Shown here: positions 1-64,000 of the stretch, one piece after another | Position numbering within the stretch: the first letter of the stretch is position 1 | Layout: the number at the start of each line of letters is the position of its first letter | Origin: a bacterium | Lineage (GTDB): Bacteria; Vulcanimicrobiota; JABDET01 | Direction: 5' to 3' | Assembly: GCA_021817145.1 (NCBI GenBank) | Contig: JAKAVV010000004.1 | Location: forward strand, 1 to 64,000 | DNA length: 64,000 bases | Translations under genes and position numbers: made by a program | Notes under the pieces: generated by a model | Told to the model about the DNA's origin: nothing | The model's input: the letters and a program-made list of their open reading frames with translations, nothing else | Database searches by the model: none

Positions 1-391
1 CGGCGAGGGCTTTTATGTTTGTGAAGAGGCAGGGAGAGCTGCTTAAACAGTTTGCGAAGGGTTTCTCTCCCAATAACAATCCCATACTCTTCCTTCAGCT
101 TATCTCGAACATGAAGGGTGTTCATCCCATACCAAGGACCTAACAGCAAACCACGAATCGTTTCATAAACTTCTGGCTTTAATTTGTTGGGAGCAGGCTT
201 TCCTCTGTTTTGATGGGTGATTCCTAAAAATCCAAGCTGCTGGACTCTTTTTTTAAATTTTGAATCTGACGAACTGAAAGGTTCAATGCTTCACTGGCTT
301 CTCAATTAGTTAATTTGCTCAGTAAGCAGCGTTCAATAACTTGATGGCGAGTTAAGTCCCTCGGATTTAAGAGAATAGATTCTTTATTCAA
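1..391 (-). pseudogene. Decayed transposase fragment (ISNCY/IS481-like), N-terminal part
   Basis: Reading the minus strand from a TTG at 391 (Shine-Dalgarno GGAGGTG just upstream) gives a protein starting MNKESILLNPRDLTRHQVIE, followed by a typical transposase helix-turn-helix (EASEALNLSVRQIQNLKK). The frame is broken twice. TGA at 304-302 replaces what is usually an Arg codon in the LTNREA-type motif. A shift in the A7 run at 248-254 is then needed to continue into GFLGITHQNRGKPAPNKLKP and a further conserved stretch up to the window edge. Two lesions argue for a dead copy, although the A7 run could also be a slippage site. The catalytic DDE part lies outside the window. Family assignment comes from motif resemblance only. 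Confidence 0.7.
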
Positions 392-670
392 AATTTCACC
401 TCCTAAAAGTTTAGAATCTCGATTTCTCCGATGTTCCCGAAACGATTAAGCTCTCTTTTTCATTAGTGGACATAATAAAATAAAAAATAACCCTATTCAT
501 AATATCAAAAGAAATCATTTTTTCTTCTATTTTAATTTTAATTCTAGCTCTTAAATTCAATTCATTTAATATAAATCCAGAGGGGGGGTGAAATTTTAGC
601 TTGGTAACCAACCCATGAAATAATTGCTTGGGAATAACAGGGAATATAGTGAGCAAGAGTCAAACAATTT

Positions 671-982
671 ATGGCGAAAATAATAATGATGACTCAAAGC
701 GATTTCCTTAAAAAAATGGCTTTAAAATACATCTGGTGGAAATCTCCTGAACAGTCCTTACAGAATGAACAGAAAATTATTGCCAAAATTATGGATATAG
801 GAGACTATGAAGACGTTCAAATCTTGATCCACTTGTTTGGAGAACAGCGGCTGCAGGATGCGCTTAAAAACGCAGAACCAGGAATGTTTAATGAACGCTC
901 CTGGGCTTATTGGCATTATCGCCTTGGACTTTCTCATTCAGAACAAATTCCCCCTTTACCAAAGCGCGCTTTTCCAGCATGA
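671..982 (+). CDS. Small protein paired with AbiEii-like nucleotidyltransferase; probable antitoxin partner
   Basis: A 103-residue soluble protein with no signal peptide, rich in Lys, Gln and Trp, with a conserved-looking core (FLKKMALKYIWWKSPEQSL, then MDIGDYEDV and WAYWHYRLGL). Small proteins of this kind commonly sit directly upstream of AbiEii-family nucleotidyltransferases, and here the stop codon overlaps the next start (ATGA at 979-982), so the two are translationally coupled. I infer the antitoxin role from position and family habit, not from a recognised DNA-binding fold. The start ATG at 671 has only a weak ribosome binding site. It follows the decayed transposase, so this end of the window looks like accessory DNA. 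Confidence 0.6.
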   Translation: MAKIIMMTQSDFLKKMALKYIWWKSPEQSLQNEQKIIAKIMDIGDYEDVQILIHLFGEQRLQDALKNAEPGMFNERSWAYWHYRLGLSHSEQIPPLPKRAFPA

Positions 983-1338
983 AGGAGAACACTAGCAGAT
1001 TTCATCCTCGCCTTGAGGTTTTGTCAGAAGCTCAAAAAAGTCTGTGGTTCAACCTGCAGCCTTGTCTGAAAGATGGTTTTGTTTTGTATGGGGGCACTGC
1101 CATTGCTTTAAGATTGGCTCATCGTCCATCTGTAGATTTCGATTTTTTCAATGATAAAGCTTTAGACAAATCTGCGCTTAAAGACTCTATTCCTCTTCTT
1201 GAGCAGGCAGAAGTCCTGCAGGACAGCCCCACGTGGACTCTCCTTATCCAGCAAAAAGAAGGAAATGCAGCTAAAGCAGTCCGTAAACTGCCGCAAATTT
1301 CGATTATATCAAAAAAATTATCCATTGAACAGACCTGA
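979..1338 (+). CDS. AbiEii/AbiGii-type nucleotidyltransferase, shortened
   Basis: The protein starts MKENTSRFHPRLEVL at the ATG overlapping the upstream stop. Residues about 35-57 carry the nucleotidyltransferase core LYGGTAIALRLAHRPSVDFDFF, with the GG and DxD-type residues that bind nucleotide and metal in the AbiEii family. Family members usually run past 200 residues; this one stops at 119. After about residue 95 (IQQKEGN) the sequence jumps to KAVRKLPQISIISKK, which looks more like the family's far C-terminus than its middle. I infer an internal deletion of roughly 100 codons without frame loss. The toxin is therefore probably inactive, or kept only for its N-terminal domain. The longer reading from 910 overlaps the upstream gene and was not used. 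Confidence 0.6.
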   Translation: MKENTSRFHPRLEVLSEAQKSLWFNLQPCLKDGFVLYGGTAIALRLAHRPSVDFDFFNDKALDKSALKDSIPLLEQAEVLQDSPTWTLLIQQKEGNAAKAVRKLPQISIISKKLSIEQT

Positions 1339-1367
1339 CGCCAATATTCTCTAAAACTTAGGGGAGT

Positions 1368-2048
1368 TCAGCGCAGCGCTTCTGCTGACTGTCTGACAAG
1401 GGATAAAACTTCACGGATCAGTTTCTCAATTCCATCTCCAACATCTGATATTCTCTCTCCAAGCATATAAGCCGGCGTGCTGACAATCTTATTCTCTCTG
1501 TCAACAGCAATTTCACGAACAGAATGGCTCTCATGCCTGGCATTCATCTTTCTCAAAGCTTCTGCTGTTTGTTTATCCGTTCCTATGGTTAAAAGAGGTT
1601 TTACAGGCTCCTCTTTAAAAACACAGGCAATCAAGGCAGGGGAAATACAGATTGCTCCAATCGGTTTTTTCAAACGATGCATTTCTCTCAAGAGTCGAGC
1701 TACTTCAGGATGAGGAGCTGCTTGCGGACCCTTAGCTGCAAAATCACATAAATTCTTTGCAGCTCCAAATCCCCCTGGAAGGATCACGGCATCCAATTCA
1801 GAAGCTTTTACATCTTTGATGTTTCTAATTTTACCTCTTGCAATTCTAGCGGATTCAATCAGAACATTTCGAGTTTCTGGCACAGGCTTATTGGTTATGT
1901 GATTCATGACATTCAGATTCATGTCAGGAGCCATACAAATCGCTTCTGCTCCATATTTATCAAGAAAATAGAGAGAAAAAACGGCTTCATGAATTTCTGA
2001 ACCATCCAGATAACCGCAGCCGCTTAAAATAAGCCCTGTTTTTATCAT
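1368..2048 (-). CDS. elbB: ElbB-like glyoxalase / DJ-1-PfpI family protein
   Basis: A 226-residue DJ-1/PfpI superfamily protein closely matching the ElbB pattern: N-terminal LILSGCGYLDGSEIHEAV, central AVILPGGFGAAKNLCDFA, and the nucleophile elbow GAICISPALIA with the catalytic Cys. ElbB proteins have glyoxalase activity in vitro and were linked genetically to isoprenoid synthesis; their cellular substrate is unsettled. The start is taken as ATG at 2048, because ElbB proteins begin a few residues before the LSGCG motif; a GTG at 2051 is also possible and overlaps the upstream stop. It directly follows the RES toxin gene and may share its transcript. Confidence 0.88.
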   Translation of the reverse strand: MIKTGLILSGCGYLDGSEIHEAVFSLYFLDKYGAEAICMAPDMNLNVMNHITNKPVPETRNVLIESARIARGKIRNIKDVKASELDAVILPGGFGAAKNLCDFAAKGPQAAPHPEVARLLREMHRLKKPIGAICISPALIACVFKEEPVKPLLTIGTDKQTAEALRKMNARHESHSVREIAVDRENKIVSTPAYMLGERISDVGDGIEKLIREVLSLVRQSAEALR

Positions 2049-2050
2049 CA

Positions 2051-2632
2051 CTATATTACCTGGTAAACTTTTTGCCAGACTTGTTCAGGGGCTCTTCCAA
2101 AAGAAGCGTCTGAAGCTGCCAATGGCTGACACCCAATGTTCACCTTACGAGTAGAAAGCTTTTTTACAAACGAATTTGGACTGAGCCGATCCCAAAAAAC
2201 AGCCAAATTCTTATTTTTCAAGTTAACAGGTGAGTAAAACAAAATCCCCTCAAACCCTCTTTTATAGGCGACTGCTCCAAGACGATGGGTTATTTTATAA
2301 TCTCCTGGAACAGTAAGCGCTTTTTGATCCGCTACCTGCCCTTTTAAAACAACTTTGACAATATCGCTGTCTGTCAAATCTAAAATCTTCCCTAATCTTA
2401 CATGAAAAACCCCTAATACAAGAGGCTTCACTCTTCTTAAATCCCCTCCAACTCGAACCCGCATCTCATCAAAACATCCTTGTTCAGAAGCGCCCAAATA
2501 TAAAGTCCTAAATAAACCTGGTGAATTGAATCTTCCGCCGAAAACCAAAGTGGCTCCTGGCTCACTGATCTCCTCTTTATGGGTTTCCAGTGTTAAACGA
2601 TAAAATGTGCCTTCCTGCACTAAAATATTCAT
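2051..2632 (-). CDS. RES-domain toxin (NAD+-degrading type)
   Basis: A 193-residue protein with the RES fold signature: FYRL near the start, GGRFNSPG at about residues 32-39, then LYLGASEQGC, with the conserved Arg and Tyr of the family. RES toxins such as MbcT and related proteins deplete NAD+ by phosphorolysis or hydrolysis. The start is taken at ATG 2632, where ATGA overlaps the antitoxin stop (2629-2631) and a GGAG lies just upstream; an upstream ATG at 2647 is less likely. The antitoxin-first, toxin-second order matches characterised RES/Xre systems. The pair shares a promoter element with the hydrogenase-related operon (see 2999-3044). Confidence 0.85.
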   Translation of the reverse strand: MNILVQEGTFYRLTLETHKEEISEPGATLVFGGRFNSPGLFRTLYLGASEQGCFDEMRVRVGGDLRRVKPLVLGVFHVRLGKILDLTDSDIVKVVLKGQVADQKALTVPGDYKITHRLGAVAYKRGFEGILFYSPVNLKNKNLAVFWDRLSPNSFVKKLSTRKVNIGCQPLAASDASFGRAPEQVWQKVYQVI

Positions 2633-2991
2633 ACAGGAGCCCCCCATTCAATCATTTCAAGAAGAGAAGAAACTTTTTGAATTCCTTCTTCTTCTTTCAA
2701 CAGCTCTAAAGGAGAACGATCTTCAAATTCGAGACAAGGCTGGTGAAACCACTCCCCTACCCCCTTCTGTGTAAAAATACTGTTCGCTTTATCCATTAAA
2801 ATTTCTGTTTTGCAGCAGAGTTGAGCAAGCGATTTCGAAAACTTTTCTGGGGCTTCAAGGACAGAAACATCAACATTGAAAATTCCTGCTAATTCATTCT
2901 GGCTAATACCCAGGCACTCTTTTATCCTGGAGAGATCCTGGAGCGTCATTTTATGAATCTTGGGAATCGCTTTCCCTTTCTTTTTTGCCAT
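2629..2991 (-). CDS. Xre/MbcA/ParS-type antitoxin of the RES toxin
   Basis: A 120-residue protein with a basic N-terminus, a helix-turn-helix-like middle (DLSRIKECLGISQNELAGIF) and a C-terminal toxin-binding domain of the MbcA/ParS kind: WFHQPCLEFEDRSPLELL, then a Gly-rich end (EWGAPV). In solved complexes the C-terminal tail of such antitoxins plugs the RES active site, and the HTH represses the operon. A start at 2991 would lie only one or two bases from the transcription start predicted from the -10 box at 2999-3004, so the mRNA may be almost leaderless. An internal ATG at 2949 is an alternative start that would drop the basic N-terminus. Confidence 0.85.
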   Translation of the reverse strand: MAKKKGKAIPKIHKMTLQDLSRIKECLGISQNELAGIFNVDVSVLEAPEKFSKSLAQLCCKTEILMDKANSIFTQKGVGEWFHQPCLEFEDRSPLELLKEEEGIQKVSSLLEMIEWGAPV

Positions 2992-2998
2992 CTCTTTT

Positions 2999-3044
2999 AG
3001 TATATCAAGAAAATAAAAAACGCGCTATCAGTCAAACATCTGAT
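2999..3044 (-). promoter_or_regulatory. Activator-type promoter upstream of RES/Xre operon (copy 1 of shared element)
   Basis: On the minus strand, a palindrome ATCAG-N8-CTGAT (3027-3044) is followed after exactly 22 bases by TATACT (2999-3004) and AAAAG. The same 21-bp element lies at the same distance from TATGCTAAAAG at 11058-11103. There is no good -35 box at 17 bases. The palindrome centre would lie near -43, the usual place of an activator that contacts RNA polymerase directly. The regulator is unknown. The element sits between the last gene of the hydrogenase-related operon and the antitoxin gene. Confidence 0.65.
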
Positions 3045-3046
3045 TT

Positions 3047-3814
3047 TCAGCTGTCTCTTTTTTCTTCGAGGCGGCCTAAAAGACGAAGAAGACCATCTAA
3101 AATAGTCAGAGGATGAGGAGGACACCCGGGAATATACAGATCCACAGGAATATCTTTGGGGACTCCATCCTGAGAATCCTCTGCCCCTGCAAAGGGCCCT
3201 CCACTGACAGCGCAGGCTCCAACAGCAATCACAATTTTAGGAGAAGGAACTGCTTCATAAGTTTTACGTAAAGCTGTCTCCATATTATTGGTTACAGGTC
3301 CAGTCACAACAATTCCATCAGCATGGCGAGGGGATGCCACAAATTGAATTCCGAAACGACTTAAATCAAAAATCACATTCCCTGCTGCTGCCAGTTCTGC
3401 TTCGCATCCACTGCAGCCCCCTGCGCATACTTGGCGAAGTTTTAAAGAACGGCCAAAAACCCGCAGCATCTTATCATCCATCTCGGAAGCCAATCTTAAT
3501 TCTTCCCCTGAAACCATTAAATCGTTTCTAGAACGAACTGCCAGCCTGTAATCAGATGTAAAGGCAATCGCTTTATCAGGGCATTTTTCCTGACAGAGAG
3601 GGCAAAACAGGCATGCCCCTAAATCAAGCTTAAGAGGATTAAGAGTAATAGCCTGAGTGGGACAGATATCTCTGCAAGAGGAACACCCCTCCTGACATCG
3701 AGAAGGATCAAGAACAGGCTTCCCTCGAAATCTCTCAGGCAGATGAACTTCTCCTTTGGGAAAGTCAGAGGTTCGATATCCTTGATGCAGACGTGTTTTC
3801 AAAAGATCAAACAT
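3047..3814 (-). CDS. Hydrogenase-related small subunit fused to a 2x[4Fe-4S] ferredoxin domain (HyfH-HyfI-like)
   Basis: A 255-residue fusion. Residues 40-78 carry two 4Fe-4S motifs (C40-x3-C44-x2-C47-x3-C51 and C68-x2-C71-x2-C74-x3-C78), as in HycF/HyfH. The rest is a NuoB/HyfI-type small subunit with CAGGCSGCE at 130-138, then GACAVSGGP and PGCPPHP, so the ligands of the proximal (N2-like) cluster are kept. In group 4 hydrogenases this subunit passes electrons between ferredoxin and the NiFe site. Here it partners a large subunit without NiFe ligands, so it probably transfers electrons to or from another acceptor. It is the last gene of the operon. In E. coli Hyf the two parts are separate genes. 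Confidence 0.9.
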   Translation of the reverse strand: MFDLLKTRLHQGYRTSDFPKGEVHLPERFRGKPVLDPSRCQEGCSSCRDICPTQAITLNPLKLDLGACLFCPLCQEKCPDKAIAFTSDYRLAVRSRNDLMVSGEELRLASEMDDKMLRVFGRSLKLRQVCAGGCSGCEAELAAAGNVIFDLSRFGIQFVASPRHADGIVVTGPVTNNMETALRKTYEAVPSPKIVIAVGACAVSGGPFAGAEDSQDGVPKDIPVDLYIPGCPPHPLTILDGLLRLLGRLEEKRDS

Positions 3815-3823
3815 GCTCCTCCT

Positions 3824-5323
3824 TCATAAATCATGCCCTGCGTACGAAAAATTAAAGCTTTTATTGCACAATGGAAAATCTGAAATCTGACTGCCGCGCA
3901 GCGCAGCAGCAAGCCCAAACCAGTTGTGAAAAGAAGGATCCACAATTTTATACCCCGCGATTTCCCCCTTTGAAGAAGTAACAGCCAGATGAAAAATCTC
4001 CCCTCTCCAGCCTTCTACCATAGAAACAGCTGCATAATCAGATCGACTGGATCGAATCTCTACTTGAAGCGCAGTTTCTGGAAGTCCATTAAGCTGTTCT
4101 CGAAGAAATCTAAGAGAGCGCTGAATTTCAAGCCAGCGGAGCAGAGCGCGAGCCATCACATCCCCTGAATCCACAAAAGCTGCAGGGATCTGAACAAAAC
4201 GAAAAATGCCAAAAGGATGATCCCTTCTCACATCTCTATCACAGCCGCTGGCTCTTGCAGCAGGTCCAACCATTCCTAATGTATCAGCGGTCTCATTCGT
4301 TAAAATCCCTGTTTCTTCAAACCTTGAATAAACAGTTGGAGTGTTAAAGGTAAGATCTGCCGTTTCTTTGAGGTCTTGTTCAATCTTCTCAAGTCGAATT
4401 AAAAAATCTTTTATTTGAGAGGATGAAAAGCCAAATCTCACCCCTCCTGGTCTAATCAGACTTCTTCCAAAGCGATTCCCCGACAACTCCATCAGCATGT
4501 TTAAGAACTCCCCTCGAATCCGGCCAAACCAGGAGGCTCCTGGGAGATATCCCGCATCCCCGCACAGAGCTCCAAGATCTCCTGTATGATTGGCTAACCT
4601 TTCCAATTCAAGGGCAGCGCCTCTAACAAGATGAGCATAAAAAGGTGGATCGCAGTCAGACAAAGCTTCAATCCCCATACAGTACGCAAGGGCATGTCCA
4701 ACAGCAGTGTCCCCTGCGATAGACTCCGCGATCACCAGTCTTCGTTCAGGAGAAGATCTGAGAAAAAGAGATTCAGCCCCTCTGTGCTGATACCCTAATT
4801 GAATTTCCAGATAATGGATCATTTCACCATAACACTGAAAACGAAAGTGCCCTGGCTCAATAATTCCTGCATGAACAGGTCCAACAGCAACTTCATGAAT
4901 TCCTTCCCCTTCCACGCGAAAAAAGGGGTAAGAATCCATTTTTCTGCGTAGAGGTTTAAGCCAGGGATGACCCTCAGGAATAATTCCATGCTCCTCAAAT
5001 AATTCTCTTTCAAAATTTTGGGCTTGAGGCAGATCCAGAGAAAGGGATGGATAAGAATTATTTCCGCCTAAAACAGAAAAGAGCAGCCCAACTTTAGATC
5101 CTGCATCATCCGCAAAAACAGCAAGGATCGTTTTTGCTTCTTTCGTTCTGCTGAACCCAGGGAAAGAACAAAGGGCTGCCAAACGGCTGCCAGAATGAGC
5201 AAGATAAAGACAGTTTTGGCGAAAATCAATTGGAGAATACTGAGGAATTTCTGCCAGTGGAACAGCTTCCCCATTTCTGATCCAGACAGCGCAGGATAAA
5301 AACTCTTGCGAATCTATTTTCAT
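3824..5323 (-). CDS. Hydrogenase-related large subunit (NuoC-NuoD / HyfG-like) lacking NiFe cysteines
   Basis: A 499-residue NuoC-NuoD fusion of the HycE/HyfG kind. Where true NiFe hydrogenases have RxCGxC near the middle, this protein reads E200-S-I-A-G-D-T-A-V-G-H210. Where they have DPCxxC at the end, it reads SDFPLCNKSFNFSYAGHDL (481-499). All but one of the four metal-binding cysteines are therefore missing and no NiFe centre is expected. This matches the 'energy-converting hydrogenase related' (Ehr) complexes described in comparative studies of complex I relatives. There is no C-terminal maturation-protease extension, which fits. No hydrogenase maturation (hyp) genes are visible in the window. 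Its start overlaps the stop of the next upstream gene. Confidence 0.9.
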   Translation of the reverse strand: MKIDSQEFLSCAVWIRNGEAVPLAEIPQYSPIDFRQNCLYLAHSGSRLAALCSFPGFSRTKEAKTILAVFADDAGSKVGLLFSVLGGNNSYPSLSLDLPQAQNFERELFEEHGIIPEGHPWLKPLRRKMDSYPFFRVEGEGIHEVAVGPVHAGIIEPGHFRFQCYGEMIHYLEIQLGYQHRGAESLFLRSSPERRLVIAESIAGDTAVGHALAYCMGIEALSDCDPPFYAHLVRGAALELERLANHTGDLGALCGDAGYLPGASWFGRIRGEFLNMLMELSGNRFGRSLIRPGGVRFGFSSSQIKDFLIRLEKIEQDLKETADLTFNTPTVYSRFEETGILTNETADTLGMVGPAARASGCDRDVRRDHPFGIFRFVQIPAAFVDSGDVMARALLRWLEIQRSLRFLREQLNGLPETALQVEIRSSRSDYAAVSMVEGWRGEIFHLAVTSSKGEIAGYKIVDPSFHNWFGLAAALRGSQISDFPLCNKSFNFSYAGHDL

Positions 5324-6801
5324 CCTTTTCCTCCCAGAATGCTCGATGCCTTTTCCAGGACTTCACGGAAAGGATAAGGCATCCATATCCCTAAAATTAA
5401 AAGCAGGGCAAGGGGGAAGAAAACAATGAGGATATCAAAAATCTTGCTTTTTTCAGAGACCAAAGAATAAGGAGGTTCCCCCCAGGCTGTTGAAAGGGCA
5501 TGTGAAAGGACTCCTACAAATACAATCCCTGCTGCTGCGAGGAAAAAACTCAAAATCAAGATCTGATTGTGATCCACAGCTGTTTTAATGATCAGCATTT
5601 CACTCATAAAAATAGCAAAAGGGGCTGCCCCAACCAGAGCAAGAAAAATTAAAAATAATCCACTCCCCCATACAGGAGCGCGTCGAATTGTCCCCTTCAT
5701 CTTTCTCATATCATGAGTGCCATAAATCTGATCCAATTTCCCCGCTGATAGAAAACCGGTTGTTTTGCAAACCGAGTGATTGAAGATATGAAACAATGCC
5801 GCAAAAATTCCAAGACCTCCAAGCCCTAATCCAATGGCAGTGATCCCGAGATGTTCCACACTAGAATAAGCGAGCAGTCTTTTTATGTCATGCTGAAACA
5901 AAATGAAGACTGCTGCAGTCAGCATGGATATAACTCCAAACAGCAGCAGTAAATGACCAGCAAAATTAAATTGAGCAGCTGCATTCACAATCGGAATATA
6001 GCGCATAATACAGTAAAGAGCAGCATTCAACATAAACCCTGAAAATAAAGCGGAAACAGGGGCAGGAGCCTGGCTGTGAGCATCTGGGAGCCAATTGTGA
6101 AGAGGAGCCAGTCCTGCTTTTGTGCCATATCCCACCAGTAGAAAAACAAAGGCAATCTTCATGGTCAGTGGATTCAATTTTGACGCATTTTGATAAAGAA
6201 CTGTCCACATCAATCCATTCCCATGGAAAATCGAAACACTGCTGGCAGCCGCCCCTACCAGTAAAGTTCCTAAAAAGGCGAGGGCAATTCCAACAGAACA
6301 AAGGAGCACATATTTCCAGGTTGCCTCTAAAGAAGTTTGGGAACGATGAATACAAATAAGAAAAGCGGTAATAAGAGTAGTTGCTTCTATTCCCACCCAC
6401 ATCAACCCCAAATTGTTTGATAATAAAACCAGAGACATAGCCCCTAATGATCCAAACCAGAGGGAACCAAATCGAGCAGCATGACTCTCCTTAAAATCGC
6501 CGCTCTCAATCTCTTTTCCAAAATAGCGGTAAGCAAAGATCGAGGAAAGCGAAAAGACAAGCAGCATAACAAGGATATGATAACCTGACAAAGCATCAAT
6601 TCGAAGCCAGTCATCTGCTGTATGGAGAGGCGATCCTGTAAAAACAGGGTAAATCAAAAATCCCCCTGCCAAATCCTCTGCTAAAACTCCGACAGTAGTA
6701 AAAGCAAGCACAAGTTTTGGTTTGCGCAGAAACAAACACAAAATCGATCCAAGGACAGGAAGCAGAAGAAAAATCCAGAGCAGCAGAGAATCCATTTTCA
6801 T
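5320..6801 (-). CDS. Antiporter-like membrane subunit, NuoN/HyfF-like
   Basis: A 493-residue polytopic membrane protein with about 14 hydrophobic segments. It carries the proton-pumping antiporter signature of complex I subunits: a Lys within GYGTKAGLAPLHNWLPDAHSQA and the following helix HDIKRLLAYSSVEHLGI, with conserved Lys and His. By family knowledge, such subunits move H+ or Na+ coupled to electron transfer in the soluble arm. Length and gene position, between HyfE-like and HyfG-like genes, fit HyfF. Overlaps at both ends with neighbouring genes show strict operon coupling. Confidence 0.9.
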   Translation of the reverse strand: MKMDSLLLWIFLLLPVLGSILCLFLRKPKLVLAFTTVGVLAEDLAGGFLIYPVFTGSPLHTADDWLRIDALSGYHILVMLLVFSLSSIFAYRYFGKEIESGDFKESHAARFGSLWFGSLGAMSLVLLSNNLGLMWVGIEATTLITAFLICIHRSQTSLEATWKYVLLCSVGIALAFLGTLLVGAAASSVSIFHGNGLMWTVLYQNASKLNPLTMKIAFVFLLVGYGTKAGLAPLHNWLPDAHSQAPAPVSALFSGFMLNAALYCIMRYIPIVNAAAQFNFAGHLLLLFGVISMLTAAVFILFQHDIKRLLAYSSVEHLGITAIGLGLGGLGIFAALFHIFNHSVCKTTGFLSAGKLDQIYGTHDMRKMKGTIRRAPVWGSGLFLIFLALVGAAPFAIFMSEMLIIKTAVDHNQILILSFFLAAAGIVFVGVLSHALSTAWGEPPYSLVSEKSKIFDILIVFFPLALLLILGIWMPYPFREVLEKASSILGGKG

Positions 6802-7454
6802 CCTTTTAATTCATCCAAACGGTTCACATCAATGTGATCAAATTGGCGGCTGATGTGATTGATAGCAATCCCCATTACCAGAACACCAACCAGAAGATCC
6901 AGAAGGATCCCCAATTCTACAATAAAAGGAAGCTCTTTAAAAAGGATCTGCCCAAAAATAAAGATTCCATTCTCAAGAATCAAATAACCAACAACCTGTG
7001 TAATCGCTTTTTGTCTGCTAACCAGCAGTAAAAATCCAACCAAAACCCCGACAAAAGCCGCTGGAACAATCAAGGACGCTGGAGGAGACTGTGGAAAAAC
7101 AACAATACTTGCCATCCAGAACGATCCCGCGACAAAAACAGCTGCTGTAAAAAGAGAGAAATGGAGACTGATAGAAGGCTCCACTTCACGACGAACATTT
7201 GCCTCACGGATGGAGCGGAAAATCAAAAATGGAATCAGTAAACTTTTCACGACAAAAGTCCCTGCGCCGATTAAGAGCAAGCCGATCATTTCGCCGCTTG
7301 AAGCCTGTTTCCACCAGAGAGCAAAAGGCAGAAAAGCAAGAGCAGCTCCTTGAAGAGCAGTCGCATTCACACAAGTATCCAATCTACTGGAAGAAACAAT
7401 GTAGAGATCCAGAACAATCACAATCAAAAGGATAAAATTAGCGTCCTGAATCAT
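6798..7454 (-). CDS. HyfE-like membrane subunit
   Basis: A 218-residue membrane protein with about six or seven hydrophobic segments, beginning MIQDANFILLIVIVLDLYIV and ending in a soluble tail. Size and position match HyfE, the subunit in Hyf-type complexes that resembles NuoK in its C-terminal half (VVGYLILENGIFIFGQIL is NuoK-like, with a buried Glu). It likely forms part of the ion path between the NuoH-like and antiporter-like subunits. It overlaps both neighbours by four bases. No hyfD-like gene is present, so the complex has two large antiporter-type subunits rather than three. Confidence 0.88.
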   Translation of the reverse strand: MIQDANFILLIVIVLDLYIVSSSRLDTCVNATALQGAALAFLPFALWWKQASSGEMIGLLLIGAGTFVVKSLLIPFLIFRSIREANVRREVEPSISLHFSLFTAAVFVAGSFWMASIVVFPQSPPASLIVPAAFVGVLVGFLLLVSRQKAITQVVGYLILENGIFIFGQILFKELPFIVELGILLDLLVGVLVMGIAINHISRQFDHIDVNRLDELKG

Positions 7455-8386
7455 GGAGCCCCTTTATAAAAAGAAAGGATCAACCCAAGGACAGCAAGGA
7501 TAGAAGCTCCAATCAAAAACTGGGGAACCCGAGAAAGCCGAATTCTAGCTACTGCGCTCTCAACCAGAGCCACCAAAATCCCCACTCCAAACACACCAAT
7601 GAACAAATAGAATATTCCAAAATACCAATTGGTTGAGGGTAAGGGGAGAAGAAGATGAACTAAAAGAACAGCCTGCAAGAAAAACTTAAGCGAACTCCCA
7701 TAAAGGATAAACGCTAAATCCGGACCCCCATGATCCAGAACCATCACTTCATGAATCATGGTAAGCTCAAGATGAGTATTGGGATCATCTACAGGAATGC
7801 GGGAATTTTCAGCCAACAGCACAGCAAAAAGCGCAAGAGCAGCTACTAAATAAACCGGATGGGCAAATCCCCAGGTTGCCCAGGGAAGAGCATGAAATAC
7901 ATCTTTAAACGTTACACTTTTTGCGTGAATGCAGAGGATCGCCAGGGATAAGAAAAAAGCAGGTTCAGAAAAAGCTGAAAAAGCTGCCCCTCTGCTAGCT
8001 CCCATTCCTTCAAAGCTGGAGCCGGTATCAAGCGCTGAAAGCAGAATAAAAAAATGTCCAAACGCTAAAAGATACGCAAAAAGGATAATATCCCCTTTAA
8101 ACCCTAAAGGGGAGGAAGATAGGGCTAAAGGCAGAATGAAGCCTGCGCAGAAAATACTGGCTAAAGAGATGATTGGACCTGCTGTAAAAATCCACGTTGC
8201 TGTACGACTGTACACTTCCCCCTTTTTTAGAAGTTTCCAAAGATCGAAATAAAACTGAAAAAGAGGAGCCCCTTTTCTGCCTGCTGCCCATGCTTTCATT
8301 TTATTGATAATTCCGATGAAAAGGGGTGGAACAAAAAGAAGGATCGCGATTTGCTCGATTATTTCTAAAATCACCTCAATATCCAC
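7451..8386 (-). CDS. NuoH / HyfC-like membrane subunit
   Basis: A 311-residue protein of the NuoH family with about eight membrane segments. Typical elements are RKGAPLFQFYFDLWKLLKKG after the first helix and the carboxylate-rich loop ENSRIPVDDPNTHLELTMIHE, which in complex I relatives lies at the junction between the redox arm and the membrane arm. It anchors the small and large subunits to the membrane. It overlaps the upstream HyfB-like gene by 11 bases and the HyfE-like gene by four, keeping the classic hyfB-C-E-F-G-I order minus hyfD. Confidence 0.92.
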   Translation of the reverse strand: MDIEVILEIIEQIAILLFVPPLFIGIINKMKAWAAGRKGAPLFQFYFDLWKLLKKGEVYSRTATWIFTAGPIISLASIFCAGFILPLALSSSPLGFKGDIILFAYLLAFGHFFILLSALDTGSSFEGMGASRGAAFSAFSEPAFFLSLAILCIHAKSVTFKDVFHALPWATWGFAHPVYLVAALALFAVLLAENSRIPVDDPNTHLELTMIHEVMVLDHGGPDLAFILYGSSLKFFLQAVLLVHLLLPLPSTNWYFGIFYLFIGVFGVGILVALVESAVARIRLSRVPQFLIGASILAVLGLILSFYKGAP

Positions 8387-10367
8387 CCTTGATAAGAACC
8401 CAAATCAATAAAGCGGCAAAAGTTGCGGCAATATAAAGGAGATAAAGCTGAAGCCGTCCCTGCTGAATGATCCGAAACTGAGAAAGAATTTTCACCACAC
8501 GGCGAATTCCTGGCAGCAGCCATTTTTCAGAAGCAATATCCCCCAGATGTTTTTCATAATGCGCCTTTTCAGGAAAATAACCAAGAGGAGTTTTCTGATG
8601 TTTAATGCGTGAATAGATCAAAGGGGCAAAAGGAGCCAGAACAGGTTCTGCAAAAGAAGCCGCAGTGTACTGCATTCTAGGATTATAAGCAGGATAACCA
8701 CAGCTCCAGGTTTCGCTCTTTTCCACTTTACGATTCCGCAGCAGTCCTCTGCGCAGCAGGTAAAAAAGCCCAATCAAAATAAATAACACTGCCGCGGCAT
8801 AAGTAATCATCAGCAGTGAATTCACAGCAGGTTCTGCTGCAGTAAAACTCCCCCCAAAAAAATCCGCCGCAGGAGCTGTCAGATAAATCATCTCTATCGG
8901 AAAAACTCCAATCACAAAACACAGAACAGCGCCAATGATCATTGGGATCACCATAAAGATATTTGATTCATGGGCATGAGTCGTTTTTTCTGTTCGGGGG
9001 TTCCCCAGAAAAATAATCCCAAAAGCTTTAACAAAACAGGTCACAGCAAGCCCGCCAATTAAAGCCAGGGCAGGCACAATGGCAAGAGCAAATAATCCCC
9101 ATAAGGTTGGAAAATAAAAAGATCCTTGAAAAGCCCCTCTGTAAATCAAATACTCACTGATAAAACCATTGAAAGGGGGCAGCCCGCAAATCGCCGCTGA
9201 TCCAATTAAAAAAGAGGTTCCTGTCATCGGCATAAAGCGATAAAGCCCTCCAAGAGCATCCAAATTCCTTGTTCCTGTGGAATGCTGCACGCTTCCTGCC
9301 CCATGGAATAAAAGCCCTTTAAAAAGCCCGTGATTTAAAACATGAAGAAGGGCTCCAGAATATCCCAAAAAAATAATCATAGGATTGGCAAGGCTTTGAC
9401 CTAAAAGCCCTAATCCAATCCCAAGAGCAATAATACCGATATTTTCAACACTGTGGTAAGCCAGGAGCCTTTTTAGATCATGTTCTGTAAGAGCATGCAG
9501 CACTCCCAGCACCCCTGAAACAATCCCAATTCCGATAATCAATCCACCCCACCAGGAAGGAGGAGTTCCAAAAAACAAAAGAGTGCGAAGAAGACCATAA
9601 ATCCCCATTTTAATCATGACTCCTGACATCACAGCAGAAACAGGGCTTGGAGCAGCTGGATGGGCTTCAGGCAGCCAGATATGAACAGGCCAGAAACCCG
9701 CTTTTGTCCCAAACCCAACAAGCGCCAACAGAAAACAGGTATTTGCCAATCCCGGCATCTTTAAACTTGACATTTGAAAAGTATTAAAATCAAAACTTCC
9801 TGAGACGCGGCTCAAAAGAGTGAATAAAACGAATAAAAACACAACCCCTGCTTGAGAAGCCATTAAATAAAGGACCCCTGCTTTTACTACCTCTTTCCGT
9901 TCATTTTCAAAAGTAACCAGGAAAAAAGAGGAAAGAGACATGATCTCCCAAGCAGCAAGAAATAATATCCCGTTTCTAGCAATCACAACCCCTACCATGG
10001 ATGCCACTAAAAAGCTGAAGAAAAAAACAGGGGATAAAAGCCATTTTTTCCCTTGATAATGGATAAAATATCCCTTTCCATAAAGGGCAGATAATCCGGA
10101 AACCAAAAAAATACACACGAGAAAAAAAGAAGAAAGCGGATCCAGACCAATCGCAATTTTCCCTATAGGTAAAGACCAGGGGATTTTAAGAAAGATTTGT
10201 TCTCCTGATACTAGAGCAAACAAAGAGGCTGAAACTCCAAGAACACAAGCAAACAGATTTCCAAAAGTTCCAATTCCAAGGATCATCCTCTCCCTGTGCC
10301 CCGCAAAAAGCGCTGCCAAAGGGGTGGCGCAGAGAATCATCAAGGAACCTAAAATCGCATAAAGCAT
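8376..10367 (-). CDS. NuoL/HyfB-like antiporter subunit
   Basis: A 663-residue polytopic protein with more than 14 membrane segments. The antiporter core includes FGTKAGFWPVHIWLPEAHPAAP and HDLKRLLAYHSVENIGI, with conserved Lys and His residues, and NHGLFKGLLFHGAGSV follows. A C-terminal extension after residue about 560 has a soluble stretch (KVEKSETWSCGYP) and a final helix, as in HyfB. The role is ion translocation. It is the first membrane gene of the operon and starts one base after the stop of the HTH-EIIA gene, so the two are co-transcribed. Confidence 0.92.
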   Translation of the reverse strand: MLYAILGSLMILCATPLAALFAGHRERMILGIGTFGNLFACVLGVSASLFALVSGEQIFLKIPWSLPIGKIAIGLDPLSSFFLVCIFLVSGLSALYGKGYFIHYQGKKWLLSPVFFFSFLVASMVGVVIARNGILFLAAWEIMSLSSFFLVTFENERKEVVKAGVLYLMASQAGVVFLFVLFTLLSRVSGSFDFNTFQMSSLKMPGLANTCFLLALVGFGTKAGFWPVHIWLPEAHPAAPSPVSAVMSGVMIKMGIYGLLRTLLFFGTPPSWWGGLIIGIGIVSGVLGVLHALTEHDLKRLLAYHSVENIGIIALGIGLGLLGQSLANPMIIFLGYSGALLHVLNHGLFKGLLFHGAGSVQHSTGTRNLDALGGLYRFMPMTGTSFLIGSAAICGLPPFNGFISEYLIYRGAFQGSFYFPTLWGLFALAIVPALALIGGLAVTCFVKAFGIIFLGNPRTEKTTHAHESNIFMVIPMIIGAVLCFVIGVFPIEMIYLTAPAADFFGGSFTAAEPAVNSLLMITYAAAVLFILIGLFYLLRRGLLRNRKVEKSETWSCGYPAYNPRMQYTAASFAEPVLAPFAPLIYSRIKHQKTPLGYFPEKAHYEKHLGDIASEKWLLPGIRRVVKILSQFRIIQQGRLQLYLLYIAATFAALLIWVLIKGGY

Positions 10368-11036
10368 TTATCTGCTCATTTCCATCACAGAAATCCGATC
10401 TAAAATCGCTTCACGCGGAGCCCCCATCAAAACCAAATCTTTCAATAGAGAATCAGACAATAAAATGGTTAAAAAAGCCACGATTTGAAAATGGATGCGC
10501 GTAGATGGGGAGAACAGCAGAAAAAAAACTTGAACAGGAAGAGTGTCAGTCAGGGAAAAATCAATAGGACTTTTAAGGCAGCACAACAGTAAAACAGGCT
10601 CTTCAATTGGAAGCAGAATAGGAAATCGCGGATGAGGAATGGCAATTCCATCTATAAAATGAAGAAAAGGGATTGAACTATCTCTTGTTAAGAGTTGAAT
10701 CAAAAACTCGGGATCCATTTCAGAAGGAATTCCCGAAAACCTTGCAGCAGCTTCTGCCACTTCTTCTTTCACAGCTCCTGGGACCTCATAAAAGATCCCT
10801 CCTCTTTTAAGCGCAGAAGAGATTTTAAGAATTCTTTTTTCCTGTTCATGAAGATTGAACAACTTATCCGATACAGAATAATGATGGAGAACAGCCCATT
10901 CCAGCAAATCAATCCGATTTAACCAGTACTGTTCATGAACACGATAAGCAGAAAGAGAACCTTTTTGAATCCAGCGGTAAAGAAGGTTTTCAGAAACCTT
11001 CAGCAGCTCTGCGGCATCACGAACACTCAAATCCAT
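10368..11036 (-). CDS. HTH (excisionase/MerR-like) plus PTS EIIA-like fusion protein; probable regulator of the Ehr-type operon
   Basis: A 222-residue, two-domain protein. Residues 1-45 form a helix-turn-helix of the excisionase/MerR kind (LSVRDAAELLKVSENLLYRWIQKG). Residues about 85-220 resemble PtsN/fructose-type EIIA and keep the phosphorylatable His in GIAIPHPR (H135). EIIA(Ntr) proteins report PEP and nitrogen status; joined to a DNA-binding domain, the protein could switch transcription with PTS phosphorylation. It is the first gene of the hydrogenase-related operon and is preceded by the shared promoter element at 11058-11103. Control of that promoter by this protein is inference. No PTS transporter genes lie in the window. 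Confidence 0.8.
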   Translation of the reverse strand: MDLSVRDAAELLKVSENLLYRWIQKGSLSAYRVHEQYWLNRIDLLEWAVLHHYSVSDKLFNLHEQEKRILKISSALKRGGIFYEVPGAVKEEVAEAAARFSGIPSEMDPEFLIQLLTRDSSIPFLHFIDGIAIPHPRFPILLPIEEPVLLLCCLKSPIDFSLTDTLPVQVFFLLFSPSTRIHFQIVAFLTILLSDSLLKDLVLMGAPREAILDRISVMEMSR

Positions 11037-11057
11037 AGCTTTTTAAAATCAACTTTT

Positions 11058-11103
11058 AGCATACCATAGAAATTTTATGATGAACATCAGTCAAACATCT
11101 GAT
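11058..11103 (-). promoter_or_regulatory. Activator-type promoter of the Ehr-type operon (copy 2 of shared element)
   Basis: The minus strand shows palindrome ATCAG-N8-CTGAT (11086-11103), a 22-base gap, then TATGCT (11058-11063) followed by AAAAG. Spacing and sequence copy those at 2999-3044; 21 bases including the palindrome are identical. The predicted transcription start lies about 15 bases before the ATG at 11036. The same intergenic space also serves the divergent histidine kinase gene, so a bound regulator could act on both. Confidence 0.65.
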
Positions 11104-11157
11104 TTTTCCATTTGCTTCTTACAAGTTCCAGGAAATTAACGCTGCGACAAAAAAGTT

Positions 11158-12246
11158 ATGGATGTGAAAAGTTTTGTCTCTTGGTTTAAAAAACTGGATA
11201 CAGCCCGAAAAATCTTTCTCGCAAATCTGTTCATCATTCTATTCTGGTGCTCTTTAGTTTTTTTAGGGATGAGAGGACTTCCCTTAACTCATACTCAGTG
11301 GGTTATTCTGGTTCTTTTATTTGCGGTGGGAGCGCTCTGGTTAACCTCCTGGTTTGTAACCATGGCTCTTGCCCCTTTACGTTCCTTATCACACGCAATG
11401 GATCGAGTGGCAAAAGGGGACTTAACCTTTCGGGCATCAAACCATCCTGCTGCAGGACCTCTGGTTAATCTCTGCGTCAGTTCATTGAACCAAATGTTAG
11501 ACGTGCTGGATAAAGAACGACAAAAATCTCGACTGCTTTCTGAACGGCTGATCTTTGCTCAAGAAGAAGAGCGAAGGAGAATTGCCAGGGATCTGCATGA
11601 TGAAACCATGCAGGGATTGACAACCCTTCGCATGCAGATCGAAGAGGTGGAGATCTTAATGGCAGCAGGTCTAACTCCACTTAATCTTAAAGCTTGCAAA
11701 ACAACCCTTTCCAACTTAAAACAAGTGGCTGATCAAGAGCTGAAAGAGCTGAGGCATCTGGTCTTCAATCTCCGCCCGATGCTCTTGGATGATATGGGAT
11801 TAAAACAAGCTCTTCTTTCTCTTTTTAGAGAAGAACTCGGAAAAAATGGAATTCGAACCGATTTCTCCATTGAAGGAACTGAAGTCCAACTTTCTGATGC
11901 AATCGAAGTAGCTCTTTACCGTCTTTCACAAGAGATCATCGCCAATATCCTGAAACACGCAAAAGCCACAAAAGTTTCTGTGAATTTATCGTTTCAGCCC
12001 AATGGAATTAAACTGGTGGTTCAAGACAATGGAATTGGATTTAATGCGGCTGCAGCCAGGATAAACAATCAAGGAATGGGGCTTTTAGGAATGGCTGAAA
12101 GGGCATCTCTTTTGTCAGGAACATTTGAAATTCAATCCTCTCCAAACAGAGGAACAAAAGTGGAGAGCTTTTTTCCTACAGCAGCATTCTCCTCACACAC
12201 TGATCCTCCTGGATCCGATTCTCTAAAGAATAAAATTTATGATTAA
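11158..12246 (+). CDS. DesK/NarX-type membrane sensor histidine kinase
   Basis: A 362-residue kinase. Two membrane helices (about 17-37 and 46-68) enclose almost no periplasmic loop, so the signal is likely sensed in the membrane or cytoplasm. A HAMP domain follows (about 70-120). The HisKA_3 dimerisation domain has the phosphoacceptor His in EEERRRIARDLHDE (about residue 147), and the ATPase domain has an N box (SQEIIANILKHAKA), DNGIGF and GMGLLGMAERA. It overlaps the response regulator by eight bases. It is transcribed divergently from the hydrogenase-related operon, which is a plausible target. Confidence 0.9.
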   Translation: MDVKSFVSWFKKLDTARKIFLANLFIILFWCSLVFLGMRGLPLTHTQWVILVLLFAVGALWLTSWFVTMALAPLRSLSHAMDRVAKGDLTFRASNHPAAGPLVNLCVSSLNQMLDVLDKERQKSRLLSERLIFAQEEERRRIARDLHDETMQGLTTLRMQIEEVEILMAAGLTPLNLKACKTTLSNLKQVADQELKELRHLVFNLRPMLLDDMGLKQALLSLFREELGKNGIRTDFSIEGTEVQLSDAIEVALYRLSQEIIANILKHAKATKVSVNLSFQPNGIKLVVQDNGIGFNAAAARINNQGMGLLGMAERASLLSGTFEIQSSPNRGTKVESFFPTAAFSSHTDPPGSDSLKNKIYD

Positions 12247-12892
12247 ACTCTTACTGGCTGATGATCACACCATTCTGAGAGAAGGGCTTGAAAGCCTTTT
12301 ATCCTTGAACTCCGAACTTTCAGTGATAGGAAAAGCTTCCAATGGGGAAGAAGCCGTCGAGCTGGCAGGAAAACTGAAGCCAGATGTGATTCTCATGGAT
12401 ATCGGAATGCCTGTTCTAAATGGATTGAAAGCCACACGAAAAATCAAAGATCTCTATCCTGAGGTTAAAATTTTAATTCTAACCCAATATGAATCAGAGT
12501 ATTATTTTTTTTCATCCCTGCAGGCGGGAAGTTCGGGATACATCTTAAAAGGAACAAACGTTGCCGAACTTATTTCCGCTGTAACAACAATTCACGAAGG
12601 GCAAATCTATTTTTCCCCTGTATTGACTCAAACCATTTTAAAAAACTTCGTTTTAGGGGACAAACTGACTGCCACTCAAGGAACATTGAGCCCACGAGAG
12701 CTGGAAGTATTGAAGCTGCTGGCAGATGGGTGCTCCAACCAAGAGATTGCGGATCAATTGTTTGTTTCTGTTAAAACTGTCCAGACCCACCGCTATCATC
12801 TCATGGAAAAGCTGAATTTGCACAGCAGAACAGAACTAGTAAAATACGCAATTCGCGAAGGAATCTTAATTTTGGAAGATTCGGAGAGATAA
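12239..12892 (+). CDS. NarL/FixJ-type response regulator
   Basis: A 217-residue protein with an N-terminal receiver domain (acidic DD near residue 9, phosphoacceptor Asp in VILMDIGMP near residue 54, Lys in KGTN near 105) and a C-terminal LuxR-type HTH (LSPRELEVLKLLADGCSNQEIA, then VKTVQTHRYHLMEKLN). It is cotranscribed with the sensor kinase by overlap. LuxR-type regulators bind inverted repeats, often near -40, so it is one candidate for binding the ATCAG-N8-CTGAT element beside it. That link is inference. Confidence 0.92.
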   Translation: MIKLLLADDHTILREGLESLLSLNSELSVIGKASNGEEAVELAGKLKPDVILMDIGMPVLNGLKATRKIKDLYPEVKILILTQYESEYYFFSSLQAGSSGYILKGTNVAELISAVTTIHEGQIYFSPVLTQTILKNFVLGDKLTATQGTLSPRELEVLKLLADGCSNQEIADQLFVSVKTVQTHRYHLMEKLNLHSRTELVKYAIREGILILEDSER

Positions 12893-12915
12893 TCGCTTTA
12901 CAAAGGTGAAACATA

Positions 12916-14724
12916 ATGGATAATAAAAATATAGAAGATTACGGAATTATCGGAAATTTGAATACCGTGGCTCTTGTCGGAAATGATGGTTCAATTGATT
13001 TTATGTGTTTTCCCGATTTCGATTCTCCGACTATTTTTGCGAGTCTGCTGGACAAAAACAAAGGGGGAAAATTCTCGATCTCCCCAAAACTTGAAAACAC
13101 ACGCCATAAACAACTTTATCTTCCTGATACCAACATTCTTTTAACTCGCTCTCTTTCTGCAAGCGGAGTTTCAGAAATTTCTGATTTTATGCCGATTGAT
13201 GAAAGGCAAAATTCATCCTGTCTTGTAAGACGAGTAAAAACTGTGAGAGGAGAACTTCATTATACAGTCCACTGCAAGCCCTCTTTTAATTATGGAAGAT
13301 CGCTCCATACCATTGAGACAAATAAAGATGAGGTCCTTTTTATTTCCCATGGACCGGATAAAACAGCCCTTAAACTTAAGCTCTCAGTCCCTTGCAAAAT
13401 TCTAGATGGAGGGATTATGTGCGAATTTACTCTTTCTGCTGAAGAAACCGCTTCCTTTATCCTGGAACAAGCAGCGCCAAATAAGAATTCCCCTAGTTCT
13501 TTGCCTGATTTTGTCTCAAACTCTTTTAAATCAACCGCCAATTTCTGGAGACGTTGGGTAGCCCGCTCCCATTATCAAGGAAGATGGAGAGAAGTCGTTA
13601 ATCGTTCAGCTCTAGTCTTAAAACTTTTAACTTCCAAAAAATACGGTTCAATGGTTGCAGCCCCAACGTTTGGCCTACCTGAGACAATAGGAGGAGAACG
13701 AAACTGGGATTACCGCTATACCTGGATTAGAGATACAGCCTTTACCCTTTCCGCTGTGCTGAAACTCGGGTATAAGGAAGAAGCAGCCTCTTTTATGAAA
13801 TGGTTTTCCGCGCGATGTTCTGAGATAAAACCTGGTACTCCCCTTCAAGTCGTGTATAAATTAGATGGCAGCCCCGAACTTCCAGAAGAGATATTAGGGC
13901 ATTTTGAAGGATATCGAGGCTCAAAACCTGTGCGTATTGGAAATGCGGCATACAAGCAGTTTCAACTCGATATTTACGGCGAGCTGTTGAATGCAATTTA
14001 TCGTTATAATAACCAGGTAGATATTATTTCTCATGAATTTTGGGAAAATCTGACTCAATTGTTAAACTGGGTATGCAAAAATTGGAAAAGAAAAGATGAT
14101 GGGATTTGGGAAATTCGATCAGGACCCAAAGAATTTCTTTATTCAAAATTGATGTGTTGGACAGCCCTTGACAAAGGCATGCGACTTGCCCAGGAACGGT
14201 CTCTCCCTGCCCCTGTACACCTCTGGCATGAAAATAGAGACCTGATTTATAAAGAAATCATGAACAACTTCTGGAATCCCACCAAAAAGGCGTTTATCCA
14301 GTATCAGGGGACCAATACCCTGGATGCCTCAGCTTTAATGATGCCTATCGTATCGTTTTTAAGCCCTCATGATCCAGCATGGATCTCGACCATCCAGCAG
14401 ATCGAAAAAGAGCTTGTCAGCGATTCTCTGGTTTATCGCTATAAAACAAACAAAAACGATGCAGATGGATTAACAGGAAAAGAAGGAACTTTTTCTATAT
14501 GTTCTTTCTGGTATGCGCAAGCTCTCTGTAAAACCGGCGATTTCCAAAAGGCAAGATTTTTCTTCGAAAAAATGTTGGGATATGCGAACCACCTGGGGCT
14601 TTACGCTGAAGAATTAGGTCCAAGCGGAGAACATCTCGGAAATTTCCCTCAAGCTTTCAGCCATCTGGCTTTAATCAATGCAGCATACGAATTAGACCAC
14701 GCCTTAACCATGGCTGATGAATAA
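12916..14724 (+). CDS. Glycoside hydrolase family 15 (glucoamylase/trehalase-type)
   Basis: A 602-residue cytoplasmic protein without a signal peptide, with the GH15 layout: an N-terminal beta-sandwich starting IEDYGIIGNLNTVALVGNDGSIDFMCFPDF, then the (alpha/alpha)6 barrel with ERNWDYRYTWIRDT, DGIWEIRSGPKEFLYSKLMCW (Glu is the likely acid) and EELGPSGEHLGNFPQAFSH (Glu is the likely base). Bacterial members hydrolyse alpha-glucans, maltodextrins or trehalose; I cannot say which. It starts 23 bases after the response regulator with an AGGTGA site, so it probably shares that transcript. Confidence 0.92.
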   Translation: MDNKNIEDYGIIGNLNTVALVGNDGSIDFMCFPDFDSPTIFASLLDKNKGGKFSISPKLENTRHKQLYLPDTNILLTRSLSASGVSEISDFMPIDERQNSSCLVRRVKTVRGELHYTVHCKPSFNYGRSLHTIETNKDEVLFISHGPDKTALKLKLSVPCKILDGGIMCEFTLSAEETASFILEQAAPNKNSPSSLPDFVSNSFKSTANFWRRWVARSHYQGRWREVVNRSALVLKLLTSKKYGSMVAAPTFGLPETIGGERNWDYRYTWIRDTAFTLSAVLKLGYKEEAASFMKWFSARCSEIKPGTPLQVVYKLDGSPELPEEILGHFEGYRGSKPVRIGNAAYKQFQLDIYGELLNAIYRYNNQVDIISHEFWENLTQLLNWVCKNWKRKDDGIWEIRSGPKEFLYSKLMCWTALDKGMRLAQERSLPAPVHLWHENRDLIYKEIMNNFWNPTKKAFIQYQGTNTLDASALMMPIVSFLSPHDPAWISTIQQIEKELVSDSLVYRYKTNKNDADGLTGKEGTFSICSFWYAQALCKTGDFQKARFFFEKMLGYANHLGLYAEELGPSGEHLGNFPQAFSHLALINAAYELDHALTMADE

Positions 14725-14897
14725 TTTCTTTTAAAACCAGACATACGAAGACAACTGTTCTTGTTACAGGAGGCAAAGAGTTCAAATAAGTTGAAATCAA
14801 AATTTTAAAGCTGAAAAATAAATATTTGTAGGAATTATGCTGGAGCAAACAGAATAACTTCATCAATCAATAAAACATAGGGTCAGAAACCGTTTCT

Positions 14898-14973
14898 GCG
14901 GGAGTAGCTCAGTTGGTAGAGCGCTAGCCTTCCAAGCTGGATGTCGCGAGTTCGAACCTCGTCTCCCGCTCCA
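14898..14973 (+). tRNA. tRNA-Gly (anticodon TCC)
   Basis: A full cloverleaf: acceptor GCGGGAG/CTCCCGC, D-stem GCTC/GAGC, anticodon stem CTAGC/GCTGG with loop CTTCCAA (anticodon TCC), T-stem GCGAG/CTCGT with loop TTCGAAC, discriminator T, and CCA encoded at 14971-14973. The 173-bp gap between the GH15 gene and this tRNA shows no gene. Confidence 0.96.
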
Positions 14974-14997
14974 GATGTTATAAAAGGGAGGCTGGTT

Positions 14998-16053
14998 ATG
15001 TTCCACAAAGAGGCAAAAAGTTCAATTGATAATCTCACAAAAAAACAAACTATCCTTTTCTTTTTTTTGTGTCTTTTTTCTCTCTCTTTTACCCGCGCTT
15101 TTGCCCAAAACCCACTTGTTTTTATTTTTGATAAACCGTTTCAGAGCCCTCTTATCTTACAAAATAAAATTTATTTTGCACCCCTTCAACCTCTGGCCCG
15201 AGCCTTAAATCTAACCATTAAAAAAGAAGACATCATTTTAAACAAGAAAGAAATCAAAAGACTTGCTTTCAAGAAAAATAAAGAGATTTTTGTTCCTCTC
15301 AAAACTTTTGCCGCTGACAGCGGCTGCAAATTTCTTTATAATACCCAAACAGGAATCATTAATATCATTCCAGGAAAATCTCCTCTCTCTCAAAGAATCG
15401 TAAAAAAATTACAAAAAAAAACCTCTGTTGAATCAAATCAGAATTATCTTATTGGTTCAATAGGCCATTCTGTGGACATAGGAAACATGGTGCTTTATAT
15501 CCCTGGATATTATAATAAAAAAGTTAAGCATCCGCTGGTGATTGCCCTTTCCCCTGTTGGAGATCCGTATTCCATGATCAAAGCTTGGCAGACTGCAGCA
15601 GACAATCATCAATGGTTTATTGCCGCATCCAAACTCTTCCATAATGGACCAACACCAGTTTCTTTATTTCATTCTATGGAAGAAGAGGTAAAAAAAATCG
15701 AATCAATTTATCCAATCAATCCTTCTGAAATCATTGCGTCTGGTTTTTCGGGAGGAGGAATGGGCTCTCAAATGTTTGCCTTTTACTTTCCAAGTTTTAT
15801 TCGCGCTGTTGTTACCAATACAGGAATGATTAATCGTTCTTTTTACCAGGAAAAAGCTTTCTATCCACACAGTAAATTATGCGTTTTTATAGCTAGTCCC
15901 ACTGATTTCAGATTTACTGACATGAAGGAAGACCGTAAATTCTTGGAAAGTTTGGGGTGGTCAACAGATTGGATTCAATTTTCAGGAGGACACACAATCG
16001 CCCCTTCCTGGGCTTACGAAAAAGCGGCAGAATGGCTGGAATCTAATTTCTAA
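14998..16053 (+). CDS. Exported alpha/beta hydrolase with N-terminal copper-amine-oxidase-N-like domain
   Basis: A 351-residue protein; the ATG at 14998 follows an AGGGAGGC site. Residues about 20-38 form a hydrophobic signal segment (LFFFLCLFSLSFTRAFAQ). Residues about 45-125 look like the copper amine oxidase N-terminal-like domain (IYFAPLQPLARALNL, then IFVPLKTFAADSGC), a wall-associated fold common in exported enzymes. The C-terminal half is an esterase/PHB-depolymerase-like alpha/beta hydrolase with nucleophile GFSGGGMG and a final GGHTIAPSWAYEKA supplying the His. The substrate is unknown. A longer reading from 14941 would run into the tRNA and was rejected. Confidence 0.75.
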   Translation: MFHKEAKSSIDNLTKKQTILFFFLCLFSLSFTRAFAQNPLVFIFDKPFQSPLILQNKIYFAPLQPLARALNLTIKKEDIILNKKEIKRLAFKKNKEIFVPLKTFAADSGCKFLYNTQTGIINIIPGKSPLSQRIVKKLQKKTSVESNQNYLIGSIGHSVDIGNMVLYIPGYYNKKVKHPLVIALSPVGDPYSMIKAWQTAADNHQWFIAASKLFHNGPTPVSLFHSMEEEVKKIESIYPINPSEIIASGFSGGGMGSQMFAFYFPSFIRAVVTNTGMINRSFYQEKAFYPHSKLCVFIASPTDFRFTDMKEDRKFLESLGWSTDWIQFSGGHTIAPSWAYEKAAEWLESNF

Positions 16054-16069
16054 ATGCCCTCCATTTTCT

Positions 16070-16348
16070 TCAGTCTCCCCTTTTTGCTTCTTTGTTCACA
16101 ATATCATGATTTCCAATACGCCGAAGAATCAGCAAGTTGCTATTCCACTGGAATGTAATCCGCTGTTTTAAATCCACCCTGGCTTCCCAGATGTTCGATG
16201 TCCCCTGAATCCGCTTCACCTGCAAGGAAGGATGCCTTGTATTTTCGATGAGCAGCCGCAGCGCTTTTTCCACTTTGGCTTTTTCCTCATTGGAAAGATC
16301 CAGGTAATCTTTGAGAAAGCTCTCAAGCCTTCTTATGTTTAGAACCAT
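16070..16348 (-). CDS. RelE/ParE-family toxin
   Basis: A 92-residue basic protein with the RelE/YoeB-like layout: helical N-terminus (FLKDYLDLSNEEKAKVEKALRLL), a beta core (SLQVKRIQGTSNIWEARVDLKQRITFQW) and the end ILRRIGNHDIVNKEA, matching the family's GxHD ending. RelE toxins cut mRNA at the ribosome. Its start overlaps the AbrB-type antitoxin gene by 26 bases. It converges with the exported hydrolase gene. Confidence 0.82.
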   Translation of the reverse strand: MVLNIRRLESFLKDYLDLSNEEKAKVEKALRLLIENTRHPSLQVKRIQGTSNIWEARVDLKQRITFQWNSNLLILRRIGNHDIVNKEAKRGD

Positions 16349-16619
16349 GTTTCAAATTCTTCATCAGGCTGTCGGCGGAAGAGAAGTCTTTGTAACGCCC
16401 TTTTGCCAGGTCTTCATCCGCTTCTCGTTCCCTTTTTTGATGTTCCTTTGTCCAGAACCATGCCTGGTCTTGAGGAATCAAAGCCAGTGGGACAGCTGAA
16501 ATTCTTCCTCCATCCAGTTCAAATTGAAGGATAGAGCCTTCCTCCAATTTTAAAGCTTGTCGGATTGCTTCGGGAATCGTTACCTGTCCCCTGGAAGTTA
16601 TCTTGCTGGTTAATGCCAT
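16323..16619 (-). CDS. AbrB/MazE-type antitoxin
   Basis: A 98-residue protein. Residues 1-45 form a SpoVT-AbrB DNA-binding domain (SKITSRGQVTIPEAIRQALKLEEGS, with the usual GQVTIP). The charged C-terminal half (EHQKREREADEDLAKGRYKDF) likely wraps the toxin. This swaps the more usual RelB partner for an AbrB-type one, a combination seen in many genomes. A clear promoter lies upstream (16665-16693), and the AbrB domain probably represses it. Confidence 0.85.
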   Translation of the reverse strand: MALTSKITSRGQVTIPEAIRQALKLEEGSILQFELDGGRISAVPLALIPQDQAWFWTKEHQKREREADEDLAKGRYKDFSSADSLMKNLKHGSKHKKA

Positions 16620-16664
16620 TTCATACCGCCTTTTTTCATTATTTTCTTATTATTTCTAATTCTT

Positions 16665-16693
16665 ATTATATGCTAATATTACCTCCTGGTCAA
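16665..16693 (-). promoter_or_regulatory. Sigma-70-type promoter of the AbrB/RelE operon
   Basis: On the minus strand, TTGACC (16688-16693) and TATAAT (16665-16670) are 17 bases apart, a near-consensus promoter. It ends about 45 bases before the antitoxin ATG at 16619, where GGCGG may serve as ribosome binding site. Confidence 0.7.
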
Positions 16694-16781
16694 GAGGAAT
16701 GATCCCTCAGACAATACAGTAAAACTTTAAAATCAGCGCTCAATTTCAAGGAATTTACAGCCCTTTGCAAAATATTTTTTT

Positions 16782-17063
16782 ATGACACTTCAAGAATTTC
16801 AAAATCAGATCAAAAATCTTTATTTTTTTCGCGATAAACAAAGAGGGATCGAAGGAACTTTCCGCTGGTTTGTGGAGGAAGTGGGAGAGTTGGCAAAAGC
16901 CCTTCGAAAGGATGATCTCAAAAATCTAGAAGAAGAATTCTCAGACTGTCTTGCATGGCTTGTCAGCCTGGCAGCTTTAAAAGGAATTGATGCTGAAAAA
17001 TGCGCCTCCCGCTATTTTCCTTCCTGTCCTAAATGCAAGCAGCTTCCCTGCTCATGCCCTTAA
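16782..17063 (+). CDS. MazG-like nucleotide pyrophosphohydrolase
   Basis: A 93-residue all-alpha NTP-PPase. The metal-binding pattern is visible as FRWFVEEVGELAKALRK (EExxE) followed by EEEFSDCLAWLVSLA (ExxD). MazG-type enzymes hydrolyse non-canonical or excess NTPs to NMP and PPi. The C-terminal tail has a short Cys cluster (CPKCKQLPCSC), a possible zinc site seen in archaeal and phage-type versions. It is divergent from the AbrB/RelE operon. Confidence 0.85.
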   Translation: MTLQEFQNQIKNLYFFRDKQRGIEGTFRWFVEEVGELAKALRKDDLKNLEEEFSDCLAWLVSLAALKGIDAEKCASRYFPSCPKCKQLPCSCP

Positions 17064-17088
17064 GAGTAAACTCCTCAGACCTGAAAAA

Positions 17089-17379
17089 CTATTTAGTCCT
17101 GAAGCCCAGAGCATGTTCCCCTTTTAAAGGATAGAAAAAAATCTGCCGAATCTGATCATATTGGGTTAACATCAAAACCGGGGATCTCCCCTCAACTTTG
17201 TACTCTCCATCATGAACCCAAACTGAAACCCAGCCATCTTTAATCTCTGCGATTTCTGTTACGAGGATATGGTTGTGTCCGCATACAAAAACAACTTTAA
17301 CATCATTGGATTTAGATTCTTTCTTAAATTTTTCCAACTGTTTAGGAAACTCTTTTTCAAAATACGATTTATCAAACAT
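17089..17379 (-). CDS. Conserved-looking hypothetical protein
   Basis: A 96-residue soluble protein, not recognised. It has a charged helical N-terminus (FEKEFPKQLEKFKKESKS), then beta-rich sequence (VKVVFVCGHNHILVTEIAEI, GWVSVWVHDGEYKVEGRSPVLML). The start ATG at 17379 is preceded by AAGGGG. No catalytic motif is evident. The coding character (regular strand and helix alternation, sound ribosome site) makes a real gene likely. Confidence 0.6.
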   Translation of the reverse strand: MFDKSYFEKEFPKQLEKFKKESKSNDVKVVFVCGHNHILVTEIAEIKDGWVSVWVHDGEYKVEGRSPVLMLTQYDQIRQIFFYPLKGEHALGFRTK

Positions 17380-17707
17380 AACAAACCCCTTCTTATTGTA
17401 TTTTTAAAACCATTGAATTTCAATTGATAACATACTCGGATTTCTCCAAGTTAAAACCTTTTCTTCCCTAGAGTGTTTTATCCTGTATTTCCTGGATTTA
17501 TATTAAATGACATGTCACTCAGTTAAACACAGGTGCCCAGGGGTTTCCCGAAGGAATTGACTGCGGCGTGTATTCTGGCAGTATCCATACCTCAACTTCA
17601 TTTTTCAGGCTAAATTAGGGAGGTAGGGTGGGGAGAAAAAAGTGTGGGTGAAATAATCGTGTAGAAAAAGTGGTGAAATTTTAGCGTGGGAATTACATTT
17701 ATTTTTC
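17380..17707. other. Gene-free stretch with possible insertion-sequence end
   Basis: I find no convincing gene. At 17636-17690 two similar units, GTGGGTGAAAT and GTGGTGAAATTTTAGCGTG, repeat at about 29 bases. The second shares GTGAAATTTTAGC with position 588-600, close to the decayed transposase. Repeated ends of this type occur in IS21-like elements, so these may be scars of lost elements. Evidence is thin. Confidence 0.3.
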
Positions 17708-17742
17708 TAAAAACGAAAAACCCCAGCGCTTTCGCGCCAGGG
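17708..17742 (-). terminator. Rho-independent terminator of the ECF cluster
   Basis: On the minus strand, CCCTGGCGC-GAAA-GCGCTGGGG pairs along nine positions (two as G-U) with a stable GAAA tetraloop, followed by TTTTTCGTTTTT. It lies 26 bases after the stop of the CpxP-like gene. Confidence 0.8.
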
Positions 17743-17767
17743 CTACCTGGAGGTAGGTATGAAGCAA

Positions 17768-18298
17768 TTAATGCATTCCAATCCTTCCTCTCATTCCAGA
17801 TTTCCGATACATGGGATGGATAAAAGGTCCACCTAGAATATGATGAATGATCATCCACGTAAAAGGAGCTCGTTCATCCGGTTTCAACTCGGATCTTATT
17901 TTAAAATAAGCGTCCACTAAGTTTTCCTGCTTCTCTTTTTGAAGGGATAAAATTTTTGCAAGCTTATTATCAAGGGCTGCCTTGGTTGGCTTTGGTCCCA
18001 AAAGGATTTGAGCCAATTCGATCTTTTCTTTCATCTGTTCCAAGCCTAACATCATCTGTTTTTGATGAATCATCATCATGACACTTCTAATCTTTTTCAT
18101 TTCAGTTCGGCTAGGGTGAAAAAAGAACACTCCTCTCCCTGACCTAACCAATAATTCCCTGTGACCCGCAAGAAAGCTTTGAGCCCCTCCTGTAAACCTT
18201 TTTGGAAATGCTTCTGACTGACGTGTCAAAAGCCAAATCGCTATTCCTGCGCCGATAAAGAGAATAATCAGCATCGAAATATTTAAAAATCGTTTCAT
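17768..18298 (-). CDS. CpxP/Spy-like periplasmic protein
   Basis: A 176-residue protein with one N-terminal membrane or signal segment (MLIILFIGAGIAIWLLT), then a Met-, Lys- and Gln-rich helical region (MMMIHQKQMMLGLEQMKEKIELAQ) resembling heavy-metal-sensing CpxP/CnrX/ZraP helices, and a His/Met-rich tail (MIIHHILGGPFIHPMYRKSGM). Such proteins sense or chaperone envelope damage or metals. It overlaps the anti-sigma gene by four bases and is the output end of an ECF operon. Confidence 0.6.
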   Translation of the reverse strand: MKRFLNISMLIILFIGAGIAIWLLTRQSEAFPKRFTGGAQSFLAGHRELLVRSGRGVFFFHPSRTEMKKIRSVMMMIHQKQMMLGLEQMKEKIELAQILLGPKPTKAALDNKLAKILSLQKEKQENLVDAYFKIRSELKPDERAPFTWMIIHHILGGPFIHPMYRKSGMRGRIGMH

Positions 18299-18855
18299 GG
18301 TTTTTCCTCCTTTACAATGGTTGTTTCTGAAAATGGTCCCTGAACAGAACCCAGATCAAATCTTGAAAGCTCTCCAACAGCCTGTTGGTTGTAAGAATAC
18401 CCTGACATTTCATTAGGAAAAATTCGAGTCGGCTGGAAAATTGAAGCAGAAAATTTTGACAAAGTAGTAGCGTAAAACTGACGGCTAGACATCTTCGCAA
18501 GGTAAAGATTCTGTTTAAGAGCCAATGCAGCATAGATCACGAACACTAGCATAACAAGCGAAAAAAAATAAGCCGCAAATCTAAACCGATGTTTTCCAAG
18601 TTCCAGAACCGATGAGAAGAGGAATTTCGATCTGTTTTCTTGTTTAAATTTCGTCAAGAATCGCCTGCAGGAGAATGGATCCGGATCTTCAACTGGAAGC
18701 CCATCTAGAGAATTCCAGGCATGATTTAATTTTAAATGAACCGTTTCGCAGGAGCCGCACTCTTTTAGATGCGTTTGCACAATTTCCCGCTCTGTTGGCT
18801 CCAGAGTTCCATCCTCATAATCTGCCAGACAGAATCTAATTTCTAGGCACTCCAT
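18295..18855 (-). CDS. Anti-sigma factor with zinc-finger-type domain
   Basis: A 186-residue protein. The N-terminal ZAS-like domain has ADYEDGTLEPTEREIVQTHL and the H-x3-C-x2-C motif HLKECGSC that binds zinc and holds the sigma factor. One membrane helix lies at about 85-108 (RFAAYFFSLVMLVFVIYAAL), followed by a periplasmic domain of about 75 residues. Envelope stress would release the sigma factor. It overlaps both neighbours. The cognate sigma gene is immediately upstream. Confidence 0.85.
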   Translation of the reverse strand: MECLEIRFCLADYEDGTLEPTEREIVQTHLKECGSCETVHLKLNHAWNSLDGLPVEDPDPFSCRRFLTKFKQENRSKFLFSSVLELGKHRFRFAAYFFSLVMLVFVIYAALALKQNLYLAKMSSRQFYATTLSKFSASIFQPTRIFPNEMSGYSYNQQAVGELSRFDLGSVQGPFSETTIVKEEKP

Positions 18856-19394
18856 GATTGACCCCCTTCTTTGTTTGTGTCTTTTAACTTTTCAGCTAAA
18901 CGGTTTTTTGCTTCATGCAGCCTGCTTTTTACTTTTCCTGATGGGATCGAAAGGATTTCTCCTACCTCATCATACGAAAAACCATAAAATTTTTTAAGAA
19001 GAAGCAAAATCCGATCCTGAGATTGGAGAGCATAAAAAGCATCTTGAATCTCCATGCGAAAAAGGGGATTATCACCAGCAGATATTTCTCTTCTCTCCTT
19101 TTCCATCGGAAATAAAGAAAAAAGCTTTTCCTTGTTTTTTCGTTTCCAGTTCAAACAGATATTGGTGGCTAACCTGTAAAGCCATGTAAATGCCCTCCCT
19201 TCTCCTCGAAAGGTTTCCGCTTTTCGGAAAACAGAAAGAAAAATCTCCTGACAAAGATCCTCAGCATCCTGAGATGAGCCGCTAAACCGATAAGCTAGGT
19301 GAAAGATCGGTTTCCAGAAACGCTCAGTAAAAAGTTCAAAAGCCTTTCTATCTCCGTTTTTTACCTGAACAAGGAGCAAACTTTCTTGATCCAT
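18843..19394 (-). CDS. ECF-type RNA polymerase sigma factor
   Basis: A sigma-70 family ECF protein: region 2 includes FERFWKPIFHLAYRFSGSSQDAEDLCQEIFLSVF, and region 4 ends SYDEVGEILSIPSGKVKSRLHEAKNRL. I take the ATG at 19394, giving MDQESLLL. The longer GTG reading at 19409 would overlap a sigma-E-like -10 box (19402-19406) and so lie upstream of the transcript start. If the promoter is right, the message is almost leaderless. It is followed by its anti-sigma factor and a CpxP-like gene. Confidence 0.88.
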   Translation of the reverse strand: MDQESLLLVQVKNGDRKAFELFTERFWKPIFHLAYRFSGSSQDAEDLCQEIFLSVFRKAETFRGEGRAFTWLYRLATNICLNWKRKNKEKLFSLFPMEKERREISAGDNPLFRMEIQDAFYALQSQDRILLLLKKFYGFSYDEVGEILSIPSGKVKSRLHEAKNRLAEKLKDTNKEGGQSWSA

Positions 19395-19401
19395 CACTCT
19401 G

Positions 19402-19428
19402 TTAGACACTCACAATAAAGAAAAGTTG
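19402..19428 (-). promoter_or_regulatory. Candidate autoregulated ECF promoter
   Basis: The minus strand reads CAACTT (19423-19428), 16 bases, then TCTAA (19402-19406). This is one mismatch from the sigma-E pattern GAACTT-N16-TCTAA. Autoregulation is normal for ECF operons. Direct evidence of use is lacking. Confidence 0.5.
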
Positions 19429-19955
19429 GAAGGGTGGCAAAATAATAAAAATTTAATGATTTGCGCATGAACACTGGTGGATCGCGGCGGCGATGTTTCG
19501 AGACTGGTTTTGCGCCGAATCGCGGAAAAATCCACCCTAGAGTAAAATTTTGCAGCCGCGCAAAAATTGTCCTGCTTCAAGGTCTTAATTTTCTGCCAAA
19601 TATAGATGGTAATCATCCCCTTTCATTCCTCCTTTCATAAGGAGGAAATTCGCTGTTAATGGGGGTGTCATTTTTAATGATCGCAGGGGGTCAAATTTAA
19701 TGATCGTCTACACCACGGCGCAGCCAGAATCCTGGCTTTTGTTTTTTCAAGGCGATTCTCCACTTAGCACTCCCACGCAACCAGGACTTTCGAGCCTGAC
19801 TGACGCAGTTGCCGTGTGAAGTAGAGGAAAATACTTCCCGAAATTTGGCGGGGATTCCAAAGACAATCAGAGAAAAAGACCTCTATTTCTTTCATCACTT
19901 GCTTAACACTGGTTTCCCTCCCATTCTGCGTATGGATGGGCGGTAATTTTACATT
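19429..19955. other. Intergenic stretch with probable insertion-sequence remnant
   Basis: There is no convincing gene in about 530 bases. The middle holds two direct repeats (see 19661-19706) and AGGAGGAAATT without an open frame behind it. The stretch separates the native ECF cluster from the restriction-modification pair and may mark the join of imported DNA. Confidence 0.4.
19661..19706. repeat. Two imperfect direct repeats, IS21-like end
   Basis: GTGTCATTTTTAATGATCG (19665-19683) and GGTCAAATTTAATGATCG (19689-19706) are each preceded by a G run and lie 23 bases apart. Multiple short terminal repeats of this kind are typical of IS21-family ends. No transposase is found nearby, so this would be an orphan end. 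Confidence 0.4.
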
Positions 19956-20696
19956 TTATCCTTTCCCAAAATTTTGAATAGCTTTTCGAATCAGAGATTT
20001 GACGTACACGGGGATTTCAGTTTTCGCATTTCTTGCCTGCAGCTTGAATTTCTCGTAAACCTCTACTTCTTCTCCCTTCCAAACCACATCCAACCGTCGG
20101 ATTTGCTCCATGGCGATATGTTTGTAGGATTCCGGCGTCGCCCAGTAACAAAATTTACAGTTCTGCTGGGATCTGATCCGCGTCCAGTTTAAACAATGCT
20201 CACACGACCACGACTTTGCTCTATTGCAAGATCCACAGAGTAACATGTACTCATTGGGGTCTCTTTTAGAAGGGATAGCGTCGCCAGCCACCTCATATGG
20301 GACACGATGATCAATCTGTAAATAACGATCTTCGTACTCCTCCAGACAAATGTAGCAACGTCCGGTGCTGATTTTTGCGAGACTTTCCTTAAACTCCTTA
20401 GAGAATGTTCTCCTTCCCCCAACGCGATCTCTGCGTATTTTTGTTAGATCGCCGAATCGGTATGCCGCGATGCTACGCCCCTCGGAGTTTTTTACTCTGA
20501 AGGTTTCCAAGGGGATGCCTTCTTCGCGGACGTCTCTTGCAGCTCTTGGAGGATGGTCATAGCCGTACTTAGATTTTAGGTCTTCAGTCGTGATGGAGCC
20601 ATGCGCAAGGATATGCTCAATGACTGTTCTTGCTCGTTTCTTCGTAATAGAGGAAAGGATTCTTGCAAATTCTGGGGGTACCGTTGGTTCCTTCAT
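19956..20696 (-). CDS. HNH-type restriction endonuclease
   Basis: A 246-residue protein. The N-terminal part looks like a winged helix (KRARTVIEHILAHGSITTEDL). The HNH nuclease core at about residues 110-165 has CYICLEEYEDRYLQIDHRVP (catalytic DH) and LLCGSCNRAKSWSCEHC, with two CxxC pairs forming a zinc site. It begins inside the stop of the adenine methylase gene (ATGA), so the two form a type II restriction-modification operon with methylase first. The target sequence cannot be read from the protein. Codon use is visibly richer in G+C than in the flanks. Confidence 0.88.
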   Translation of the reverse strand: MKEPTVPPEFARILSSITKKRARTVIEHILAHGSITTEDLKSKYGYDHPPRAARDVREEGIPLETFRVKNSEGRSIAAYRFGDLTKIRRDRVGGRRTFSKEFKESLAKISTGRCYICLEEYEDRYLQIDHRVPYEVAGDAIPSKRDPNEYMLLCGSCNRAKSWSCEHCLNWTRIRSQQNCKFCYWATPESYKHIAMEQIRRLDVVWKGEEVEVYEKFKLQARNAKTEIPVYVKSLIRKAIQNFGKG

Positions 20697-21610
20697 GAGG
20701 AAATGGCGAGGAAATCAAGTTGCTCTTTTTTGCGACTCAGAGCAGCCTCAATAGATTTTCTTGAAATGCTATCGGCGAGCGCTGGTGACAAGTAAAGTGA
20801 TTCATAAGTGTCCTCAGCGGACCCCAACAGGGTAGCCTGAGTAGACCTCCCCGCTTCAATTTCAATCCGTGTTAGCCCAAGGAACTCTGGTAATAGCCTT
20901 CCATGGATTTTCTTGCCGGTTCTGCCGTCGTAGCTGACCATAAAGGAAATTTTCATCTTGTTGAGCCAATTTAGGGATTCGACAAAATCCTCATAGGATA
21001 CACCCCCAATGTACCTAGGGTCCCTGTTTATGGATACTCCTTGATATGGAGGATCCATGTAAATCAGGTCCTGTGGTGTAGCATTTTTAAGCACTTCTCG
21101 ATAATCCTTGGAAGACACGGTTGTCTTTCCCCTGAGCAGCCACGATGCGGCATGGATGCGGTTTCGCATGGTATCCGGGTGGGTGCCCTTCCTTCGATTG
21201 TCTGGGCTCTGGTTGAATTTCCCAAACGAATTATAGCGAATAGAAGCCTTTACGCAACGAGCCAGCAGATACAGTAAACGATCCGATGTTGGGTCGTCGT
21301 TGAACTTGTCTCGGATTAAGTCGTAATATGCCCTTTCGTTGCCCTTTTGGTTCTTCCAAATTACCTCGTATTTGGTGGCTATATCTTCGGGCTGATTTAT
21401 GATCTCTGCCCAAAGATCCATTAGGGTGTGATTTATGTCATTTAGGGCAAAACGGTTTGCCTTGTTGTAATAGGCCGCCGCCAGTGAGATAGCCGCTGAT
21501 CCGGCGAATGGTTCGATCAGTTTCCCCGAATTTTTCGGTAAAAAATGAAGGATATGCTTCGCAATATTTCGTTTGCTCCCCTGATAAGGGATGGGATGAG
21601 GAATAATCAT
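20693..21610 (-). CDS. DNA adenine (N6) methyltransferase, type II R-M
   Basis: A 305-residue Dam-family enzyme of the alpha class, with motif order X (PIPYQGSKRNIAKHI), I (LIEPFAGSAAISLAAA), a target-recognition region (about 75-185) and IV (DLIYMDPPYQGVS). It would protect the host site cut by the HNH enzyme downstream. The SAM-binding and DPPY motifs are intact. The promoter TTGACA-N16-TATGCT lies just upstream (21639-21666), and AAGGAGAC precedes the ATG. It lies near tRNA-Lys, a common neighbourhood for imported defence genes. Confidence 0.92.
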   Translation of the reverse strand: MIIPHPIPYQGSKRNIAKHILHFLPKNSGKLIEPFAGSAAISLAAAYYNKANRFALNDINHTLMDLWAEIINQPEDIATKYEVIWKNQKGNERAYYDLIRDKFNDDPTSDRLLYLLARCVKASIRYNSFGKFNQSPDNRRKGTHPDTMRNRIHAASWLLRGKTTVSSKDYREVLKNATPQDLIYMDPPYQGVSINRDPRYIGGVSYEDFVESLNWLNKMKISFMVSYDGRTGKKIHGRLLPEFLGLTRIEIEAGRSTQATLLGSAEDTYESLYLSPALADSISRKSIEAALSRKKEQLDFLAISS

Positions 21611-21638
21611 TTTTGTCTCCTTTTGTTTTCAACATCTT

Positions 21639-21666
21639 AGCATAGCACCCTTCAAAAAAATGTCAA
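21639..21666 (-). promoter_or_regulatory. Promoter of the restriction-modification operon
   Basis: Minus strand TTGACA (21661-21666), 16-base spacer, TATGCT (21639-21644), about 28 bases before the methylase ATG. I see no C-protein box. The rest of the gap up to tRNA-Lys (21667-21922) shows no gene. Confidence 0.65.
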
Positions 21667-21922
21667 ACCCGAATTTCGACACAGAGCCAGCCAATCTCGG
21701 GCGAGAGATAGCGTAATACCGTAATGGCTGTTGAATCGCACGGAGAAATTACTAGATTTTATTCAAGTAAAAATATTAGCCGCCTGACGTTCATTTTTTC
21801 CGCGGTGACAGTGGTCGAAAAAGATAAAACATTCTCTCTTTTTTTTATTCTTTCTTTAAGAAGAAAACCATACAATTTTTATCCCCCATAAAAGTCCAAT
21901 TTCTTTAGAAGCGCATCAACAC

Positions 21923-21997
21923 TGGTGGGCCGCGCAGGGATCGAACCTGCGACACCCTGATTAAAAGTCAGGTGCTCTACCACTGAGCTAGCGGCCC
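21923..21997 (-). tRNA. tRNA-Lys (anticodon TTT)
   Basis: Minus-strand cloverleaf: acceptor GGGCCGC/GCGGCCC, D-arm GCTC/GAGC, anticodon stem CCTGA/TCAGG with loop CTTTTAA (anticodon TTT), T-arm GCAGG/CCTGC with loop TTCGATC, discriminator A, and encoded CCA at 21923-21925. Confidence 0.95.
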
Positions 21998-22197
21998 TAA
22001 AACAACCAACAACTCGTTCTGCTTTTTTCTGCTTTTTCCTTGAACACCCTTCTTCTGCCAATAAAATCTTGCTTCTTAAACTTTTTATTCATGATTTGTT
22101 TACTTTTAACCCTTATTTTTCACCATTATTTAATTCATCTTTAACGCTCATTTAATTTATATTGCTATAATCATACCAATGGAAGGAGATGATATAA

Positions 22198-22806
22198 ATG
22201 AAAATCAATAATTGTGTGAGAGGTGTAGTACTTTCAACAGCGATGGCAGTTGGAGCTGGGAGTCTTACTGGGTGCGCTTCTATGCAAGGAATCCAGGATG
22301 GGGCTGCCCAGCAGACCATTCAACAGCCCTCACCAGAGAAAGAGATGAGGGTCATCAGCACAAATGAAACTCTGTCTATGCTGAAAGGGCTTTCAGATGG
22401 AATCCAGGAAAAGCGCATCCCAGGAACATGGGCATGCACAGAAAACCTGGGAATTTCAACTAATTCTTCCGGTGGAAAATATCTGCAGTATCATTACTTT
22501 TGTGAGAAAAGCGACAAACATTCAACAGCAGAAACGTTATCGCCTGGAATGGTATATGAGCATCTTAAAGATGTTGCCACGCCATATCACAACAATCTGT
22601 CCTGTAAAAACTCGGAATTTATCACCATCAATGGGAATATTGCGAAAACAGGGACTTGTAATGGACCAGATCCAGGGGGACATGTGAAACAGCCTGCTTC
22701 CGCTGGAACCGGCCCACAAGCTGGCAGTACCATGAAATTTTTAGACACAGGGGCTAATATTCTCGCTCATATCGCTAAATTTGCCGTCTTATTTGGCGCG
22801 CCATAG
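22198..22806 (+). CDS. Lipoprotein of unknown function
   Basis: A 202-residue protein. The signal peptide ends in lipobox LTGC (Cys about residue 26). The mature part is polar with several cysteines (TWACTENL, HYFCEKS, NLSCKNSEF, KTGTCNGPD) that could form disulfides in the periplasm. It ends with a hydrophobic stretch (ILAHIAKFAVLF). No family recognised. A good ribosome site (GGAAGGAGATG) and a TATAAT at 22166-22171 precede it. It faces the nucleoside phosphorylase pair. Confidence 0.75.
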   Translation: MKINNCVRGVVLSTAMAVGAGSLTGCASMQGIQDGAAQQTIQQPSPEKEMRVISTNETLSMLKGLSDGIQEKRIPGTWACTENLGISTNSSGGKYLQYHYFCEKSDKHSTAETLSPGMVYEHLKDVATPYHNNLSCKNSEFITINGNIAKTGTCNGPDPGGHVKQPASAGTGPQAGSTMKFLDTGANILAHIAKFAVLFGAP

Positions 22807-22813
22807 ATATGAA

Positions 22814-24127
22814 TTACACACCTATCGCGCTTTGAATTAAAGGGATTGAAGGAAGAGGCTCTGCAGCAATGCAAAAAGCCTCTTCCAATTGTTTTCTGCA
22901 GAGGTTTAACTTCGAATGATCATGAGCATAAAGTTCAGCAAGTGGTTCTCCTTTTTCAACTTTCTCCCCTACTCTTTTCTTCAGAATAACTCCGACGGAA
23001 AGATCAATACTGTCCTCTTTTTTTGATCTCCCTGCCCCTAATAATAAAGAAATATACCCTATTGTTTGAGCAGGAATGGATTGAATGTATCCAGTGGCAG
23101 ACGCATGAACTGTTTCAACAAGATTCGCAGCGGGCAGAAGGCTCAAGTCCTCAATCACTTTAGGATTCCCTTTTTGAGCTTTAATCAACTCTGCCAGCTT
23201 TTCAAGCCCTTTCCCAGAATCAAGGGCATGAAGCGCGACTTTTTTTGCTTCTTCTATAGTTTCCGCTTTCCGACCCAGAAAAACCATACAGGCAGCCAGT
23301 TCAACAGCAACTTTCCTCAAATCGCTTTCTTTTTCTTCCCCCCGCAAAATTTTAATCGCTTCCTTTACCTCTAAAGCATTCCCAATGTAATTCCCAAGAG
23401 GCTGTTCCATGGAAGTTAAGAACGCCGCTATTTTTTTTCCAGATTGACTGCCGATTTTAACCATAATTTCAGCAAGTTTTTCCGCTTGATGCAATTCTTT
23501 TGTAAACGATCCGTTACCAAACTTCACATCTAAAACAATCGCATCAGCTCCTGAGGCAAGTTTTTTGCTCATAATAGAGGATGCGATCAAAGGAAGAGAA
23601 TCAATGGTTGCTGTCACATCTCTTAAAGCATAAAGTTTTTTATCTGCAGGGACTAATTCCTGAGACTGCGCCATAATGCTGATCCCAATTTTATTGACCT
23701 GCGCGATAAATTCTTTTTTTGACAACTCAGTGGAAAATCCAGGGATACTTTCCAATTTATCAACGGTCCCTCCTGTATGTCCCAATCCTCTTCCTGTCAT
23801 TTTAGCCACAGGAACACCGCAGGCCGCTGCAAGAGGAGCGCAGATCAGGGTTGTGGTATCTCCAACCCCTCCTGTGGAATGTTTATCCACTTTAACTCCT
23901 TTAATCTCGGACAGATCAATCACTTCTCCTGAATCCCGCATGGCTAAAGATAGATTTAAAATCTCTTCCTCATTCATTCCCTGGAAATAAATCGCCATAC
24001 AGAAAGCGGACATCTGATAATCGGGAATCGTTCCTTCTACAAATCCTGAAACAAAAAAAATTATCTCTTCCTTAGATAGAACCTCTCCATCTCTTTTCTT
24101 TTTAATGATGTCATAAGCTCGCAGCAT
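22814..24127 (-). CDS. Pyrimidine-nucleoside (thymidine) phosphorylase
   Basis: A 437-residue enzyme of the thymidine/pyrimidine-nucleoside phosphorylase family: N-terminal YDIIKKKRDGEVLSKEEI, phosphate-binding KVDKHSTGGVGDTTT, signature MTGRGLGHTGGTVDKLESIPGF and a C-terminal barrel-sandwich domain (VGEKVEKGEPLAEL). It splits uridine, deoxyuridine or thymidine into base and sugar-1-phosphate. The start at 24127 fits the family N-terminus better than 24136. It overlaps the end of the purine nucleoside phosphorylase gene, forming a salvage operon. Confidence 0.92.
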   Translation of the reverse strand: MLRAYDIIKKKRDGEVLSKEEIIFFVSGFVEGTIPDYQMSAFCMAIYFQGMNEEEILNLSLAMRDSGEVIDLSEIKGVKVDKHSTGGVGDTTTLICAPLAAACGVPVAKMTGRGLGHTGGTVDKLESIPGFSTELSKKEFIAQVNKIGISIMAQSQELVPADKKLYALRDVTATIDSLPLIASSIMSKKLASGADAIVLDVKFGNGSFTKELHQAEKLAEIMVKIGSQSGKKIAAFLTSMEQPLGNYIGNALEVKEAIKILRGEEKESDLRKVAVELAACMVFLGRKAETIEEAKKVALHALDSGKGLEKLAELIKAQKGNPKVIEDLSLLPAANLVETVHASATGYIQSIPAQTIGYISLLLGAGRSKKEDSIDLSVGVILKKRVGEKVEKGEPLAELYAHDHSKLNLCRKQLEEAFCIAAEPLPSIPLIQSAIGV

Positions 24128-24968
24128 GAGCTTCATTTACCTTTAAATGTCGAATAATTTCAATTAATAATCTGCAGAATTTTTTTTCGGATTTTTTTGC
24201 GGTTTCTAAAACCTCATCATGGGTAGGTGATGCGTCTTTAGTATGGACATTGGTAATGAGAGACATTCCTAAAACGTCAATCTCAGACTGTCTTGCCACA
24301 ACTACTTCAGGAATGGTGGACATCCCTGTAGCATTAATTCCAAGGACTCGAAGCATTTTAACTTCAGCAGGGGTTTCATAACTTGGACCTGGGAGAGCTG
24401 AATAAACCCCTTCTCGAATCTGAATTTTCAACTTTTTCGCGGATTCTTTTGCGAGATCCCTTAACTTTTTGTCATAAGCATTGGTCAGGCTGACAAATCT
24501 TTTTCCTAAAGAGAGATCATGGATTCCTCTTAATGGATTATCAGGGATAAAATTAATATGATCTTTAATAATCATGATATCCCCAGGTTTGAAATTTAAA
24601 TTTAACCCTCCAGCAGCATTTGTTAAAATCAAAGTCTTAATCCCAAGCTTTGCAAGGACTCGAATTGGAAAAGTAACTTCGCGTAAACTGTACCCTTCAT
24701 AATAATGAAACCTGCCTGATAATACAGCAAGTTTCACATTCCCCAATTCTCCTAAAATCAAAGAACCATAATGTCCTTCAACTGTGGAGCAAGGGAAGTA
24801 TGGTATTTCATGATAAGGAATTGAGTGAAATAAAGAAATTTCATTTGTAAAACTGGATAATCCAGATCCCAAAACAACCCCTATTTTTGCAGAATTCCAG
24901 AAAGGAACCAAAAATTTGGAAGTCTCATCAATTTTTTCTGCTAACCCTTTTTCTTCTTGCAGCAGCAT
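24111..24968 (-). CDS. Purine nucleoside phosphorylase (class I, trimeric type)
   Basis: A 285-residue enzyme with the PNP pattern: GVVLGSGLSSF, phosphate and ribose contacts in SGRFHYYEGYSLREVTFP, LTNAAGGLN, GPSYETPAEVKML, GMSTIPEVVVARQ and SLITN. The Asn in LITN and Glu in YETPAE favour 6-oxopurine nucleosides over methylthioadenosine, although mtnB next door keeps an MTA role thinkable. It cleaves inosine or guanosine to base and ribose-1-phosphate. It is first gene of the salvage operon and divergent from mtnB. Confidence 0.92.
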   Translation of the reverse strand: MLLQEEKGLAEKIDETSKFLVPFWNSAKIGVVLGSGLSSFTNEISLFHSIPYHEIPYFPCSTVEGHYGSLILGELGNVKLAVLSGRFHYYEGYSLREVTFPIRVLAKLGIKTLILTNAAGGLNLNFKPGDIMIIKDHINFIPDNPLRGIHDLSLGKRFVSLTNAYDKKLRDLAKESAKKLKIQIREGVYSALPGPSYETPAEVKMLRVLGINATGMSTIPEVVVARQSEIDVLGMSLITNVHTKDASPTHDEVLETAKKSEKKFCRLLIEIIRHLKVNEAHAASL

Positions 24969-25046
24969 GACTGGCTTTTCGGTTTTGCAAAATCAAAATC
25001 CTGTCAAAGGATTTTTTCGGCGCGGTGTTAAACCCACTTCTTTGAA

Positions 25047-25667
25047 ATGAACCTTAAAAAATCGGAAATTGAAAATCTAGTGGAAACCGCCCGAAATTTT
25101 TACCAAAAAGGCTGGACTCCAGCCACCAGCGGCAATTTAAGTTTTCTTGTCAGCAGAAACCCTTTTAGACTTGCCATTACTCCAAGTCATGTCAGCAAAT
25201 CTAAACTCCAGCCTGATCAGATCATTGTTGTAGATGATAAAGGAACGAAAATTGATGGAATTGGAAATCCATCCAGTGACACCAAACTTCATCTGGCGAT
25301 TCTCCTTTCCAAACAAGAAGCCAATGTCGTATTTCACATCCATTCCATCTGGAATACAGCGCTGTCAACCACTCATGCGTCAGAGAAAAAAATCATTCTG
25401 CAGGGATACGAACTGCTCAAAGCCCTTCGTCCTGATTACTCTTATCGAGAGAAAATCCAGATCCCTATTTTAAAAAGTCCTGAAGATCACGATCAATTGT
25501 CAAAAGAATTTTCAAATGTCCTAAAGAATACTCCAGAAATACAGGGGATTCTCTTGAAAAAGCATGGGCTTTATTCCTGGGGGAAAAATATAGATGATGC
25601 TGAACAGCGAATAGAAGCTCTTGAATTTTTGTTTGAAGTACTGGTTCGCCAAAATGAAAACAAATAA
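25047..25667 (+). CDS. mtnB: Methylthioribulose-1-phosphate dehydratase
   Basis: A 206-residue class II aldolase-fold zinc enzyme matching MtnB: FYQKGWTPATSGNLSFLV near the N-terminus, zinc-binding VVFHIHSIWNTALS, and KKHGLYSWGKNIDDAEQRIEALEFLFEV at the end. It dehydrates methylthioribulose-1-phosphate in methionine salvage. No mtnA, mtnC or mtnD is in the window, so the rest of the route lies elsewhere or this acts in a variant pathway. The next gene starts 14 bases before its stop. Confidence 0.88.
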   Translation: MNLKKSEIENLVETARNFYQKGWTPATSGNLSFLVSRNPFRLAITPSHVSKSKLQPDQIIVVDDKGTKIDGIGNPSSDTKLHLAILLSKQEANVVFHIHSIWNTALSTTHASEKKIILQGYELLKALRPDYSYREKIQIPILKSPEDHDQLSKEFSNVLKNTPEIQGILLKKHGLYSWGKNIDDAEQRIEALEFLFEVLVRQNENK

Positions 25668-26610
25668 CAACAGCTTACCATTTCTCTTTTTACTCCTTTC
25701 TCTCTTAACCTTGAAACCAAGCTACTCTTCCACAACAACTGCGCTTATCAAAGGAAAAGAAAAAAGCAAAGTTTATTGGCGCTCAGGAATTGCTGCTTTT
25801 GTTTCCCCCTATCGTCTAACCCTATCAGATGGCAGACAATATTACCTCGAATCAAATTTAAACCATAAATGCCAAACTCCAATTTACTTAAATGGAAAAC
25901 CTGTTCCAAATTTAAGCCTTGTGGAACCAGGAGATTCTATCCTCCTTCGATTAACCGCAAAACATCATTTTTTATCAGGAATCTGGGCTTATCATTTTCC
26001 CAAGCGCGCTGGTCCATCTCCCGACATTTTCAACCTTCAAACAGAATTTTATAAAAATCATCATCACCCATTCCTAAAAATAGAAGTTCAGGCTCGATCA
26101 TTTGGGAAAGTCACTGTTTCAGATCCAGGGGTTTTCCATTCTCTTCTTCTTTTTCCAGGAAAACCAGGATTCTATGAAAATAAAATATACTTTCCACAGG
26201 GAATCGTGATCACAAGATCCTTTTTCATCATTAAGTGGACGCGGAAAAGCCAAAAGCAAACCTTAATTTTCCCAAAACCTATCTCCATCTATACAGAACC
26301 CCCGCAAATCGCGCAAATCAGCCCAAATAATGGAACCACTGTTCACAATCTCTCCCCTTTCATTTTTGTTACTTTTAATTTAAAAACTCCTCCAGTTAAT
26401 CCGGGCACAATCCAGTTATTTCTGGATGGAAAAGATATAACGCATCAATCTACTCTGGACTCTCAGGCCATTTTTTTCGATCCGCCCCTCCCCCTTTTAC
26501 CAGGGACCCACACTTGTCTCATTCGTGGCAGAGGAGAGAAAACAGGATACCCTTTCCAAAAAAAATGGGTGTTTGTTATAGAGGGAACACATGGCTTAAA
26601 GAGCGAATAA
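25654..26610 (+). CDS. Exported protein with Ig-like C-terminal domain, unknown function
   Basis: A 318-residue protein; the ATG at 25654 gives a clean signal peptide ([20 protein letters not shown]). The N-terminal half has a strand-rich part ([34 protein letters not shown]). The C-terminal half contains an SbsA/Big-type Ig-like fold ([17 protein letters not shown] to [14 protein letters not shown]), typical of surface proteins. Overlap with mtnB suggests cotranscription. Function unknown. Confidence 0.7.
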
Positions 26611-26617
26611 AGCGAAC

Positions 26618-27922
26618 ATGATGACAACAAAAACGAAAACAACGATTCACAAGATTGGAAATTTTGTTGGACAAGAAGTTACTCTCCAGGGATGGCTTGC
26701 CAATTCTCGCTCCAGCGGTTCTGTTCAATTTTTAATGATCCGAGATGGAACCGGCTTTATTCAAGGAATTGTGGCTAAAAATGAACTCCTTCCAGAAGTT
26801 TTTCAGCTCGCGCATTCATTGAACCAAGAGTCCTCTCTAGAAGTGACAGGAATAGTCAGGGAAGAAAAAAGAGCCCCTGGTGGATATGAATTAACCATTA
26901 AAAACCTAAAATTGATAGGTTCCTCTGAAAATTATCCCATTACCCCGAAAGAACATGGAATTGACTTTCTAATGGAAAACAGACATCTATGGTTTCGCTC
27001 TCAAAGACAGCAGGCAATTTTAAAAATCCGCCATGAAATCATTAAAGCCATCCGAGATTATTTAGATTCACAAGGGTTTGTTTTAGTGGATGCCCCTATT
27101 TTAACCCCTTCAGCATGTGAAGGAACAACCAATCTTTTTGAAGTCCAATATTTTGAAGATAAGGCTTATTTGACCCAATCCGGGCAATTATATATGGAAG
27201 CAGCGGCCATGGCTCTTGGAAAGGTTTACTGTTTCGGTCCCACTTTTCGCGCTGAGAAATCAAAAACTCGAAGACATTTAACAGAATTCTGGATGGTTGA
27301 ACCTGAAATGGCTTTCTGCCATTTAGAGGATAGTCTTCAGACGCAAGAAGGAATGGTCAGCTTTATCGTTTCTCGTGTTTTAGAAAATCGAAAAAAAGAA
27401 CTGGAGTATTTAAAACGGGACATTTCAAAACTTGAAAAAATAATTCCTCCTTTCCCCAGGATTTCTTATGATGAGTCACTCGAAATATTAAAGAAAAAAG
27501 GATTAAATCCAGTGTGGGGAAATGACTTTGGAGGAACAGATGAAACCATTTTGACAGAGCAGTTTGAAAAGCCTATTTTTGTAACCCATTTCCCTATGGC
27601 ATGCAAAGCGTTTTACATGAAACAAGATCCAGTGCGTCCAGAACTCGCCGTGTGCGCGGATCTCCTGGCTCCAGAAGGGTATGGAGAAATCATAGGAGGA
27701 GGGCAGAGAGAAGAGGATTTAGGACTTTTAGAAGCGCGAATGGAAAGAATGAAAATGGAAAAAGAGCCGTATCAATGGTATCTTGATCTTCGCAGATTTG
27801 GAACTGTCCCCCACGGAGGATTCGGGCTTGGAATCGAAAGAACAGTCTCCTGGATCTGTGGGCTGGAACATGTAAGAGAAGCCATCCCATTTGCTCGCAC
27901 CCTTTACAGAATTTACCCATAA
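26618..27922 (+). CDS. asnS: Asparaginyl-tRNA synthetase
   Basis: A 434-residue class IIb synthetase. The N-terminal OB fold ([20 protein letters not shown]) binds the anticodon. Catalytic motifs include motif 2 ([24 protein letters not shown]) and motif 3 ([16 protein letters not shown]). Family differences from AspRS, such as the compact length and [13 protein letters not shown], support Asn specificity. It starts 8 bases after the exported protein gene. Confidence 0.94.
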
Positions 27923-27930
27923 AAACTTAA

Positions 27931-28869
27931 ATGAGCATGAGTTATTTAAAACGAATAGAAAAAGGATTATTATCTCGAAAAAAGTCGGTTCTTGAAGATA
28001 AAGCTCTATTCCACAGCATCCGAAATCTTCCAACCCTTCCTTTTGTCACAACAAAAGTCATGGAAACCATGAATAATCCAAGATCATCAGCCAGCGATCT
28101 GTCGAAAATCATTTCAAGCGATGAATCTCTTGCCGCAAAAGTTCTCAGACTTGTCAATTCCGCTTACTATGGATTTCCTAAACCCATTACCACGATTTCT
28201 CATGCTGTAACTATCTTGGGATTCAATACTCTTAGAACCATTGTCGTAGGAATTTCAGTATCTGGTCTATTCCCTGGAAAATCAGAAGAAGGTATATTCA
28301 GCAGAAAATCATTATGGCTGCATAATCTTGGCACTGCTGTTGGGGCTAAAACTCTTGCCCGAAAAATTGGGCGTCCTGATTCTGAAGAAATGTTTTTAGC
28401 CGGACTTCTTCATGATGTTGGAAAAATCATTTTAGAAGAGTATGTCCATGAAGAGTTTATGAATGCGGTTGAAAATTCACATTCCCAAAAAATCCCTCTT
28501 TTTATGGCTGAACAGAAAATTCTTGGAGCTCATCATGGAGAAGTAGGAAAATATCTTGCGGATCACTGGAAACTTCCAGCCATTCTATCAGAAGCAATCC
28601 GATGGCATCATGAACTTGAAAACACTAAAGAATTCCAAGAAGTCGCTGCTATTGTGCATACTGCCAACCATCTTGCCCGAACTTTGAAAATTGGGAACAG
28701 CGGGGATTTTTCCCCGCTGACAATCCATCCTGCTGCAGCATCCATGCTCCATCACTATAACATTAACCCGGAAGATTTAACGGATGAAATCAAGTGGGGA
28801 GTTAAAGAATGCAAAGCTTTCTTGGAAATGGGACAAGAATCTGAAAAAGATCCAAAAACGACATCTTAA
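27931..28869 (+). CDS. HDOD-domain signalling protein
   Basis: A 312-residue soluble protein made of one HDOD domain: SIRNLPTLPFVTTKVMETM, ISSDESLAAKVLRLVNSAYYG, ITTISHAVTILGFNTLRTIV, and an HD-like stretch FLAGLLHDVGKIILEEY. HDOD proteins usually lack catalysis and take part in stress or signalling circuits. It follows asnS by 8 bases. Confidence 0.9.
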   Translation: MSMSYLKRIEKGLLSRKKSVLEDKALFHSIRNLPTLPFVTTKVMETMNNPRSSASDLSKIISSDESLAAKVLRLVNSAYYGFPKPITTISHAVTILGFNTLRTIVVGISVSGLFPGKSEEGIFSRKSLWLHNLGTAVGAKTLARKIGRPDSEEMFLAGLLHDVGKIILEEYVHEEFMNAVENSHSQKIPLFMAEQKILGAHHGEVGKYLADHWKLPAILSEAIRWHHELENTKEFQEVAAIVHTANHLARTLKIGNSGDFSPLTIHPAAASMLHHYNINPEDLTDEIKWGVKECKAFLEMGQESEKDPKTTS

Positions 28870-28873
28870 AATT

Positions 28874-30460
28874 TTACCCATGTTTCATTGGCTCAAGAGC
28901 AGATGGGGAAATCAAATCAATGCAGCGGGCGAAATAGAAAGTTTTTGTGTCAAACCCCTTTTTTTTAACAGAAAGAGGGGGTAGAGGTTTTATCTTCTTA
29001 AACGCTTTTCCCAGGACAGCATCAATATCTTTTCGTGTTCCAATTGGCTGGGTATCAACATAAAGCCCATTGTCACCGACCTCCTCTTTCCAGTGGTCCC
29101 ACTCACGATATTCCCCTCCCATAGAAGTAAACAAAATAACTTTTGCCGGCAGTCTTGAATAAAAACTGATAATGCTGGAAAGAGCGTAAGAATCAGTAAA
29201 AACAAAACCTCTCCTCTTCCGATCAATTTTTCTTAAATCTCCTAAAACCGTTTTCCCAAGTTCAGGATATCCCAACACCTCTGAAAGAGTCTTTGTGCTA
29301 ATTCTTTTACCCTGATTCACATCTTTATAGCGTAAATTAAGTGAAGCGACCACCGGGATCAAAGACTGCGGCCAGAATAAAATACAGTATAGAATCCCAG
29401 AGAAACAAAAACTTCCTAAAAGGGATAGAATCAGCAAACTTCTTCCTGAAATAACCCAATTAAAAAAAGGGGGGATTTTCCATTTGAAAGAATAAACCCA
29501 TTCGGGGAGAATTGCTAAAAGAGATAGATATCCTGGCAGCGCCCAGTGCAGTCCAACGCGGATAAAGAAAGAAGCCAAAAGAAAGAACAAAATAATAGGA
29601 AGTGCCATGCTCAAAACATAGAGAGCCTTCCAATCTTTCTGGAACGCTCTTCGGAAAAGCCAGAAAACAGTCCCTACCACTAACAAGTAAACAAAAGGGA
29701 AGAAAACGATCATCTCCAGGCTGATATAGGTTAAAAACAAAAAGGGAGAAAATAAAAGCTTATGATCCAGTCTAAAATCGTATTGATAAGTAAAATTTTG
29801 AAAATGATGCAGACAATTCCAGTATAAAAAAGGAGAGGCAACTGCAAGAGATAACAACAAACTCATCCATAAAGAGGGTCTTTTCAAAAGTGAACGATGC
29901 TCTTTCGATAATAAGAGAAATAAAAGGAATGAAGGAAACAAAAAAAATCCCATCAATTTGCTGAGCATTCCTAATCCAAAAGCAATTCCCATAACAACCC
30001 AGAAACGCTCATCCTGAAGCCATTTCCAGGATCCCCATAAAAACAATGTCCAGCTGAAAAGAAGCGGAATATCCGGAAAAATTGCCAAAGTCATAATGGC
30101 TAAAATGGGAATGGAAATGAATAAAAGAAGAGCCATTGTCCCTTTTTTATAGCTCCCTCCACACAAATCTTTTGATAAAAAGAAAAAAAACAAGCCCGCG
30201 AAAAAAGTAAACACAATGGATGGAAATCTAACCCAAAAAATGGTTTTCCCGAAGATTGAAAAAAAAGCGATCGCCCATGCCACAAGAGGAGGATGATCAT
30301 GATACCCAAGAGCTAAATGTCTAGACCATTCCCAGTAATAGGCTTCATCTCCGGTTAATGGAACTCTTCCAATTAAAAATGAGTGAACAAGGGCTGCAAA
30401 AAGTAAGACAAAAATAGGGGGCGCGATTTTAAGAATCGCCTCTTTCTTTCCCAAACCCAT
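28874..30460 (-). CDS. ArnT/PMT-like membrane glycosyltransferase (GT39/GT83 type)
   Basis: A 528-residue membrane protein with about 11-12 hydrophobic helices and the PMT_2 signature near the N-terminus: GRVPLTGDEAYYWEWSRHLALG, where the DE pair is the catalytic acid site, then YHDHPPLVAWAIAF. A soluble C-terminal domain follows (about 410-528). Relatives move sugars from polyprenyl phosphates onto lipid A or proteins outside the membrane. The donor and acceptor are unknown. It converges with the HDOD gene. Confidence 0.88.
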   Translation of the reverse strand: MGLGKKEAILKIAPPIFVLLFAALVHSFLIGRVPLTGDEAYYWEWSRHLALGYHDHPPLVAWAIAFFSIFGKTIFWVRFPSIVFTFFAGLFFFFLSKDLCGGSYKKGTMALLLFISIPILAIMTLAIFPDIPLLFSWTLFLWGSWKWLQDERFWVVMGIAFGLGMLSKLMGFFLFPSFLLFLLLSKEHRSLLKRPSLWMSLLLSLAVASPFLYWNCLHHFQNFTYQYDFRLDHKLLFSPFLFLTYISLEMIVFFPFVYLLVVGTVFWLFRRAFQKDWKALYVLSMALPIILFFLLASFFIRVGLHWALPGYLSLLAILPEWVYSFKWKIPPFFNWVISGRSLLILSLLGSFCFSGILYCILFWPQSLIPVVASLNLRYKDVNQGKRISTKTLSEVLGYPELGKTVLGDLRKIDRKRRGFVFTDSYALSSIISFYSRLPAKVILFTSMGGEYREWDHWKEEVGDNGLYVDTQPIGTRKDIDAVLGKAFKKIKPLPPLSVKKKGFDTKTFYFARCIDLISPSALEPMKHG

Positions 30461-30578
30461 ATTCTTATATTATTCTCTATTCCAATCATTATCCTTTTAA
30501 ACCAGCAAGAGTAAAGGATGCAGGTATGATGAACTCAATCTAGAATGAAGAAATACCGTCCGTGGAGGTGAAAAAATA

Positions 30579-31523
30579 ATGAGAAAAAAAATCACAATTG
30601 TTGGCGCAGGGAATGTCGGCGGAACTTTAGCGCAGAGGCTGGCTGAAAGAAACTATGCCGATCTGGTTCTTGTAGATGTTGTAGAAGGACTGCCGCAGGG
30701 AAAAGCTCTGGATTTAATGGAAGCCGGACCCCTGGTTGGATATGACTGTGAAATCATAGGGACAAACAGTTACGAACAAACGGCTCACTCTGATATTGCC
30801 ATCATTACATCAGGGGTAGCTCGTAAACCAGGAATGAGCAGAGATGATCTGCTTTTTACAAACATGGAAATCGTTAAAAGCGTAACGCAAAACATTGTAA
30901 AATTTTCTCCCAACTGCATTCTGATCCTTATCAGCAACCCCCTTGATGCCATGACTCAATTGGCATTTCATGTGAGCGGGTTTCCTAAACACCGGGTTCT
31001 TGGGATGGCAGGTGTCCTGGATACAGCTCGATTCAGAACTTTCCTTTCTTGGGAAGGGAAAGTATCAGTGACTGACACTTATGCTTTAGTATTAGGAGGA
31101 CATGGAGACACCATGGTTCCTATGCCGCGATACTCCACTGTCGCAGGTGTTCCAATTCCAGAACTTTTCTCAAAAGAAACTCTGGCTCGTTTAATCGAAC
31201 GCACCCAAAATGGCGGAGCAGAAGTGGTAAAACTGTTAAAAACAGGATCTGCTTTTTATGCTCCTTCTGCTGCAGCAGCCCAAATGGTGGATGCTATCTT
31301 GTTGGATCAAAAAAAGATTCTGCCCTGTTCTGTTTATCTAGAAGGAGAATATGGAATAGACCGCCTTTTTGTCGGAGTTCCCGCTAAACTTGGAAGTTCA
31401 GGGGTCAAAGAGATTGCTAAAATGATGCTGAGCGTTGAAGAACAAGTAGCGCTGCAGAAATCGGCTCAAGCGGTAAAAGAACTGATTGATTTAATGCTGA
31501 CAAAGGGAGGGATGAATCGCTGA
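30579..31523 (+). CDS. mdh: Malate dehydrogenase
   Basis: A 314-residue LDH-like malate dehydrogenase. It has a Rossmann motif ([15 protein letters not shown]), NAD-site Asp ([17 protein letters not shown]), substrate loop [14 protein letters not shown] with the two Arg, ISNPLDAMT, and the catalytic His in [11 protein letters not shown]. Arg in the loop (ARKPGM) marks malate over lactate. GGAGGTG precedes the ATG. It probably serves the TCA cycle or reverse flux from oxaloacetate. Confidence 0.95.
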
Positions 31524-31588
31524 AAATCAATGCAGTACTTAGATTCAAATCCAATCATTACGACAGATATCGAGAGGAGAGGAAAAAT

Positions 31589-32368
31589 ATGAAACAGACC
31601 ATCGCAGGAATTATTTCTTTGTTGTTCTTTATGGTTTTATTATCTTCCAAGAGTTTTGCTCAAGGATACACAGCTTATGGATATACCAACACACAAATTC
31701 CGAATGCCAATGACAGCGTCCAGATTGGAAGCAAAAAATACGATGTGACAATGGATGCGTTCTACTGGTTTGCCACAGTTAACACACCCACCTTTACTTC
31801 TTCTGCTCCCAGTTATGGAGGGGAATTAAATATCCAATTCAAAAAAGGAACACGAATCCCAAATCTTGGGTTTGGAATTGAATATACCAGAACAACGACA
31901 GGTCCTCGATTCGTGAATACAAGCGGGTTAGACACTACCTCTTTTGATGGCTATACAGGAACACCTGTTTCTTTCCCATCCGGAAGTTTTGGACTCGTTT
32001 CTCCTGGCACTTATCAATTCGGCGGAGGAAAAGTAAAATATTTCCTTGTTCCCAATTTAAAAGGGTTTAAAACGGCAATATATGCCGATTATTTTTCAGC
32101 GACAGGGGGAAGAAACGCATGGGGCGGAGGAATGGAATACGATTATTCTTTCAATAACAACTTCAGTATCAATACTTACTGGGATTATAACAATGTAACA
32201 GGAAACAGCTTCCCCTCACAAAATCTGCTGCGTTATGAAGGATTCATTGCCTACCAATTCCCAAAAACGCAGCTGCAGCTCCTGGTAGGATATAGAGGAT
32301 ACGATTACAATAAATTTTACAACACCACAATCAATGGGGTCATGGTGGGAATTGGAGCCCATTTTTAA
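31589..32368 (+). CDS. Outer-membrane beta-barrel-like protein
   Basis: A 259-residue protein. The signal peptide IISLLFFMVLLSSKSFAQ ends in AQG. The mature protein alternates polar and hydrophobic residues in strands rich in Tyr, Phe and Gly (YDVTMDAFYWFATV, LGFGIEYTRTTTG, LQLLVGYRGYDYNKFY) and ends in Phe (MVGIGAHF), the usual C-terminal signature for outer-membrane insertion. The length suggests about 10-12 strands. Family not recognised. This is one of the best arguments for a diderm host. Confidence 0.75.
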   Translation: MKQTIAGIISLLFFMVLLSSKSFAQGYTAYGYTNTQIPNANDSVQIGSKKYDVTMDAFYWFATVNTPTFTSSAPSYGGELNIQFKKGTRIPNLGFGIEYTRTTTGPRFVNTSGLDTTSFDGYTGTPVSFPSGSFGLVSPGTYQFGGGKVKYFLVPNLKGFKTAIYADYFSATGGRNAWGGGMEYDYSFNNNFSINTYWDYNNVTGNSFPSQNLLRYEGFIAYQFPKTQLQLLVGYRGYDYNKFYNTTINGVMVGIGAHF

Positions 32369-32448
32369 GAAAACAAAAAAATAATACAGGAATCACTGTA
32401 AAAGAAGAGAAGACAGACAAGAAATTCGTTCCCTAGGAGGGGTGTTTT

Positions 32449-34134
32449 ATGTTAAAATCAAAAGAAAATGTCGCTGCTTATATTTTTCCGAATCCACCTA
32501 ATCAAGAAGCTGTTGAATGGGCGGGAACTCCAATCGGAAAAAGCAATACCATTACAAAAACAAAAAGCCGAACAGTTGTCTATGATAAAACCATTGATGA
32601 AAAACCGGGCAGACTCGAAGAACTCTTAGATCTTATCACAGGTTACCTGGCAGTAGAAGGAAAGCATCAAGAAATTTTTCTCCATGATGTGATTGTGCAT
32701 GGAATAAGAGTTAGAGCCATTACAAACAGCAAACATCTTGCTGAATTCTGGAGAGAAAATTGGTATAGTGTCGAAGAATGGGAAAAAATTACAGAAACCA
32801 AAGCCCCTGAAAAACCTCAAATTCGAGTTTATGCTTTAGGAGGAATTAAAGGGGAGCCAGAAGCGGCTTATTACTCCAGACAGGCGCATACCGTCATTTT
32901 CTTCAATACTTCTTATTACGGGCAGTTGAAAAGCTGGGTTTTAGGGGCAGTTGGAAGAGTTCTTGCCCATGAATATGGAATTCACTCAATTCACGGAGCC
33001 TGTGTTGAAAAAAACAAAAAAGGGGTTCTTTATATTGCTCCAACTGGAACCGGAAAATCCACCAGCTCTTACGGATTAATGGAATTCCCTGGAACCAGAT
33101 TCCATTCCGATGACTGGGTTTATATTCGATATGCTTATACGTCAAAAACAGGGGAGAAAATCTCTCCTGTCAAAATTGAAACCAAAAATCATGAAATCGT
33201 GAAAGGATTCCGATGCTATAAATGGATTGAAGAACACCCTCATGAAAAAGCGGCGCTCCATGGATTAACATTAAAGAATCAACCTGTTGTAAAAGAAGTT
33301 TCAGATCTGGATCTTTCAAAACCAATGGAAGCTTATGCCTATCTGTCTGAAAAGGTGTTTTATTTGCGCTGCAATCTAGTTGAATCATTTCCACAGTCCG
33401 CTTACTCTATTTTGCAAACCCATCTTGAAAATGTCCCTGACGTTCTACCCCAATTTTACGAAGAAAACAAAGACACTCTTGAAAACAATTTGAAAACGAT
33501 TCGAAGCAGTAAAATAGAATTTATTAAAACTTACTTTGAAAAGCAGAGCGATGATAAAATCAAAGAAACTCTGGCAAGACTTTTTGCTTTTGATAATGCC
33601 AGAGCCATGCTGGATATCACAAAAGTGTTTGAGAAAAATCAACTCTTCACCAATCCAATGGAACCCACACGATTAACTTCAATTATGCTTCTAAAGCGCA
33701 ACTTCAATGAAGATTTAGTAATTGAAACTCTGCCCCTTGGAAAATTCATGGAAAGACTCCTCATTGGTGAAACTCCAACAGGTAAACGGGAAGTCGCATA
33801 TAATGCCTATCGAGCTGTTGATGAGAAAGTAGAATTCGACTTCATCAATCGCATAGAAGCTGAATCTAAAAGTGGAAAGAAATCCCTTTATGAATTATTT
33901 TCTGAAGCTGCCCATGTCCCTATCACTTTAACAGAGGAGTTCGAACTGTTTAGAGTGATGCATCAATCCTGCGCCTGCTACGATTTAAACACAGTTTTAC
34001 AAAAAGATAAAGCAATTCCAGACAGAAGAACAGCGGTTGAAACAACTATGAAAGTGATTGCAAAAGCTATGGAGGCAAAGGACAGCAAACTGCATTATAC
34101 AATTTCCGATTACCGAAACTTTATCAAGGAATAA
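32449..34134 (+). CDS. HprK/PEP-carboxykinase-fold P-loop protein of unknown substrate
   Basis: A 561-residue soluble protein. The ATP-binding core begins with IHGACVEKNKKGVLYIAPTG; the P-loop APTGTGKST spans 197-205, followed by RFHSDDWVYI with paired Asp at 221-222. This arrangement (P-loop then DD about 17 residues later) is shared by HPr kinase and ATP-type PEP carboxykinase. Length is close to PEPCK (about 530), but the PEPCK substrate motifs are not evident and N- and C-terminal regions are unfamiliar. It could be a protein kinase or a carboxykinase relative. A strong GGAGGGG site precedes the ATG, and a terminator follows the stop, so it is its own unit. Confidence 0.6.
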   Translation: MLKSKENVAAYIFPNPPNQEAVEWAGTPIGKSNTITKTKSRTVVYDKTIDEKPGRLEELLDLITGYLAVEGKHQEIFLHDVIVHGIRVRAITNSKHLAEFWRENWYSVEEWEKITETKAPEKPQIRVYALGGIKGEPEAAYYSRQAHTVIFFNTSYYGQLKSWVLGAVGRVLAHEYGIHSIHGACVEKNKKGVLYIAPTGTGKSTSSYGLMEFPGTRFHSDDWVYIRYAYTSKTGEKISPVKIETKNHEIVKGFRCYKWIEEHPHEKAALHGLTLKNQPVVKEVSDLDLSKPMEAYAYLSEKVFYLRCNLVESFPQSAYSILQTHLENVPDVLPQFYEENKDTLENNLKTIRSSKIEFIKTYFEKQSDDKIKETLARLFAFDNARAMLDITKVFEKNQLFTNPMEPTRLTSIMLLKRNFNEDLVIETLPLGKFMERLLIGETPTGKREVAYNAYRAVDEKVEFDFINRIEAESKSGKKSLYELFSEAAHVPITLTEEFELFRVMHQSCACYDLNTVLQKDKAIPDRRTAVETTMKVIAKAMEAKDSKLHYTISDYRNFIKE

Positions 34135-34160
34135 AACCACGCCTGAACCAAACTTTAACG

Positions 34161-34200
34161 AACAAGGAGAGCTTGCAGCAAAAGGCTCTCCTTGTTTTTA
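34161..34200 (+). terminator. Strong rho-independent terminator, shared between convergent genes
   Basis: AACAAGGAGAGC (34161-34172) pairs perfectly with GCTCTCCTTGTT (34185-34196) over 12 bp with a 12-base loop, then TTTTA. It ends the HprK/PEPCK-like unit and overlaps the stop of the convergent ankyrin gene. Confidence 0.9.
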
Positions 34201-35607
34201 TTTCACTCTCTTATAGGAAAGCAGAATTTTCACGACTTTATGATACCCTTTTTCTTCTGCCAGCAGAAGAGCGGTTTTTCCAGCCTTGTTTTTGATATTT
34301 ATTTTTCCTCCATAATTCAATAAAAGCTGAACAAGTCCAACTTCTCCTTGATTTGAAGCAAACATTAAAGGGGTCCAACCTAAATTATTCTTTGTGTTAA
34401 TCTGCGCATGATGATTCACTAAGAATCCTGCCATTCGGCTGTTCCCCTGCTGTATGGCTAAATCCAAAGCGTTGTTTCCAAAATTGTCAACAGTATTAAT
34501 ATTCGCCTTATCACGGAGCAGAACTTTAGCAATTTTAATATCCCCTTTATAAGCTGCCATCATCAAAGATGTCCAACCTGAGCTGTTTTTTGCATTTACT
34601 TCTGCTTTATGTGAAAGGAGAAATTTTGCTGTTCCAGCCATTCCCTGAAAAGCGGAACTCATCAAAGGGGTCCACCCCTTTTTATCCGCGCTGTTGACGT
34701 TTGCTCCTTGAGAGATTAAAAATTTTGCAATATCATCATGGTTATTTTGTATCGCAAGCTTCAATGGAGTATTTCCAAGATCATCCACTGCATTGATGCG
34801 CGCCCTATTTTTCAAGAGAAGGGCAGCCATTTTAACGCTTCCTATTTCTGCGGCAAAATCAAGGGAAGTCCAACCTTTTTGATCCCTAATGTTGGCTTTT
34901 GCTCCATGCTGCAGTAAAAACTTAGCCAGTGTAAAATGTTTTTCTTCTACAGCTAAATCCAGGGGTGTGTCCCCTTTTTTATTTACTGTATTGACCAAAG
35001 CCTTGTTCTTAATTAAAAGCCTTGCAATTCTAAGATGCCCATGATAAGAAGCAGCATGAAGAGGGGTCCATAAACCCCTGCTTTCTGCATTCACTTGAGC
35101 TTTATGTTGAATCAAAAGTTTAGCTATTTTAAGTGTCCCATTATCTGCAGCCACAAAAAGAGGTGTGATTTCATATCCATACTTGGTCTTGATATTGGGA
35201 TCAGCTCCATGATTCAATAAGAATCTTACCATTCTTGTATGCTTCCTCTGAACAGCCAGCATTAAAGGAGTGTTCCCTTTTTTATCAAGAGCATCAATAA
35301 AAGCTCCTTGTTCCAGCAGAAAATGGGCGATACTGACAGCTCCAAAATAAGCGGCAGCATGAAGAGGAGTCGCTTGATAAGGACCATAAAACAGATGAAC
35401 TGAAAAACCGCGAGAAACCAGCTTTTTAACCAGGGGCAAATTTCGAGCTTCCACAGCATGAACAAAAAATAAAAATTGTTTCTGATTTGGCGAAGTTTTC
35501 ACACTCTGTTTTCCTAAAACCGCTCTGCTGGATAGCAGTGCCATTAAAAATAGAAAAGCGCTCATAACCATCCCATAAGATCGGAATCTTTTCAAATTCT
35601 TCGCCAT
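34198..35607 (-). CDS. Exported ankyrin-repeat protein
   Basis: A 469-residue protein. An N-terminal signal segment (MVMSAFLFLMALLSSRAVLG) is followed by about 12-13 ankyrin repeats with the usual TPLH-AA-G--IA-LLL-GA--N pattern. Repeat junctions alternate between GN/GD and GW, so the basic unit is probably a two-repeat block of 66 residues that was duplicated. Ankyrins bind proteins; an exported one may act at the surface or on other cells. No enzymatic domain is attached. Confidence 0.9.
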   Translation of the reverse strand: MAKNLKRFRSYGMVMSAFLFLMALLSSRAVLGKQSVKTSPNQKQFLFFVHAVEARNLPLVKKLVSRGFSVHLFYGPYQATPLHAAAYFGAVSIAHFLLEQGAFIDALDKKGNTPLMLAVQRKHTRMVRFLLNHGADPNIKTKYGYEITPLFVAADNGTLKIAKLLIQHKAQVNAESRGLWTPLHAASYHGHLRIARLLIKNKALVNTVNKKGDTPLDLAVEEKHFTLAKFLLQHGAKANIRDQKGWTSLDFAAEIGSVKMAALLLKNRARINAVDDLGNTPLKLAIQNNHDDIAKFLISQGANVNSADKKGWTPLMSSAFQGMAGTAKFLLSHKAEVNAKNSSGWTSLMMAAYKGDIKIAKVLLRDKANINTVDNFGNNALDLAIQQGNSRMAGFLVNHHAQINTKNNLGWTPLMFASNQGEVGLVQLLLNYGGKINIKNKAGKTALLLAEEKGYHKVVKILLSYKRVK

Positions 35608-35750
35608 CGCTCTCCTCCTAAAAATAAACTTTATTAGAAGTTATACATTTTTCCTAAAAAACATTCTTTTGCAGTCAATTCAATAAATCCTCAAATTTCA
35701 GGGGTTCCGGTTTAATCCGTTAGAAAGGCGTTAGAAAATTTCCTGGAGGG

Positions 35751-35981
35751 TTACCCCTTCAGGAGCCGTTTAAATTCATCCACCGAGAGGCCCGCATCCT
35801 CCAAGATGTTCTTGAGAATTTTGGGGTGAAGAATTTGCCCAGCATGGTAAGGAACCGTTATTCGCTTTCCTGTCTTATTTCGGTAAATCTTGTGGCTTCC
35901 GGTTTGACGAGAGAGAAAGAAGCCAATCTTTTCAGCCACCTTGATAACCTGACCTGCCGTCACCCTTGGGAGTTTCGGCAT
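35751..35981 (-). CDS. hicA: HicA toxin
   Basis: A 76-residue double-stranded-RNA-binding-like mRNA interferase. It has the HicA hallmark GFFLSRQTGSHKIYRN with catalytic His in GSHKI, then ITVPYHAGQILHPKILKNIL. It starts immediately after the hicB stop. The last codons are repeated outside the operon (see 36210-36471). The order antitoxin then toxin is common for HicB-HicA variants. Confidence 0.92.
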   Translation of the reverse strand: MPKLPRVTAGQVIKVAEKIGFFLSRQTGSHKIYRNKTGKRITVPYHAGQILHPKILKNILEDAGLSVDEFKRLLKG

Positions 35982-36209
35982 TTAGACGGCAATTTCCAGA
36001 GAGGTGAGGCTAACCGTTTCGCATTGGGGGATTTCTTCACCAAGAGCCATTCGGTCTTTTAAGTGAATGGCAACCGCATCTTTGATGTTCTTCAGGGCTC
36101 CTTCATAGCTCTCCCCCTGGGTATAGCAACCCTGAAGTTCAGGGCAGAAAGCAAAATAACCGTCCTTGTCTTTTTCAATGACCACGGAAAAGTGATAGAG
36201 TTTTTTCAT
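35982..36209 (-). CDS. hicB: HicB antitoxin
   Basis: A 75-residue protein with the HicB fold: FSVVIEKDKDGYFAFCPELQGCYTQGESYEGALKNIKDAVAIHL. It lacks a C-terminal DNA-binding extension, so it is the short form. It sits directly upstream of hicA and should neutralise it. Confidence 0.92.
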   Translation of the reverse strand: MKKLYHFSVVIEKDKDGYFAFCPELQGCYTQGESYEGALKNIKDAVAIHLKDRMALGEEIPQCETVSLTSLEIAV

Positions 36210-36471
36210 GGTTACTTATTTCCAGGTGAACCAAGTTACCCCTTCAGGAAACCACCCCAAAAAAGCCCTGGCCGGAGTCATTGAGTTTCACCTGGAACCC
36301 AAGGTGGAATCCCTCCTTCGCTGCCAGGATGAGATTCAAAACTTTTTCAACTTCCGACAAACCAAACAAGAGAACGCTTGCCGCATTTTGGGATGAACGG
36401 AAAACGATCTATGTGACAGGAATCACCGACAATCCTTAGAAGATTAGATATAATCAAGTGAGAGGCAAAAA
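36210..36471. other. Remnant region with 15-bp repeat of the hicA end
   Basis: GTTACCCCTTCAGGA at 36235-36249 repeats 35750-35764, which is the end of hicA. The intervening open frames are short, lack ribosome sites and are not recognised. I read this as debris of an earlier gene with a hicA-like end, or of the insertion that brought hicAB. Confidence 0.4.
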
Positions 36472-37431
36472 ATGATGAGAATAACAGCGCGTATCAATTC
36501 AATCTTAGCCATTCTGCTTTTTCTTATCTTTTCTCCACTTAATTCATGGGGGAAAACCTCGAAATATTCAAACAATCTGGCTATCTATCTTTACAACATG
36601 AGGTATCATGGAGCTTATTTTGTAAAAAATCATCAAATCTATTTAGAAGAAGCCAACTTTGAGAGAACGCTCTCCATTCACTACAAGTTTCCTAAAAGCG
36701 CTGAACTTGTTCAAAGTAAAAAGCTCTTTATTTCTTTACAAAAAGCGGCAAAATACTTAGACAGCTACATTATGACTAACTGGCAAACAGGGATTATTGG
36801 TTTTTTCCCTCCAACTCATGTTCAGGATAATGTTTTTCCAAAAGTAACGAGTTCCCCCACTATTGTAGAAGCCCCTCCATCAGATTATCCCCCTGTTTAT
36901 CCCTCTTCCTCTCAGCCTAATCCTCCTATGCCATACAACAACATGATCCCTTATGGTTCGAACTCTTCCTATATCAATACAGTTCTTGTCCCTTACTATG
37001 AAAATTATTACTCCCAATCCCCTGCCCCACCACCTGCTGTCACCCCAACTCCTCAAGCTTTATGTGACAACCCTCTTATGCCTGGAATGTGTTCTAACAA
37101 TACTTACCAAAACAGCAGCCAACAGCAGAATGGCAGTGATAATCCACCTCATGATAATCCACCATCCCCTCCTACTCCACGAATTATTATTCCACCATCC
37201 CCCCCTTCTTTCCATCCTGGACAGCCAGCAGGTCCATTACCAGGAGGCAATCCTACTTTCTCTCATTCCTCTGGTCAATCTTTCCAGGGAAATTCTGGAA
37301 CAGAGCAGGGTCATTATCATGCTCCAGTGTATCACTCTGCGCCAGTTTATCATTCCGCTCCTCGTTCTGCCCCTTCGCATTCCAGTTCAACCTCTTCTTC
37401 CAGCGGCGGATCCTCAAAAAAGAAAAGATAA
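36472..37431 (+). CDS. Exported Pro/Ser/His-rich protein
   Basis: A 319-residue protein with signal peptide ILAILLFLIFSPLNSWGK. Residues about 30-120 are a globular region containing FISLQKAAKYLDSY, which could be a small stalk or wall-binding domain. The rest is low complexity: Pro-rich (PPSDYPPVYPSSSQPNPPMP), Asn/Gln and then a tail with repeated HAPVYHSAP and Ser runs, closing with SSKKKR. Likely an envelope or surface protein. No family recognised. RBS AGAGG precedes the start. Confidence 0.7.
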   Translation: MMRITARINSILAILLFLIFSPLNSWGKTSKYSNNLAIYLYNMRYHGAYFVKNHQIYLEEANFERTLSIHYKFPKSAELVQSKKLFISLQKAAKYLDSYIMTNWQTGIIGFFPPTHVQDNVFPKVTSSPTIVEAPPSDYPPVYPSSSQPNPPMPYNNMIPYGSNSSYINTVLVPYYENYYSQSPAPPPAVTPTPQALCDNPLMPGMCSNNTYQNSSQQQNGSDNPPHDNPPSPPTPRIIIPPSPPSFHPGQPAGPLPGGNPTFSHSSGQSFQGNSGTEQGHYHAPVYHSAPVYHSAPRSAPSHSSSTSSSSGGSSKKKR

Positions 37432-37452
37432 AAAAATTGATTTCTGAGCGCT

Positions 37453-37785
37453 TTAATCATTTCTTTTTGCTAATAATCCTTTATGTTTAGATCCCCATTC
37501 CCCCATCATGTCCAAAATGGGGCACAAACTTTTCCCGCAGTCAGTTAGAGAATACTCCACTTTTGGCGGAACCTGGGGATATATCTTTCGCTTCACCAGC
37601 CCATCTTTTTCCATTTCGCGAAGCTGCTGAGCAAGCATCTTTTGGGTAATTCCCGGCATTAATCTTTTTAATTCCCCAAAACGTTTAATCTGATCTCTCA
37701 AATGCCATAAAATAAGAGCTTTCCATTTCCCGCCAATGACGCTTAAAGTTGTTTCTACTGGACAGTCATTCCCCGAATTTTTCAT
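37453..37785 (-). CDS. HxlR-family transcription regulator
   Basis: A 110-residue winged-helix protein of the HxlR/MarR-like family: [54 protein letters not shown] and [19 protein letters not shown]. The N-terminal Cys (about residue 8) is conserved in thiol-sensing members. Relatives respond to aldehydes, quinones or oxidants. It is divergent from the CDGSH-pdhAB genes and probably controls them and itself through the palindrome at 38008-38025. Confidence 0.92.
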
Positions 37786-37932
37786 AAGAACTTAACCTCC
37801 TATTCGTTCTTGTTCGGAGAGGAAGGCAGACATCCATGTCTGCTAATCCATTCCCGAATAAGAACTTAACCTCCTATTCGTTCTTGTTCGGAGAGGAAGG
37901 CAGACATCCATGTCTGCTAATCCATTCCCGAA
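37785..37932. repeat. 74-bp exact tandem duplication in the hxlR leader
   Basis: The unit at 37785-37858 is repeated exactly at 37859-37932, with the first bases of a third unit after it. Each unit contains the hxlR ribosome site (AGGAGG on the minus strand) and GCAGACAT-CC-ATGTCTGC, a perfect 8-bp inverted repeat. Longer arms GTTCTTGTTCGG and CCGAATAAGAAC also pair. The duplicated hairpins lie in the hxlR 5' leader. Confidence 0.9.
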
Positions 37933-37985
37933 TAAGAACCCCATAAAGTTACTTTTTTAATACTAACATACAAAAATATCTCTTC

Positions 37986-38025
37986 TTGACAAATAGTAAC
38001 ATATATCTTATACTATGTAGTATAA
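37986..38025 (+). promoter_or_regulatory. Promoter with overlapping palindromic operator, CDGSH-pdhAB operon
   Basis: TTGACA (37986-37991), 17 bases, TATACT (38009-38014): near-ideal sigma-70 promoter. A perfect inverted repeat TTATACTA-TG-TAGTATAA (38008-38025) covers the -10 box, as expected of a repressor site. Half-site-like TAGTAAC and TACTAAC lie nearby. The divergent HxlR protein is the obvious candidate to bind. Confidence 0.8.
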
Positions 38026-38058
38026 TACTAAATTATATTTATGTCAAGGAGGCAGATC

Positions 38059-38262
38059 ATGTCACAAGTTGAAATCACGGTATTAAAAGATGGACCCTAT
38101 CTTGTCAAAGGGGAAATCGCTTTAAAAGACGCAGCTGGGAATTTATTTACCAATTTAAAAGATTCAACTGCTCTATGCCGCTGCGGACATTCTAAAAACA
38201 AACCTTTCTGCGATGGAACCCATAAAACAGCGGGATTCAGCTCAGAAGTAAAAGCGGTTTAA
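38059..38262 (+). CDS. CDGSH iron-sulfur domain protein
   Basis: A 67-residue protein with the CDGSH cluster motif C-x-C-x2-S-x3-P-x-C-D-G-T-H (CRCGHSKNKPFCDGTH), which binds a redox-active [2Fe-2S] cluster with three Cys and one His. I start at ATG 38059 because AAGGAGG lies just before it; an upstream ATG at 38041 has no such site. Under HxlR-type control, it may serve as a redox sensor or electron carrier for the dehydrogenase genes downstream. Confidence 0.9.
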   Translation: MSQVEITVLKDGPYLVKGEIALKDAAGNLFTNLKDSTALCRCGHSKNKPFCDGTHKTAGFSSEVKAV

Positions 38263-38277
38263 AAAAAGGGGGAGAAT

Positions 38278-39231
38278 ATGCTCCAAAATGAAAAATTAAC
38301 CCAAATTCTTGAAAGAATGCTTCTCATTCGAACTTATGAAGAAGAGCTCCTAAAACTCGTTCGAGAACAAAAATCTCCTGGGATATGCCCTCAGTCAGGG
38401 CAGGAAGCCTGCGCTGTTGGAGTTGTTGAAGCATTAAAACAAGATGATATCGTCATCACCAATCACAGGAACGCAGGACATCTTCTGGCTCGTGGGGCAG
38501 ATCCGGGAAAAATGCTGGCAGAAGTCATGGGAAAAGCCACAGGGTACTGTAAAGGGAAAAGCGGAACCTTGCACATTTCTGTAAAAGAGCTCAATGTTTA
38601 TCTCACTTCTACCATTGTAGGCGGAGAATTATCTTTTGTTCCAGGGGTAGGACTTTCTTTAAGTCTGCTGGAACCCGGGAAAATAGTGGCTTGTTTTTTT
38701 GGAGATGGAGCTGCTTGTGAAGGAACATTTCATGAATCTTTAAATCTCGCTTCTGTCTGGAAACTCCCCATTTTATACTTCTGTGAAAATAATCAGTGGC
38801 AGGCTTATGTTTCAAGAAAAGAAACCATGGCTGTCGATCATATCAGCGAACGGGCAAAAGGATATGGAATCCCAGGGAAAACAGTGGATGGAAATGATAT
38901 TGCTGCTGTTTATGAAGCTGCAAAAGAAGCAGTCGAGTGGATAAGAAGCGGGAAAGGTCCTTATTTATTAGAAGGTTATACTTACCGTTTAAAAGGGCAT
39001 TATGAACCAGATGATCAAAGTTATGTCCCAAAAGATGAACTTGAACTCTGGAGAAAAAAAGATCCAATTCAAGTTTTAAAATCGCGATTAATGCAGGAGA
39101 AAGCTTTAACAGAATCACAGTATCAGGAAATGGAACAGCGGGTAAACCAAAAAATGAAATCAGCCCTTGAATTTGCTTTCCATTCTCCTTATCCAAATCC
39201 TGAAGAATTAACCACTGATGTTTATGCTTGA
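38278..39231 (+). CDS. Pyruvate/2-oxoacid (or acetoin) dehydrogenase E1 alpha subunit
   Basis: A 317-residue TPP-dependent E1 alpha: RMLLIRTYEEELLKL at the start, NHRNAGHLLARGADP, MGKATGYCKGKSGTLH, and the thiamine-diphosphate motif from GDGAACEGT to NNQWQAY. It pairs with the E1 beta gene 12 bases downstream. Substrate could be pyruvate, acetoin or a branched-chain oxoacid. No E2 or E3 gene follows, so partners must be elsewhere. A GGGGGAG ribosome site is present. Confidence 0.92.
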   Translation: MLQNEKLTQILERMLLIRTYEEELLKLVREQKSPGICPQSGQEACAVGVVEALKQDDIVITNHRNAGHLLARGADPGKMLAEVMGKATGYCKGKSGTLHISVKELNVYLTSTIVGGELSFVPGVGLSLSLLEPGKIVACFFGDGAACEGTFHESLNLASVWKLPILYFCENNQWQAYVSRKETMAVDHISERAKGYGIPGKTVDGNDIAAVYEAAKEAVEWIRSGKGPYLLEGYTYRLKGHYEPDDQSYVPKDELELWRKKDPIQVLKSRLMQEKALTESQYQEMEQRVNQKMKSALEFAFHSPYPNPEELTTDVYA

Positions 39232-39243
39232 AGGAGGAATTTC

Positions 39244-40227
39244 ATGAAAACAATAACAGTTGAACAAGCGATTTTTGAAGCCATTAAAGAAGAAATGGAA
39301 AAAGAGAAGCGGGTCGTTTATTTTGGAGAAGGGGTTGCCACAAAAACATCTTCAAAACCTTATGATTTCGTGAAAGAATTTGGGAAAGAGCGGGTCAGAA
39401 ACACCCCCCTTTCAGAAGGAATTATCGCGGGAACAGCAGTAGGGGCAGCTGCCACAGGACTGCGCCCAATCATTGACATGCTGTTTCTCCCTTTTGTTTG
39501 CTATGCGATGGAAGAAGTGGTGAACAGCGCTGCAACCCTACGCTATATTTCAGGGGGTCAATTTTCATTCCCTCTTGTTTTACTTGCAAGAACAGGGGCA
39601 GGCTGGGCTACTGGAGCGCAGCACAATCGAAACCTGGAAGCTTTATTCTGTCATATCCCAGGATTAAAAGTTGTCATGCCATCCAATCCGTATGATTTTA
39701 AAGGGCTTTTAAAATCTTCTATCCGAGATAATAATCCAGTTATTTTTGTTGAAGATTTAGCCCTTCTCTACATGACAGGAGAAGTCCCTGAAGGGGAACA
39801 CCTGGTTCCATTAGGGAAAGCCTCTACAATGAGGTCAGGGAAAGATTTAACCTTAGTGAGCTGGGCAAAAACAGTTCACAACTGCATGAAAGCAGCTGAA
39901 GAGCTTTCTAAAGAAGGGATTGAGGCAGAGGTCATCGATCTGCGAACCTTAAAACCTCTTGATGAAGAAACAATTTTAAGCTCTGTGAAGAAAACAGGAA
40001 GATTGATTGTTGTGCATGAGGCAAGCAGGACAGCAGGATATGGAGCAGAAATAGCAGCTCTAGCAGCTGAAAAAGCTTTTCACAACTTAAAAGCTCCAAT
40101 CCAAAGACTGACAGGACCAGATGCCCCTCCTCCTTCCAGTTATCCTCTTGAGCAAATGTACGTGCCGCAGAGTGAAGGGATTGTTCAAACCGCAAAAGCT
40201 CTTTTTGCCGCGCCAATAAAAGTGTGA
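39244..40227 (+). CDS. Pyruvate/2-oxoacid (or acetoin) dehydrogenase E1 beta subunit
   Basis: A 327-residue transketolase-like E1 beta: ITVEQAIFEAIKEEME, VVYFGEGVATK, NTPLSEGIIAGTAVGAAATGLRPI, and a C-terminal transketolase domain (VIDLRTLKPLDEETILSSVKKTGRLIVVHEA). It makes the alpha2beta2 E1 with the previous gene. Translation starts from GGAGGAATTTC-ATG. The operon appears to end here. Confidence 0.93.
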   Translation: MKTITVEQAIFEAIKEEMEKEKRVVYFGEGVATKTSSKPYDFVKEFGKERVRNTPLSEGIIAGTAVGAAATGLRPIIDMLFLPFVCYAMEEVVNSAATLRYISGGQFSFPLVLLARTGAGWATGAQHNRNLEALFCHIPGLKVVMPSNPYDFKGLLKSSIRDNNPVIFVEDLALLYMTGEVPEGEHLVPLGKASTMRSGKDLTLVSWAKTVHNCMKAAEELSKEGIEAEVIDLRTLKPLDEETILSSVKKTGRLIVVHEASRTAGYGAEIAALAAEKAFHNLKAPIQRLTGPDAPPPSSYPLEQMYVPQSEGIVQTAKALFAAPIKV

Positions 40228-40673
40228 TAGATTACCCGCTGAAAAAATGGAGATTTGGGGAGACACAGGGGTGAAGAATGAATAAATGGGGATCATCCAT
40301 TCAACCAGCTCTTGGAGCAGCCGCTGGAGTAACCCTCAACAACAATTTAAACGTTGAGATATCACTGTTGGGATGGTAAGTCATACCCCAAAGAACTTAT
40401 GGTTGGTGGTGGAAGTGAATTCCCGCTGGTCCTGTTCTCTACCCCTGAGCCAATTCCCGCATATTCAAAAAGATTATACACAAAAGCTGCTGGAGGACAG
40501 AGCAACCATGACCATAGAGGATCGCCTAGTTTGTTTTGCGGTTGATTTCCACCGTCGCTATCACCAGTTCCATCTCTGCCAGGAGCAGGATATATAGGAA
40601 CTGATTGAGACTGCAACTGTTCAAAAGTGGACTGTCCATTAAATCCTTGTCCAATCATAGAGGATCTCCTGGA
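40228..40673. other. Gap with a low-confidence short frame carrying a duplicated C-terminal segment
   Basis: A minus-strand frame at 40362-40658 (98 residues) starts with AGGAG before its ATG and opens GFNGQSTFEQLQSQSVP, the same segment found near the end of the Gly-rich protein at 40674. About 45 bases are identical (40599-40643 against 40751-40795). After this segment the frame has no recognisable content, so it is either a small gene or a broken copy. On the plus strand a 32-codon frame at 40279 is too short to support. Confidence 0.35.
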
Positions 40674-41744
40674 TTATTTTCCGGCTGCGCCCCCTCCGGC
40701 TGCACCCCCTGCGGCTGCGCCTGCCGCTTTGGCTGCGCCGCCTGCCGCTGTGGGAACTGATTGAGACTGCAACTGTTCAAAAGTGGACTGTCCATTAGGT
40801 CCTCGTCCAAGAGCAGCAGCATTTGTATAATTGATGGAGTTGGCATCCTGCGCAATCAGAGAAGGATTATTGGTTTCTTGAACATCTGGATTTCCACTGT
40901 TAAGTCCTGTTTCTTGAACTGCCTGCTGTCCATTAGGATCAACAATATTCACGCTCTTAATTCCAGCTCCAGCGCCTGATGCTCCATTAGCTGTCATGCT
41001 GACAGTAGTTCCATCCGGAAGAATTAGCTGCCGATTATTCTGAGTCCAGTTCCCTTCTGCTCCATTATTCAAATCCTGAACCCCTTGTCCCAGCTGTTCA
41101 TGTGGATCTCCGTCTTCGGTCACCAGAGTCTTTCCATTTGGACCCTGGACAGTTACTGTAGGATACTCTGGACTGCTGTAATTAGTCGTTATTTTATACC
41201 CACTAGAATCCGTATAACTCACCGTTTTATTTTGAGTGTTGTTGTTTAATTCTCCGCTTCCTTGAGGAGGAAATTGAGGTGGAGATTGAAATTGAGGTGG
41301 AGATTGAAATGGAGGTGGAGATTGAAATGGAGGTGGAGATTGAAATGGAAATTGATTCCCGCCGCCATAACCAGAAATTCCAGACTGACAATCACAGCAG
41401 CAGCAAGATGGTCCTTGGGCAATTGGAGGATAGTATCCTCCTCCGCCATACCCATACCCACCGATACATCCGCCGTATCCGCCAGGATACCCGCCGCCGT
41501 AACCAGCGCCCAAACCAGCCTGCTGTCCTTGATTAAACATCCCACCCATTAGCATCAAAAAAAGAGGAAGCATGGACATCCCGCCCATCATCATGGGAAG
41601 CATCCCACCTCCCATTCCTCCTAATATTCCTCCACTTCCACCCATCATTCCACCCATTAATCCAGTCATTGAACCTAAACCATATCCACCTAAAAAGCTC
41701 AGAGGGCTAAACCCTTGACTTTGATTGATTCCATAAAAACCCAT
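40674..41744 (-). CDS. Gly/Met-rich, Gln/Pro-rich protein with DUF1521-like C-terminal region
   Basis: A 356-residue low-complexity protein. Residues 1-75 are Gly/Met-rich and hydrophobic (GGMMGGSGGILGGMGGGML). Then come a Gly/Tyr-rich segment, CCCCDC (four Cys in a row, possible metal or disulfide cluster), a run of PPFQSP hexapeptides, and a more ordered region with NRQLILPDGTTVSMTANG resembling DUF1521-type repeats. It ends in an Ala/Gly tail. No classical signal peptide, but the first hydrophobic part may act in export. GAGGAGG precedes the ATG. Its upstream region shares motifs with the gene at 61404. Confidence 0.75.
   Translation of the reverse strand: MGFYGINQSQGFSPLSFLGGYGLGSMTGLMGGMMGGSGGILGGMGGGMLPMMMGGMSMLPLFLMLMGGMFNQGQQAGLGAGYGGGYPGGYGGCIGGYGYGGGGYYPPIAQGPSCCCCDCQSGISGYGGGNQFPFQSPPPFQSPPPFQSPPQFQSPPQFPPQGSGELNNNTQNKTVSYTDSSGYKITTNYSSPEYPTVTVQGPNGKTLVTEDGDPHEQLGQGVQDLNNGAEGNWTQNNRQLILPDGTTVSMTANGASGAGAGIKSVNIVDPNGQQAVQETGLNSGNPDVQETNNPSLIAQDANSINYTNAAALGRGPNGQSTFEQLQSQSVPTAAGGAAKAAGAAAGGAAGGGAAGK
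41276..41347 (-). repeat. 18-bp tandem repeats encoding PPFQSP
   Basis: Four consecutive 18-bp units (plus strand GAGGTGGAGATTGAAATG, with the first unit ending in T) code for repeated Pro-Phe-Gln-Ser-Pro hexapeptides. Units 2 to 4 are identical, so copy number may vary between strains. Confidence 0.85.
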
Positions 41745-41799
41745 CTTAAATCAACCTCCTCTAAATTTTCTTATTATCATTATCAAGCATTTTTAGAAA

Positions 41800-41838
41800 T
41801 TGTAAACTAACTTTACAAAAAATTAACTAAATGTTAAC
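41800..41838 (-). promoter_or_regulatory. Shared palindromic upstream elements of the Gly-rich protein gene
   Basis: TTGTAAA-N5-TTTACAA (41800-41818) is a perfect 7-bp inverted repeat. Beside it lies ATTGTTAAC (GTTAAC at 41833-41838) followed by ATTTAGTTAA on the minus strand. A similar combination precedes the exported protein gene at 61404. Confidence 0.5.
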
Positions 41839-41853
41839 AATTTTTTAATAACA

Positions 41854-42849
41854 TTAAAAATTCTTAAAGTGACTGGCGAGAATACCATGAATAAAGGAGT
41901 ACAGACATATTTTAACACCTGGAGCATTTATTCTTTTTAAAAAAGCAGAAAGAATAAGCGTTCCAGCAGCCAGAATATCCGCTCTTTCTGCCTCCATTCC
42001 AGGGAGGTTTTTTCTTTGTTCAAGAGATAAAGAAGATAAATGGCTGAATTCTTCTTCGATCCAGTCTCTTGATAAAAATAAACCTTGAACTTTTTGGAAA
42101 AAATCGGGGTGGGATGGAGGAATCTCGACCTTCAAGCCAGCTAAACAAGCCCCTGTTCCTCCAAGAGCAATCATAGACTTCATGCCCTGAACATTCACCT
42201 CGCTAAAACTTACAGATGAAGGAAAATCGTGATTCGATGAGCTTAAACCAAGAAAATTAAATTCCTCTAAAACTCTCATTTCAGCTTTCTTAATTTCAGA
42301 TTCAGGAGAATCTTTTTTAAAAAACTCTTCTGTTAAAACAACAGCTCCAATGGGAATAGAAGAAACAAAACTTAAATTTCCCTCTTTAATCTCCAATACC
42401 TCTGTTGACCCTCCCCCAATATCCAGAATCCAGCCTGTTGAAAATTCAGGTTCCATCAGTTTTACTGATTCATAAGCCATAAGAGCTTCTTCTTCACCTG
42501 TTAAAATCCAGACAGGCATATTGATGCGAGCTAACTCTGAAAGCATTTCATCTGTATTTTCGGCTTTTCTTGCCCAGGCTGTTGCATAAGCTTCCAGAAG
42601 ATCAACTTGATATTCACGAGCGATTTCTTGAAACTTCCTTAACCCAGCCAGGGTTCTCTTCATTCCTGAATCCTGAATCTTCCCTGTTTGACTTAACCCT
42701 TCCCCAAGCCGAGTCGTTATCACTTCATGCAGCAGAATCTGATAAGAGTCCCTATTCCTTTTCTCTCCGATTAAAAAACGAATCGTATTGGTTCCTATAT
42801 CAATTAAACCAATTCTTCGATGTCTAGGTAAATCTTGAATCCAAATCAT
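41854..42849 (-). CDS. Ppx/GppA family phosphatase
   Basis: A 331-residue ASKHA-fold phosphatase: phosphate 1 loop RIGLIDIGTNTIRFLIGE, YATAWARKAENTDEML, phosphate 2 loop GWILDIGGGSTEVLEI and ALGGTGACLAGL. The short length (no HD-type C-terminal domain) matches single-domain Ppx2-like forms. It breaks down polyphosphate and/or pppGpp. Its position beside the pyrophosphatase-PFK operon supports a phosphate-energy theme. A terminator separates the two. Confidence 0.9.
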   Translation of the reverse strand: MIWIQDLPRHRRIGLIDIGTNTIRFLIGEKRNRDSYQILLHEVITTRLGEGLSQTGKIQDSGMKRTLAGLRKFQEIAREYQVDLLEAYATAWARKAENTDEMLSELARINMPVWILTGEEEALMAYESVKLMEPEFSTGWILDIGGGSTEVLEIKEGNLSFVSSIPIGAVVLTEEFFKKDSPESEIKKAEMRVLEEFNFLGLSSSNHDFPSSVSFSEVNVQGMKSMIALGGTGACLAGLKVEIPPSHPDFFQKVQGLFLSRDWIEEEFSHLSSLSLEQRKNLPGMEAERADILAAGTLILSAFLKRINAPGVKICLYSFIHGILASHFKNF

Positions 42850-42880
42850 TTTTAAAACCCCTGCTCATCTTTTCTGTTAG

Positions 42881-42908
42881 AAAAAAAGCCCCGCCATAAA
42901 GCGGGGCT
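42881..42908 (-). terminator. Terminator after the pyrophosphatase gene
   Basis: On the minus strand AGCCCCGC-TTTATG-GCGGGGCT followed by six more T (forward 42881-42908). The 8-bp stem is perfect and GC-rich. Confidence 0.92.
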
Positions 42909-42937
42909 CGAATAAAACAGATCAATTTAAATTCAAT

Positions 42938-45307
42938 CTACTTCACACCGGCTGGTTCTGCGGGAACACTCCCTTTTGAATTTCCACCTGTTCCATTACC
43001 TCCATCACTTCCATAAACTTCTTCTCTAACAATGGATCCTCTATTCGAAAACCAGACTGAAAATGCCAGAGCAGCCGCGCACACGGTAATAACACCTAGG
43101 CGAAGCACAGGTGACATATTAGGCAGAGCAATAGCTGTAATGGATGGAGCAATCAAAATAGCAACTAAGTTTCCTACTTTAATCAAAGGGTTAATTGCAG
43201 GACCAGCCGTATCTTTTAGAGGATCCCCCACTGTATCCCCTACTACAGCGGCTTTATGCTGTTCAGTTCCTTTGCCTCCAAAAAGACCTTCTTCAACCTT
43301 TTTCTTTCCATTATCCCATATCGCGCCAGCATTAGACATAAAAACAGCCATCAACTGTCCAGTTAAAATACTGCCTGCTAAATACCCTCCAAGAGCCTGA
43401 GCTCCAAGAGTAAACCCGACTAAAAGAGGGGTGCCGATCGCCAGAACTCCAGGAGCAAGAAGCTCTTTTTGAGCTGCTTTTGTTGAAATATCCACACATC
43501 GGCCGTAATCAGGTTTTGCTTTCCACTCCATAATTCCTGGAATCTCTCTGAACTGCCGTCTGACCTCTTCAACAACCAGAAAAGCAGCTCTTCCAACAGC
43601 GCTGATAGCAAACCCAGAAAATAAAAACGGCACAGCTCCACCAATCAACAGTCCAATAAAAACAACAGGCAGTTCAAGTCTAATCCCTGTATGACTCAAT
43701 CCTGCTGCTTCAATAAATGAGCTGAACAAACTGGTGGCAGCAATCACAGCAGTTGCAATCGCAAGCCCTTTTGTCAAAGCTTTTGTGGTATTTCCAATCG
43801 CATCTAATTTAGCCACAATTTGATGGGCTCTTTCACCTGACTCACTCTCTTTTAAAGCCCCTGACATTTCAAAAATTCCATTAGCATTATCAGTTACTGG
43901 TCCATAAGTATCCATAGCTAAAATATAACCTGTTGTCGTCAATAATCCAAGCCCAGCAAGAGCCACTCCATACATTTGCAAACCTAAATCTCCTCTAAAA
44001 ATAAACAGAGATGCTCCAATGGTTGCGCAAATTAAAAGAATAGCCCAAACACTGGACTGCAGTCCAAAGGCTAACCCTGATAAAATCATGGTAGCCACAC
44101 CTGTTTTTGTCGAGTAAGCGGTTTCAGTCACTGCAGGGGCATCAATATGGGTGTAGTAATTCGTCAAATACAAGGTTAAAATGGCAAGAACCAATCCTGC
44201 TCCACAAGCAGCTACAAATTTCCACCAATCAGCATGACCTCCATGAAGACCTAAATACCAGTAACCAACACCAGCAATTCCAATAAAAGAAGCAACGGCA
44301 GAAACCCAAAATCCAACATTAATTGGCTTCATTGGATCAGTCATTTCTTCTGTCCCTTTGACCATCTTAATGCCAATGTAAGAGGCGATCACTCCAATCG
44401 CTCTTACCAGAATTGGAAAAATAATCAATGCCACTCCAAATCTCTGATATAAGGCAGCTCCTAAAATAATGGCTGCAACAAGAGTTACCTCATAACTTTC
44501 AAATACATCAGCAGCCATTCCCGCGCAGTCCCCCACATTGTCCCCTACATTGTCTGCAATGGTAGCGGCATTTCTAGGATCATCTTCAGGAATATTTTTC
44601 TCTACTTTTCCAACTAAATCAGAGCCTACATCAGCTGCTTTTGTGTAAATTCCTCCCCCCATCCTCATGAATAAAGCAGCTAAAGAACCTCCAAATCCAA
44701 ATCCAACTAACACAAACATCGCCTTATCTTTAAAAACCAGAAAAATAGTGGTTGCTCCCAGAAGTCCCATCCCAATGGTAAACATTCCGGAAACTCCTCC
44801 TCCAAGGAAAGAAACTTCAAGAGCTTTCTTAAAACTGGACAAAGCGGCATGGGCAGTTCGAACATTTGCTCTAACAGCCAACCCCATTCCAACATACCCT
44901 GCGATATAAGAACAAGTAACCCCCAAAAGAAAAGCTAACGCAATTCCAATTTGCAAAGGAAAGCTGTGAGCATAAGCAGGCATTTGGCGATAAAAGAAAA
45001 ACAAAGCGGCGGCAATCACTAAAACAAATGGAATCATCGTATTTCTCTGTCGAGCTAAATAAGCCATTGCCCCTTCCCGAATTCCATCTGCCACATCTTG
45101 CATTTTCTTCGAACCAGGACTTGCTTTCATGACTGATCTTGCCAACCATATCCCAAATAATACGGAAAGAAAAGCCACCCCTAATCCTGTATATAACAGC
45201 ATAAAGGTCAGGTGAGTAAACGGGGGAAGTTTTATCTGCTCAGGTGAAACTCCGAAACCTGATGTTTTCTGCGCTGCTTGCGTTAACAATTGTAATGACA
45301 AACTCAT
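42938..45307 (-). CDS. hppA: Membrane H+-translocating pyrophosphatase, K+-independent type
   Basis: A 789-residue protein with about 16 membrane helices. The PPi-binding signature DNVGDNVGDCAGMAADVFESY is at about 252-272, and the second Asp-rich motif (VGDTVGDPLKDTAGPAINPLIK) is near the end. The residue that separates the subfamilies is Lys (GNTTKALTKG, K509), which in this family marks K+-independent, H+-pumping enzymes. It couples hydrolysis or synthesis of PPi to proton transport. A Gly/Ser-rich tail extends beyond the usual end. It is the last gene of the PPi-PFK operon. Confidence 0.95.
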   Translation of the reverse strand: MSLSLQLLTQAAQKTSGFGVSPEQIKLPPFTHLTFMLLYTGLGVAFLSVLFGIWLARSVMKASPGSKKMQDVADGIREGAMAYLARQRNTMIPFVLVIAAALFFFYRQMPAYAHSFPLQIGIALAFLLGVTCSYIAGYVGMGLAVRANVRTAHAALSSFKKALEVSFLGGGVSGMFTIGMGLLGATTIFLVFKDKAMFVLVGFGFGGSLAALFMRMGGGIYTKAADVGSDLVGKVEKNIPEDDPRNAATIADNVGDNVGDCAGMAADVFESYEVTLVAAIILGAALYQRFGVALIIFPILVRAIGVIASYIGIKMVKGTEEMTDPMKPINVGFWVSAVASFIGIAGVGYWYLGLHGGHADWWKFVAACGAGLVLAILTLYLTNYYTHIDAPAVTETAYSTKTGVATMILSGLAFGLQSSVWAILLICATIGASLFIFRGDLGLQMYGVALAGLGLLTTTGYILAMDTYGPVTDNANGIFEMSGALKESESGERAHQIVAKLDAIGNTTKALTKGLAIATAVIAATSLFSSFIEAAGLSHTGIRLELPVVFIGLLIGGAVPFLFSGFAISAVGRAAFLVVEEVRRQFREIPGIMEWKAKPDYGRCVDISTKAAQKELLAPGVLAIGTPLLVGFTLGAQALGGYLAGSILTGQLMAVFMSNAGAIWDNGKKKVEEGLFGGKGTEQHKAAVVGDTVGDPLKDTAGPAINPLIKVGNLVAILIAPSITAIALPNMSPVLRLGVITVCAAALAFSVWFSNRGSIVREEVYGSDGGNGTGGNSKGSVPAEPAGVK

Positions 45308-45319
45308 GAATAAACCTCC

Positions 45320-45760
45320 TTATCTTTTTCCTGTTTTTCCTCTTTTTGCTTCAACATTTCGTTTTAAATCTAAAAGCCGCTCTTCGCTCTCTTTCATAAA
45401 ACGAGCGAGTTTTTCTTCAAAACTGGTAGATTCGGATCTTCTGGTCCCTTCCCTTTCTACTTCAATAAGAGTGCGAGACTTCACTTTTATCTTTTTTTTA
45501 TCATCGGCTATTTTATTGACAGGAGCCTTATTAACCTGTTTTAAAGAGAGCTCATATTTACCTTTATCATTAACTCCAATAACTTTGACGCGAATTTGCT
45601 GCTTTTCTTTTAAATAAGGGCGTATATCGGCAATAAAACCATCAGCAATTTCCGATATGTGCACCATTCCAACCTTTCCGCCATCCAGCTCTATGAAAGC
45701 GCCGAAAGAAGTAATGTTGGTAACGGTTCCCTCAATAATGGAACCGATTTCAAGGGACAT
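45320..45760 (-). CDS. S1 RNA-binding domain protein
   Basis: A 146-residue protein. The N-terminal S1 domain (SLEIGSIIEGTVTNITSFGAFIELDGGKVGMVHISEIADGFI) is like those of polynucleotide phosphorylase or YugI. The charged C-terminal tail (about 75-146) lacks a fold I recognise and ends in KRGKTGKR. It binds RNA or ribosomes in related proteins. Its start overlaps the FtsB-like gene by 11 bases. Confidence 0.9.
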   Translation of the reverse strand: MSLEIGSIIEGTVTNITSFGAFIELDGGKVGMVHISEIADGFIADIRPYLKEKQQIRVKVIGVNDKGKYELSLKQVNKAPVNKIADDKKKIKVKSRTLIEVEREGTRRSESTSFEEKLARFMKESEERLLDLKRNVEAKRGKTGKR

Positions 45761-46139
45761 TCAACTTAAAATCCTCCTTCATTTTTTTTAAGAGATTTTT
45801 TGACACCGTATGATTTTTCCTCTTTTTTTTCTTAAAAATCACTTTAACCGCGATTTCACCAGGGAGTACTAAACCAAGCTTCTCTCTTGCAAGCGTTCTT
45901 ATTTTCTCCGGTGAATATAAAGCCTCCTTCTCTTTTTCAAGATATAAATCTTCTTTTGTCAATTTTTTTAATGCCTGTCTAACTTCTGTTAATCTAAAAT
46001 GAATTCTTCTTTCTTGAATAATTTTTTTAGCAAAAGCGACAACACCGCGGACAAGCCCGAAAAAAAGGATGGTAACAACAATTAATCTTCCCCAATGAAC
46101 TCGGGTTATGAAATTTTTTTTACGATGCTTATCCTGCAT
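45750..46139 (-). CDS. FtsB/DivIC-like septum protein
   Basis: A 129-residue single-pass membrane protein. A basic cytoplasmic N-terminus leads to one helix (LIVVTILFFGLVRGVVAFA), a coiled coil (RIHFRLTEVRQALKKLTKEDLYLEKEKEALYS) and the family end (PEKIRTLAREKLGLVLPGEIAV). FtsB organises the division site with FtsL and FtsQ. It lies two bases after the PFK gene. Confidence 0.85.
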   Translation of the reverse strand: MQDKHRKKNFITRVHWGRLIVVTILFFGLVRGVVAFAKKIIQERRIHFRLTEVRQALKKLTKEDLYLEKEKEALYSPEKIRTLAREKLGLVLPGEIAVKVIFKKKKRKNHTVSKNLLKKMKEDFKLNVP

Positions 46140-46141
46140 AT

Positions 46142-47173
46142 CTAAAAAAATATCCTCGCCAATTCATAGAGCTGAGGATCCACTTTACGGGGGGATTTGG
46201 AAATCGCTTCTTTTAAAGAAAGAGTCACAATCTGATTTCCTTGAAGAGCAGTCATCACCCCATACTTTCCTTTATTTAATAGATCCACTGCCTCAACCCC
46301 AAGGCGAGTCGCAAGAATTCGATCAAACACAACAGGGGATCCCCCTCTCTGCACATATCCCAAAACTGTTACTCTTGTTTCAAATCCAGTCCTTCTCTCA
46401 ATTTCACGAGACACGGCATCACCAACCCCTCTTTTATCCAATCGCTCGTGACCAAAAGCATCCCCTCCAATTCCCGCGCTCTCTGCCTTGATATCAGGGA
46501 TAACAGCCCCTTCTGCCACCACAATAATACTGAAATCTTTCCCAAGACCTCTCCGTTCATCTAAGTGGTCAACAATGTGATCCATGGTAGAAGGGACTTC
46601 AGGGATCACAATCCAGTCCGCTCCTCCTCCCAGTCCTCCTAACAAAGCCACCCATCCTGCTTCGCGCCCCATAACCTCAAGAACCATTACTCTGTGATGA
46701 GAGCTGGCAGTTGAATGAAGTTTATCAAGAGCATCAGTAACAATAGAAACAGCGGAATAAAAACCGATGCAGAAATCGGTTCCATAAACGTCATTATCCA
46801 TTGTTTTAGGAACTCCAACAACAGGAACACCTTTATCAGAAAGAGCTAAAGCAACACTCAGGGTATCATCCCCGCCTATTGCCACCAAAGCATCTAACCT
46901 GGCTTCTTGAAAATTTTTAAGAATGATCTCGTATCCACCAGGAATCTTCTCAGGATTGGTTCTAGAGGTTCCAAGAAAAGTTCCTCCTATGGGTAAAATT
47001 CCAGAAACCAGACGTAAATCCAGAGGCTCAAAATCAGAAGAAATCAATCCCTGCCAGCCATTTTTTATTCCTGTTACAGAATTCCCCTTATCAACTGCTC
47101 TTCGAACAACAGCTCGAATGGCGGCATTTAGTCCAGGACAGTCCCCACCCCCTGTTAAAACCCCAATATTCAT
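46142..47173 (-). CDS. 6-phosphofructokinase, PPi-dependent type predicted
   Basis: A 343-residue PFK. Key motifs: GGGDCPGLNAAIRAVV, IGGTFLGTSR, the nucleotide/PPi site AIGGDDTLSV (G100-G101-D102-D103) and GVPKTMDND (K123). ATP-type enzymes normally have Gly where D103 lies; Asp there together with Lys at 123 is the known fingerprint of PPi-linked PFKs. It would phosphorylate fructose-6-phosphate with PPi, reversibly. Being first gene of an operon ending in the H+-pyrophosphatase makes this functionally sensible and parallels known pfp-hppA operons in methanotrophs. Confidence 0.85.
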   Translation of the reverse strand: MNIGVLTGGGDCPGLNAAIRAVVRRAVDKGNSVTGIKNGWQGLISSDFEPLDLRLVSGILPIGGTFLGTSRTNPEKIPGGYEIILKNFQEARLDALVAIGGDDTLSVALALSDKGVPVVGVPKTMDNDVYGTDFCIGFYSAVSIVTDALDKLHSTASSHHRVMVLEVMGREAGWVALLGGLGGGADWIVIPEVPSTMDHIVDHLDERRGLGKDFSIIVVAEGAVIPDIKAESAGIGGDAFGHERLDKRGVGDAVSREIERRTGFETRVTVLGYVQRGGSPVVFDRILATRLGVEAVDLLNKGKYGVMTALQGNQIVTLSLKEAISKSPRKVDPQLYELARIFF

Positions 47174-47250
47174 TATTAAACTTATGGTTCGCTCCTAAAA
47201 AAACAGATCCTTTAAAAGGGGAGTAAAAATTCCTGAAGAAAGAATCTAGA

Positions 47251-48288
47251 ATGAAGCCAATGCCAAAACCGTCTTCTGAACGTCTTGAGGAGATGAAAAA
47301 AATTCCTAAAATTGATTTGCACAGACATCTGGAAGGTTCTCTTTTACCAGAAACAATTTTGCACCTTGCTCAAAAACATCACATCAGCCTTCCCGCTGAC
47401 TCAACTGCAGAACTGCGCCCTTTTGTTCAAGTTACAGAACAGGATCAAACCCTTCTGGATTTTATAAAAAAATTTGATGTTTTAGCTCTTTTATTTAAAA
47501 ATAAAAAAATCATCCAGGAGATTACTTACCAGGTGATTCAAGAAGCTTTCGAAGATCATGTCTGCTATCTTGAACTGAGATTTGCCCCCACCTATATGTC
47601 AGGTTATTGGCATCTCAATTATCATGATATCATGGAAGGGGTTTTAGAAGGGTATGAACAAGCAAAAAAAGAGTTTCCTAAAATGATGACACGATTTATC
47701 CTTATTGTCAATCGAGAATCCACATTGAAATCCGCGGAAGAGATGCTGAAACTTGCTTTGTCCTACCGAAACCAGGACATTGTGGGAATTGACCTGGCAG
47801 GAGATGAACAAAATTATCCTCCAGAGCTCTTCCAGGAGATATTCCAGGAAGCTGCGCGGTCCAGCCTTTTTATTACCATTCATGCTGGTGAAGCGCGAGG
47901 AGCAGAAGCCGTTCAAACTGCTGTGGAAAAATGCAAAGCAGTCCGAATTGGACACGGTGTCAGAATAGCTGGAAACTCGAAAATCGAAACCCTTATCAGA
48001 GATAAAGAAGTGTATCTGGAAGTATGCCCAACCAGTAATGTGCAGACAGGGGCTGTTCAAACATGGGAAGAGCATCCTATCAGACATTTTATCGCTGAAA
48101 AGATTCCCATCACCATTAATACCGATGATCCAGGAGTCAGCGGAATTACTTTAAGCCATGAATACGCGCTCCTTTTAGATTTTTATAAAATTCCAAAAGA
48201 AACTCTCAGCTCTTTTTATCATCAAGCAGTCAATGCGGCTTTTCTGCCTCAAACTGAAAAGGAAAAACTGAAGAAACGATTTGCCTAA
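47251..48288 (+). CDS. add: Adenosine deaminase
   Basis: A 345-residue metal-dependent amidohydrolase: zinc-binding PKIDLHRHLEGSLLPETI near the start, then ITIHAGEARGAEAV, RIGHGVRIA, CPTSNVQTGA and the catalytic NTDDPGVSGITLSHEY. It converts adenosine to inosine, feeding the purine nucleoside phosphorylase found at 24111. An adenine deaminase role is less likely because of the length and motif set. Confidence 0.92.
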   Translation: MKPMPKPSSERLEEMKKIPKIDLHRHLEGSLLPETILHLAQKHHISLPADSTAELRPFVQVTEQDQTLLDFIKKFDVLALLFKNKKIIQEITYQVIQEAFEDHVCYLELRFAPTYMSGYWHLNYHDIMEGVLEGYEQAKKEFPKMMTRFILIVNRESTLKSAEEMLKLALSYRNQDIVGIDLAGDEQNYPPELFQEIFQEAARSSLFITIHAGEARGAEAVQTAVEKCKAVRIGHGVRIAGNSKIETLIRDKEVYLEVCPTSNVQTGAVQTWEEHPIRHFIAEKIPITINTDDPGVSGITLSHEYALLLDFYKIPKETLSSFYHQAVNAAFLPQTEKEKLKKRFA

Positions 48289-48303
48289 AAGGGCTGCTTT
48301 CTG

Positions 48304-48513
48304 TTATTCCATTTTCCAGGCTAGCACAGTGCAGTAGATCAGTCCAGCCAGCATAACGACAAGGGCAGCAACAGCATAGACATAAAGAGCGTCATAAGAA
48401 AAGGACATCTTCTTTAGAACAGAATAAAGCTGGAAAGCTGCCATCATATAAATAAACAGAGCAATCTCGTAAAAAAGCAGAATGCGCCTTTTCTTTGAAT
48501 TTTGATCTTTCAT
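48304..48513 (-). CDS. Small two-helix membrane protein
   Basis: A 69-residue protein with two hydrophobic segments (ILLFYEIALFIYMMAAFQLY and ALYVYAVAALVVMLAGLIYC). A strong AGGAGG site precedes the ATG, which argues for a real gene. No family is recognised. It converges with the adenosine deaminase gene. Confidence 0.65.
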   Translation of the reverse strand: MKDQNSKKRRILLFYEIALFIYMMAAFQLYSVLKKMSFSYDALYVYAVAALVVMLAGLIYCTVLAWKME

Positions 48514-48588
48514 TATGTCATCCTCCTTAATGAAATTTTGATGCAGAGAAATCTTAATCCTCTTTAAAATTTCGAAAAATTCCTATTT

Positions 48589-49143
48589 TCATTTTTCTCT
48601 CCAAATTAAGCAGCCTGTCAAAATATCATGAAACGCCTGCTTTCTTCCTGTGATGGCAATTAAAATATTATCCATCAGTCCAATCACAAAAATAAGCCCG
48701 AATACAAATTTCAGCCAGTATCTGGCGCTTGCTCTCCAGAAAGAAATTCGATCTCCTTTTAAATCCGTGATCTTATCATTGACCAATTGCATGCCATAAG
48801 TTGCCTGAAGAGAAGAGCTGTGCAGAATAGAAGAATAAAGCCACGGTACAATCACGACCAAACCCAGCTCAAACGAAAACATCCAGAAGAAGAAGTTTAT
48901 TCTTTCCATAAAAGGAAGAAAGATATTTTTAAAAGGAAGGGACGAAATAAAAGATTTTACAAAAGAAAGTTTTCCAATAGGAAAAGGTGGAAAAACAGGA
49001 TGAAACAAAGCGATGACAAAAACGAAACAGAAAGTTAATAGAATTAAAATAAACATGACAATGAAAAGATCGAGAAAATTAGATCCAACACGCCTCCAAA
49101 ATCCGGCGTATCCCGAATATTGATTCAGCCCCTTTTTACTCAC
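48589..49143 (-). CDS. RDD-family membrane protein
   Basis: A 184-residue protein with about four hydrophobic segments. The RDD signature is present as GFWRRVGSNFLDLFIVMFI (Arg and Asp in the first helix) and the final helices carry FWRASARYWLKFVFGLIFV and GRKQAFHDILTGCLI (Asp). Some RDD proteins act in sodium/proton exchange or as membrane accessory proteins. It starts with GTG at 49143; the SD-like AAGGGG lies a little far upstream. Confidence 0.85.
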   Translation of the reverse strand: MSKKGLNQYSGYAGFWRRVGSNFLDLFIVMFILILLTFCFVFVIALFHPVFPPFPIGKLSFVKSFISSLPFKNIFLPFMERINFFFWMFSFELGLVVIVPWLYSSILHSSSLQATYGMQLVNDKITDLKGDRISFWRASARYWLKFVFGLIFVIGLMDNILIAITGRKQAFHDILTGCLIWREK

Positions 49144-49195
49144 ACCTAAAACGCCCCTTACTCAATTCTGTCATCATCATCTGTTTTATTTAATT

Positions 49196-50269
49196 TTAAC
49201 CTTTAGCTCTCAGATACTGCGCTGGCCAGAGGCTTGTTTCTATTTGCAGTCTGGAAGCAGCCATAAGCGGCCAGTAAGGATCCCTTAAAAATCCACGAGC
49301 AATGGCAATCAAATCCGCTTTCCCTTCCTGAAGAATTTTTTCAGCTTGCGGAGCCTCTGTAATCAATCCAAGAGCAGCTGTTGGAATGCCAACTTCATTT
49401 CGAATTCGATCTGAGAAAGGAACTTGATACCCTGGTTCATCAGGAATTTCAGCATAAGAAACCATCCCTCCAGAAGAACACACAATTAAATCAACACCCT
49501 CTTCTTTTAATTTTTTAGAAAAAACCACGGACTGCTCTAAATCCCATCCTCCTGAAACCCAATCTGTCGCTGAAATCCTCACAAACAAAGGATATTTTTC
49601 TGGCCAAACTTTTCGCGCGGCTTTTACAATCTCTAAAGGAAACTTCATTCTGTTCTCCAGAGATCCACCATAATCATCCTTTCTTTGATTGCTGAGAGGG
49701 GAAAGAAATTCATGTATCAAATACCCGTGAGCAGCATGAATTTCAACCACTTTAAATCCTGCTGCATAAGCTCTTTCTACCCCTTTTTGAAACGCTTTCT
49801 CAATAACCTGCATCTCTCTTCTGGTTAATTCAATTGGAACAGGATAATTTGTGTCATACGGGATAGAAGTTGGAGCCACAGGAATCCATCCACCCTCTTC
49901 AAGTTTAACAGGTCTTGGACCAGAATCCCATGGGCGGCGCGTAGAGGCTTTTCTTCCCGCGTGAGCCAATTGAATTCCTGCTAGAGCCCCTTGTGATTCA
50001 ATGAATGTGGTAATCTGTTTTAACATTTCCAGATGATCATCTTTCCAGATCCCTAAATCTTGAGGAGAAATCCTGCCTCGAGGTTCAACAGCAGTCGCTT
50101 CTGTTGTAACCAAAGCTGCCCCACCAACTGCTCTGCTGCCTAAATGGACGAGATGCCAGTTATTCGCAAATCCATCTTCTGAAGAGTACTGACACATCGG
50201 GGAAACTGTAATCCTATTTCTAAAAACAACTTCTCGAAGTTTTAAAGGGGAGAATAACATTTTATTCAT
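49196..50269 (-). CDS. NADH:flavin oxidoreductase of the OYE/YqjM type
   Basis: A 357-residue TIM-barrel flavoprotein matching YqjM/NamA-type old yellow enzymes: FRNRITVSPMCQYSSEDG (redox-tuning Cys), GIQLAHAGRKAS, substrate-binding H-x2-H in EIHAAHGYLIHEFLSPLSNQ, the YGGSLENR motif, and IARGFLRDPYWP. It reduces activated C=C bonds with NAD(P)H. The physiological substrate is unknown. Confidence 0.93.
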   Translation of the reverse strand: MNKMLFSPLKLREVVFRNRITVSPMCQYSSEDGFANNWHLVHLGSRAVGGAALVTTEATAVEPRGRISPQDLGIWKDDHLEMLKQITTFIESQGALAGIQLAHAGRKASTRRPWDSGPRPVKLEEGGWIPVAPTSIPYDTNYPVPIELTRREMQVIEKAFQKGVERAYAAGFKVVEIHAAHGYLIHEFLSPLSNQRKDDYGGSLENRMKFPLEIVKAARKVWPEKYPLFVRISATDWVSGGWDLEQSVVFSKKLKEEGVDLIVCSSGGMVSYAEIPDEPGYQVPFSDRIRNEVGIPTAALGLITEAPQAEKILQEGKADLIAIARGFLRDPYWPLMAASRLQIETSLWPAQYLRAKG

Positions 50270-50286
50270 GATTCAAAAACCTCCGT

Positions 50287-51591
50287 TTATTTAACTTCAC
50301 TATGTTTATGATTTATTTCGCTCTTTTCTGTTCCGCTGCCAGGATACCCTAAAATACAGCGTTTCACAAAGCCTGAAAATCCTTCCTTCTCTTCAAAATA
50401 AACGAAAAAACTTGTAAAAAATATACTCAAAATAATGGTCAAATACAAAACCTCCTGAACCAGCCCTCCCCCAGGAATTCCAAGCTGAAGAGGGACAGCT
50501 GCAAGCGCAGCAGCAGCAGTTCCTCTTGGGATCATAAAAGACATTAAGGCAGCGCTTTCAGGATTTAATTTCAACTTTCGGCCCAAAAATCTTATCGTTA
50601 AAAATCTCGCCATTAAAATGACTAAAATCAAAACCAAAACCACCTCAATAGAAGAAAGATGAAAATTAACAATGGAAAGACCGATATAAACAAAGAAAAA
50701 TGTTTTTACTAAAAACACAATTTCACTGAAAAACAGCTTTTCATTCTGGCTGAGAGAAACCGGATCCATTTGAATTTTTTTTGAAACCCAGGGAATTTTA
50801 AATAATTGAATATTCCCCATTGTAATTCCAAACATCAAGGCTGCCACAGGACCACTGTACCCCAAAAATTCAGCAATGCCGTAAAGCACGAAAAGAAATG
50901 AAAAAGTGGTAAATGAAGAGTTTTGGAGCTGACGGATTTTGTTCAAAACCAAAGACCAGAAATACCCGCCAATCCATCCGACCACAACTGCCAGGAGAAA
51001 AGAGGAAAATAACTTCCCTAAAATCTGACCAACCGACATTTTATTTAAATGCGCGGAAGTTAAAATACCAAGGGCAATCACAATACTGATCGCCTCTCCA
51101 AGGGCTGACTCCAGAGTTAAAATGACTCTTGTGGAATCACTGATTTTTAATTGGGAAAGAATAGGGATAACAATGGTTGGGGCTGTGCTGGCAAGTAAAG
51201 TTCCAACAAATAATGAAAGCGTTAGAGAAGAATGAGAAACAAGAGATGTTTTTGACAATTCAAAATAAGCGGTTGAAAGCAGTGCCGCAGTTACGACAAA
51301 ACTTAGCAAAGTAATAAAAAGTGTCTCTCGAAAAGCCCCTTTCAAACTCCGATAACTGAGATAAAGTCCTGCTTCAAATAAAATCACAACAACGGTAATG
51401 GTGGTGAAAACATGCCCAATTTTCCCGAAATCTTGAGGGGAAACCACTTTTAAAACAGGCCCTAAAATGACCCCTAAAACAAGGAGAAAAAAAACATCGG
51501 GAATTCTGGTTTTCTCAAATAGAACAACAAAAAAATGAGCCAAAAAGATAATTAAACCCACCATTAAAATAATAGAACCATCTGTGATCAT
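50287..51591 (-). CDS. Monovalent cation:proton antiporter (CPA family)
   Basis: A 434-residue membrane protein with about 12-13 hydrophobic helices of the Na+/H+ exchanger fold. Features include VFFLLVLGVILGPVLK, FEAGLYLSYRSLKGAF, TLESALGEAISIV in the transport core, and PRGTAAAALAAVPLQLGIPG. There is no attached TrkA-type domain. It probably expels Na+ or K+ in exchange for H+. It is the last of three nearby minus-strand genes. Confidence 0.9.
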   Translation of the reverse strand: MITDGSIILMVGLIIFLAHFFVVLFEKTRIPDVFFLLVLGVILGPVLKVVSPQDFGKIGHVFTTITVVVILFEAGLYLSYRSLKGAFRETLFITLLSFVVTAALLSTAYFELSKTSLVSHSSLTLSLFVGTLLASTAPTIVIPILSQLKISDSTRVILTLESALGEAISIVIALGILTSAHLNKMSVGQILGKLFSSFLLAVVVGWIGGYFWSLVLNKIRQLQNSSFTTFSFLFVLYGIAEFLGYSGPVAALMFGITMGNIQLFKIPWVSKKIQMDPVSLSQNEKLFFSEIVFLVKTFFFVYIGLSIVNFHLSSIEVVLVLILVILMARFLTIRFLGRKLKLNPESAALMSFMIPRGTAAAALAAVPLQLGIPGGGLVQEVLYLTIILSIFFTSFFVYFEEKEGFSGFVKRCILGYPGSGTEKSEINHKHSEVK

Positions 51592-51631
51592 AAGGATTCC
51601 TTACTCTGGCGGAATTTTAATCTTTTGTTCA

Positions 51632-51737
51632 TAGACATAGAACCTGAAACATGATAAGATGTAATCAATGAGGGTTTCATAAAGCTCCATACCCCCTCCG
51701 AAGCTCTGTCGGAATGACCGGCAGAGCTCTTTTTTTG
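51632..51737 (+). ncRNA. Candidate small RNA with promoter and terminator
   Basis: Between two minus-strand genes, the plus strand carries TAGACA (51632-51637), 17 bases and TAAGAT (51655-51660), then about 40 bases to a clear terminator: 11-bp hairpin 51702-51728 (one G-U pair) followed by T7. No plus-strand gene lies upstream, so the terminator needs a transcript of its own. A short RNA of about 65-70 nt is inferred. Confidence 0.4.
51702..51736 (+). terminator. Rho-independent terminator, orphan on the plus strand
   Basis: AGCTCTGTCGG-AATGA-CCGGCAGAGCT then CTTTTTTT. It has no T run in the reverse direction, so it does not serve the minus-strand acyl-CoA dehydrogenase gene that ends nearby. 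Confidence 0.8.
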
Positions 51738-51745
51738 TTATAAAT

Positions 51746-52966
51746 TCAAGGAGCAGCGATTTTTTGGGGTGACTGCGCAGGTTCATAGGCAGGCAGCCTT
51801 CGTCTCAATTCTTTATCTTTTCGATACCCAAGAACATATTCCGCTTGAATCAGTTTATGAACTTCAATTGTCCCTTCATAAATAACTTCCCCTTTTGCAT
51901 TCCTCAAAAATCTCCCCACTGGATATTCATCAGAATATCCATAAGCTCCATGAATTTCAATCGCATCATTTGCCGCTTCAAAAGCTGAAACCGTCCCTAA
52001 CCACTTTGCCAAAGAAGTCTCCCGAGTATTTCTCATCCCTTTATTTTTCAGCCAGCCCGCTCGAAGCCAGAGCAGTTTGGCTGCATCATAATTTGCCGCC
52101 ATTTTAGCGAGCATCTCTTGCACTAATTGATAGTCGCAAATCGGTTTTCCAAACGTTTTCCTTTCTTTAGCGTATTTTATGCTGGCATCCAGACAGGCTC
52201 TAATTAAACCTGTTGAGCCAGCTGCAACTGTAAATCTGCCATTATCCAGACAGCTCATGGCAATTTTAAATCCTTCCCCTTCTTCACCCACCAAATTTTC
52301 TTTAGGAACCTTCACATCCTGCATCACAATCCCACCAACATTTCCCGCGCGAATACCCACTTTATTATGCAGCGTAAAAGTAGAAAGACCTGGCATCCCA
52401 CGTTCTAAAATAAAAGCGCTGATCCCCTCATGTTTTTTTTCTTTATTCGTGTAAGCAAAAACCAAAAAAAGATCCGCGTAATCAGCCCCTGAAATCCAAA
52501 TCTTCTGTCCATTTAAAACATAATGATTCCCATCTTTACGGGCATAAGATTTCATCCCTGCGACATCAGAACCTGCATCAGGCTCTGTCAGTCCAAAAAC
52601 TCCGAACTTCTCTCCGCCTGCCATCGGTTTTAAAAACTTTTCTTTCTGTTCTTCTGTTCCCCATTGATAAATACCGCATCCTGAAAGTCCAACATGAACA
52701 CTTAAAATCGTCCTTAAAGAAGTATCAACATATTCCAACTCTTCACAAGCTAATCCGAGACTGATATAATCCATCCCTGCCCCCCCATATTTTTCAGGGA
52801 AACAAATTCCAGTAACCCCCATTTTAGCCAGTTTAGAAAAAGTATCGGGAGCATAATGCCCTTTGATATCATCCTCCTGAATGGTAGGAGCAAACTCTTT
52901 GGCAGCCATTTTACGGACATTTTCCACTACCCATTTCTGTTCATCTGTTAACTCAAAATCAATCAT
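51746..52966 (-). CDS. Acyl-CoA dehydrogenase
   Basis: A 406-residue flavoenzyme with the full acyl-CoA dehydrogenase pattern: GVTGICFPEKYGGAGMDYI, FGVFGLTEPDAGSDVAGM (FAD-binding), KIWISGADYADLF, RKTFGKPICDYQLVQEMLA and the catalytic Glu in EVIYEGTIEVHKLIQ. It introduces a double bond in acyl-CoA. Chain length cannot be assigned. Electron-transfer flavoprotein genes are not in the window. GGGAGGAAAAC precedes the start. Confidence 0.92.
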   Translation of the reverse strand: MIDFELTDEQKWVVENVRKMAAKEFAPTIQEDDIKGHYAPDTFSKLAKMGVTGICFPEKYGGAGMDYISLGLACEELEYVDTSLRTILSVHVGLSGCGIYQWGTEEQKEKFLKPMAGGEKFGVFGLTEPDAGSDVAGMKSYARKDGNHYVLNGQKIWISGADYADLFLVFAYTNKEKKHEGISAFILERGMPGLSTFTLHNKVGIRAGNVGGIVMQDVKVPKENLVGEEGEGFKIAMSCLDNGRFTVAAGSTGLIRACLDASIKYAKERKTFGKPICDYQLVQEMLAKMAANYDAAKLLWLRAGWLKNKGMRNTRETSLAKWLGTVSAFEAANDAIEIHGAYGYSDEYPVGRFLRNAKGEVIYEGTIEVHKLIQAEYVLGYRKDKELRRRLPAYEPAQSPQKIAAP

Positions 52967-52990
52967 GTTTTCCTCCCAAATTTAAATGAT

Positions 52991-54223
52991 TCAAATCGCT
53001 CTGGCTCTTTGTGAAAGAACTCCAGAAATCTCTTCATCTGTTAAAATCTTATTTGATTCTTTTGCTTTTTCCAAAACCTTTTCAATATCATCTTTTTCAA
53101 CTGGAATACCATGTTTTTCGAGCCAGTAAATGACATTGGACTGCCCGCTCATCGGCCCAATTTCAATTCTTTGTTTTAACCCAAAATCTCCAGCTGGAAC
53201 ACTGGAATAAACTCTATCTGCAAGCCAGGATTCCCCCTTTTTTTCAGCTTTTATAATAGCGGAAGCATGAACACCTGTAGCTGTTCGAAAAGCATCTTTT
53301 CCAAAAACAGGATAGCTGTCTGGAATAGGGACCAAACAAGAACGAGAAACAAGATTGACATAATCCCCTAATTTTCCAAGATCCTGATGAATGCAATTCA
53401 GAAGTTTTAAATTGATCAGCAGCAAATCCAAAGGGGTATTCCCTACTCTTTCTCCTATCCCAAGAATGGTTCCATGAACTCGATCTGCTCCTGATGCAAG
53501 AGCAGCCAGAGTATTTGCTACTGCTAAATCTCGATCCCGATGACCATGCCAGTCAATTTTTACCTCTACTCCTGTTTCTTTTATGATTTTTTTGGCGAAA
53601 GCAACTAGATTGACTACTCCTGATGGCACAGCATAACCAACCGTATCAGAAAGGCAAATTCTTCTGGCTCCGCATTCCACAGCTTTTTGATATAACTGTC
53701 TAAGAGTATCGGGATGGGAACGCGTTGTATCTTCTGTCACAAACATCACAGGGAGATGATTCGCCGCTCCCAATTTTACAGCAGTTTCAACGTGTTTTAG
53801 CAGTGTTTCCAACCCCCATTCTTCAGCGTACTGGCGAATAGGGCTTGAGCCTAAAAAAGCGGCTATTTCTATTTCAATTCCGGCTTTTTGGCTTATTTCC
53901 ACAATTGGCTGAATATCGGAAACAACGGTTCTGGCAGCGCAGTTAGGGTGTATTTTTAATTTCTGTTTTGCAATCTCTTGCGCGAGCCGAAGAGTATCTT
54001 GATAATGTTTTGAACCTGCCCCTGGCAGCCCGATATCAACAGCTTGAATTCCCAACTGTTCCATGAAATGAAGCATTTCAAGTTTTTCCTCAATTTCTGG
54101 ATTTCTAACAGAGGGAGACTGAAGCCCATCCCTCAAAGTTTCATCAGTAATCTCAAATGGAAAGGGTAAGAAAAGATCCTCTTCAGGATTATTCCAATCA
54201 TAAATCAGCTGCTTTAAATTCAT
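52991..54223 (-). CDS. LeuA/homocitrate-synthase-family acyltransferase
   Basis: A 410-residue TIM-barrel enzyme of the HMGL-like family: ITDETLRDGLQSPSV (metal-binding Asp, catalytic Arg), LGIQAVDIGLPGAG, CLSDTVGYAVPSGV, the metal site DWHGHRDRDLAVANTLAAL and GTILGIGERVGNTPLD. It lacks the C-terminal regulatory domain of LeuA, so it resembles short isopropylmalate, citramalate, homocitrate or Re-citrate synthases. HGHRDR replaces the common HCHND, which points away from standard LeuA. Substrate unknown. Confidence 0.75.
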   Translation of the reverse strand: MNLKQLIYDWNNPEEDLFLPFPFEITDETLRDGLQSPSVRNPEIEEKLEMLHFMEQLGIQAVDIGLPGAGSKHYQDTLRLAQEIAKQKLKIHPNCAARTVVSDIQPIVEISQKAGIEIEIAAFLGSSPIRQYAEEWGLETLLKHVETAVKLGAANHLPVMFVTEDTTRSHPDTLRQLYQKAVECGARRICLSDTVGYAVPSGVVNLVAFAKKIIKETGVEVKIDWHGHRDRDLAVANTLAALASGADRVHGTILGIGERVGNTPLDLLLINLKLLNCIHQDLGKLGDYVNLVSRSCLVPIPDSYPVFGKDAFRTATGVHASAIIKAEKKGESWLADRVYSSVPAGDFGLKQRIEIGPMSGQSNVIYWLEKHGIPVEKDDIEKVLEKAKESNKILTDEEISGVLSQRARAI

Positions 54224-54966
54224 TCTTGTTGGCTTCCAGGAATTTTTTTAAAAACCTGCTCCTCTGTCAATTCCAGAAGGGTTTTAATTTTCAAAACTCC
54301 AGGTCTATCGCACCGATCTTCCCTATCCAGCAGAACTGTTTGAAGACCAGCGCTTTGACCGGCAAGGTAATCCTCTTCATAATTATCCCCTACATGAAGA
54401 ACTTCTGAAGGAGAACAGCCCAACATTTTAACTCCTTTATCAAAAAGAGATTTATCAGATTTTTCCACTCCTTCAATGCCGGAAATTAATATTCCTTTAA
54501 AAAATTCAGAAAGCTTAAACTTCTCTAAGAATTCTTTTAAAATCGGAGAAAAATTAGAGATTAAAATCATCGGAATTCCTAAAGCTTTCAGCTTCTGGAG
54601 GCTTGGAAGAACATCGGCGTAAAGCTCTGTAAACTCCCCTGTTTCATAGCGGGCAAAAAATTCTTCAGCCATTAACCCTGGATTTGGCAGCCCCATCCCG
54701 TCAAAAACTTCTTGATATACCCAGAGCCAGTGAGAACGCGCAGATAATGCGCTGACATAAGGGCGATACCCCTGTTTTCTCCTTTCCAATTCCTCCTTTT
54801 TAAGCCGAAGCAAAATAGGAGAGAGCTGACTCAAAGTAAACTCTTTTCCTCTGCTTTTTGCAGCTTCTAAAAAAAAATTCTCAAATCCTTTTTGTGAACC
54901 AACAGATGTTCCAAGAAGTGTTCCATCAGCATCAAAAGAAAGAGCCTTAAAAGAAATTAAGGTCAT
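54220..54966 (-). CDS. HAD-superfamily hydrolase
   Basis: A 248-residue class I HAD enzyme: motif I LSFDADGTLLG (nucleophile Asp), motif II ILISNFS, motif III Lys in GVEKSDKSLF, motif IV HVGDNYEEDYLAG. A phosphatase of small molecules is likely. It overlaps the LeuA-like gene by four bases (ATGA). Confidence 0.88.
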   Translation of the reverse strand: MTLISFKALSFDADGTLLGTSVGSQKGFENFFLEAAKSRGKEFTLSQLSPILLRLKKEELERRKQGYRPYVSALSARSHWLWVYQEVFDGMGLPNPGLMAEEFFARYETGEFTELYADVLPSLQKLKALGIPMILISNFSPILKEFLEKFKLSEFFKGILISGIEGVEKSDKSLFDKGVKMLGCSPSEVLHVGDNYEEDYLAGQSAGLQTVLLDREDRCDRPGVLKIKTLLELTEEQVFKKIPGSQQE

Positions 54967-54990
54967 CCTGCAGCAGCATAAAACAAGGCT

Positions 54991-55890
54991 CTAGTCACGC
55001 CTTTCTAAAACAGCGGCAGCCATTCCAGTATTGCTGAAAAATCCAGCCCCTTCAGATGAAACAGCAATCACTCCAATAGGAACTGTCTTGGAAAAAAGAT
55101 GAACTCCTTTTTCACAGGCAACTTCAGGAGCAGTTCCCTGGGCTAACCAATCATAGACAATTTTTGCCAAAAGTTTTTTCATAATCTCTTCTCCAATTCC
55201 TGTGCAGGCGACAGCCCCGTAAGGACCAGCAAAAAAACCAGAACCAATCAAAGGAGTATCCCCTACACGCCCTTTCAACATAGCGCCTGACCCCCCTGTT
55301 GAAACCGCAGCCGCAAAAATCCCTTTTTTGTCTTTTGCCACTGCCCCAACTGTATCCATTGGAAAGATTTCAGAAGAAGCAGTTTCGAAATTCCAGTTTT
55401 CTTCAAAATCATGAACACCCCATTCACGGGTTAAATCCCCTTTTTTCTTCGAAAATGTCTCCATTAATTTTGCATGTCGCTCTTTTGCCCACTGAATATC
55501 AGGATAATATTCGCCAAAACCCCTTTTGCGAGCAAATAAAACCGCCCCCTGTCCTGTTAAAATGTGATGAGGAGAATGGGCAACTTCACTCGCCACCAAA
55601 ACCGGATTTTTCACGCCGGTAATACAGGCAACCGCGCCAAGCCTCCCATCAGAACTCATAATCGCCGCATCCATTTCAATCGTCTTTCCATCTAAACGAT
55701 AAGAAGAGCCGCAGCCAGCATTAAATCTCCCATCATTTTCCAGCAGCGCAACAGATTCTAAAACAGCATCGTAAGCAGAACGATTTTCTAAAAGACGCTG
55801 CATCCCAATATCAGCGGAGTTAATACACCCATCCTGCCATTCTTTAGGAGAACCCGCTCCACCATGAGTCACAATTCCGACAAAACTCAT
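54991..55890 (-). CDS. Isoaspartyl peptidase / L-asparaginase (Ntn hydrolase)
   Basis: A 299-residue protein of the plant-type asparaginase family: [46 protein letters not shown], and the self-cleavage site [13 protein letters not shown] with Thr as the new N-terminal nucleophile. It removes isoaspartyl residues from peptides or hydrolyses asparagine. The start at 55890 matches the family N-terminus and gives an ATGA overlap with the folE stop; the longer reading to 56004 runs inside folE. Confidence 0.9.
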
Positions 55891-56477
55891 TTTCGTATCA
55901 ACTCCAAAAACTCCATTCTCACTCTTTCTTTTTGGAATGCTCCTAAAAGAGAACTTGTGACAGCCGCTGAATTTTGTTTTTGAACCCCCCTCATAATCAT
56001 ACATAAATGATGGGCTTCAATCACGACTCCAACCCCCATTGGCTGCAAATTTTTATTCAGCGCTTCCGCAATTTGAACGGTTAATCTCTCCTGAACTTGA
56101 AGTCTTCGGGAGAAAATTTCAACCAACCGCGCCATTTTAGAAAGCCCAATGAGATTTCCATTAGGAATATAAGCGATATGGCATTTTCCAAAAAAAGGAA
56201 GAAGATGATGTTCGCATAAAGAGTAAAAATCAATATCTTTCACAATGACCATTTCAGAATAAGGTTCCGCAAAAAGAGCGCTGGTCAACATGGCATCAGG
56301 ATTTTCATGATATCCCTGAGTGAAGAAAGAAAGAGCTTGAAGGAATCGTTCTGGCGTTTTTTCTAACTCTTCACGAGAAAAATCCACTCCAATCTCGTGA
56401 AACAGATCCTGAACTAAGGATTGAATCCGCGCATCCTTTCTGAGTCCATTCTGATTTTTCATTTTCTGCTCTTTCAT
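55887..56477 (-). CDS. folE: GTP cyclohydrolase I
   Basis: A 196-residue Fol[19 protein letters not shown], the zinc and substrate motif [46 protein letters not shown] and [10 protein letters not shown]. It makes dihydroneopterin triphosphate from GTP, the substrate of the two PTPS-type proteins just upstream. Confidence 0.95.
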
Positions 56478-56478
56478 T

Positions 56479-56913
56479 TTACAATACTGTTTCTATGTCC
56501 TTTTCAAAATATTCAAAAAAACTGCTGCTGGTTTCCCATAATTTGATTTTAGACAGAGATGCCCCTTCAAGACATGAACGCAATTTTTCCCAAACAATCC
56601 GGGTTATAACTTCTCCCGTGCTGAAATTTCCTTTAAAATCCGCTGTATCCTCATCCAAATGCCTGTGATCCCAAGGTTGAATAATTTTATCTTCTACAAT
56701 ACGATCTAAATTCTGGCGCCGAATAACCATTCCTGTTAAAGGGTCAGGAATACCAGAGATCGTTACCTCTAAAATATAATTATGCCCATGCCCTTTAGGA
56801 TTGCCGCAGTTTCCAAAAACAGCTCGATTTTCCTCCTCGGTAAGCCTGGGAGAATAAAGCCTGTGAGCGGAAGAGAAGCGGTAAATTCTAGTTAAATAAA
56901 CTTTCAACTTCAT
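56479..56913 (-). CDS. 6-pyruvoyl-tetrahydropterin synthase/QueD family, catalytic Cys present
   Basis: A 144-residue T-fold enzyme: FSSAHRL (zinc His), [18 protein letters not shown] (Cys plus the zinc-binding HGH), DHRHLDED and [10 protein letters not shown] (pterin-binding Glu). The PxGHGHNY pattern is closer to pyruvoyl-type PTPS than to classic QueD. It should act on dihydroneopterin triphosphate made by FolE next door. No queC or queE is in the window. Confidence 0.88.
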
Positions 56914-56916
56914 TTT

Positions 56917-57333
56917 TTAAGCCTTGACAACCTCCCCTCTGTATTCCGCATAAAGAGACTCCTCTTCATAAACCCGAACAGAAGCAGTGCAGGCTGTCTG
57001 AATTTTCGAGGATAAAGCTTGAAAGAAATAACAGGCTAAATTTTCAGGTGTTGGCAGACAGGATTGAAAATAAGGAACCTCTTCATTTAAGTTTTTATGA
57101 TCAACAGTTTCCAAAACCTCTTTTATCATTTTTTTTAACTCTCTTATATTGATGATCATCCCTGTTTCTGGATTAATCCCACCATGGACAGCAGCTTCAA
57201 TCATGTAATTATGCCCATGATGCCTGGATGCTTTCCCAAACTCTTTAAAATTATCTTCCTCAGACCATCCAGCTGCTCGATAATAATGCGAAGCGGAAAA
57301 TTCCAGACGGCAGGAGATAAAAATCCGTTCCAC
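56917..57333 (-). CDS. PTPS/QueD paralog lacking the catalytic Cys
   Basis: A 138-residue T-fold protein with zinc ligands (FSASHYY and HHGHNYMIEA), DHKNLNEEVPYF and VYEEESLYAEY (pterin Glu). Where the partner has [12 protein letters not shown], this has FGKASRHHGH: Cys is replaced and the loop is two residues shorter. It may bind pterin with altered or no chemistry, or form mixed oligomers with its neighbour. It is first gene of the pterin operon. Confidence 0.85.
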   Translation of the reverse strand: MERIFISCRLEFSASHYYRAAGWSEEDNFKEFGKASRHHGHNYMIEAAVHGGINPETGMIINIRELKKMIKEVLETVDHKNLNEEVPYFQSCLPTPENLACYFFQALSSKIQTACTASVRVYEEESLYAEYRGEVVKA

Positions 57334-57448
57334 CTGGAATATATTCAGGATCTCTTTTTATCAATCCTTTGACTTGACAAAGAGGTCTGCAGGACAGCAT
57401 ATCTGACTATGCAGGATTTTTTTTTGAATATTCGAATCGTTAAAAACC

Positions 57449-57925
57449 ATGAACAACCATGAACGAACTTTTGTGATGATAAAACCAGATGCTGTAGAAA
57501 GAGGGCTAACCGGCAAGATTCTTTCACGAATTGAGAGAAAAGGATTCAAAATAATCGGAATGAAGTTTCTGCAGATGACAAAAACAAAAGCTGAAGAACT
57601 GTATGCCCCTCATAAAGGAAAACCTTTTTTCCTCCCATTATTGGAGTTTATCACTTCCGCTCCTCTTGTGGTTTTAGCCTTGGAAGGTCCTGACTGCATC
57701 CGCCAGATTAGAAAATTAATGGGCAGCACAAACTGCGCTGAAGCTGAGCCAGGAACCATTCGAGGAGATTTTGGGGTTTCTATCCAGAACAACCTGATTC
57801 ATGGGTCTGATTCCCCTGAATCCGCTAAAAGAGAAATGGCTGTCTTTTTTGCAGAACAAGAACTGGTCTCTTACCAGAGAACAGTGGAAAAATGGATCTC
57901 CCCTGCGCCAGCCAGCGTCCATTAA
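57449..57925 (+). CDS. ndk: Nucleoside diphosphate kinase
   Basis: A 158-residue NDK: ERTFVMIKPDAVERGLTGKIL, LVVLALEGPDCI, RKLMGSTNCAEAEPGTIRGDFG and the phospho-His in NNLIHGSDSPESAKREMAVFF. It balances NTP pools. The C-terminal coding part overlaps the open frame of rsmI. Confidence 0.96.
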   Translation: MNNHERTFVMIKPDAVERGLTGKILSRIERKGFKIIGMKFLQMTKTKAEELYAPHKGKPFFLPLLEFITSAPLVVLALEGPDCIRQIRKLMGSTNCAEAEPGTIRGDFGVSIQNNLIHGSDSPESAKREMAVFFAEQELVSYQRTVEKWISPAPASVH

Positions 57926-58859
57926 CATAGAAAAAGGCTCTGCAGGAGCCGTAAAAGGAACTCTTTATATATGCCCAACTCCAATCGGGAATCTCGAAGA
58001 CATTACATTAAGAGTTCTTCGCATTTTAAAAGAAGTGAATTTGATTGCCGCAGAAAATACTCTGCATACCCAGAAGCTGCTGAATCATTACGGCATTTCA
58101 AAACCTCTCATCAGTTATTACGATTCTGAAAAATCAGCAGCGAAAGAAGAGAAATTAATCGCCAAGTTGGAAAATGGTTTGAACATCGCTCTTGTTTCAA
58201 GCGCAGGAACCCCTTTAATCAGTGATCCAGGATACAAATTAATAAAAAAATGCATTGAGAAAAAAATCCCAATTGTGCCTCTTCCAGGGCCTTCTGCCTT
58301 GATTACAGCTTTAACTGTTTCAGGAATCTCTCCTCATCCCTTTCTTTTTGGAGGTTTTTTGCCTTCTAAATCCAAAGCTAGAAAAGCAGCTTTAAAACAG
58401 GTAGAATCTTTCCCCTGGACTCTTGTCTTTTATGAAGCCCCTCACCGCATTAAAGAGAGTGTTTCCGATTGTTTAGAAGTATTAAAAGATCGAAAAGCTG
58501 TTCTGGTTCGAGAGTTAACCAAAATACATGAAGAAGCGATTCGAGGGAAACTGTCGGAAATTCTAGAATTAATTCAGACAGAGCCTTTAAAAGGGGAGAT
58601 CACTTTTGTGATTTCTGGTAAACCTTATGATGCTGAAAGCCGTTTGAAAGAAGCGGTAAATGAAATGGAAGTTCTGCGCCAGCAAGGGGTTCCTTTATCA
58701 CAAGCAGCAAGGCAGGTATCAGAAAAATATGAAATATCCAAAAATAAAATATACTCTCTGGCTCATCCCTCTTATTCTCAGCTTTCTCCTGCAAGGCTGC
58801 AGAAGACCGATGATCAAGTTAAACTTCCCCCTGGATCACAAAGCATCTTGGATTTATAA
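57801..58859 (+). CDS. rsmI: 16S rRNA 2'-O-methyltransferase RsmI
   Basis: A tetrapyrrole-methylase-fold enzyme for C1402 of 16S rRNA: GTLYICPTPIGNLEDITLRVL, LIAAENTLHTQKLLNHYGI, SSAGTPLISDPGYKLI, PLPGPSALITAL and EAPHRIKES. The start is unclear. Conserved sequence begins near 57954, just after the ndk stop, but the only in-frame usual starts are ATG 57801 and TTG 57849, both inside ndk; a rare codon (CTG 57903 or ATT 57921) is possible. The C-terminus runs about 40 residues beyond the usual end, into the lipoprotein gene. Confidence 0.85.
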   Translation: MGLIPLNPLKEKWLSFLQNKNWSLTREQWKNGSPLRQPASINIEKGSAGAVKGTLYICPTPIGNLEDITLRVLRILKEVNLIAAENTLHTQKLLNHYGISKPLISYYDSEKSAAKEEKLIAKLENGLNIALVSSAGTPLISDPGYKLIKKCIEKKIPIVPLPGPSALITALTVSGISPHPFLFGGFLPSKSKARKAALKQVESFPWTLVFYEAPHRIKESVSDCLEVLKDRKAVLVRELTKIHEEAIRGKLSEILELIQTEPLKGEITFVISGKPYDAESRLKEAVNEMEVLRQQGVPLSQAARQVSEKYEISKNKIYSLAHPSYSQLSPARLQKTDDQVKLPPGSQSILDL

Positions 58860-59325
58860 AGGAAGAACCGAATATCGGATCATTGGAGCAGCAGAGAAAA
58901 CTCCAGCGATGAAATTCATCCTGACATCACGCCCTCTTTCAGAAAAAACTCCTTCACCTTACAACCTCTCTTTAACAGAAGAAGGGGAACCTCTGGAAAC
59001 CCTTCAACTGATGAAAACCAAAAAAGGAATTATCTCCCCCTTAACTGGTGATTTGTGGTTCCCTAAACAAGTGAAAATGGGGGATTCCTGGAGTGTCCAA
59101 TATCAAGGGGGCAAAATATTATTTATTCTCAGTAATCTGACGAAAATAACGGTTCCAGCCGGAACATTTCCTGTCTATTTAATTGATTTTAAAGGACCCC
59201 AGTACGCTCACGGCTCCTTTTATCTGGACCCCCTCATTGGAGTCATCTCTTTTGAATGGTCAGCTCGCTCTTCAAGCGGAACGGCTGAAACAAACCTGAA
59301 ACTTGTTTCCTACAAACTTCATTGA
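58729..59325 (+). CDS. Lipoprotein of unknown function overlapping rsmI
   Basis: A 198-residue protein. Signal sequence YTLWLIPLILSFLLQGC ends in a lipobox (LQGC, Cys about 22). The mature part is beta-rich (HKASWIYKGRTEYRI, WFPKQVKMGDSWSVQYQGGK, VPAGTFPVYLIDFKG, GSFYLDPLIGVISFEW), like small DUF3108/TapB-type periplasmic domains. The start lies 131 bases inside rsmI in another frame. It ends where the archease gene begins. Confidence 0.75.
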   Translation: MKYPKIKYTLWLIPLILSFLLQGCRRPMIKLNFPLDHKASWIYKGRTEYRIIGAAEKTPAMKFILTSRPLSEKTPSPYNLSLTEEGEPLETLQLMKTKKGIISPLTGDLWFPKQVKMGDSWSVQYQGGKILFILSNLTKITVPAGTFPVYLIDFKGPQYAHGSFYLDPLIGVISFEWSARSSSGTAETNLKLVSYKLH

Positions 59326-59327
59326 AA

Positions 59328-59750
59328 ATGCAAAGCAAATATAAAATTATTGACCACACCGCAGACATCGGACTTGAAGCTTATGGTTCGAATTTAGAGG
59401 AAGCTTTTATTCATGCTGCAGAAGGAATGTTTTCGATCATAAGCCCTGCTGCGCAAATAAAACAGGAAAAAAGCGCATCCTTTCAAATCCATGCTGAAAC
59501 AGTGGAAGATCTGTTAATCGCCTGGCTCAATAAACTGCTCTATTTATACGATGCGGAAAAACTCTTTCCAGGAGATTTTAAGATTAAAAAACTGGATGGA
59601 AACTCATTGGAAGCGGAAATAAAAGGGGAAACAGTTGACCCTATCAAACATAGAATTGACACTTATATTAAAGCGGCAACTTATTATGAAACAAAGATCA
59701 TGCAGGATAAAAATGGACATTATTCTCTTCAGGTCATTTTTGATGTATAG
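59328..59750 (+). CDS. Archease
   Basis: A 140-residue protein of the archease family: YKIIDHTADIGLEAYGSNLEEAF with the metal-binding Asp, EDLLIAWLNKLLYLYD, and VDPIKHRIDTYIKAATYYE. Archease activates the RNA ligase RtcB encoded 19 bases downstream by aiding guanylylation and turnover. ATG at 59328 is preferred over TTG 59322. Confidence 0.92.
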   Translation: MQSKYKIIDHTADIGLEAYGSNLEEAFIHAAEGMFSIISPAAQIKQEKSASFQIHAETVEDLLIAWLNKLLYLYDAEKLFPGDFKIKKLDGNSLEAEIKGETVDPIKHRIDTYIKAATYYETKIMQDKNGHYSLQVIFDV

Positions 59751-59769
59751 ATTTTTGAGGCGATCTTAA

Positions 59770-61224
59770 ATGTTGGAAACAAACGCAAAGTTAGAAAAAT
59801 TGGATGATTTTCGCTGGCGTCTTCCTATTGAGTATAAAACAGGAATGAAAGTTCCTGGAATCATTTTTACAGAAGAAAAACTGCTGGAAATGCTTTTACA
59901 CGACCAGGCGCTTGAACAAGTGGCAAATGTGGCTATGCTGCCTGGTATTGTAAAAGCCTCGCTGGCAATGCCTGATATCCACTGGGGATATGGGTTTCCA
60001 ATTGGAGGAGTTGCTGCCACACGAGTGGATAATGGCGTTATTTCACCAGGTGGAGTTGGATTTGACATTAACTGCGGAGTCAGACTGCTGCGAACCAATC
60101 TTACTTTTGAAGAAATAAAACCTGTTCTTGAATCTTTAATGGACAAACTCTTTGCTCTTGTTCCAACAGGGGTTGGATCTTCTAGCAAAGTAAAACTAAC
60201 TTATGAAGAGATGAAAAAAGTCATGACTCAAGGGGCTGAATGGGGGGTCCAAAATCATTATGGATGGGATGAAGATTTAAGACATCTGGAAGAAAAAGGG
60301 GCGCTTTCCTGGGCTAATCCTGATATGGTTTCAAAGGAAGCTGTGAATAGAGGGAAAGACCAGTTAGGAACACTTGGATCCGGAAATCACTTTCTCGAAA
60401 TTCAGGTGGTTGAAAAAATCGAAGACAAAAAAACTGCAGAAGCAGTGGGGATTTTTGAAGGACAGACTGTGATTTTAATTCATACTGGATCCCGCGGGTT
60501 CGGTCATCAGATCGCCACTGATTATATTGCTGCAATGGGAAAAGCGCTCCAGAAGTACGGAATTGATCTGCCGGATCGCCAGCTTGCCTGCGCTCCTGTT
60601 GAATCCCCTGAAGGGAAAAGTTATTATGGAGCCATGGCAGCAGCAGCAAATTTCGCTTTTGCCAACAGACAATTGATCACACAGTGGACAAGAGAAGCTT
60701 TTGAAAAAGTTTTTAAGAAAAAAGCGGAAGAGCTTGGGATAAAAGTTGTGTATGATGTGGCTCACAACATGGCGAAAATAGAAGAGCATGAAGTGGATGG
60801 AGAAAAAATAAAAGTTTGTGTTCACAGAAAAGGGGCTGTTAGAGCTTTCCCTCCAGGTCATCCTGATCTTCCACCAGAGTACAAAGAAGTTGGGCAGCCA
60901 GTCCCTGTCCCAGGAGATATGGGAAGATACTCTTATTTGTTAAGAGGAGGACCTGAGGCAATGGTTCAAACCTTTGGCACAACCTGCCATGGAGCAGGAA
61001 GGCAGAAAAGCAGAAGCCAGGCAAAACGAGAAGTAAAATACGATGAATTAATGGAGCAGATGGCTGACTTAGGAATTATTGTGAGAGCTTCCAGCAGAGG
61101 AACAGTTGTGGAAGAGGCTCCAATGGCTTATAAAGATGTGAGAGATGTAGTGGATGTCACCCATGGAGCAGGAATCTCTTTAAAAGTGGCTAGAATGAAA
61201 CCTCTTGGGGTTTTAAAAGGGTAA
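59770..61224 (+). CDS. rtcB: RNA-splicing ligase RtcB
   Basis: A 484-residue ligase: GIVKASLAMPDIHWGYGFPIGG, GVGFDINCGVRLLRTNL (metal Cys), LGTLGSGNHFLEIQ, IHTGSRGFGHQIA, VYDVAHNMAK, the guanylated His in VHRKGAVRAFPPGH and FGTTCHGAGRQKSR. It joins 2',3'-cyclic phosphate or 3'-phosphate ends to 5'-OH RNA using GTP and Mn. With archease it forms a repair pair. No RtcA is in the window. Confidence 0.96.
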   Translation: MLETNAKLEKLDDFRWRLPIEYKTGMKVPGIIFTEEKLLEMLLHDQALEQVANVAMLPGIVKASLAMPDIHWGYGFPIGGVAATRVDNGVISPGGVGFDINCGVRLLRTNLTFEEIKPVLESLMDKLFALVPTGVGSSSKVKLTYEEMKKVMTQGAEWGVQNHYGWDEDLRHLEEKGALSWANPDMVSKEAVNRGKDQLGTLGSGNHFLEIQVVEKIEDKKTAEAVGIFEGQTVILIHTGSRGFGHQIATDYIAAMGKALQKYGIDLPDRQLACAPVESPEGKSYYGAMAAAANFAFANRQLITQWTREAFEKVFKKKAEELGIKVVYDVAHNMAKIEEHEVDGEKIKVCVHRKGAVRAFPPGHPDLPPEYKEVGQPVPVPGDMGRYSYLLRGGPEAMVQTFGTTCHGAGRQKSRSQAKREVKYDELMEQMADLGIIVRASSRGTVVEEAPMAYKDVRDVVDVTHGAGISLKVARMKPLGVLKG

Positions 61225-61259
61225 AGCGAGCTAAAGAAATCCTCTCAATCTTTTTAAAT

Positions 61260-61319
61260 TGTAAAGAAAATTTTACATCTTTATTAAGGGAATTTTACAA
61301 TTGTTAACGATTTGTTAAC
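61260..61319 (+). promoter_or_regulatory. Palindromic upstream elements of the exported protein at 61404
   Basis: TGTAAA-N6-TTTACA (61260-61277), a further TTTACA (61294-61299) and two GTTAAC (61303-61308, 61314-61319) within ATTGTTAACGATTTGTTAAC. A TATGAT follows near 61342. The set resembles that upstream of the Gly-rich gene (41800-41838). Confidence 0.5.
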
Positions 61320-61403
61320 ATATTCCTCTCCAGTTTGTGATATGATAAAAACATAACATATTTCGAATAAAATTAATGATAGGTTAAAAAGGGGGCTCGT
61401 TTT

Positions 61404-63080
61404 ATGAAGAAAATAAAATGGTTTTACCGGTTTGCGGCAGTTCTGCTGTTATTAGCTTTTTCAGGAGGAACAACCTGGGCGGGAACAGGGGGATATGGAA
61501 GAAGAAATATCAATAATACCATTAATACGCAAAGACAAGGAAGAAGTATTCAGCAGGAAATTTTTGGAATGACCAGCGGAGTTTTAAATAGTTATAACGG
61601 GCAGAGTTATGAAAACGCTTTACTATCAGAACTTTCTATTTATAACAGTCAAATTGGCGGGACTCTTGGGAACATGGCGCTTGCCATGCAAAATGCAATC
61701 AAGCAGCTGCCAGCAAATGGTGAGCTTAACACAGCTATTCTTGGAACTCAAGATCCTCTTTATTTCACCTCTGATGGGCAGGTTTTACCAGGCTGGATGT
61801 ATGGAATGGGAAGTGATTTAACACAGTATTTCTATTCCAACCAAAATATCGCCAATTACTTTAGCAATGCTTATACTAACAGTTATAATTCGTCTTATTC
61901 TAACAGCTATTTTAACAATTATTACAGCGTGGATAATTATACCTATGAAAACACAAATATTAATGGGAGAAGTGTAGGAGTCAATTGTTCTCCAAACTTA
62001 GGGGGGAGCTATCAAACAAATGGTAAGGGAGATTACTGGGGTTGCTCAGGCGATTTTATACCTTATGGAGGCTCGCAATTCACAGGTTCCAGCGGATACC
62101 AATATGCGGGAACACAATACAGCGGCCAAAGTTTCAATGGAACAACCTATAATGGAACAAGTTATACAAACACAACCTCACAAACAAACTATGCAGGTTC
62201 AGGAACCTATACAAACTCTTATCACCAAGGAGTAAGCCAGGGAGGAAACACTGTCATGACAGGCAATAAAAATACTTATCAACAAAAAAGTTTGTCAGGC
62301 AAAAATACAAGTCTTTCTGGGCATCAAACCAGCGGCATAACAGGTGTAAACAATACCACGATTCACCATCAAGTCAATTATCAGCTGCTTGGCTATAATA
62401 TGAATGTAATCGATGTGAACAACGTCACCTATACGACAACAACCTATACCAACCATTACATTAATAACTACACTAATAATTATACTAATTATTGGACAAA
62501 CTACTATCAAAACACAAACTATTATGTTCAAGATTATACCACATGGACTAGTCCTCTTGTTTTAAATTTAAAAGGGAATGGAGTTTTAGAAGCTTCTGGA
62601 GGAAGATGGCTTCCTCATCCTGGATATCTCAGCCATCATCAAAGATTGTTTGACTTTTATGGAAATGGGTTCCCTGTGGTCATGGAATGGGTTGGTCCTG
62701 ATGATGGGATTCTGGTGCATTTAAAGCCAGGACAGATCAGACCCAATGGGACAGCTCATCTGACTGGTTTAAACTTCTTTGGGACGGCCGCAGGTTTTGA
62801 TAATGGATTCCAAGAGCTTTCCCTATTAGACAAAGACCATGATGGAGTTTTGAAAGGTAAAGAATTAAAAGGACTTTATGTATGGCAAGATAAAAATCAA
62901 AATGCTAAAGTGGATCCAGGAGAACTAAAATCTGTTCAGCAGCTAGGAATTACAGAAATTTTTCTGGCACACAAAAATTCTGAAGGATACTTTATACAAA
63001 ATGGGGAAAAGAAAATCATGTGGGACTGGTGGCCAAATGTATCCCAAGTGGTGTTTGTACCCAAGAAATCTTCTAAATGA
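61404..63080 (+). CDS. Exported Asn/Tyr/Ser/Thr-rich protein with calcium-binding-like C-terminal domain
   Basis: A 558-residue protein. Signal peptide FAAVLLLLAFSGGTTWAG. Residues about 130-390 are low complexity in Asn, Tyr, Ser and Thr (NSYNSSYSNSYFNNYYS, TYTNHYINNYTNNYTN). The C-terminal domain (about 395-545) resembles the VCBS/RTX-like module: SPLVLNLKGNGVL, VVMEWVGPDDGILVHL, then two EF-hand-like loops DKDHDGVLKGKEL and DKNQNAKVDPGEL. Likely a surface adhesin or matrix protein. The next gene starts inside its stop codon. Confidence 0.8.
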   Translation: MKKIKWFYRFAAVLLLLAFSGGTTWAGTGGYGRRNINNTINTQRQGRSIQQEIFGMTSGVLNSYNGQSYENALLSELSIYNSQIGGTLGNMALAMQNAIKQLPANGELNTAILGTQDPLYFTSDGQVLPGWMYGMGSDLTQYFYSNQNIANYFSNAYTNSYNSSYSNSYFNNYYSVDNYTYENTNINGRSVGVNCSPNLGGSYQTNGKGDYWGCSGDFIPYGGSQFTGSSGYQYAGTQYSGQSFNGTTYNGTSYTNTTSQTNYAGSGTYTNSYHQGVSQGGNTVMTGNKNTYQQKSLSGKNTSLSGHQTSGITGVNNTTIHHQVNYQLLGYNMNVIDVNNVTYTTTTYTNHYINNYTNNYTNYWTNYYQNTNYYVQDYTTWTSPLVLNLKGNGVLEASGGRWLPHPGYLSHHQRLFDFYGNGFPVVMEWVGPDDGILVHLKPGQIRPNGTAHLTGLNFFGTAAGFDNGFQELSLLDKDHDGVLKGKELKGLYVWQDKNQNAKVDPGELKSVQQLGITEIFLAHKNSEGYFIQNGEKKIMWDWWPNVSQVVFVPKKSSK

Positions 63081-64000
63081 TTAGAAAACGAATTGAATTA
63101 CTCTGTGTAGTGCTTTTTTGCCTCTCCCTGGCTAAAGCCAGAGGAGCGGTTTTTCTTTCTAGGGCAGATTTGGTTTATTATAAAATCAATCCACAGCAGT
63201 TTGTCATGACTCAAGTTTCTGGAAATGGAAAATGGCTTTTTGGTTTAGAGAAAACCGAAAGTTTATCCCTCGAATCTAAAAAAGAGTTTTACCTTCTTCG
63301 AGTATTTAAAATTGGAATCCGATCTTTAACCCTGGTTAAAACGATCCCACTTCCCATTGGTTATATTAGCAATGAGATTTATACTCCCAACGGATCCCAT
63401 GCCCTTGTTGAGGCTGACTGGGGAGCTGAATTTTTATTCGTTAATGTAAAAACAGGAGCAGTCAGAGTTATTTTCAGACATATCCTTGGCAAACCTGGAT
63501 TTCGCGGAGGAAACCTTCTTTTTTATCATCATCATCATTTTTATGGGAATGGATATTTTTACAATAAAGAAAGTCTTGACATTGATAATGCGCTAGCAGA
63601 AATCAATCCTCACAAGAAAGGTCTGGCTGTCTTTAAAAAAGCGCTAAACATTGGAAAATTACAAAAGAATCTTGCCATTTCGTGGGGACACCAACAAGCT
63701 TTTACGTTTTTCCCGCCGAACCATGGCTACTTTATCATGACTCCTCTCAACTTTTCTAAAATTCACCTTATTGAAGCTGATGGCCCAAAAAAATTAAAAA
63801 GTCTTGATAAAGGACTGGCTTTCGGAGGAATGGCTGCTGCGTCAGAAAATGGGAGTATTCTTTACCTTGTTAAGCATTCGGCAGCAGCAAGAGAAGTTGT
63901 GCTTAGGGAAAGGGGTTCATCGAATAAAAAAATTGTTATTTACAAAGGGGCAGCTGCATACACTTATCCATTTATTTCAGCAGACGGAAAAACAATTGTT
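63077..64000 (+). CDS. Exported protein, partial (window edge); propeller-like
   Basis: Starts at ATG 63077 overlapping the previous stop (ATGA) and stays open to the window end (308 codons). Signal sequence MIRKRIELLCVVLFCLSLAKARG. It has repeated segments of the type YTPNGSHALVEADWGAEFLFV, AAASENGSILYLVKH and PFISADGKTIV, suggestive of a TolB/PD40-like beta-propeller. A run of His (YHHHHFYGNGY) is notable. Tight coupling to the matrix-like protein suggests a shared surface role. Confidence 0.7.
   Translation, partial: MIRKRIELLCVVLFCLSLAKARGAVFLSRADLVYYKINPQQFVMTQVSGNGKWLFGLEKTESLSLESKKEFYLLRVFKIGIRSLTLVKTIPLPIGYISNEIYTPNGSHALVEADWGAEFLFVNVKTGAVRVIFRHILGKPGFRGGNLLFYHHHHFYGNGYFYNKESLDIDNALAEINPHKKGLAVFKKALNIGKLQKNLAISWGHQQAFTFFPPNHGYFIMTPLNFSKIHLIEADGPKKLKSLDKGLAFGGMAAASENGSILYLVKHSAAAREVVLRERGSSNKKIVIYKGAAAYTYPFISADGKTIV

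Follow-up and report, generated by a model that had tools for sequence, protein, structure and literature searches.

Within the window, the 64,000-nucleotide stretch of DNA analysed here, minus-strand transcription proceeds through an HTH_17-EIIA gene, the Ehr operon, an Xre antitoxin, a RES toxin and ElbB, and a kinase and a response regulator are encoded divergently on the plus strand (Table 1). The Ehr subunits feature the Pfam domains Complex1_49kDa, Proton_antipo_M (twice), NADHdh and Oxidored_q6, and in the translation of ORF 3824-5323, read by eye, the CxxC of the NiFe ligands is absent at both expected places (ESIAGDTAVGH; DFPLCNKSF). The operon has the make-up of an Ehr complex, namely Complex-I-like subunits accompanied by a hydrogenase-type large subunit devoid of NiFe-binding cysteine pairs. 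The RES/Xre pair consists of adjacent genes matching PF08808 (5.3e-14) and PF09722 (1.2e-08), both over the gathering score, and is predicted to destroy NAD.

The response regulator combines the two domains of the NarL/FixJ subfamily, Response_reg (1.3e-25) and GerE (3.3e-23; Pfam). Its nearest solved structures are VraR and NarL, with DevR matched too, and its nearest NCBIfam models (MctR, UvrY/GacA and NarL) all score below cut-off. The phosphorylation site and the acidic pair are conserved, D8, D9, D54 and K104 being invariant between the window species and the relative described below. For the kinase, the Pfam search found no separate sensor domain and recognised no heme/GAF domain.

Table 1. 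Genes and putative regulatory elements at the Ehr/Xre-RES locus (window positions).
Feature	Position	Strand	Basis or remark
18-bp palindromic putative operator, upstream of Xre-RES-ElbB operon	3027..3044	-	G001 ortholog at L011:14592
Extended -10 TGATATACT, Xre-RES promoter, 19 bases past palindrome	2999..3007	-	
18-bp palindromic putative operator, upstream of HTH-EIIA/Ehr operon	11086..11103	-	G001 ortholog at L011:6529
Extended -10 TGGTATGCT, HTH-EIIA/Ehr promoter, 19 bases past palindrome	11058..11066	-	
HTH_17 + PTS EIIA-2 protein, first Ehr operon gene	10368..11036	-	Pfam
Ehr operon: two antiporter-like subunits, NuoH-like, NuoD/C-like, ferredoxin-NuoB fusion, small membrane protein	3047..10367	-	Pfam
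Xre/MbcA/ParS-type antitoxin	2629..2991	-	Pfam; NCBIfam below cut-off
RES-domain toxin	2051..2647	-	Pfam; NCBIfam below cut-off
ElbB glyoxalase, last gene of toxin operon	1368..2048	-	NCBIfam; order kept in G001
Membrane histidine kinase (HAMP, HisKA_3, HATPase)	11158..12246	+	Pfam
NarL-subfamily response regulator, preferred candidate binder	12239..12892	+	Pfam

A stretch of 21 identical bases on the plus strand, ATCAGTCAAACATCTGATTTT, occurs at 3027-3047 and 11086-11106. Read on the minus strand, both copies present ATCAGATGTTTGACTGAT, separated by exactly 22 bases from TATACT (2999-3004) or TATGCT (11058-11063), with AAAAG directly after the hexamer. A position check found this arrangement, claimed in the initial annotation, to be exact. 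The same annotation had described the two spacers as unrelated, which is true of most of their length and fails at the TGn end, common to both. Since both spacers end in TGn, they form extended -10 elements, TGATATACT and TGGTATGCT, lying 19 bases from the palindrome, and the hexamers are better read as part of palindrome-N19-TGnTATRCT. With the -10 hexamer placed at -12 to -7, the palindrome spans approximately -52 to -35 and is centred at -43.5, in agreement with the activator-like position near -43 that had been suggested. The first copy immediately follows the last Ehr gene (ORF 3047-3814), right after its stop codon, and the second precedes the HTH-EIIA gene, so that copies in the same orientation bracket the Ehr operon. 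No element facing the kinase/regulator genes was found in the window species.

The comparison was made with one further genome of the same genus (G001), in which the whole gene order is kept, including Xre-RES-ElbB behind Ehr. The response regulator is 81% identical between the two species and its DNA-binding domain 92%, whereas the HTH-EIIA protein reaches 55% over its whole length and Xre 43%. Upstream of HTH-EIIA, G001 carries ATCAGGTGTTTTACTGAT-N22-TATGAT; upstream of Xre, overlapping the end of the last Ehr gene, ATCAGGTGTTTAACCGAT-N22-TAGTCT; and upstream of the kinase/regulator operon, ATCAGGTATCTGACTGAT-N22-TACGAT. A diverged relative therefore conserves element, spacing and extended -10 at both operons, which supports the earlier proposals of selection for a fixed geometry and of one type of regulator acting on both. 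From this sequence comparison, a predicted co-regulation of Ehr and Xre-RES through a common promoter element is well supported. The element was not found at the HTH-EIIA/Ehr loci of distant genomes (L022-L030, L032-L036), and the motif is carried by these two genomes only.

The promoter type extends beyond the Ehr locus. Both genomes encode a paralogous kinase/regulator pair, whose regulator is 57-58% identical to that of the window and whose locus has no HTH-EIIA protein. ATCGGATCnnGATCCGAT-like palindromes flank this pair at the usual distance from TGATATAAT and TGATATGCT, in promoters directed at a CopD/thioesterase/CRP-like operon and at a hemerythrin gene, and a weaker orthologous promoter pair lies upstream of a cupredoxin gene at the same locus. 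Searching with the composite of palindrome and extended -10 revealed new sites before Usp and alcohol dehydrogenase genes (at the orthologous position of each genome), before an operon encoding cytochromes along with molybdopterin and Qrc-like subunits, adjoined by genes for an MtrB/PioB-type porin and a multihaem cytochrome, and before UbiA/cupredoxin in G001.

The consensus of the family is approximately ATCRGnTnTnnrnCYGAT, comprising two inverted half-sites close to ATCRGRTC. In the site alignment, TG is present in 15 of 16 sites, N19 is fixed and TTGACA is lacking, with a weak TwGC adjoining the palindrome at the expected -35 place. This is a class-II-like architecture, for which an activator adjoining -35 together with an extended -10 is the expected build. 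Two G001 sites, those of the hemerythrin gene and the cytochrome operon, carry one extra spacer base, and the spacing is thus tight rather than absolute. An inner TGTTT is common to most of the Ehr-locus sites and was not seen at sites elsewhere, which may hint that the local regulator is preferred there. Another locus, that of a third paralogous regulator (L071, L072), was considered and set aside, as the conserved palindrome upstream, GTCTGAGTwAAAATCAGAC, is a different one and lacks the N19-TGnTAnnnT geometry.

The genome-wide scan proposed in the initial annotation gave a divided answer. The bare ATCAG-N8-CTGAT is near background, with 8 places in the 2.66-Mb genome versus about 3 expected from base composition. 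The composite ATCRG-N8-CYGAT-N19-TGnTAnnnT is far above expectation, with 5 occurrences versus about 0.03 expected from base composition and none in the reversed control; chance, which could explain the former, was rejected for the latter. Exact matches to the composite number 10 in the window genome and G001 taken together and one among 145 other genomes of the phylum, the sole match outside the genus being in G034 (L083); these regulon counts come from pattern searches rather than from a full matrix scan of the whole genome. The full 18-mer, with up to two mismatches, is found in its own genome only at the two window places. A degenerate search allowing three mismatches recovered five Ehr-locus places in the two genomes and one match inside an ABC permease gene (G000:C36), taken as chance, with none in the reversed controls. 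As the composite pattern had been shaped on some of the counted sites, a leave-out test was made with a matrix trained on 12 sites, all outside the Ehr locus. The two sites of the window score 28.1 and 26.3, and no other window position exceeds 10.4; the other three Ehr-locus sites score 20.7-22.4, and the best score in 1.28 Mb of random sequence is 19.1.

The palindrome is likely the operator of a NarL-subfamily response regulator, whether the adjacent one, its paralog or both, that would activate these promoters. Among the candidates named in the initial annotation, the NarL-type regulator fits best, and the HTH-EIIA protein and a CRP-like factor, the latter a minor rival, fit less well. It is favoured because the promoter type recurs around a paralogous kinase/regulator locus without HTH-EIIA, and because G001 has the element in front of the kinase/regulator operon as well. 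Moreover, the local regulator and its paralog share the recognition stretch KTVQTHR, which differs in the third paralog (QTHL), and the DNA-binding domain is strongly conserved between species, unlike HTH-EIIA and Xre; on both grounds the response regulators are the best candidate binders.

The most serious rival, though an unlikely one, is a class II activator of the CRP/FNR family, e.g. the CRP-like protein of the CopD operon (L069:1384-2115), which features cNMP-binding and HTH_Crp_2 domains and whose own operon carries the promoter. Class II CRP sites likewise adjoin -35. However, the half-site ATCRGRTC with its 2-bp centre is unlike TGTGA-N6-TCACA or TTGAT-N4-ATCAA, the palindrome is centred at -43.5 versus -41.5 for CRP/FNR, and the CRP-like gene is absent from the Ehr locus. 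It is improbable that the HTH-EIIA protein autoregulates the Ehr operon and controls Xre-RES: in its favour are an HTH_17 domain and a conserved place at the head of Ehr operons in distant genomes, but those operons, led by an HTH-EIIA-type protein, lack the element. In addition, just one match to HTH-EIIA exists in this genome, with the promoter type present at several loci without it, and the protein is just 55% conserved between species. Even less probable is an operator for Xre or Xre-RES autorepression that was copied to Ehr. Although autorepression at palindromic operators is known for Xre-RES systems (PMC12204516; MbcAT, PMC7291234), the element is missing from another Xre-RES operon of this genome, Xre is not encoded near most of the sites, and the element is kept while Xre is just 43% conserved. 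A non-regulatory palindrome (a recombination repeat, a terminator or hairpin, or chance) would suit direct-repeat copies that bracket the Ehr operon, one of them directly following its stop codon, but is largely refuted by its retention in the diverged relative, with N22 to an extended -10, its recurrence at unrelated loci, RNA folding that is not unusual at the two copies (z -0.66 and +0.19) and a search that found no minus-strand terminator-like site.

For the favoured NarL-subfamily regulator, protein binding and activation at the palindrome would proceed as follows. A dimer of the phosphorylated regulator would occupy the palindrome at about -52 to -35 and contact sigma-70 RNA polymerase at promoters with a good extended -10 (TGnTATRMT) and no proper -35, a class-II-like activation of sigma-70 extended -10 promoters as with DosR. 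This contact would jointly switch on the Ehr and Xre-RES-ElbB operons and, at other places in the genome, the hemerythrin, cupredoxin, CopD/CRP-like, Usp/ADH and porin-cytochrome operons. The list of targets suggests a respiratory or low-oxygen stress response, and the signal is probably low oxygen or a shift in the respiration or redox state.

The joint control of Ehr and toxin put forward initially was upheld by the comparison, not as a private link between the two but as one branch of a wider respiratory and stress regulon. This points to common control of energy metabolism and a growth-arrest toxin. A two-component regulon with class-II-like promoters is a known kind of system; the motif and set of targets appear to be new. 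A more far-reaching reading, which we hold tentatively, is a DosR-like respiratory regulon, in an uncultured lineage, in which one response-regulator module jointly controls Ehr, a porin-cytochrome conduit and the NAD-depleting Xre-RES pair. If so, the toxin would be a programmed output of a respiratory sensor rather than solely self-regulated, and the module would be a hard-wired switch between energy conservation and dormancy.

To our knowledge, it is poorly known when and why cells use Ehr complexes, and a position-locked module tying Ehr and Xre-RES to one regulon hints at when Ehr is used. Autoregulation is what has been described for the Xre-RES systems whose promoters were studied (PMC12204516, PMC7291234), and a limited, incomplete literature search turned up none reported to be tied to a response regulator. 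The locus is a candidate case of a NAD-depleting toxin-antitoxin pair under a two-component system, and the motif can already serve to list the regulon in this lineage.

Several known systems resemble the one proposed here. Inverted half-sites are found in the 7-2-7 operator of NarL and in the 18-bp operator of GacA/UvrY, which share with the present element a similar overall length and related regulators; here, the half-site sequence is different, and the element has a fixed place adjoining -35 and an extended -10. The MbcAT operon of Mycobacterium tuberculosis has an extended -10 promoter, TGNTANNNT, and is induced by several stresses (PMC7291234). It shares with the window a RES toxin, an Xre-type antitoxin and the extended -10, but its control is described via MbcA autorepression, whereas here a conserved upstream element also heads a respiratory complex. 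In Pseudomonas putida, a palindrome in the promoter region of Xre-RES is the site of autorepression (PMC12204516). Toxin-antitoxin family and palindrome location are alike in the two cases; in the present one, however, the palindrome is common to operons without Xre.

Another parallel is the DosR/DevR regulon of M. tuberculosis, which comprises stress and redox genes, universal stress proteins among them, and whose box sequence is TTSGGGACTWWAGTCCCSAA. At target promoters, the start-proximal DevR/DosR box overlies -35 (PMC3029386). A NarL-subfamily regulator and a palindromic box at -35 are common to both systems. The box sequence differs, as the consensus found here does not match that of DosR, and the kinase has no recognised heme/GAF sensor domain. 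The targets, unlike those of DosR, are Ehr, Xre-RES, hemerythrin and porin-cytochrome genes, and the binding is a predicted one. From this analysis, the module may work like DosR but is not a member of the DosR regulon.

Ehr operons of very distant genomes, belonging to the same phylum, Omnitrophota and UBA9160 (loci L022, L023, L032 and L034), are also led by an HTH_17-EIIA protein, and because of this recurrent position the protein looks like a conserved partner of Ehr.

In the Xre-RES-ElbB operon, the -10 hexamer is separated from the annotated start codon of Xre by only 7 bases. The Xre transcript would therefore have no leader, unless a start codon further inside the gene is the one used. 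In G001, the diverged genome of the same genus, the leader of the Xre ortholog is about 65 bases long. Besides the Ehr-linked copy, three RES genes are present in G000, the genome of the window; in G001 the Ehr-linked gene is the only one. Near ElbB, a small ORF and the AbiEii-type nucleotidyltransferase ORF downstream of it overlap, and the two possibly form a second toxin-antitoxin pair.

A third paralogous regulator locus carries a distinct conserved palindrome, GTCTGAGTwAAAATCAGAC, upstream of kinase genes. At locus L100, two family palindromes stand in tandem, 25 bp apart, upstream of multihaem cytochrome/porin genes, an arrangement as would be expected for cooperative binding.

Coordinates of the features discussed
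Feature	Location
HTH_17-EIIA protein, Ehr operon leader	window 10368-11036
-10 hexamer to Xre start codon	window 2991-3007
AbiEii-type ORF	window 910-1338
Small upstream ORF	window 671-982
Further RES genes, G000	C37:101395; C14:5507; C21:45999
Third-locus palindrome	L071:6690-6940; L072:6090-6430
Tandem palindromes	L100:13087-13160

Follow-up and report, generated by a model that had tools for sequence, protein, structure and literature searches.

A cysteine-less large subunit with an apparently rebuilt site in an Ehr-type complex of a Vulcanimicrobiota bacterium

The window (the whole 64,000-nucleotide stretch analysed here) carries on its minus strand, at positions 3047–11036, a seven-gene operon, and our data support placing the complex that it encodes in the described and widespread Ehr family. 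The large subunit of this complex, which in its overall make-up resembles a hydrogen-evolving ion pump, has lost the NiFe site, yet judging from the alignments the empty site looks rebuilt rather than decayed, as it has acquired invariant replacements that have no counterpart in the sister Cys-bearing hydrogenases. These replacements, the regulator gene that opens the operon and a second Cys-less complex in the same genome are new in this analysis.

Operon layout and family assignment

The genes of the operon overlap or sit a few bases apart. The part that encodes the complex itself (3047–10367, minus strand) comprises HyfB-C-E-F-G and a ferredoxin-HyfI/NuoB-like fusion. In order of transcription, the genes are:

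10368–11036, minus strand: HTH_17 + PTS_EIIA_2-like regulator, the first gene of the operon (Pfam PF12728, E 2.2e-9; PF00359, E 1.1e-12)
8376–10367, minus strand: HyfB/NuoL-like antiporter-type subunit, EhrA (PF00361, E 2.1e-55; NCBIfam hydrogenase 4 subunit B, 604 bits)
7451–8386, minus strand: HyfC/NuoH-like membrane anchor, EhrB (PF00146, E 1.4e-31)
6798–7454, minus strand: HyfE-like membrane subunit, EhrC (NCBIfam hydrogenase 4 membrane subunit, E 6.7e-24, under its cut-off; position conserved)
5320–6801, minus strand: HyfF/NuoN-like antiporter-type subunit, EhrD (PF00361, E 8.7e-52)
3824–5323, minus strand: Cys-less large subunit of 499 aa, EhrL (HyfG, NuoC-NuoD-like; PF00346, E 7.6e-36)
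3047–3814, minus strand: 2x[4Fe-4S] ferredoxin domain fused to a HyfI/NuoB-like small subunit, EhrS (PF01058, E 1.4e-32; Fer4_7, 22.8 bits, under its cut-off)

The NuoL-, NuoH-, HyfE-, NuoN-, HyfG- and HyfI-like genes that a preliminary description had listed in Hyf order are all present and match the expected families, and relatives keep the same gene order. The product of 10368–11036, absent from that description, is an HTH_17 + PTS_EIIA_2 protein and not a subunit of the complex.

Passages in two papers (PMC6349859, PMC3569383) define Ehr by a large subunit that is related to those of group 4 hydrogenases and lacks the NiFe-coordinating cysteines. The ligands of Escherichia coli HycE (C241, C244, C531 and C534) align with A203, T206, S493 and G496 of the window protein, so that none of the four positions that define a group 4 [NiFe] hydrogenase is Cys, as the preliminary description had noted from the motifs. 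Mrp/NuoL-like, NuoH-like and HyfE-like membrane subunits accompany the large and small subunits. The earlier assignment to Ehr thus holds on the Cys-less large subunit, the Hyf-type membrane arm and the large-subunit tree. This tree takes in relatives from Anaeromyxobacter, Desulfobacterota and others, and it joins the family of the window complex (Ehr1) to HydNK, Cys-bearing group 4 hydrogenases from the same phylum, with a bootstrap of 96. A single loss of the cysteines, with Ehr1, Ehr2 and Ehr3 (Ehr2 being the second Cys-less complex of this genome) in one clade, was not rejected (AU test, p 0.344), while the best tree needs two losses.

The HydNK proteins (tail PLVNKSFNLCYAC) have the NKSFN stretch and the canopy Asn in common with Ehr1 but, unlike it, carry all four cysteines (13/13) and have neither D205 nor C486; the small subunit next to them had no visible ferredoxin domain in nine loci (L100–L103 and L105–L109), whereas that of Ehr1 is fused to one. 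E. coli hyf (Hyd-4), with the order B-C-E-F-G-H-I, resembles the window operon but has separate HyfH and HyfI as well as HyfA, HyfD, HyfJ and HyfR. In Geobacter sulfurreducens, Ehr is described as GSU0739-45, encoding EhrA-1, A-2, B, C, D, L and S (passages in PMC7894505 and PMC13194489). By this subunit list, it is like the window complex in having NuoL-like, HyfE-like, large and small subunits and no NiFe site, but it has two EhrA where the window has one HyfB-like subunit.

Could the cysteines be hidden from view? A sequencing error at the motifs, which the preliminary description had allowed for, was dismissed, as equivalent replacements recur in another genome of the same genus and at 80 loci spread over many phyla. 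Its other reservation, a second gene that supplies a Cys-bearing group 4 subunit, found no support in profile searches of the genome with PF00346 and PF00374: the former matches three genes, encoding NuoD, the window large subunit and a second Cys-less large subunit, and the latter finds above its cut-off one soluble hydrogenase on another contig, which from its gene make-up we take to be of group 3b. The hypF-, hypD- and hypE-like genes (named from their translations) adjoin this soluble hydrogenase and are no sign of a hidden NiFe site in the window complex.

The second Cys-less complex (Ehr2) has the same subunit types as Ehr1, and its small subunit keeps the CxxC and two further cysteines. 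It differs from Ehr1 in having no ferredoxin domain, in its gene order (C-E-F-G-I-B) and in lacking the regulator gene; at the second of the C-terminal ligand positions it has Glu, the residue found there in complex I.

Residues of the empty site

The site of the window protein is formed by A203, G204, D205 and T206 and by the stretch from C486 to G496. We compared 112 distinct Ehr1 large subunits with 13 Cys-bearing sister sequences. D205 is invariant in Ehr1 (112/112) and is G, S, A or N in the sisters; H159 and R161, each likewise found in 112/112, are respectively R and T there. C486, present in 110 of the 112 Ehr1 proteins, corresponds to V in the sisters. S493 is found in 111 and G496 in all 112, and the adjoining position 495 is Cys in 91 of the Ehr1 rows and Ala in the window. 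The proton-path residues E156, H246, R357, E399 and R440, whose roles are taken from a passage on the FHL structure (PMC9474812), are each present in 112/112, so that the hydrogenase-type path is intact. The NKSFN stretch, tried as a mark of the new site, is ancestral because the Cys-bearing sisters have it too.

Complex I, represented in this genome by its own NuoD on another contig, has a common fold and a membrane arm with the window complex. In complex I, the Tyr of the 49-kDa subunit contacts quinone. The His of this subunit is likewise a quinone contact, according to a passage in PMC9474812. Both residues are present in all NuoD rows (10/10 each), whereas Ehr1 has I155 in place of the His (112/112) and G204 in place of the Tyr (111/112). 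The absence of these contacts counts against a quinone acceptor. Nor was the NuoF/RnfC/HoxF domain (PF01512), which marks the NADH-oxidising NuoF module, found in a profile search of the 97% complete genome.

An AlphaFold2 model of the large subunit (pLDDT 85.4) has as its best solved match 7z0s_E, with a Z of 41.5 over 478 residues, which makes E. coli formate hydrogenlyase/Hyd-4 (HycE, HyfG), with its four cysteines present, the closest solved fold. This model is of a single chain apart from its partner subunits, and no pocket can be read in it because the site loops 149–157 and 485–499 have pLDDT values under 50.

Small subunit and membrane arm

The preliminary description had taken C130, C134 and C137 of the small subunit for intact cluster ligands. 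C134 and C137 stand and are joined by C201 and C231 (78/79 rows each), but C130 is ruled out, as this position is Ser in 72 of the 79 rows, Cys in four and Ala in three. The eight ferredoxin-type cysteines are conserved among relatives together with the ligands of the N2-type cluster. The fusion of ferredoxin and small subunit, which together with the missing HyfD had been read as the mark of a compact variant (a reading we reject), turned out to be universal (78 of the 78 relatives with room for it at the locus), and two antiporter-like subunits are the rule except for a duplicated HyfB in 6 of 64 loci.

The Lys and Glu residues of the antiporter-type subunits are conserved: E141, K222, K253 and E405 of HyfB are kept in 61/61 rows, and E139, K228 and K346 of HyfF in 72/72 (E401 in 68/72). 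In HyfC, D120, E141, E193, E207 and E213 are kept in 69/69 rows.

Regulator and genome context

The regulator gene lies upstream of HyfB in 54 of the 55 relatives whose loci include the upstream region. Its product has P134-H135 in 56/56 rows and H182 in 55/56, the two His residues being putative phospho-acceptors. In a search for PTS enzyme I, the sole PF02896 match was a frame of 933 aa whose translation looks like pyruvate phosphate dikinase. Homologues of the regulator adjoin DabA or SulP genes in three of four Ehr1-less relatives, a weak hint of inorganic-carbon control; an amino-acid permease and histidine kinases also occur beside such homologues. A literature search on the HTH-EIIA regulator found nothing related by title, and a scan for promoters was uninformative, with 13 promoter-like sites where 12.4 were expected.

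The genome holds a KorA/B-like pair (a 2-oxoacid:ferredoxin-type oxidoreductase), heme-copper oxidase genes and the UbiA family. As a test of quinone synthesis the latter does not discriminate, being present in 51 of 52 Ehr1 genomes and also in 14 of 14 control genomes. An RpoB tree set the lineage apart from Omnitrophota and Elusimicrobiota rows, but several of its rows probably came from open frames in the wrong frame, and we use it solely for the identity of the row from the other genome of the genus with 'bacterium isolate FK4.bin95'. Beside 80 Ehr1 operons we found no dedicated partner gene, the commonest outside family being generic response regulators (at most 16 of the 80 loci).

Possible mode of action

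We favour, with slightly less than even confidence, the reading that the window Ehr complex is a ferredoxin-linked, redox-driven ion pump of the complex I superfamily with a rebuilt non-metal electron exit. Reduced ferredoxin would dock on the fused 2x[4Fe-4S] domain, and electrons would pass through the N2-type cluster, whose four ligands are seen in the sequence, to the HyfG pocket that formerly held NiFe, which has lost its metal ligands and acquired invariant residues of its own. An acceptor would be reduced there, protons probably arriving along the E156/H246/R357/E399/R440 path as in FHL, and the resulting charge movement would drive HyfC-HyfE-HyfF-HyfB, with their conserved ion residues, to move H+ or Na+. 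Expression of the operon would be set by the HTH-EIIA-like regulator. The coupling of ferredoxin or another carrier to ion transport, proposed in the preliminary description, is consistent with the conserved cluster and pump residues, the Kor-type enzyme and the lack of PF01512, and we keep it as an inference. The likeliest acceptor, itself a tentative choice, may be a membrane quinone bound differently from that in complex I.

The complex might instead run in reverse: quinol or some other donor would give up electrons, the ion gradient would push them uphill onto ferredoxin, and the reduced ferredoxin would supply carboxylations that depend on it or the synthesis of 2-oxoacids. We consider this unlikely, but the combination of heme-copper oxidases with a KorA/B-like ferredoxin-dependent enzyme and no PF01512 domain would suit it, as would a passage in PMC7894505 according to which all Ehr subunits of G. 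sulfurreducens reach higher levels on formate than under hydrogen-containing conditions. The DabA/SulP neighbours of the regulator homologues point faintly the same way; the permease and histidine kinases beside other homologues do not. Membrane-bound sulfane reductase (MBS) retains its CxxC in part and reduces sulfur. By analogy with this enzyme, the rebuilt pocket could reduce a small non-quinone acceptor such as a sulfur species, possibly through the Ehr-specific C486, and as a relative with an altered site (mentioned in a passage of PMC9474812) MBS offers a precedent. The absence of the complex-I quinone residues and the new near-invariant C486 and the frequent C495, both next to the site, agree with such chemistry, which we nevertheless regard as quite improbable: C486 is replaced in 2 of the 112 rows, the window protein has Ala at 495, and no recurring family, sulfur-related or other, adjoins the 80 operons except response regulators. 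When MbsL (6u8y_L) is aligned, its first Cys is present, and Ehr1 has in that column A in 97, S in 13, C in one and T in one of the 112 sequences.

The Geobacter Ehr is called a non-functional hydrogenase relic in a passage of one 2026 paper (PMC13194489), and the loss of all four NiFe ligands is what such a relic would show. For the window complex we hold this to be very improbable, because a relic is not expected to keep site residues invariant in 112 distinct sequences from many phyla, a conserved operon and intact cluster and pump residues.

Beyond the ion-pump reading, the electron exit of Ehr1 might be of a third kind within the complex I superfamily, distinct from both the NiFe site and the complex-I-type quinone site. 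A rebuilt, protein-only pocket (D205, C486, S493 and H159, together with the retained proton path of hydrogenases) would give ferredoxin electrons to, or take them from, some acceptor, and the dedicated HTH-EIIA-like regulator may answer to inorganic carbon or to ion state. We regard this bolder proposal as doubtful.

The residue table recasts the question of what replaced the NiFe site as one of point mutants (D205, C486, S493 and E156) and speaks against writing Ehr complexes off as dead hydrogenases. Should the acceptor prove to be something other than a quinone, the coupling chemistry would be new; if the complex runs backwards, it could supply reduced ferredoxin to the anaerobes and nitrifiers that carry it.

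Organization of the Ehr operon and its relatives

The operon belongs to a 2.66 Mb genome (G000; 97% complete, 42 contigs) and consists of seven overlapping or almost abutting genes, the last of which encodes a 2x[4Fe-4S] ferredoxin domain joined to a HyfI/NuoB-like small subunit.

Features of the window around the operon
11036-3047 (- strand): HTH_17 + PTS_EIIA_2 protein (HTH-EIIA regulator), HyfB, HyfC, HyfE, HyfF, HyfG, ferredoxin + small-subunit protein, in this order
2051-2991: RES-domain protein and Xre/MbcA/ParS-type antitoxin, likely a toxin-antitoxin system, directly downstream of the operon
11158-12892: HisKA_3 sensor kinase plus LuxR-type response regulator, oriented divergently and immediately upstream of the operon

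With the large subunit as the query, a search across 84,980 species genomes yielded 281 relatives, of which we kept the best 80 (47-71% identity). Judging from record titles, these 80 come from Myxococcota (including Anaeromyxobacter), Acidobacteria, Planctomycetota, 'Deltaproteobacteria', Elusimicrobia, Omnitrophota, Lentisphaerae, Verrucomicrobia, Sumerlaeota, Hydrogenedentes, Krumholzibacteriota, Bipolaricaulota and others. Wherever these loci have room behind HyfG (78 cases), ferredoxin and small subunit form a single protein. The regulator gene is found 5' of HyfB in 54 of the 63 loci scored with room; removal of eight of the nine misses (contig ends, the 'HyfB' match actually being HyfF) leaves 54 of 55, the sole exception being L013. 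Two HyfB-like genes are present in 6/64 loci, matching the Geobacter names EhrA-1/A-2 in excerpts of two papers (PMC7894505, PMC13194489). Thus, the fusion and the gene order are a rule of the family and not the compact variant that the preliminary description saw in the fusion and the missing hyfD.

Loss of the NiFe site and conservation of the pocket

In the alignment with Escherichia coli HycE, ligands C241, C244, C531 and C534 correspond to A203, T206, S493 and G496, so the large subunit indeed lacks the NiFe cysteines. G000 has three PF00346 genes, namely NuoD (contig C1), the window large subunit and a second Cys-less one (contig C26), and its single PF00374 match above the cut-off is on contig C15; because these are the only matches, the PF00346 and PF00374 profile searches of G000 revealed no Cys-bearing partner for the window complex, and a second gene supplying that subunit, which the preliminary description had named as a reason to abandon its reading, was not found. 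The C15 gene belongs to a soluble [NiFe] hydrogenase operon (L011, 2385-11830), which from its gene make-up we take to encode a group 3b-type enzyme. The hypF-, hypD- and hypE-like maturation genes do occur in the genome, but adjoin this soluble hydrogenase.

We aligned 162 distinct large-subunit sequences and three added ones (window, HycE and HyfG of E. coli) and sorted them by ligand columns into 112 Ehr1 (window duplicate removed), 13 HydNK (Cys-bearing, from the window's own phylum), 14 Ehr2, 10 Ehr3, 10 NuoD and 5 other Cys-bearing rows. Ehr1 is the class left over after this sorting and therefore was not selected by the site residues discussed here.

Large-subunit residues by class (window numbering)
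D205: Ehr1 112/112; HydNK Gly 5, Ser 4, Ala 3, Asn 1
H159, R161: Ehr1 112/112 each; HydNK Arg 13 and Thr 13
C486: Ehr1 110/112; HydNK Val 13
S493, G496: Ehr1 111/112 and 112/112
N487, K488, S489, Y494: invariant in Ehr1; common to HydNK (12-13/13)
E156, H246, E399, R357, R440 (HycE E193, H284, E437, R395, R478): Ehr1 112/112 each
Canopy position (HycE Asp529): Asn in 110/112 Ehr1 and 13/13 HydNK
Column 155 (complex I proton-donating His): NuoD His 10/10; Ehr1 Ile 112/112
Column 204 (complex I Tyr): NuoD Tyr 10/10; Ehr1 Gly 111/112

The five HycE residues from E193 to R478 form the substrate-proton path of formate hydrogenlyase (FHL) in the excerpt available (PMC9474812). N487, K488, S489 and Y494 are probably ancestral, as they are also found in HydNK. 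Because the ligand, His and Tyr columns are replaced whereas its own residues are invariant, the Ehr1 pocket, to judge from the alignment, matches neither the NiFe site nor the quinone site of complex I type, and is strictly constrained. In an excerpt of one report, the Geobacter Ehr was called nonfunctional since its NiFe centre is missing (PMC13194489); the strict constraint on pocket residues across 112 rows counts against such a relic.

An AlphaFold2 model of HyfG (40 rows) reached pLDDT 85.4 and pTM 0.90, but the site loops 149-157 and 485-499 fell below pLDDT 50. The closest solved fold is HycE of FHL (7z0s_E, Z 41.5, 478 residues, 26% identity), ahead of complex I subunits (Z 37-38).

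Phylogeny and further Cys-less complexes

In a tree of 76 large subunits with motif columns removed, the 30 sampled Ehr1 rows form one group (97/81). Within it, the window groups with the same-genus genome G001 (support 100/99), and these two join L013 and L014 (Myxococcales, Eisenbacteria; 100/99). The Ehr1 group adjoins the Cys-bearing HydNK as its sister (96 bootstrap); Ehr2 is sister to Ehr3 (95), and all four are separated from HycE/HyfG, the remaining group 4 sequences and NuoD (100). The best tree requires two cysteine losses, although a single loss is not rejected (AU test, p 0.344).

The C26 gene belongs to an Ehr2 operon (L006, 671-7931; order C-E-F-G-I-B) whose small subunit has no ferredoxin domain and which shows no visible electron entry besides the N2-type cluster. 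Counting the window's own genome, 13 of the phylum's 149 genomes have Ehr2 relatives of at least 43% identity, and one row (L227) came from a set of 148 genomes of L046's phylum. As in NuoD, Glu occupies the second C-terminal ligand position in 13/13 of these rows that have the tail. Ehr3 (10 rows; e.g. L185, L186, L194, L195), with the tail FTDFSFIEHSF, at times shares a genome with Ehr2 (G021, G104).

Electron input and acceptor

The ferredoxin domain keeps eight cysteines, each in 72-77 of 76-79 rows. As for the small-subunit cluster cysteines reported as intact, C134 and C137 are conserved, like C201 and C231, in 78/79 rows each, but position 130 is Ser in 72/79. Pump residues are retained in HyfB (E141, K222, K253, E405; 61/61 rows) and HyfF (E139, K228, 72/72; E401, 68/72).

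Beside the 80 operons, no neighbour family recurs except generic response regulators (in 16), and a formate dehydrogenase (FDH) or NuoE/F partner is therefore not regularly encoded there, in contrast to the FDH-Ehr proposed for Margulisbacteria in the part of that paper available (PMC6349859). G000 carries a KorA/B-like pair, and a profile search of this 97% complete genome found no PF01512 (NuoF-type) domain. It has three strong heme-copper oxidase matches, a weak fourth and two UbiA-family genes; UbiA does not decide for a quinone acceptor, as 14/14 control genomes carry it too. The simplest reading is that electrons come from a soluble ferredoxin and go to the quinone pool. In the complex I locus of G000 (L007, C1, 4837-9142), a glutaminyl-tRNA synthetase-like gene lies between nuoD and nuoH.

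The HTH-EIIA regulator and implications

The EIIA-type P134-H135 is invariant in 56 regulator rows and H182 is present in 55/56; PTS enzyme I is seemingly absent from G000, where the lone match reads as a dikinase. Ten of 148 genomes of the phylum encode the regulator, six with Ehr1 (G000, G001, G028, G030, G034, G036) and four without; at E 1e-6 there was no match in G035, G040 and G046, which have an Ehr1-type gene. In the Ehr1-less genomes, the homologues precede DabA (PF10070; G050, EIIA His replaced by Gln), SulP (G032), an amino-acid permease, divergent to SulP (G016), and histidine kinases (G038).

HTH-EIIA homologues in Ehr1-less relatives
L244, 3882-7573; L243, 3505-5912; L242, 11622-15681: beside DabA, SulP and an amino-acid permease

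These neighbours offer no more than a lead towards a link between the regulator and ion or inorganic-carbon state. Excerpts of five papers (PMC6349859, PMC10284858, PMC3569383, PMC5037454, PMC7894505) show that Ehr complexes, the absence of their NiFe site and how little is known of their partners have already been published; as far as the literature was searched, the present analysis adds the table of site residues, the conservation of the regulator gene and a second Cys-less complex.
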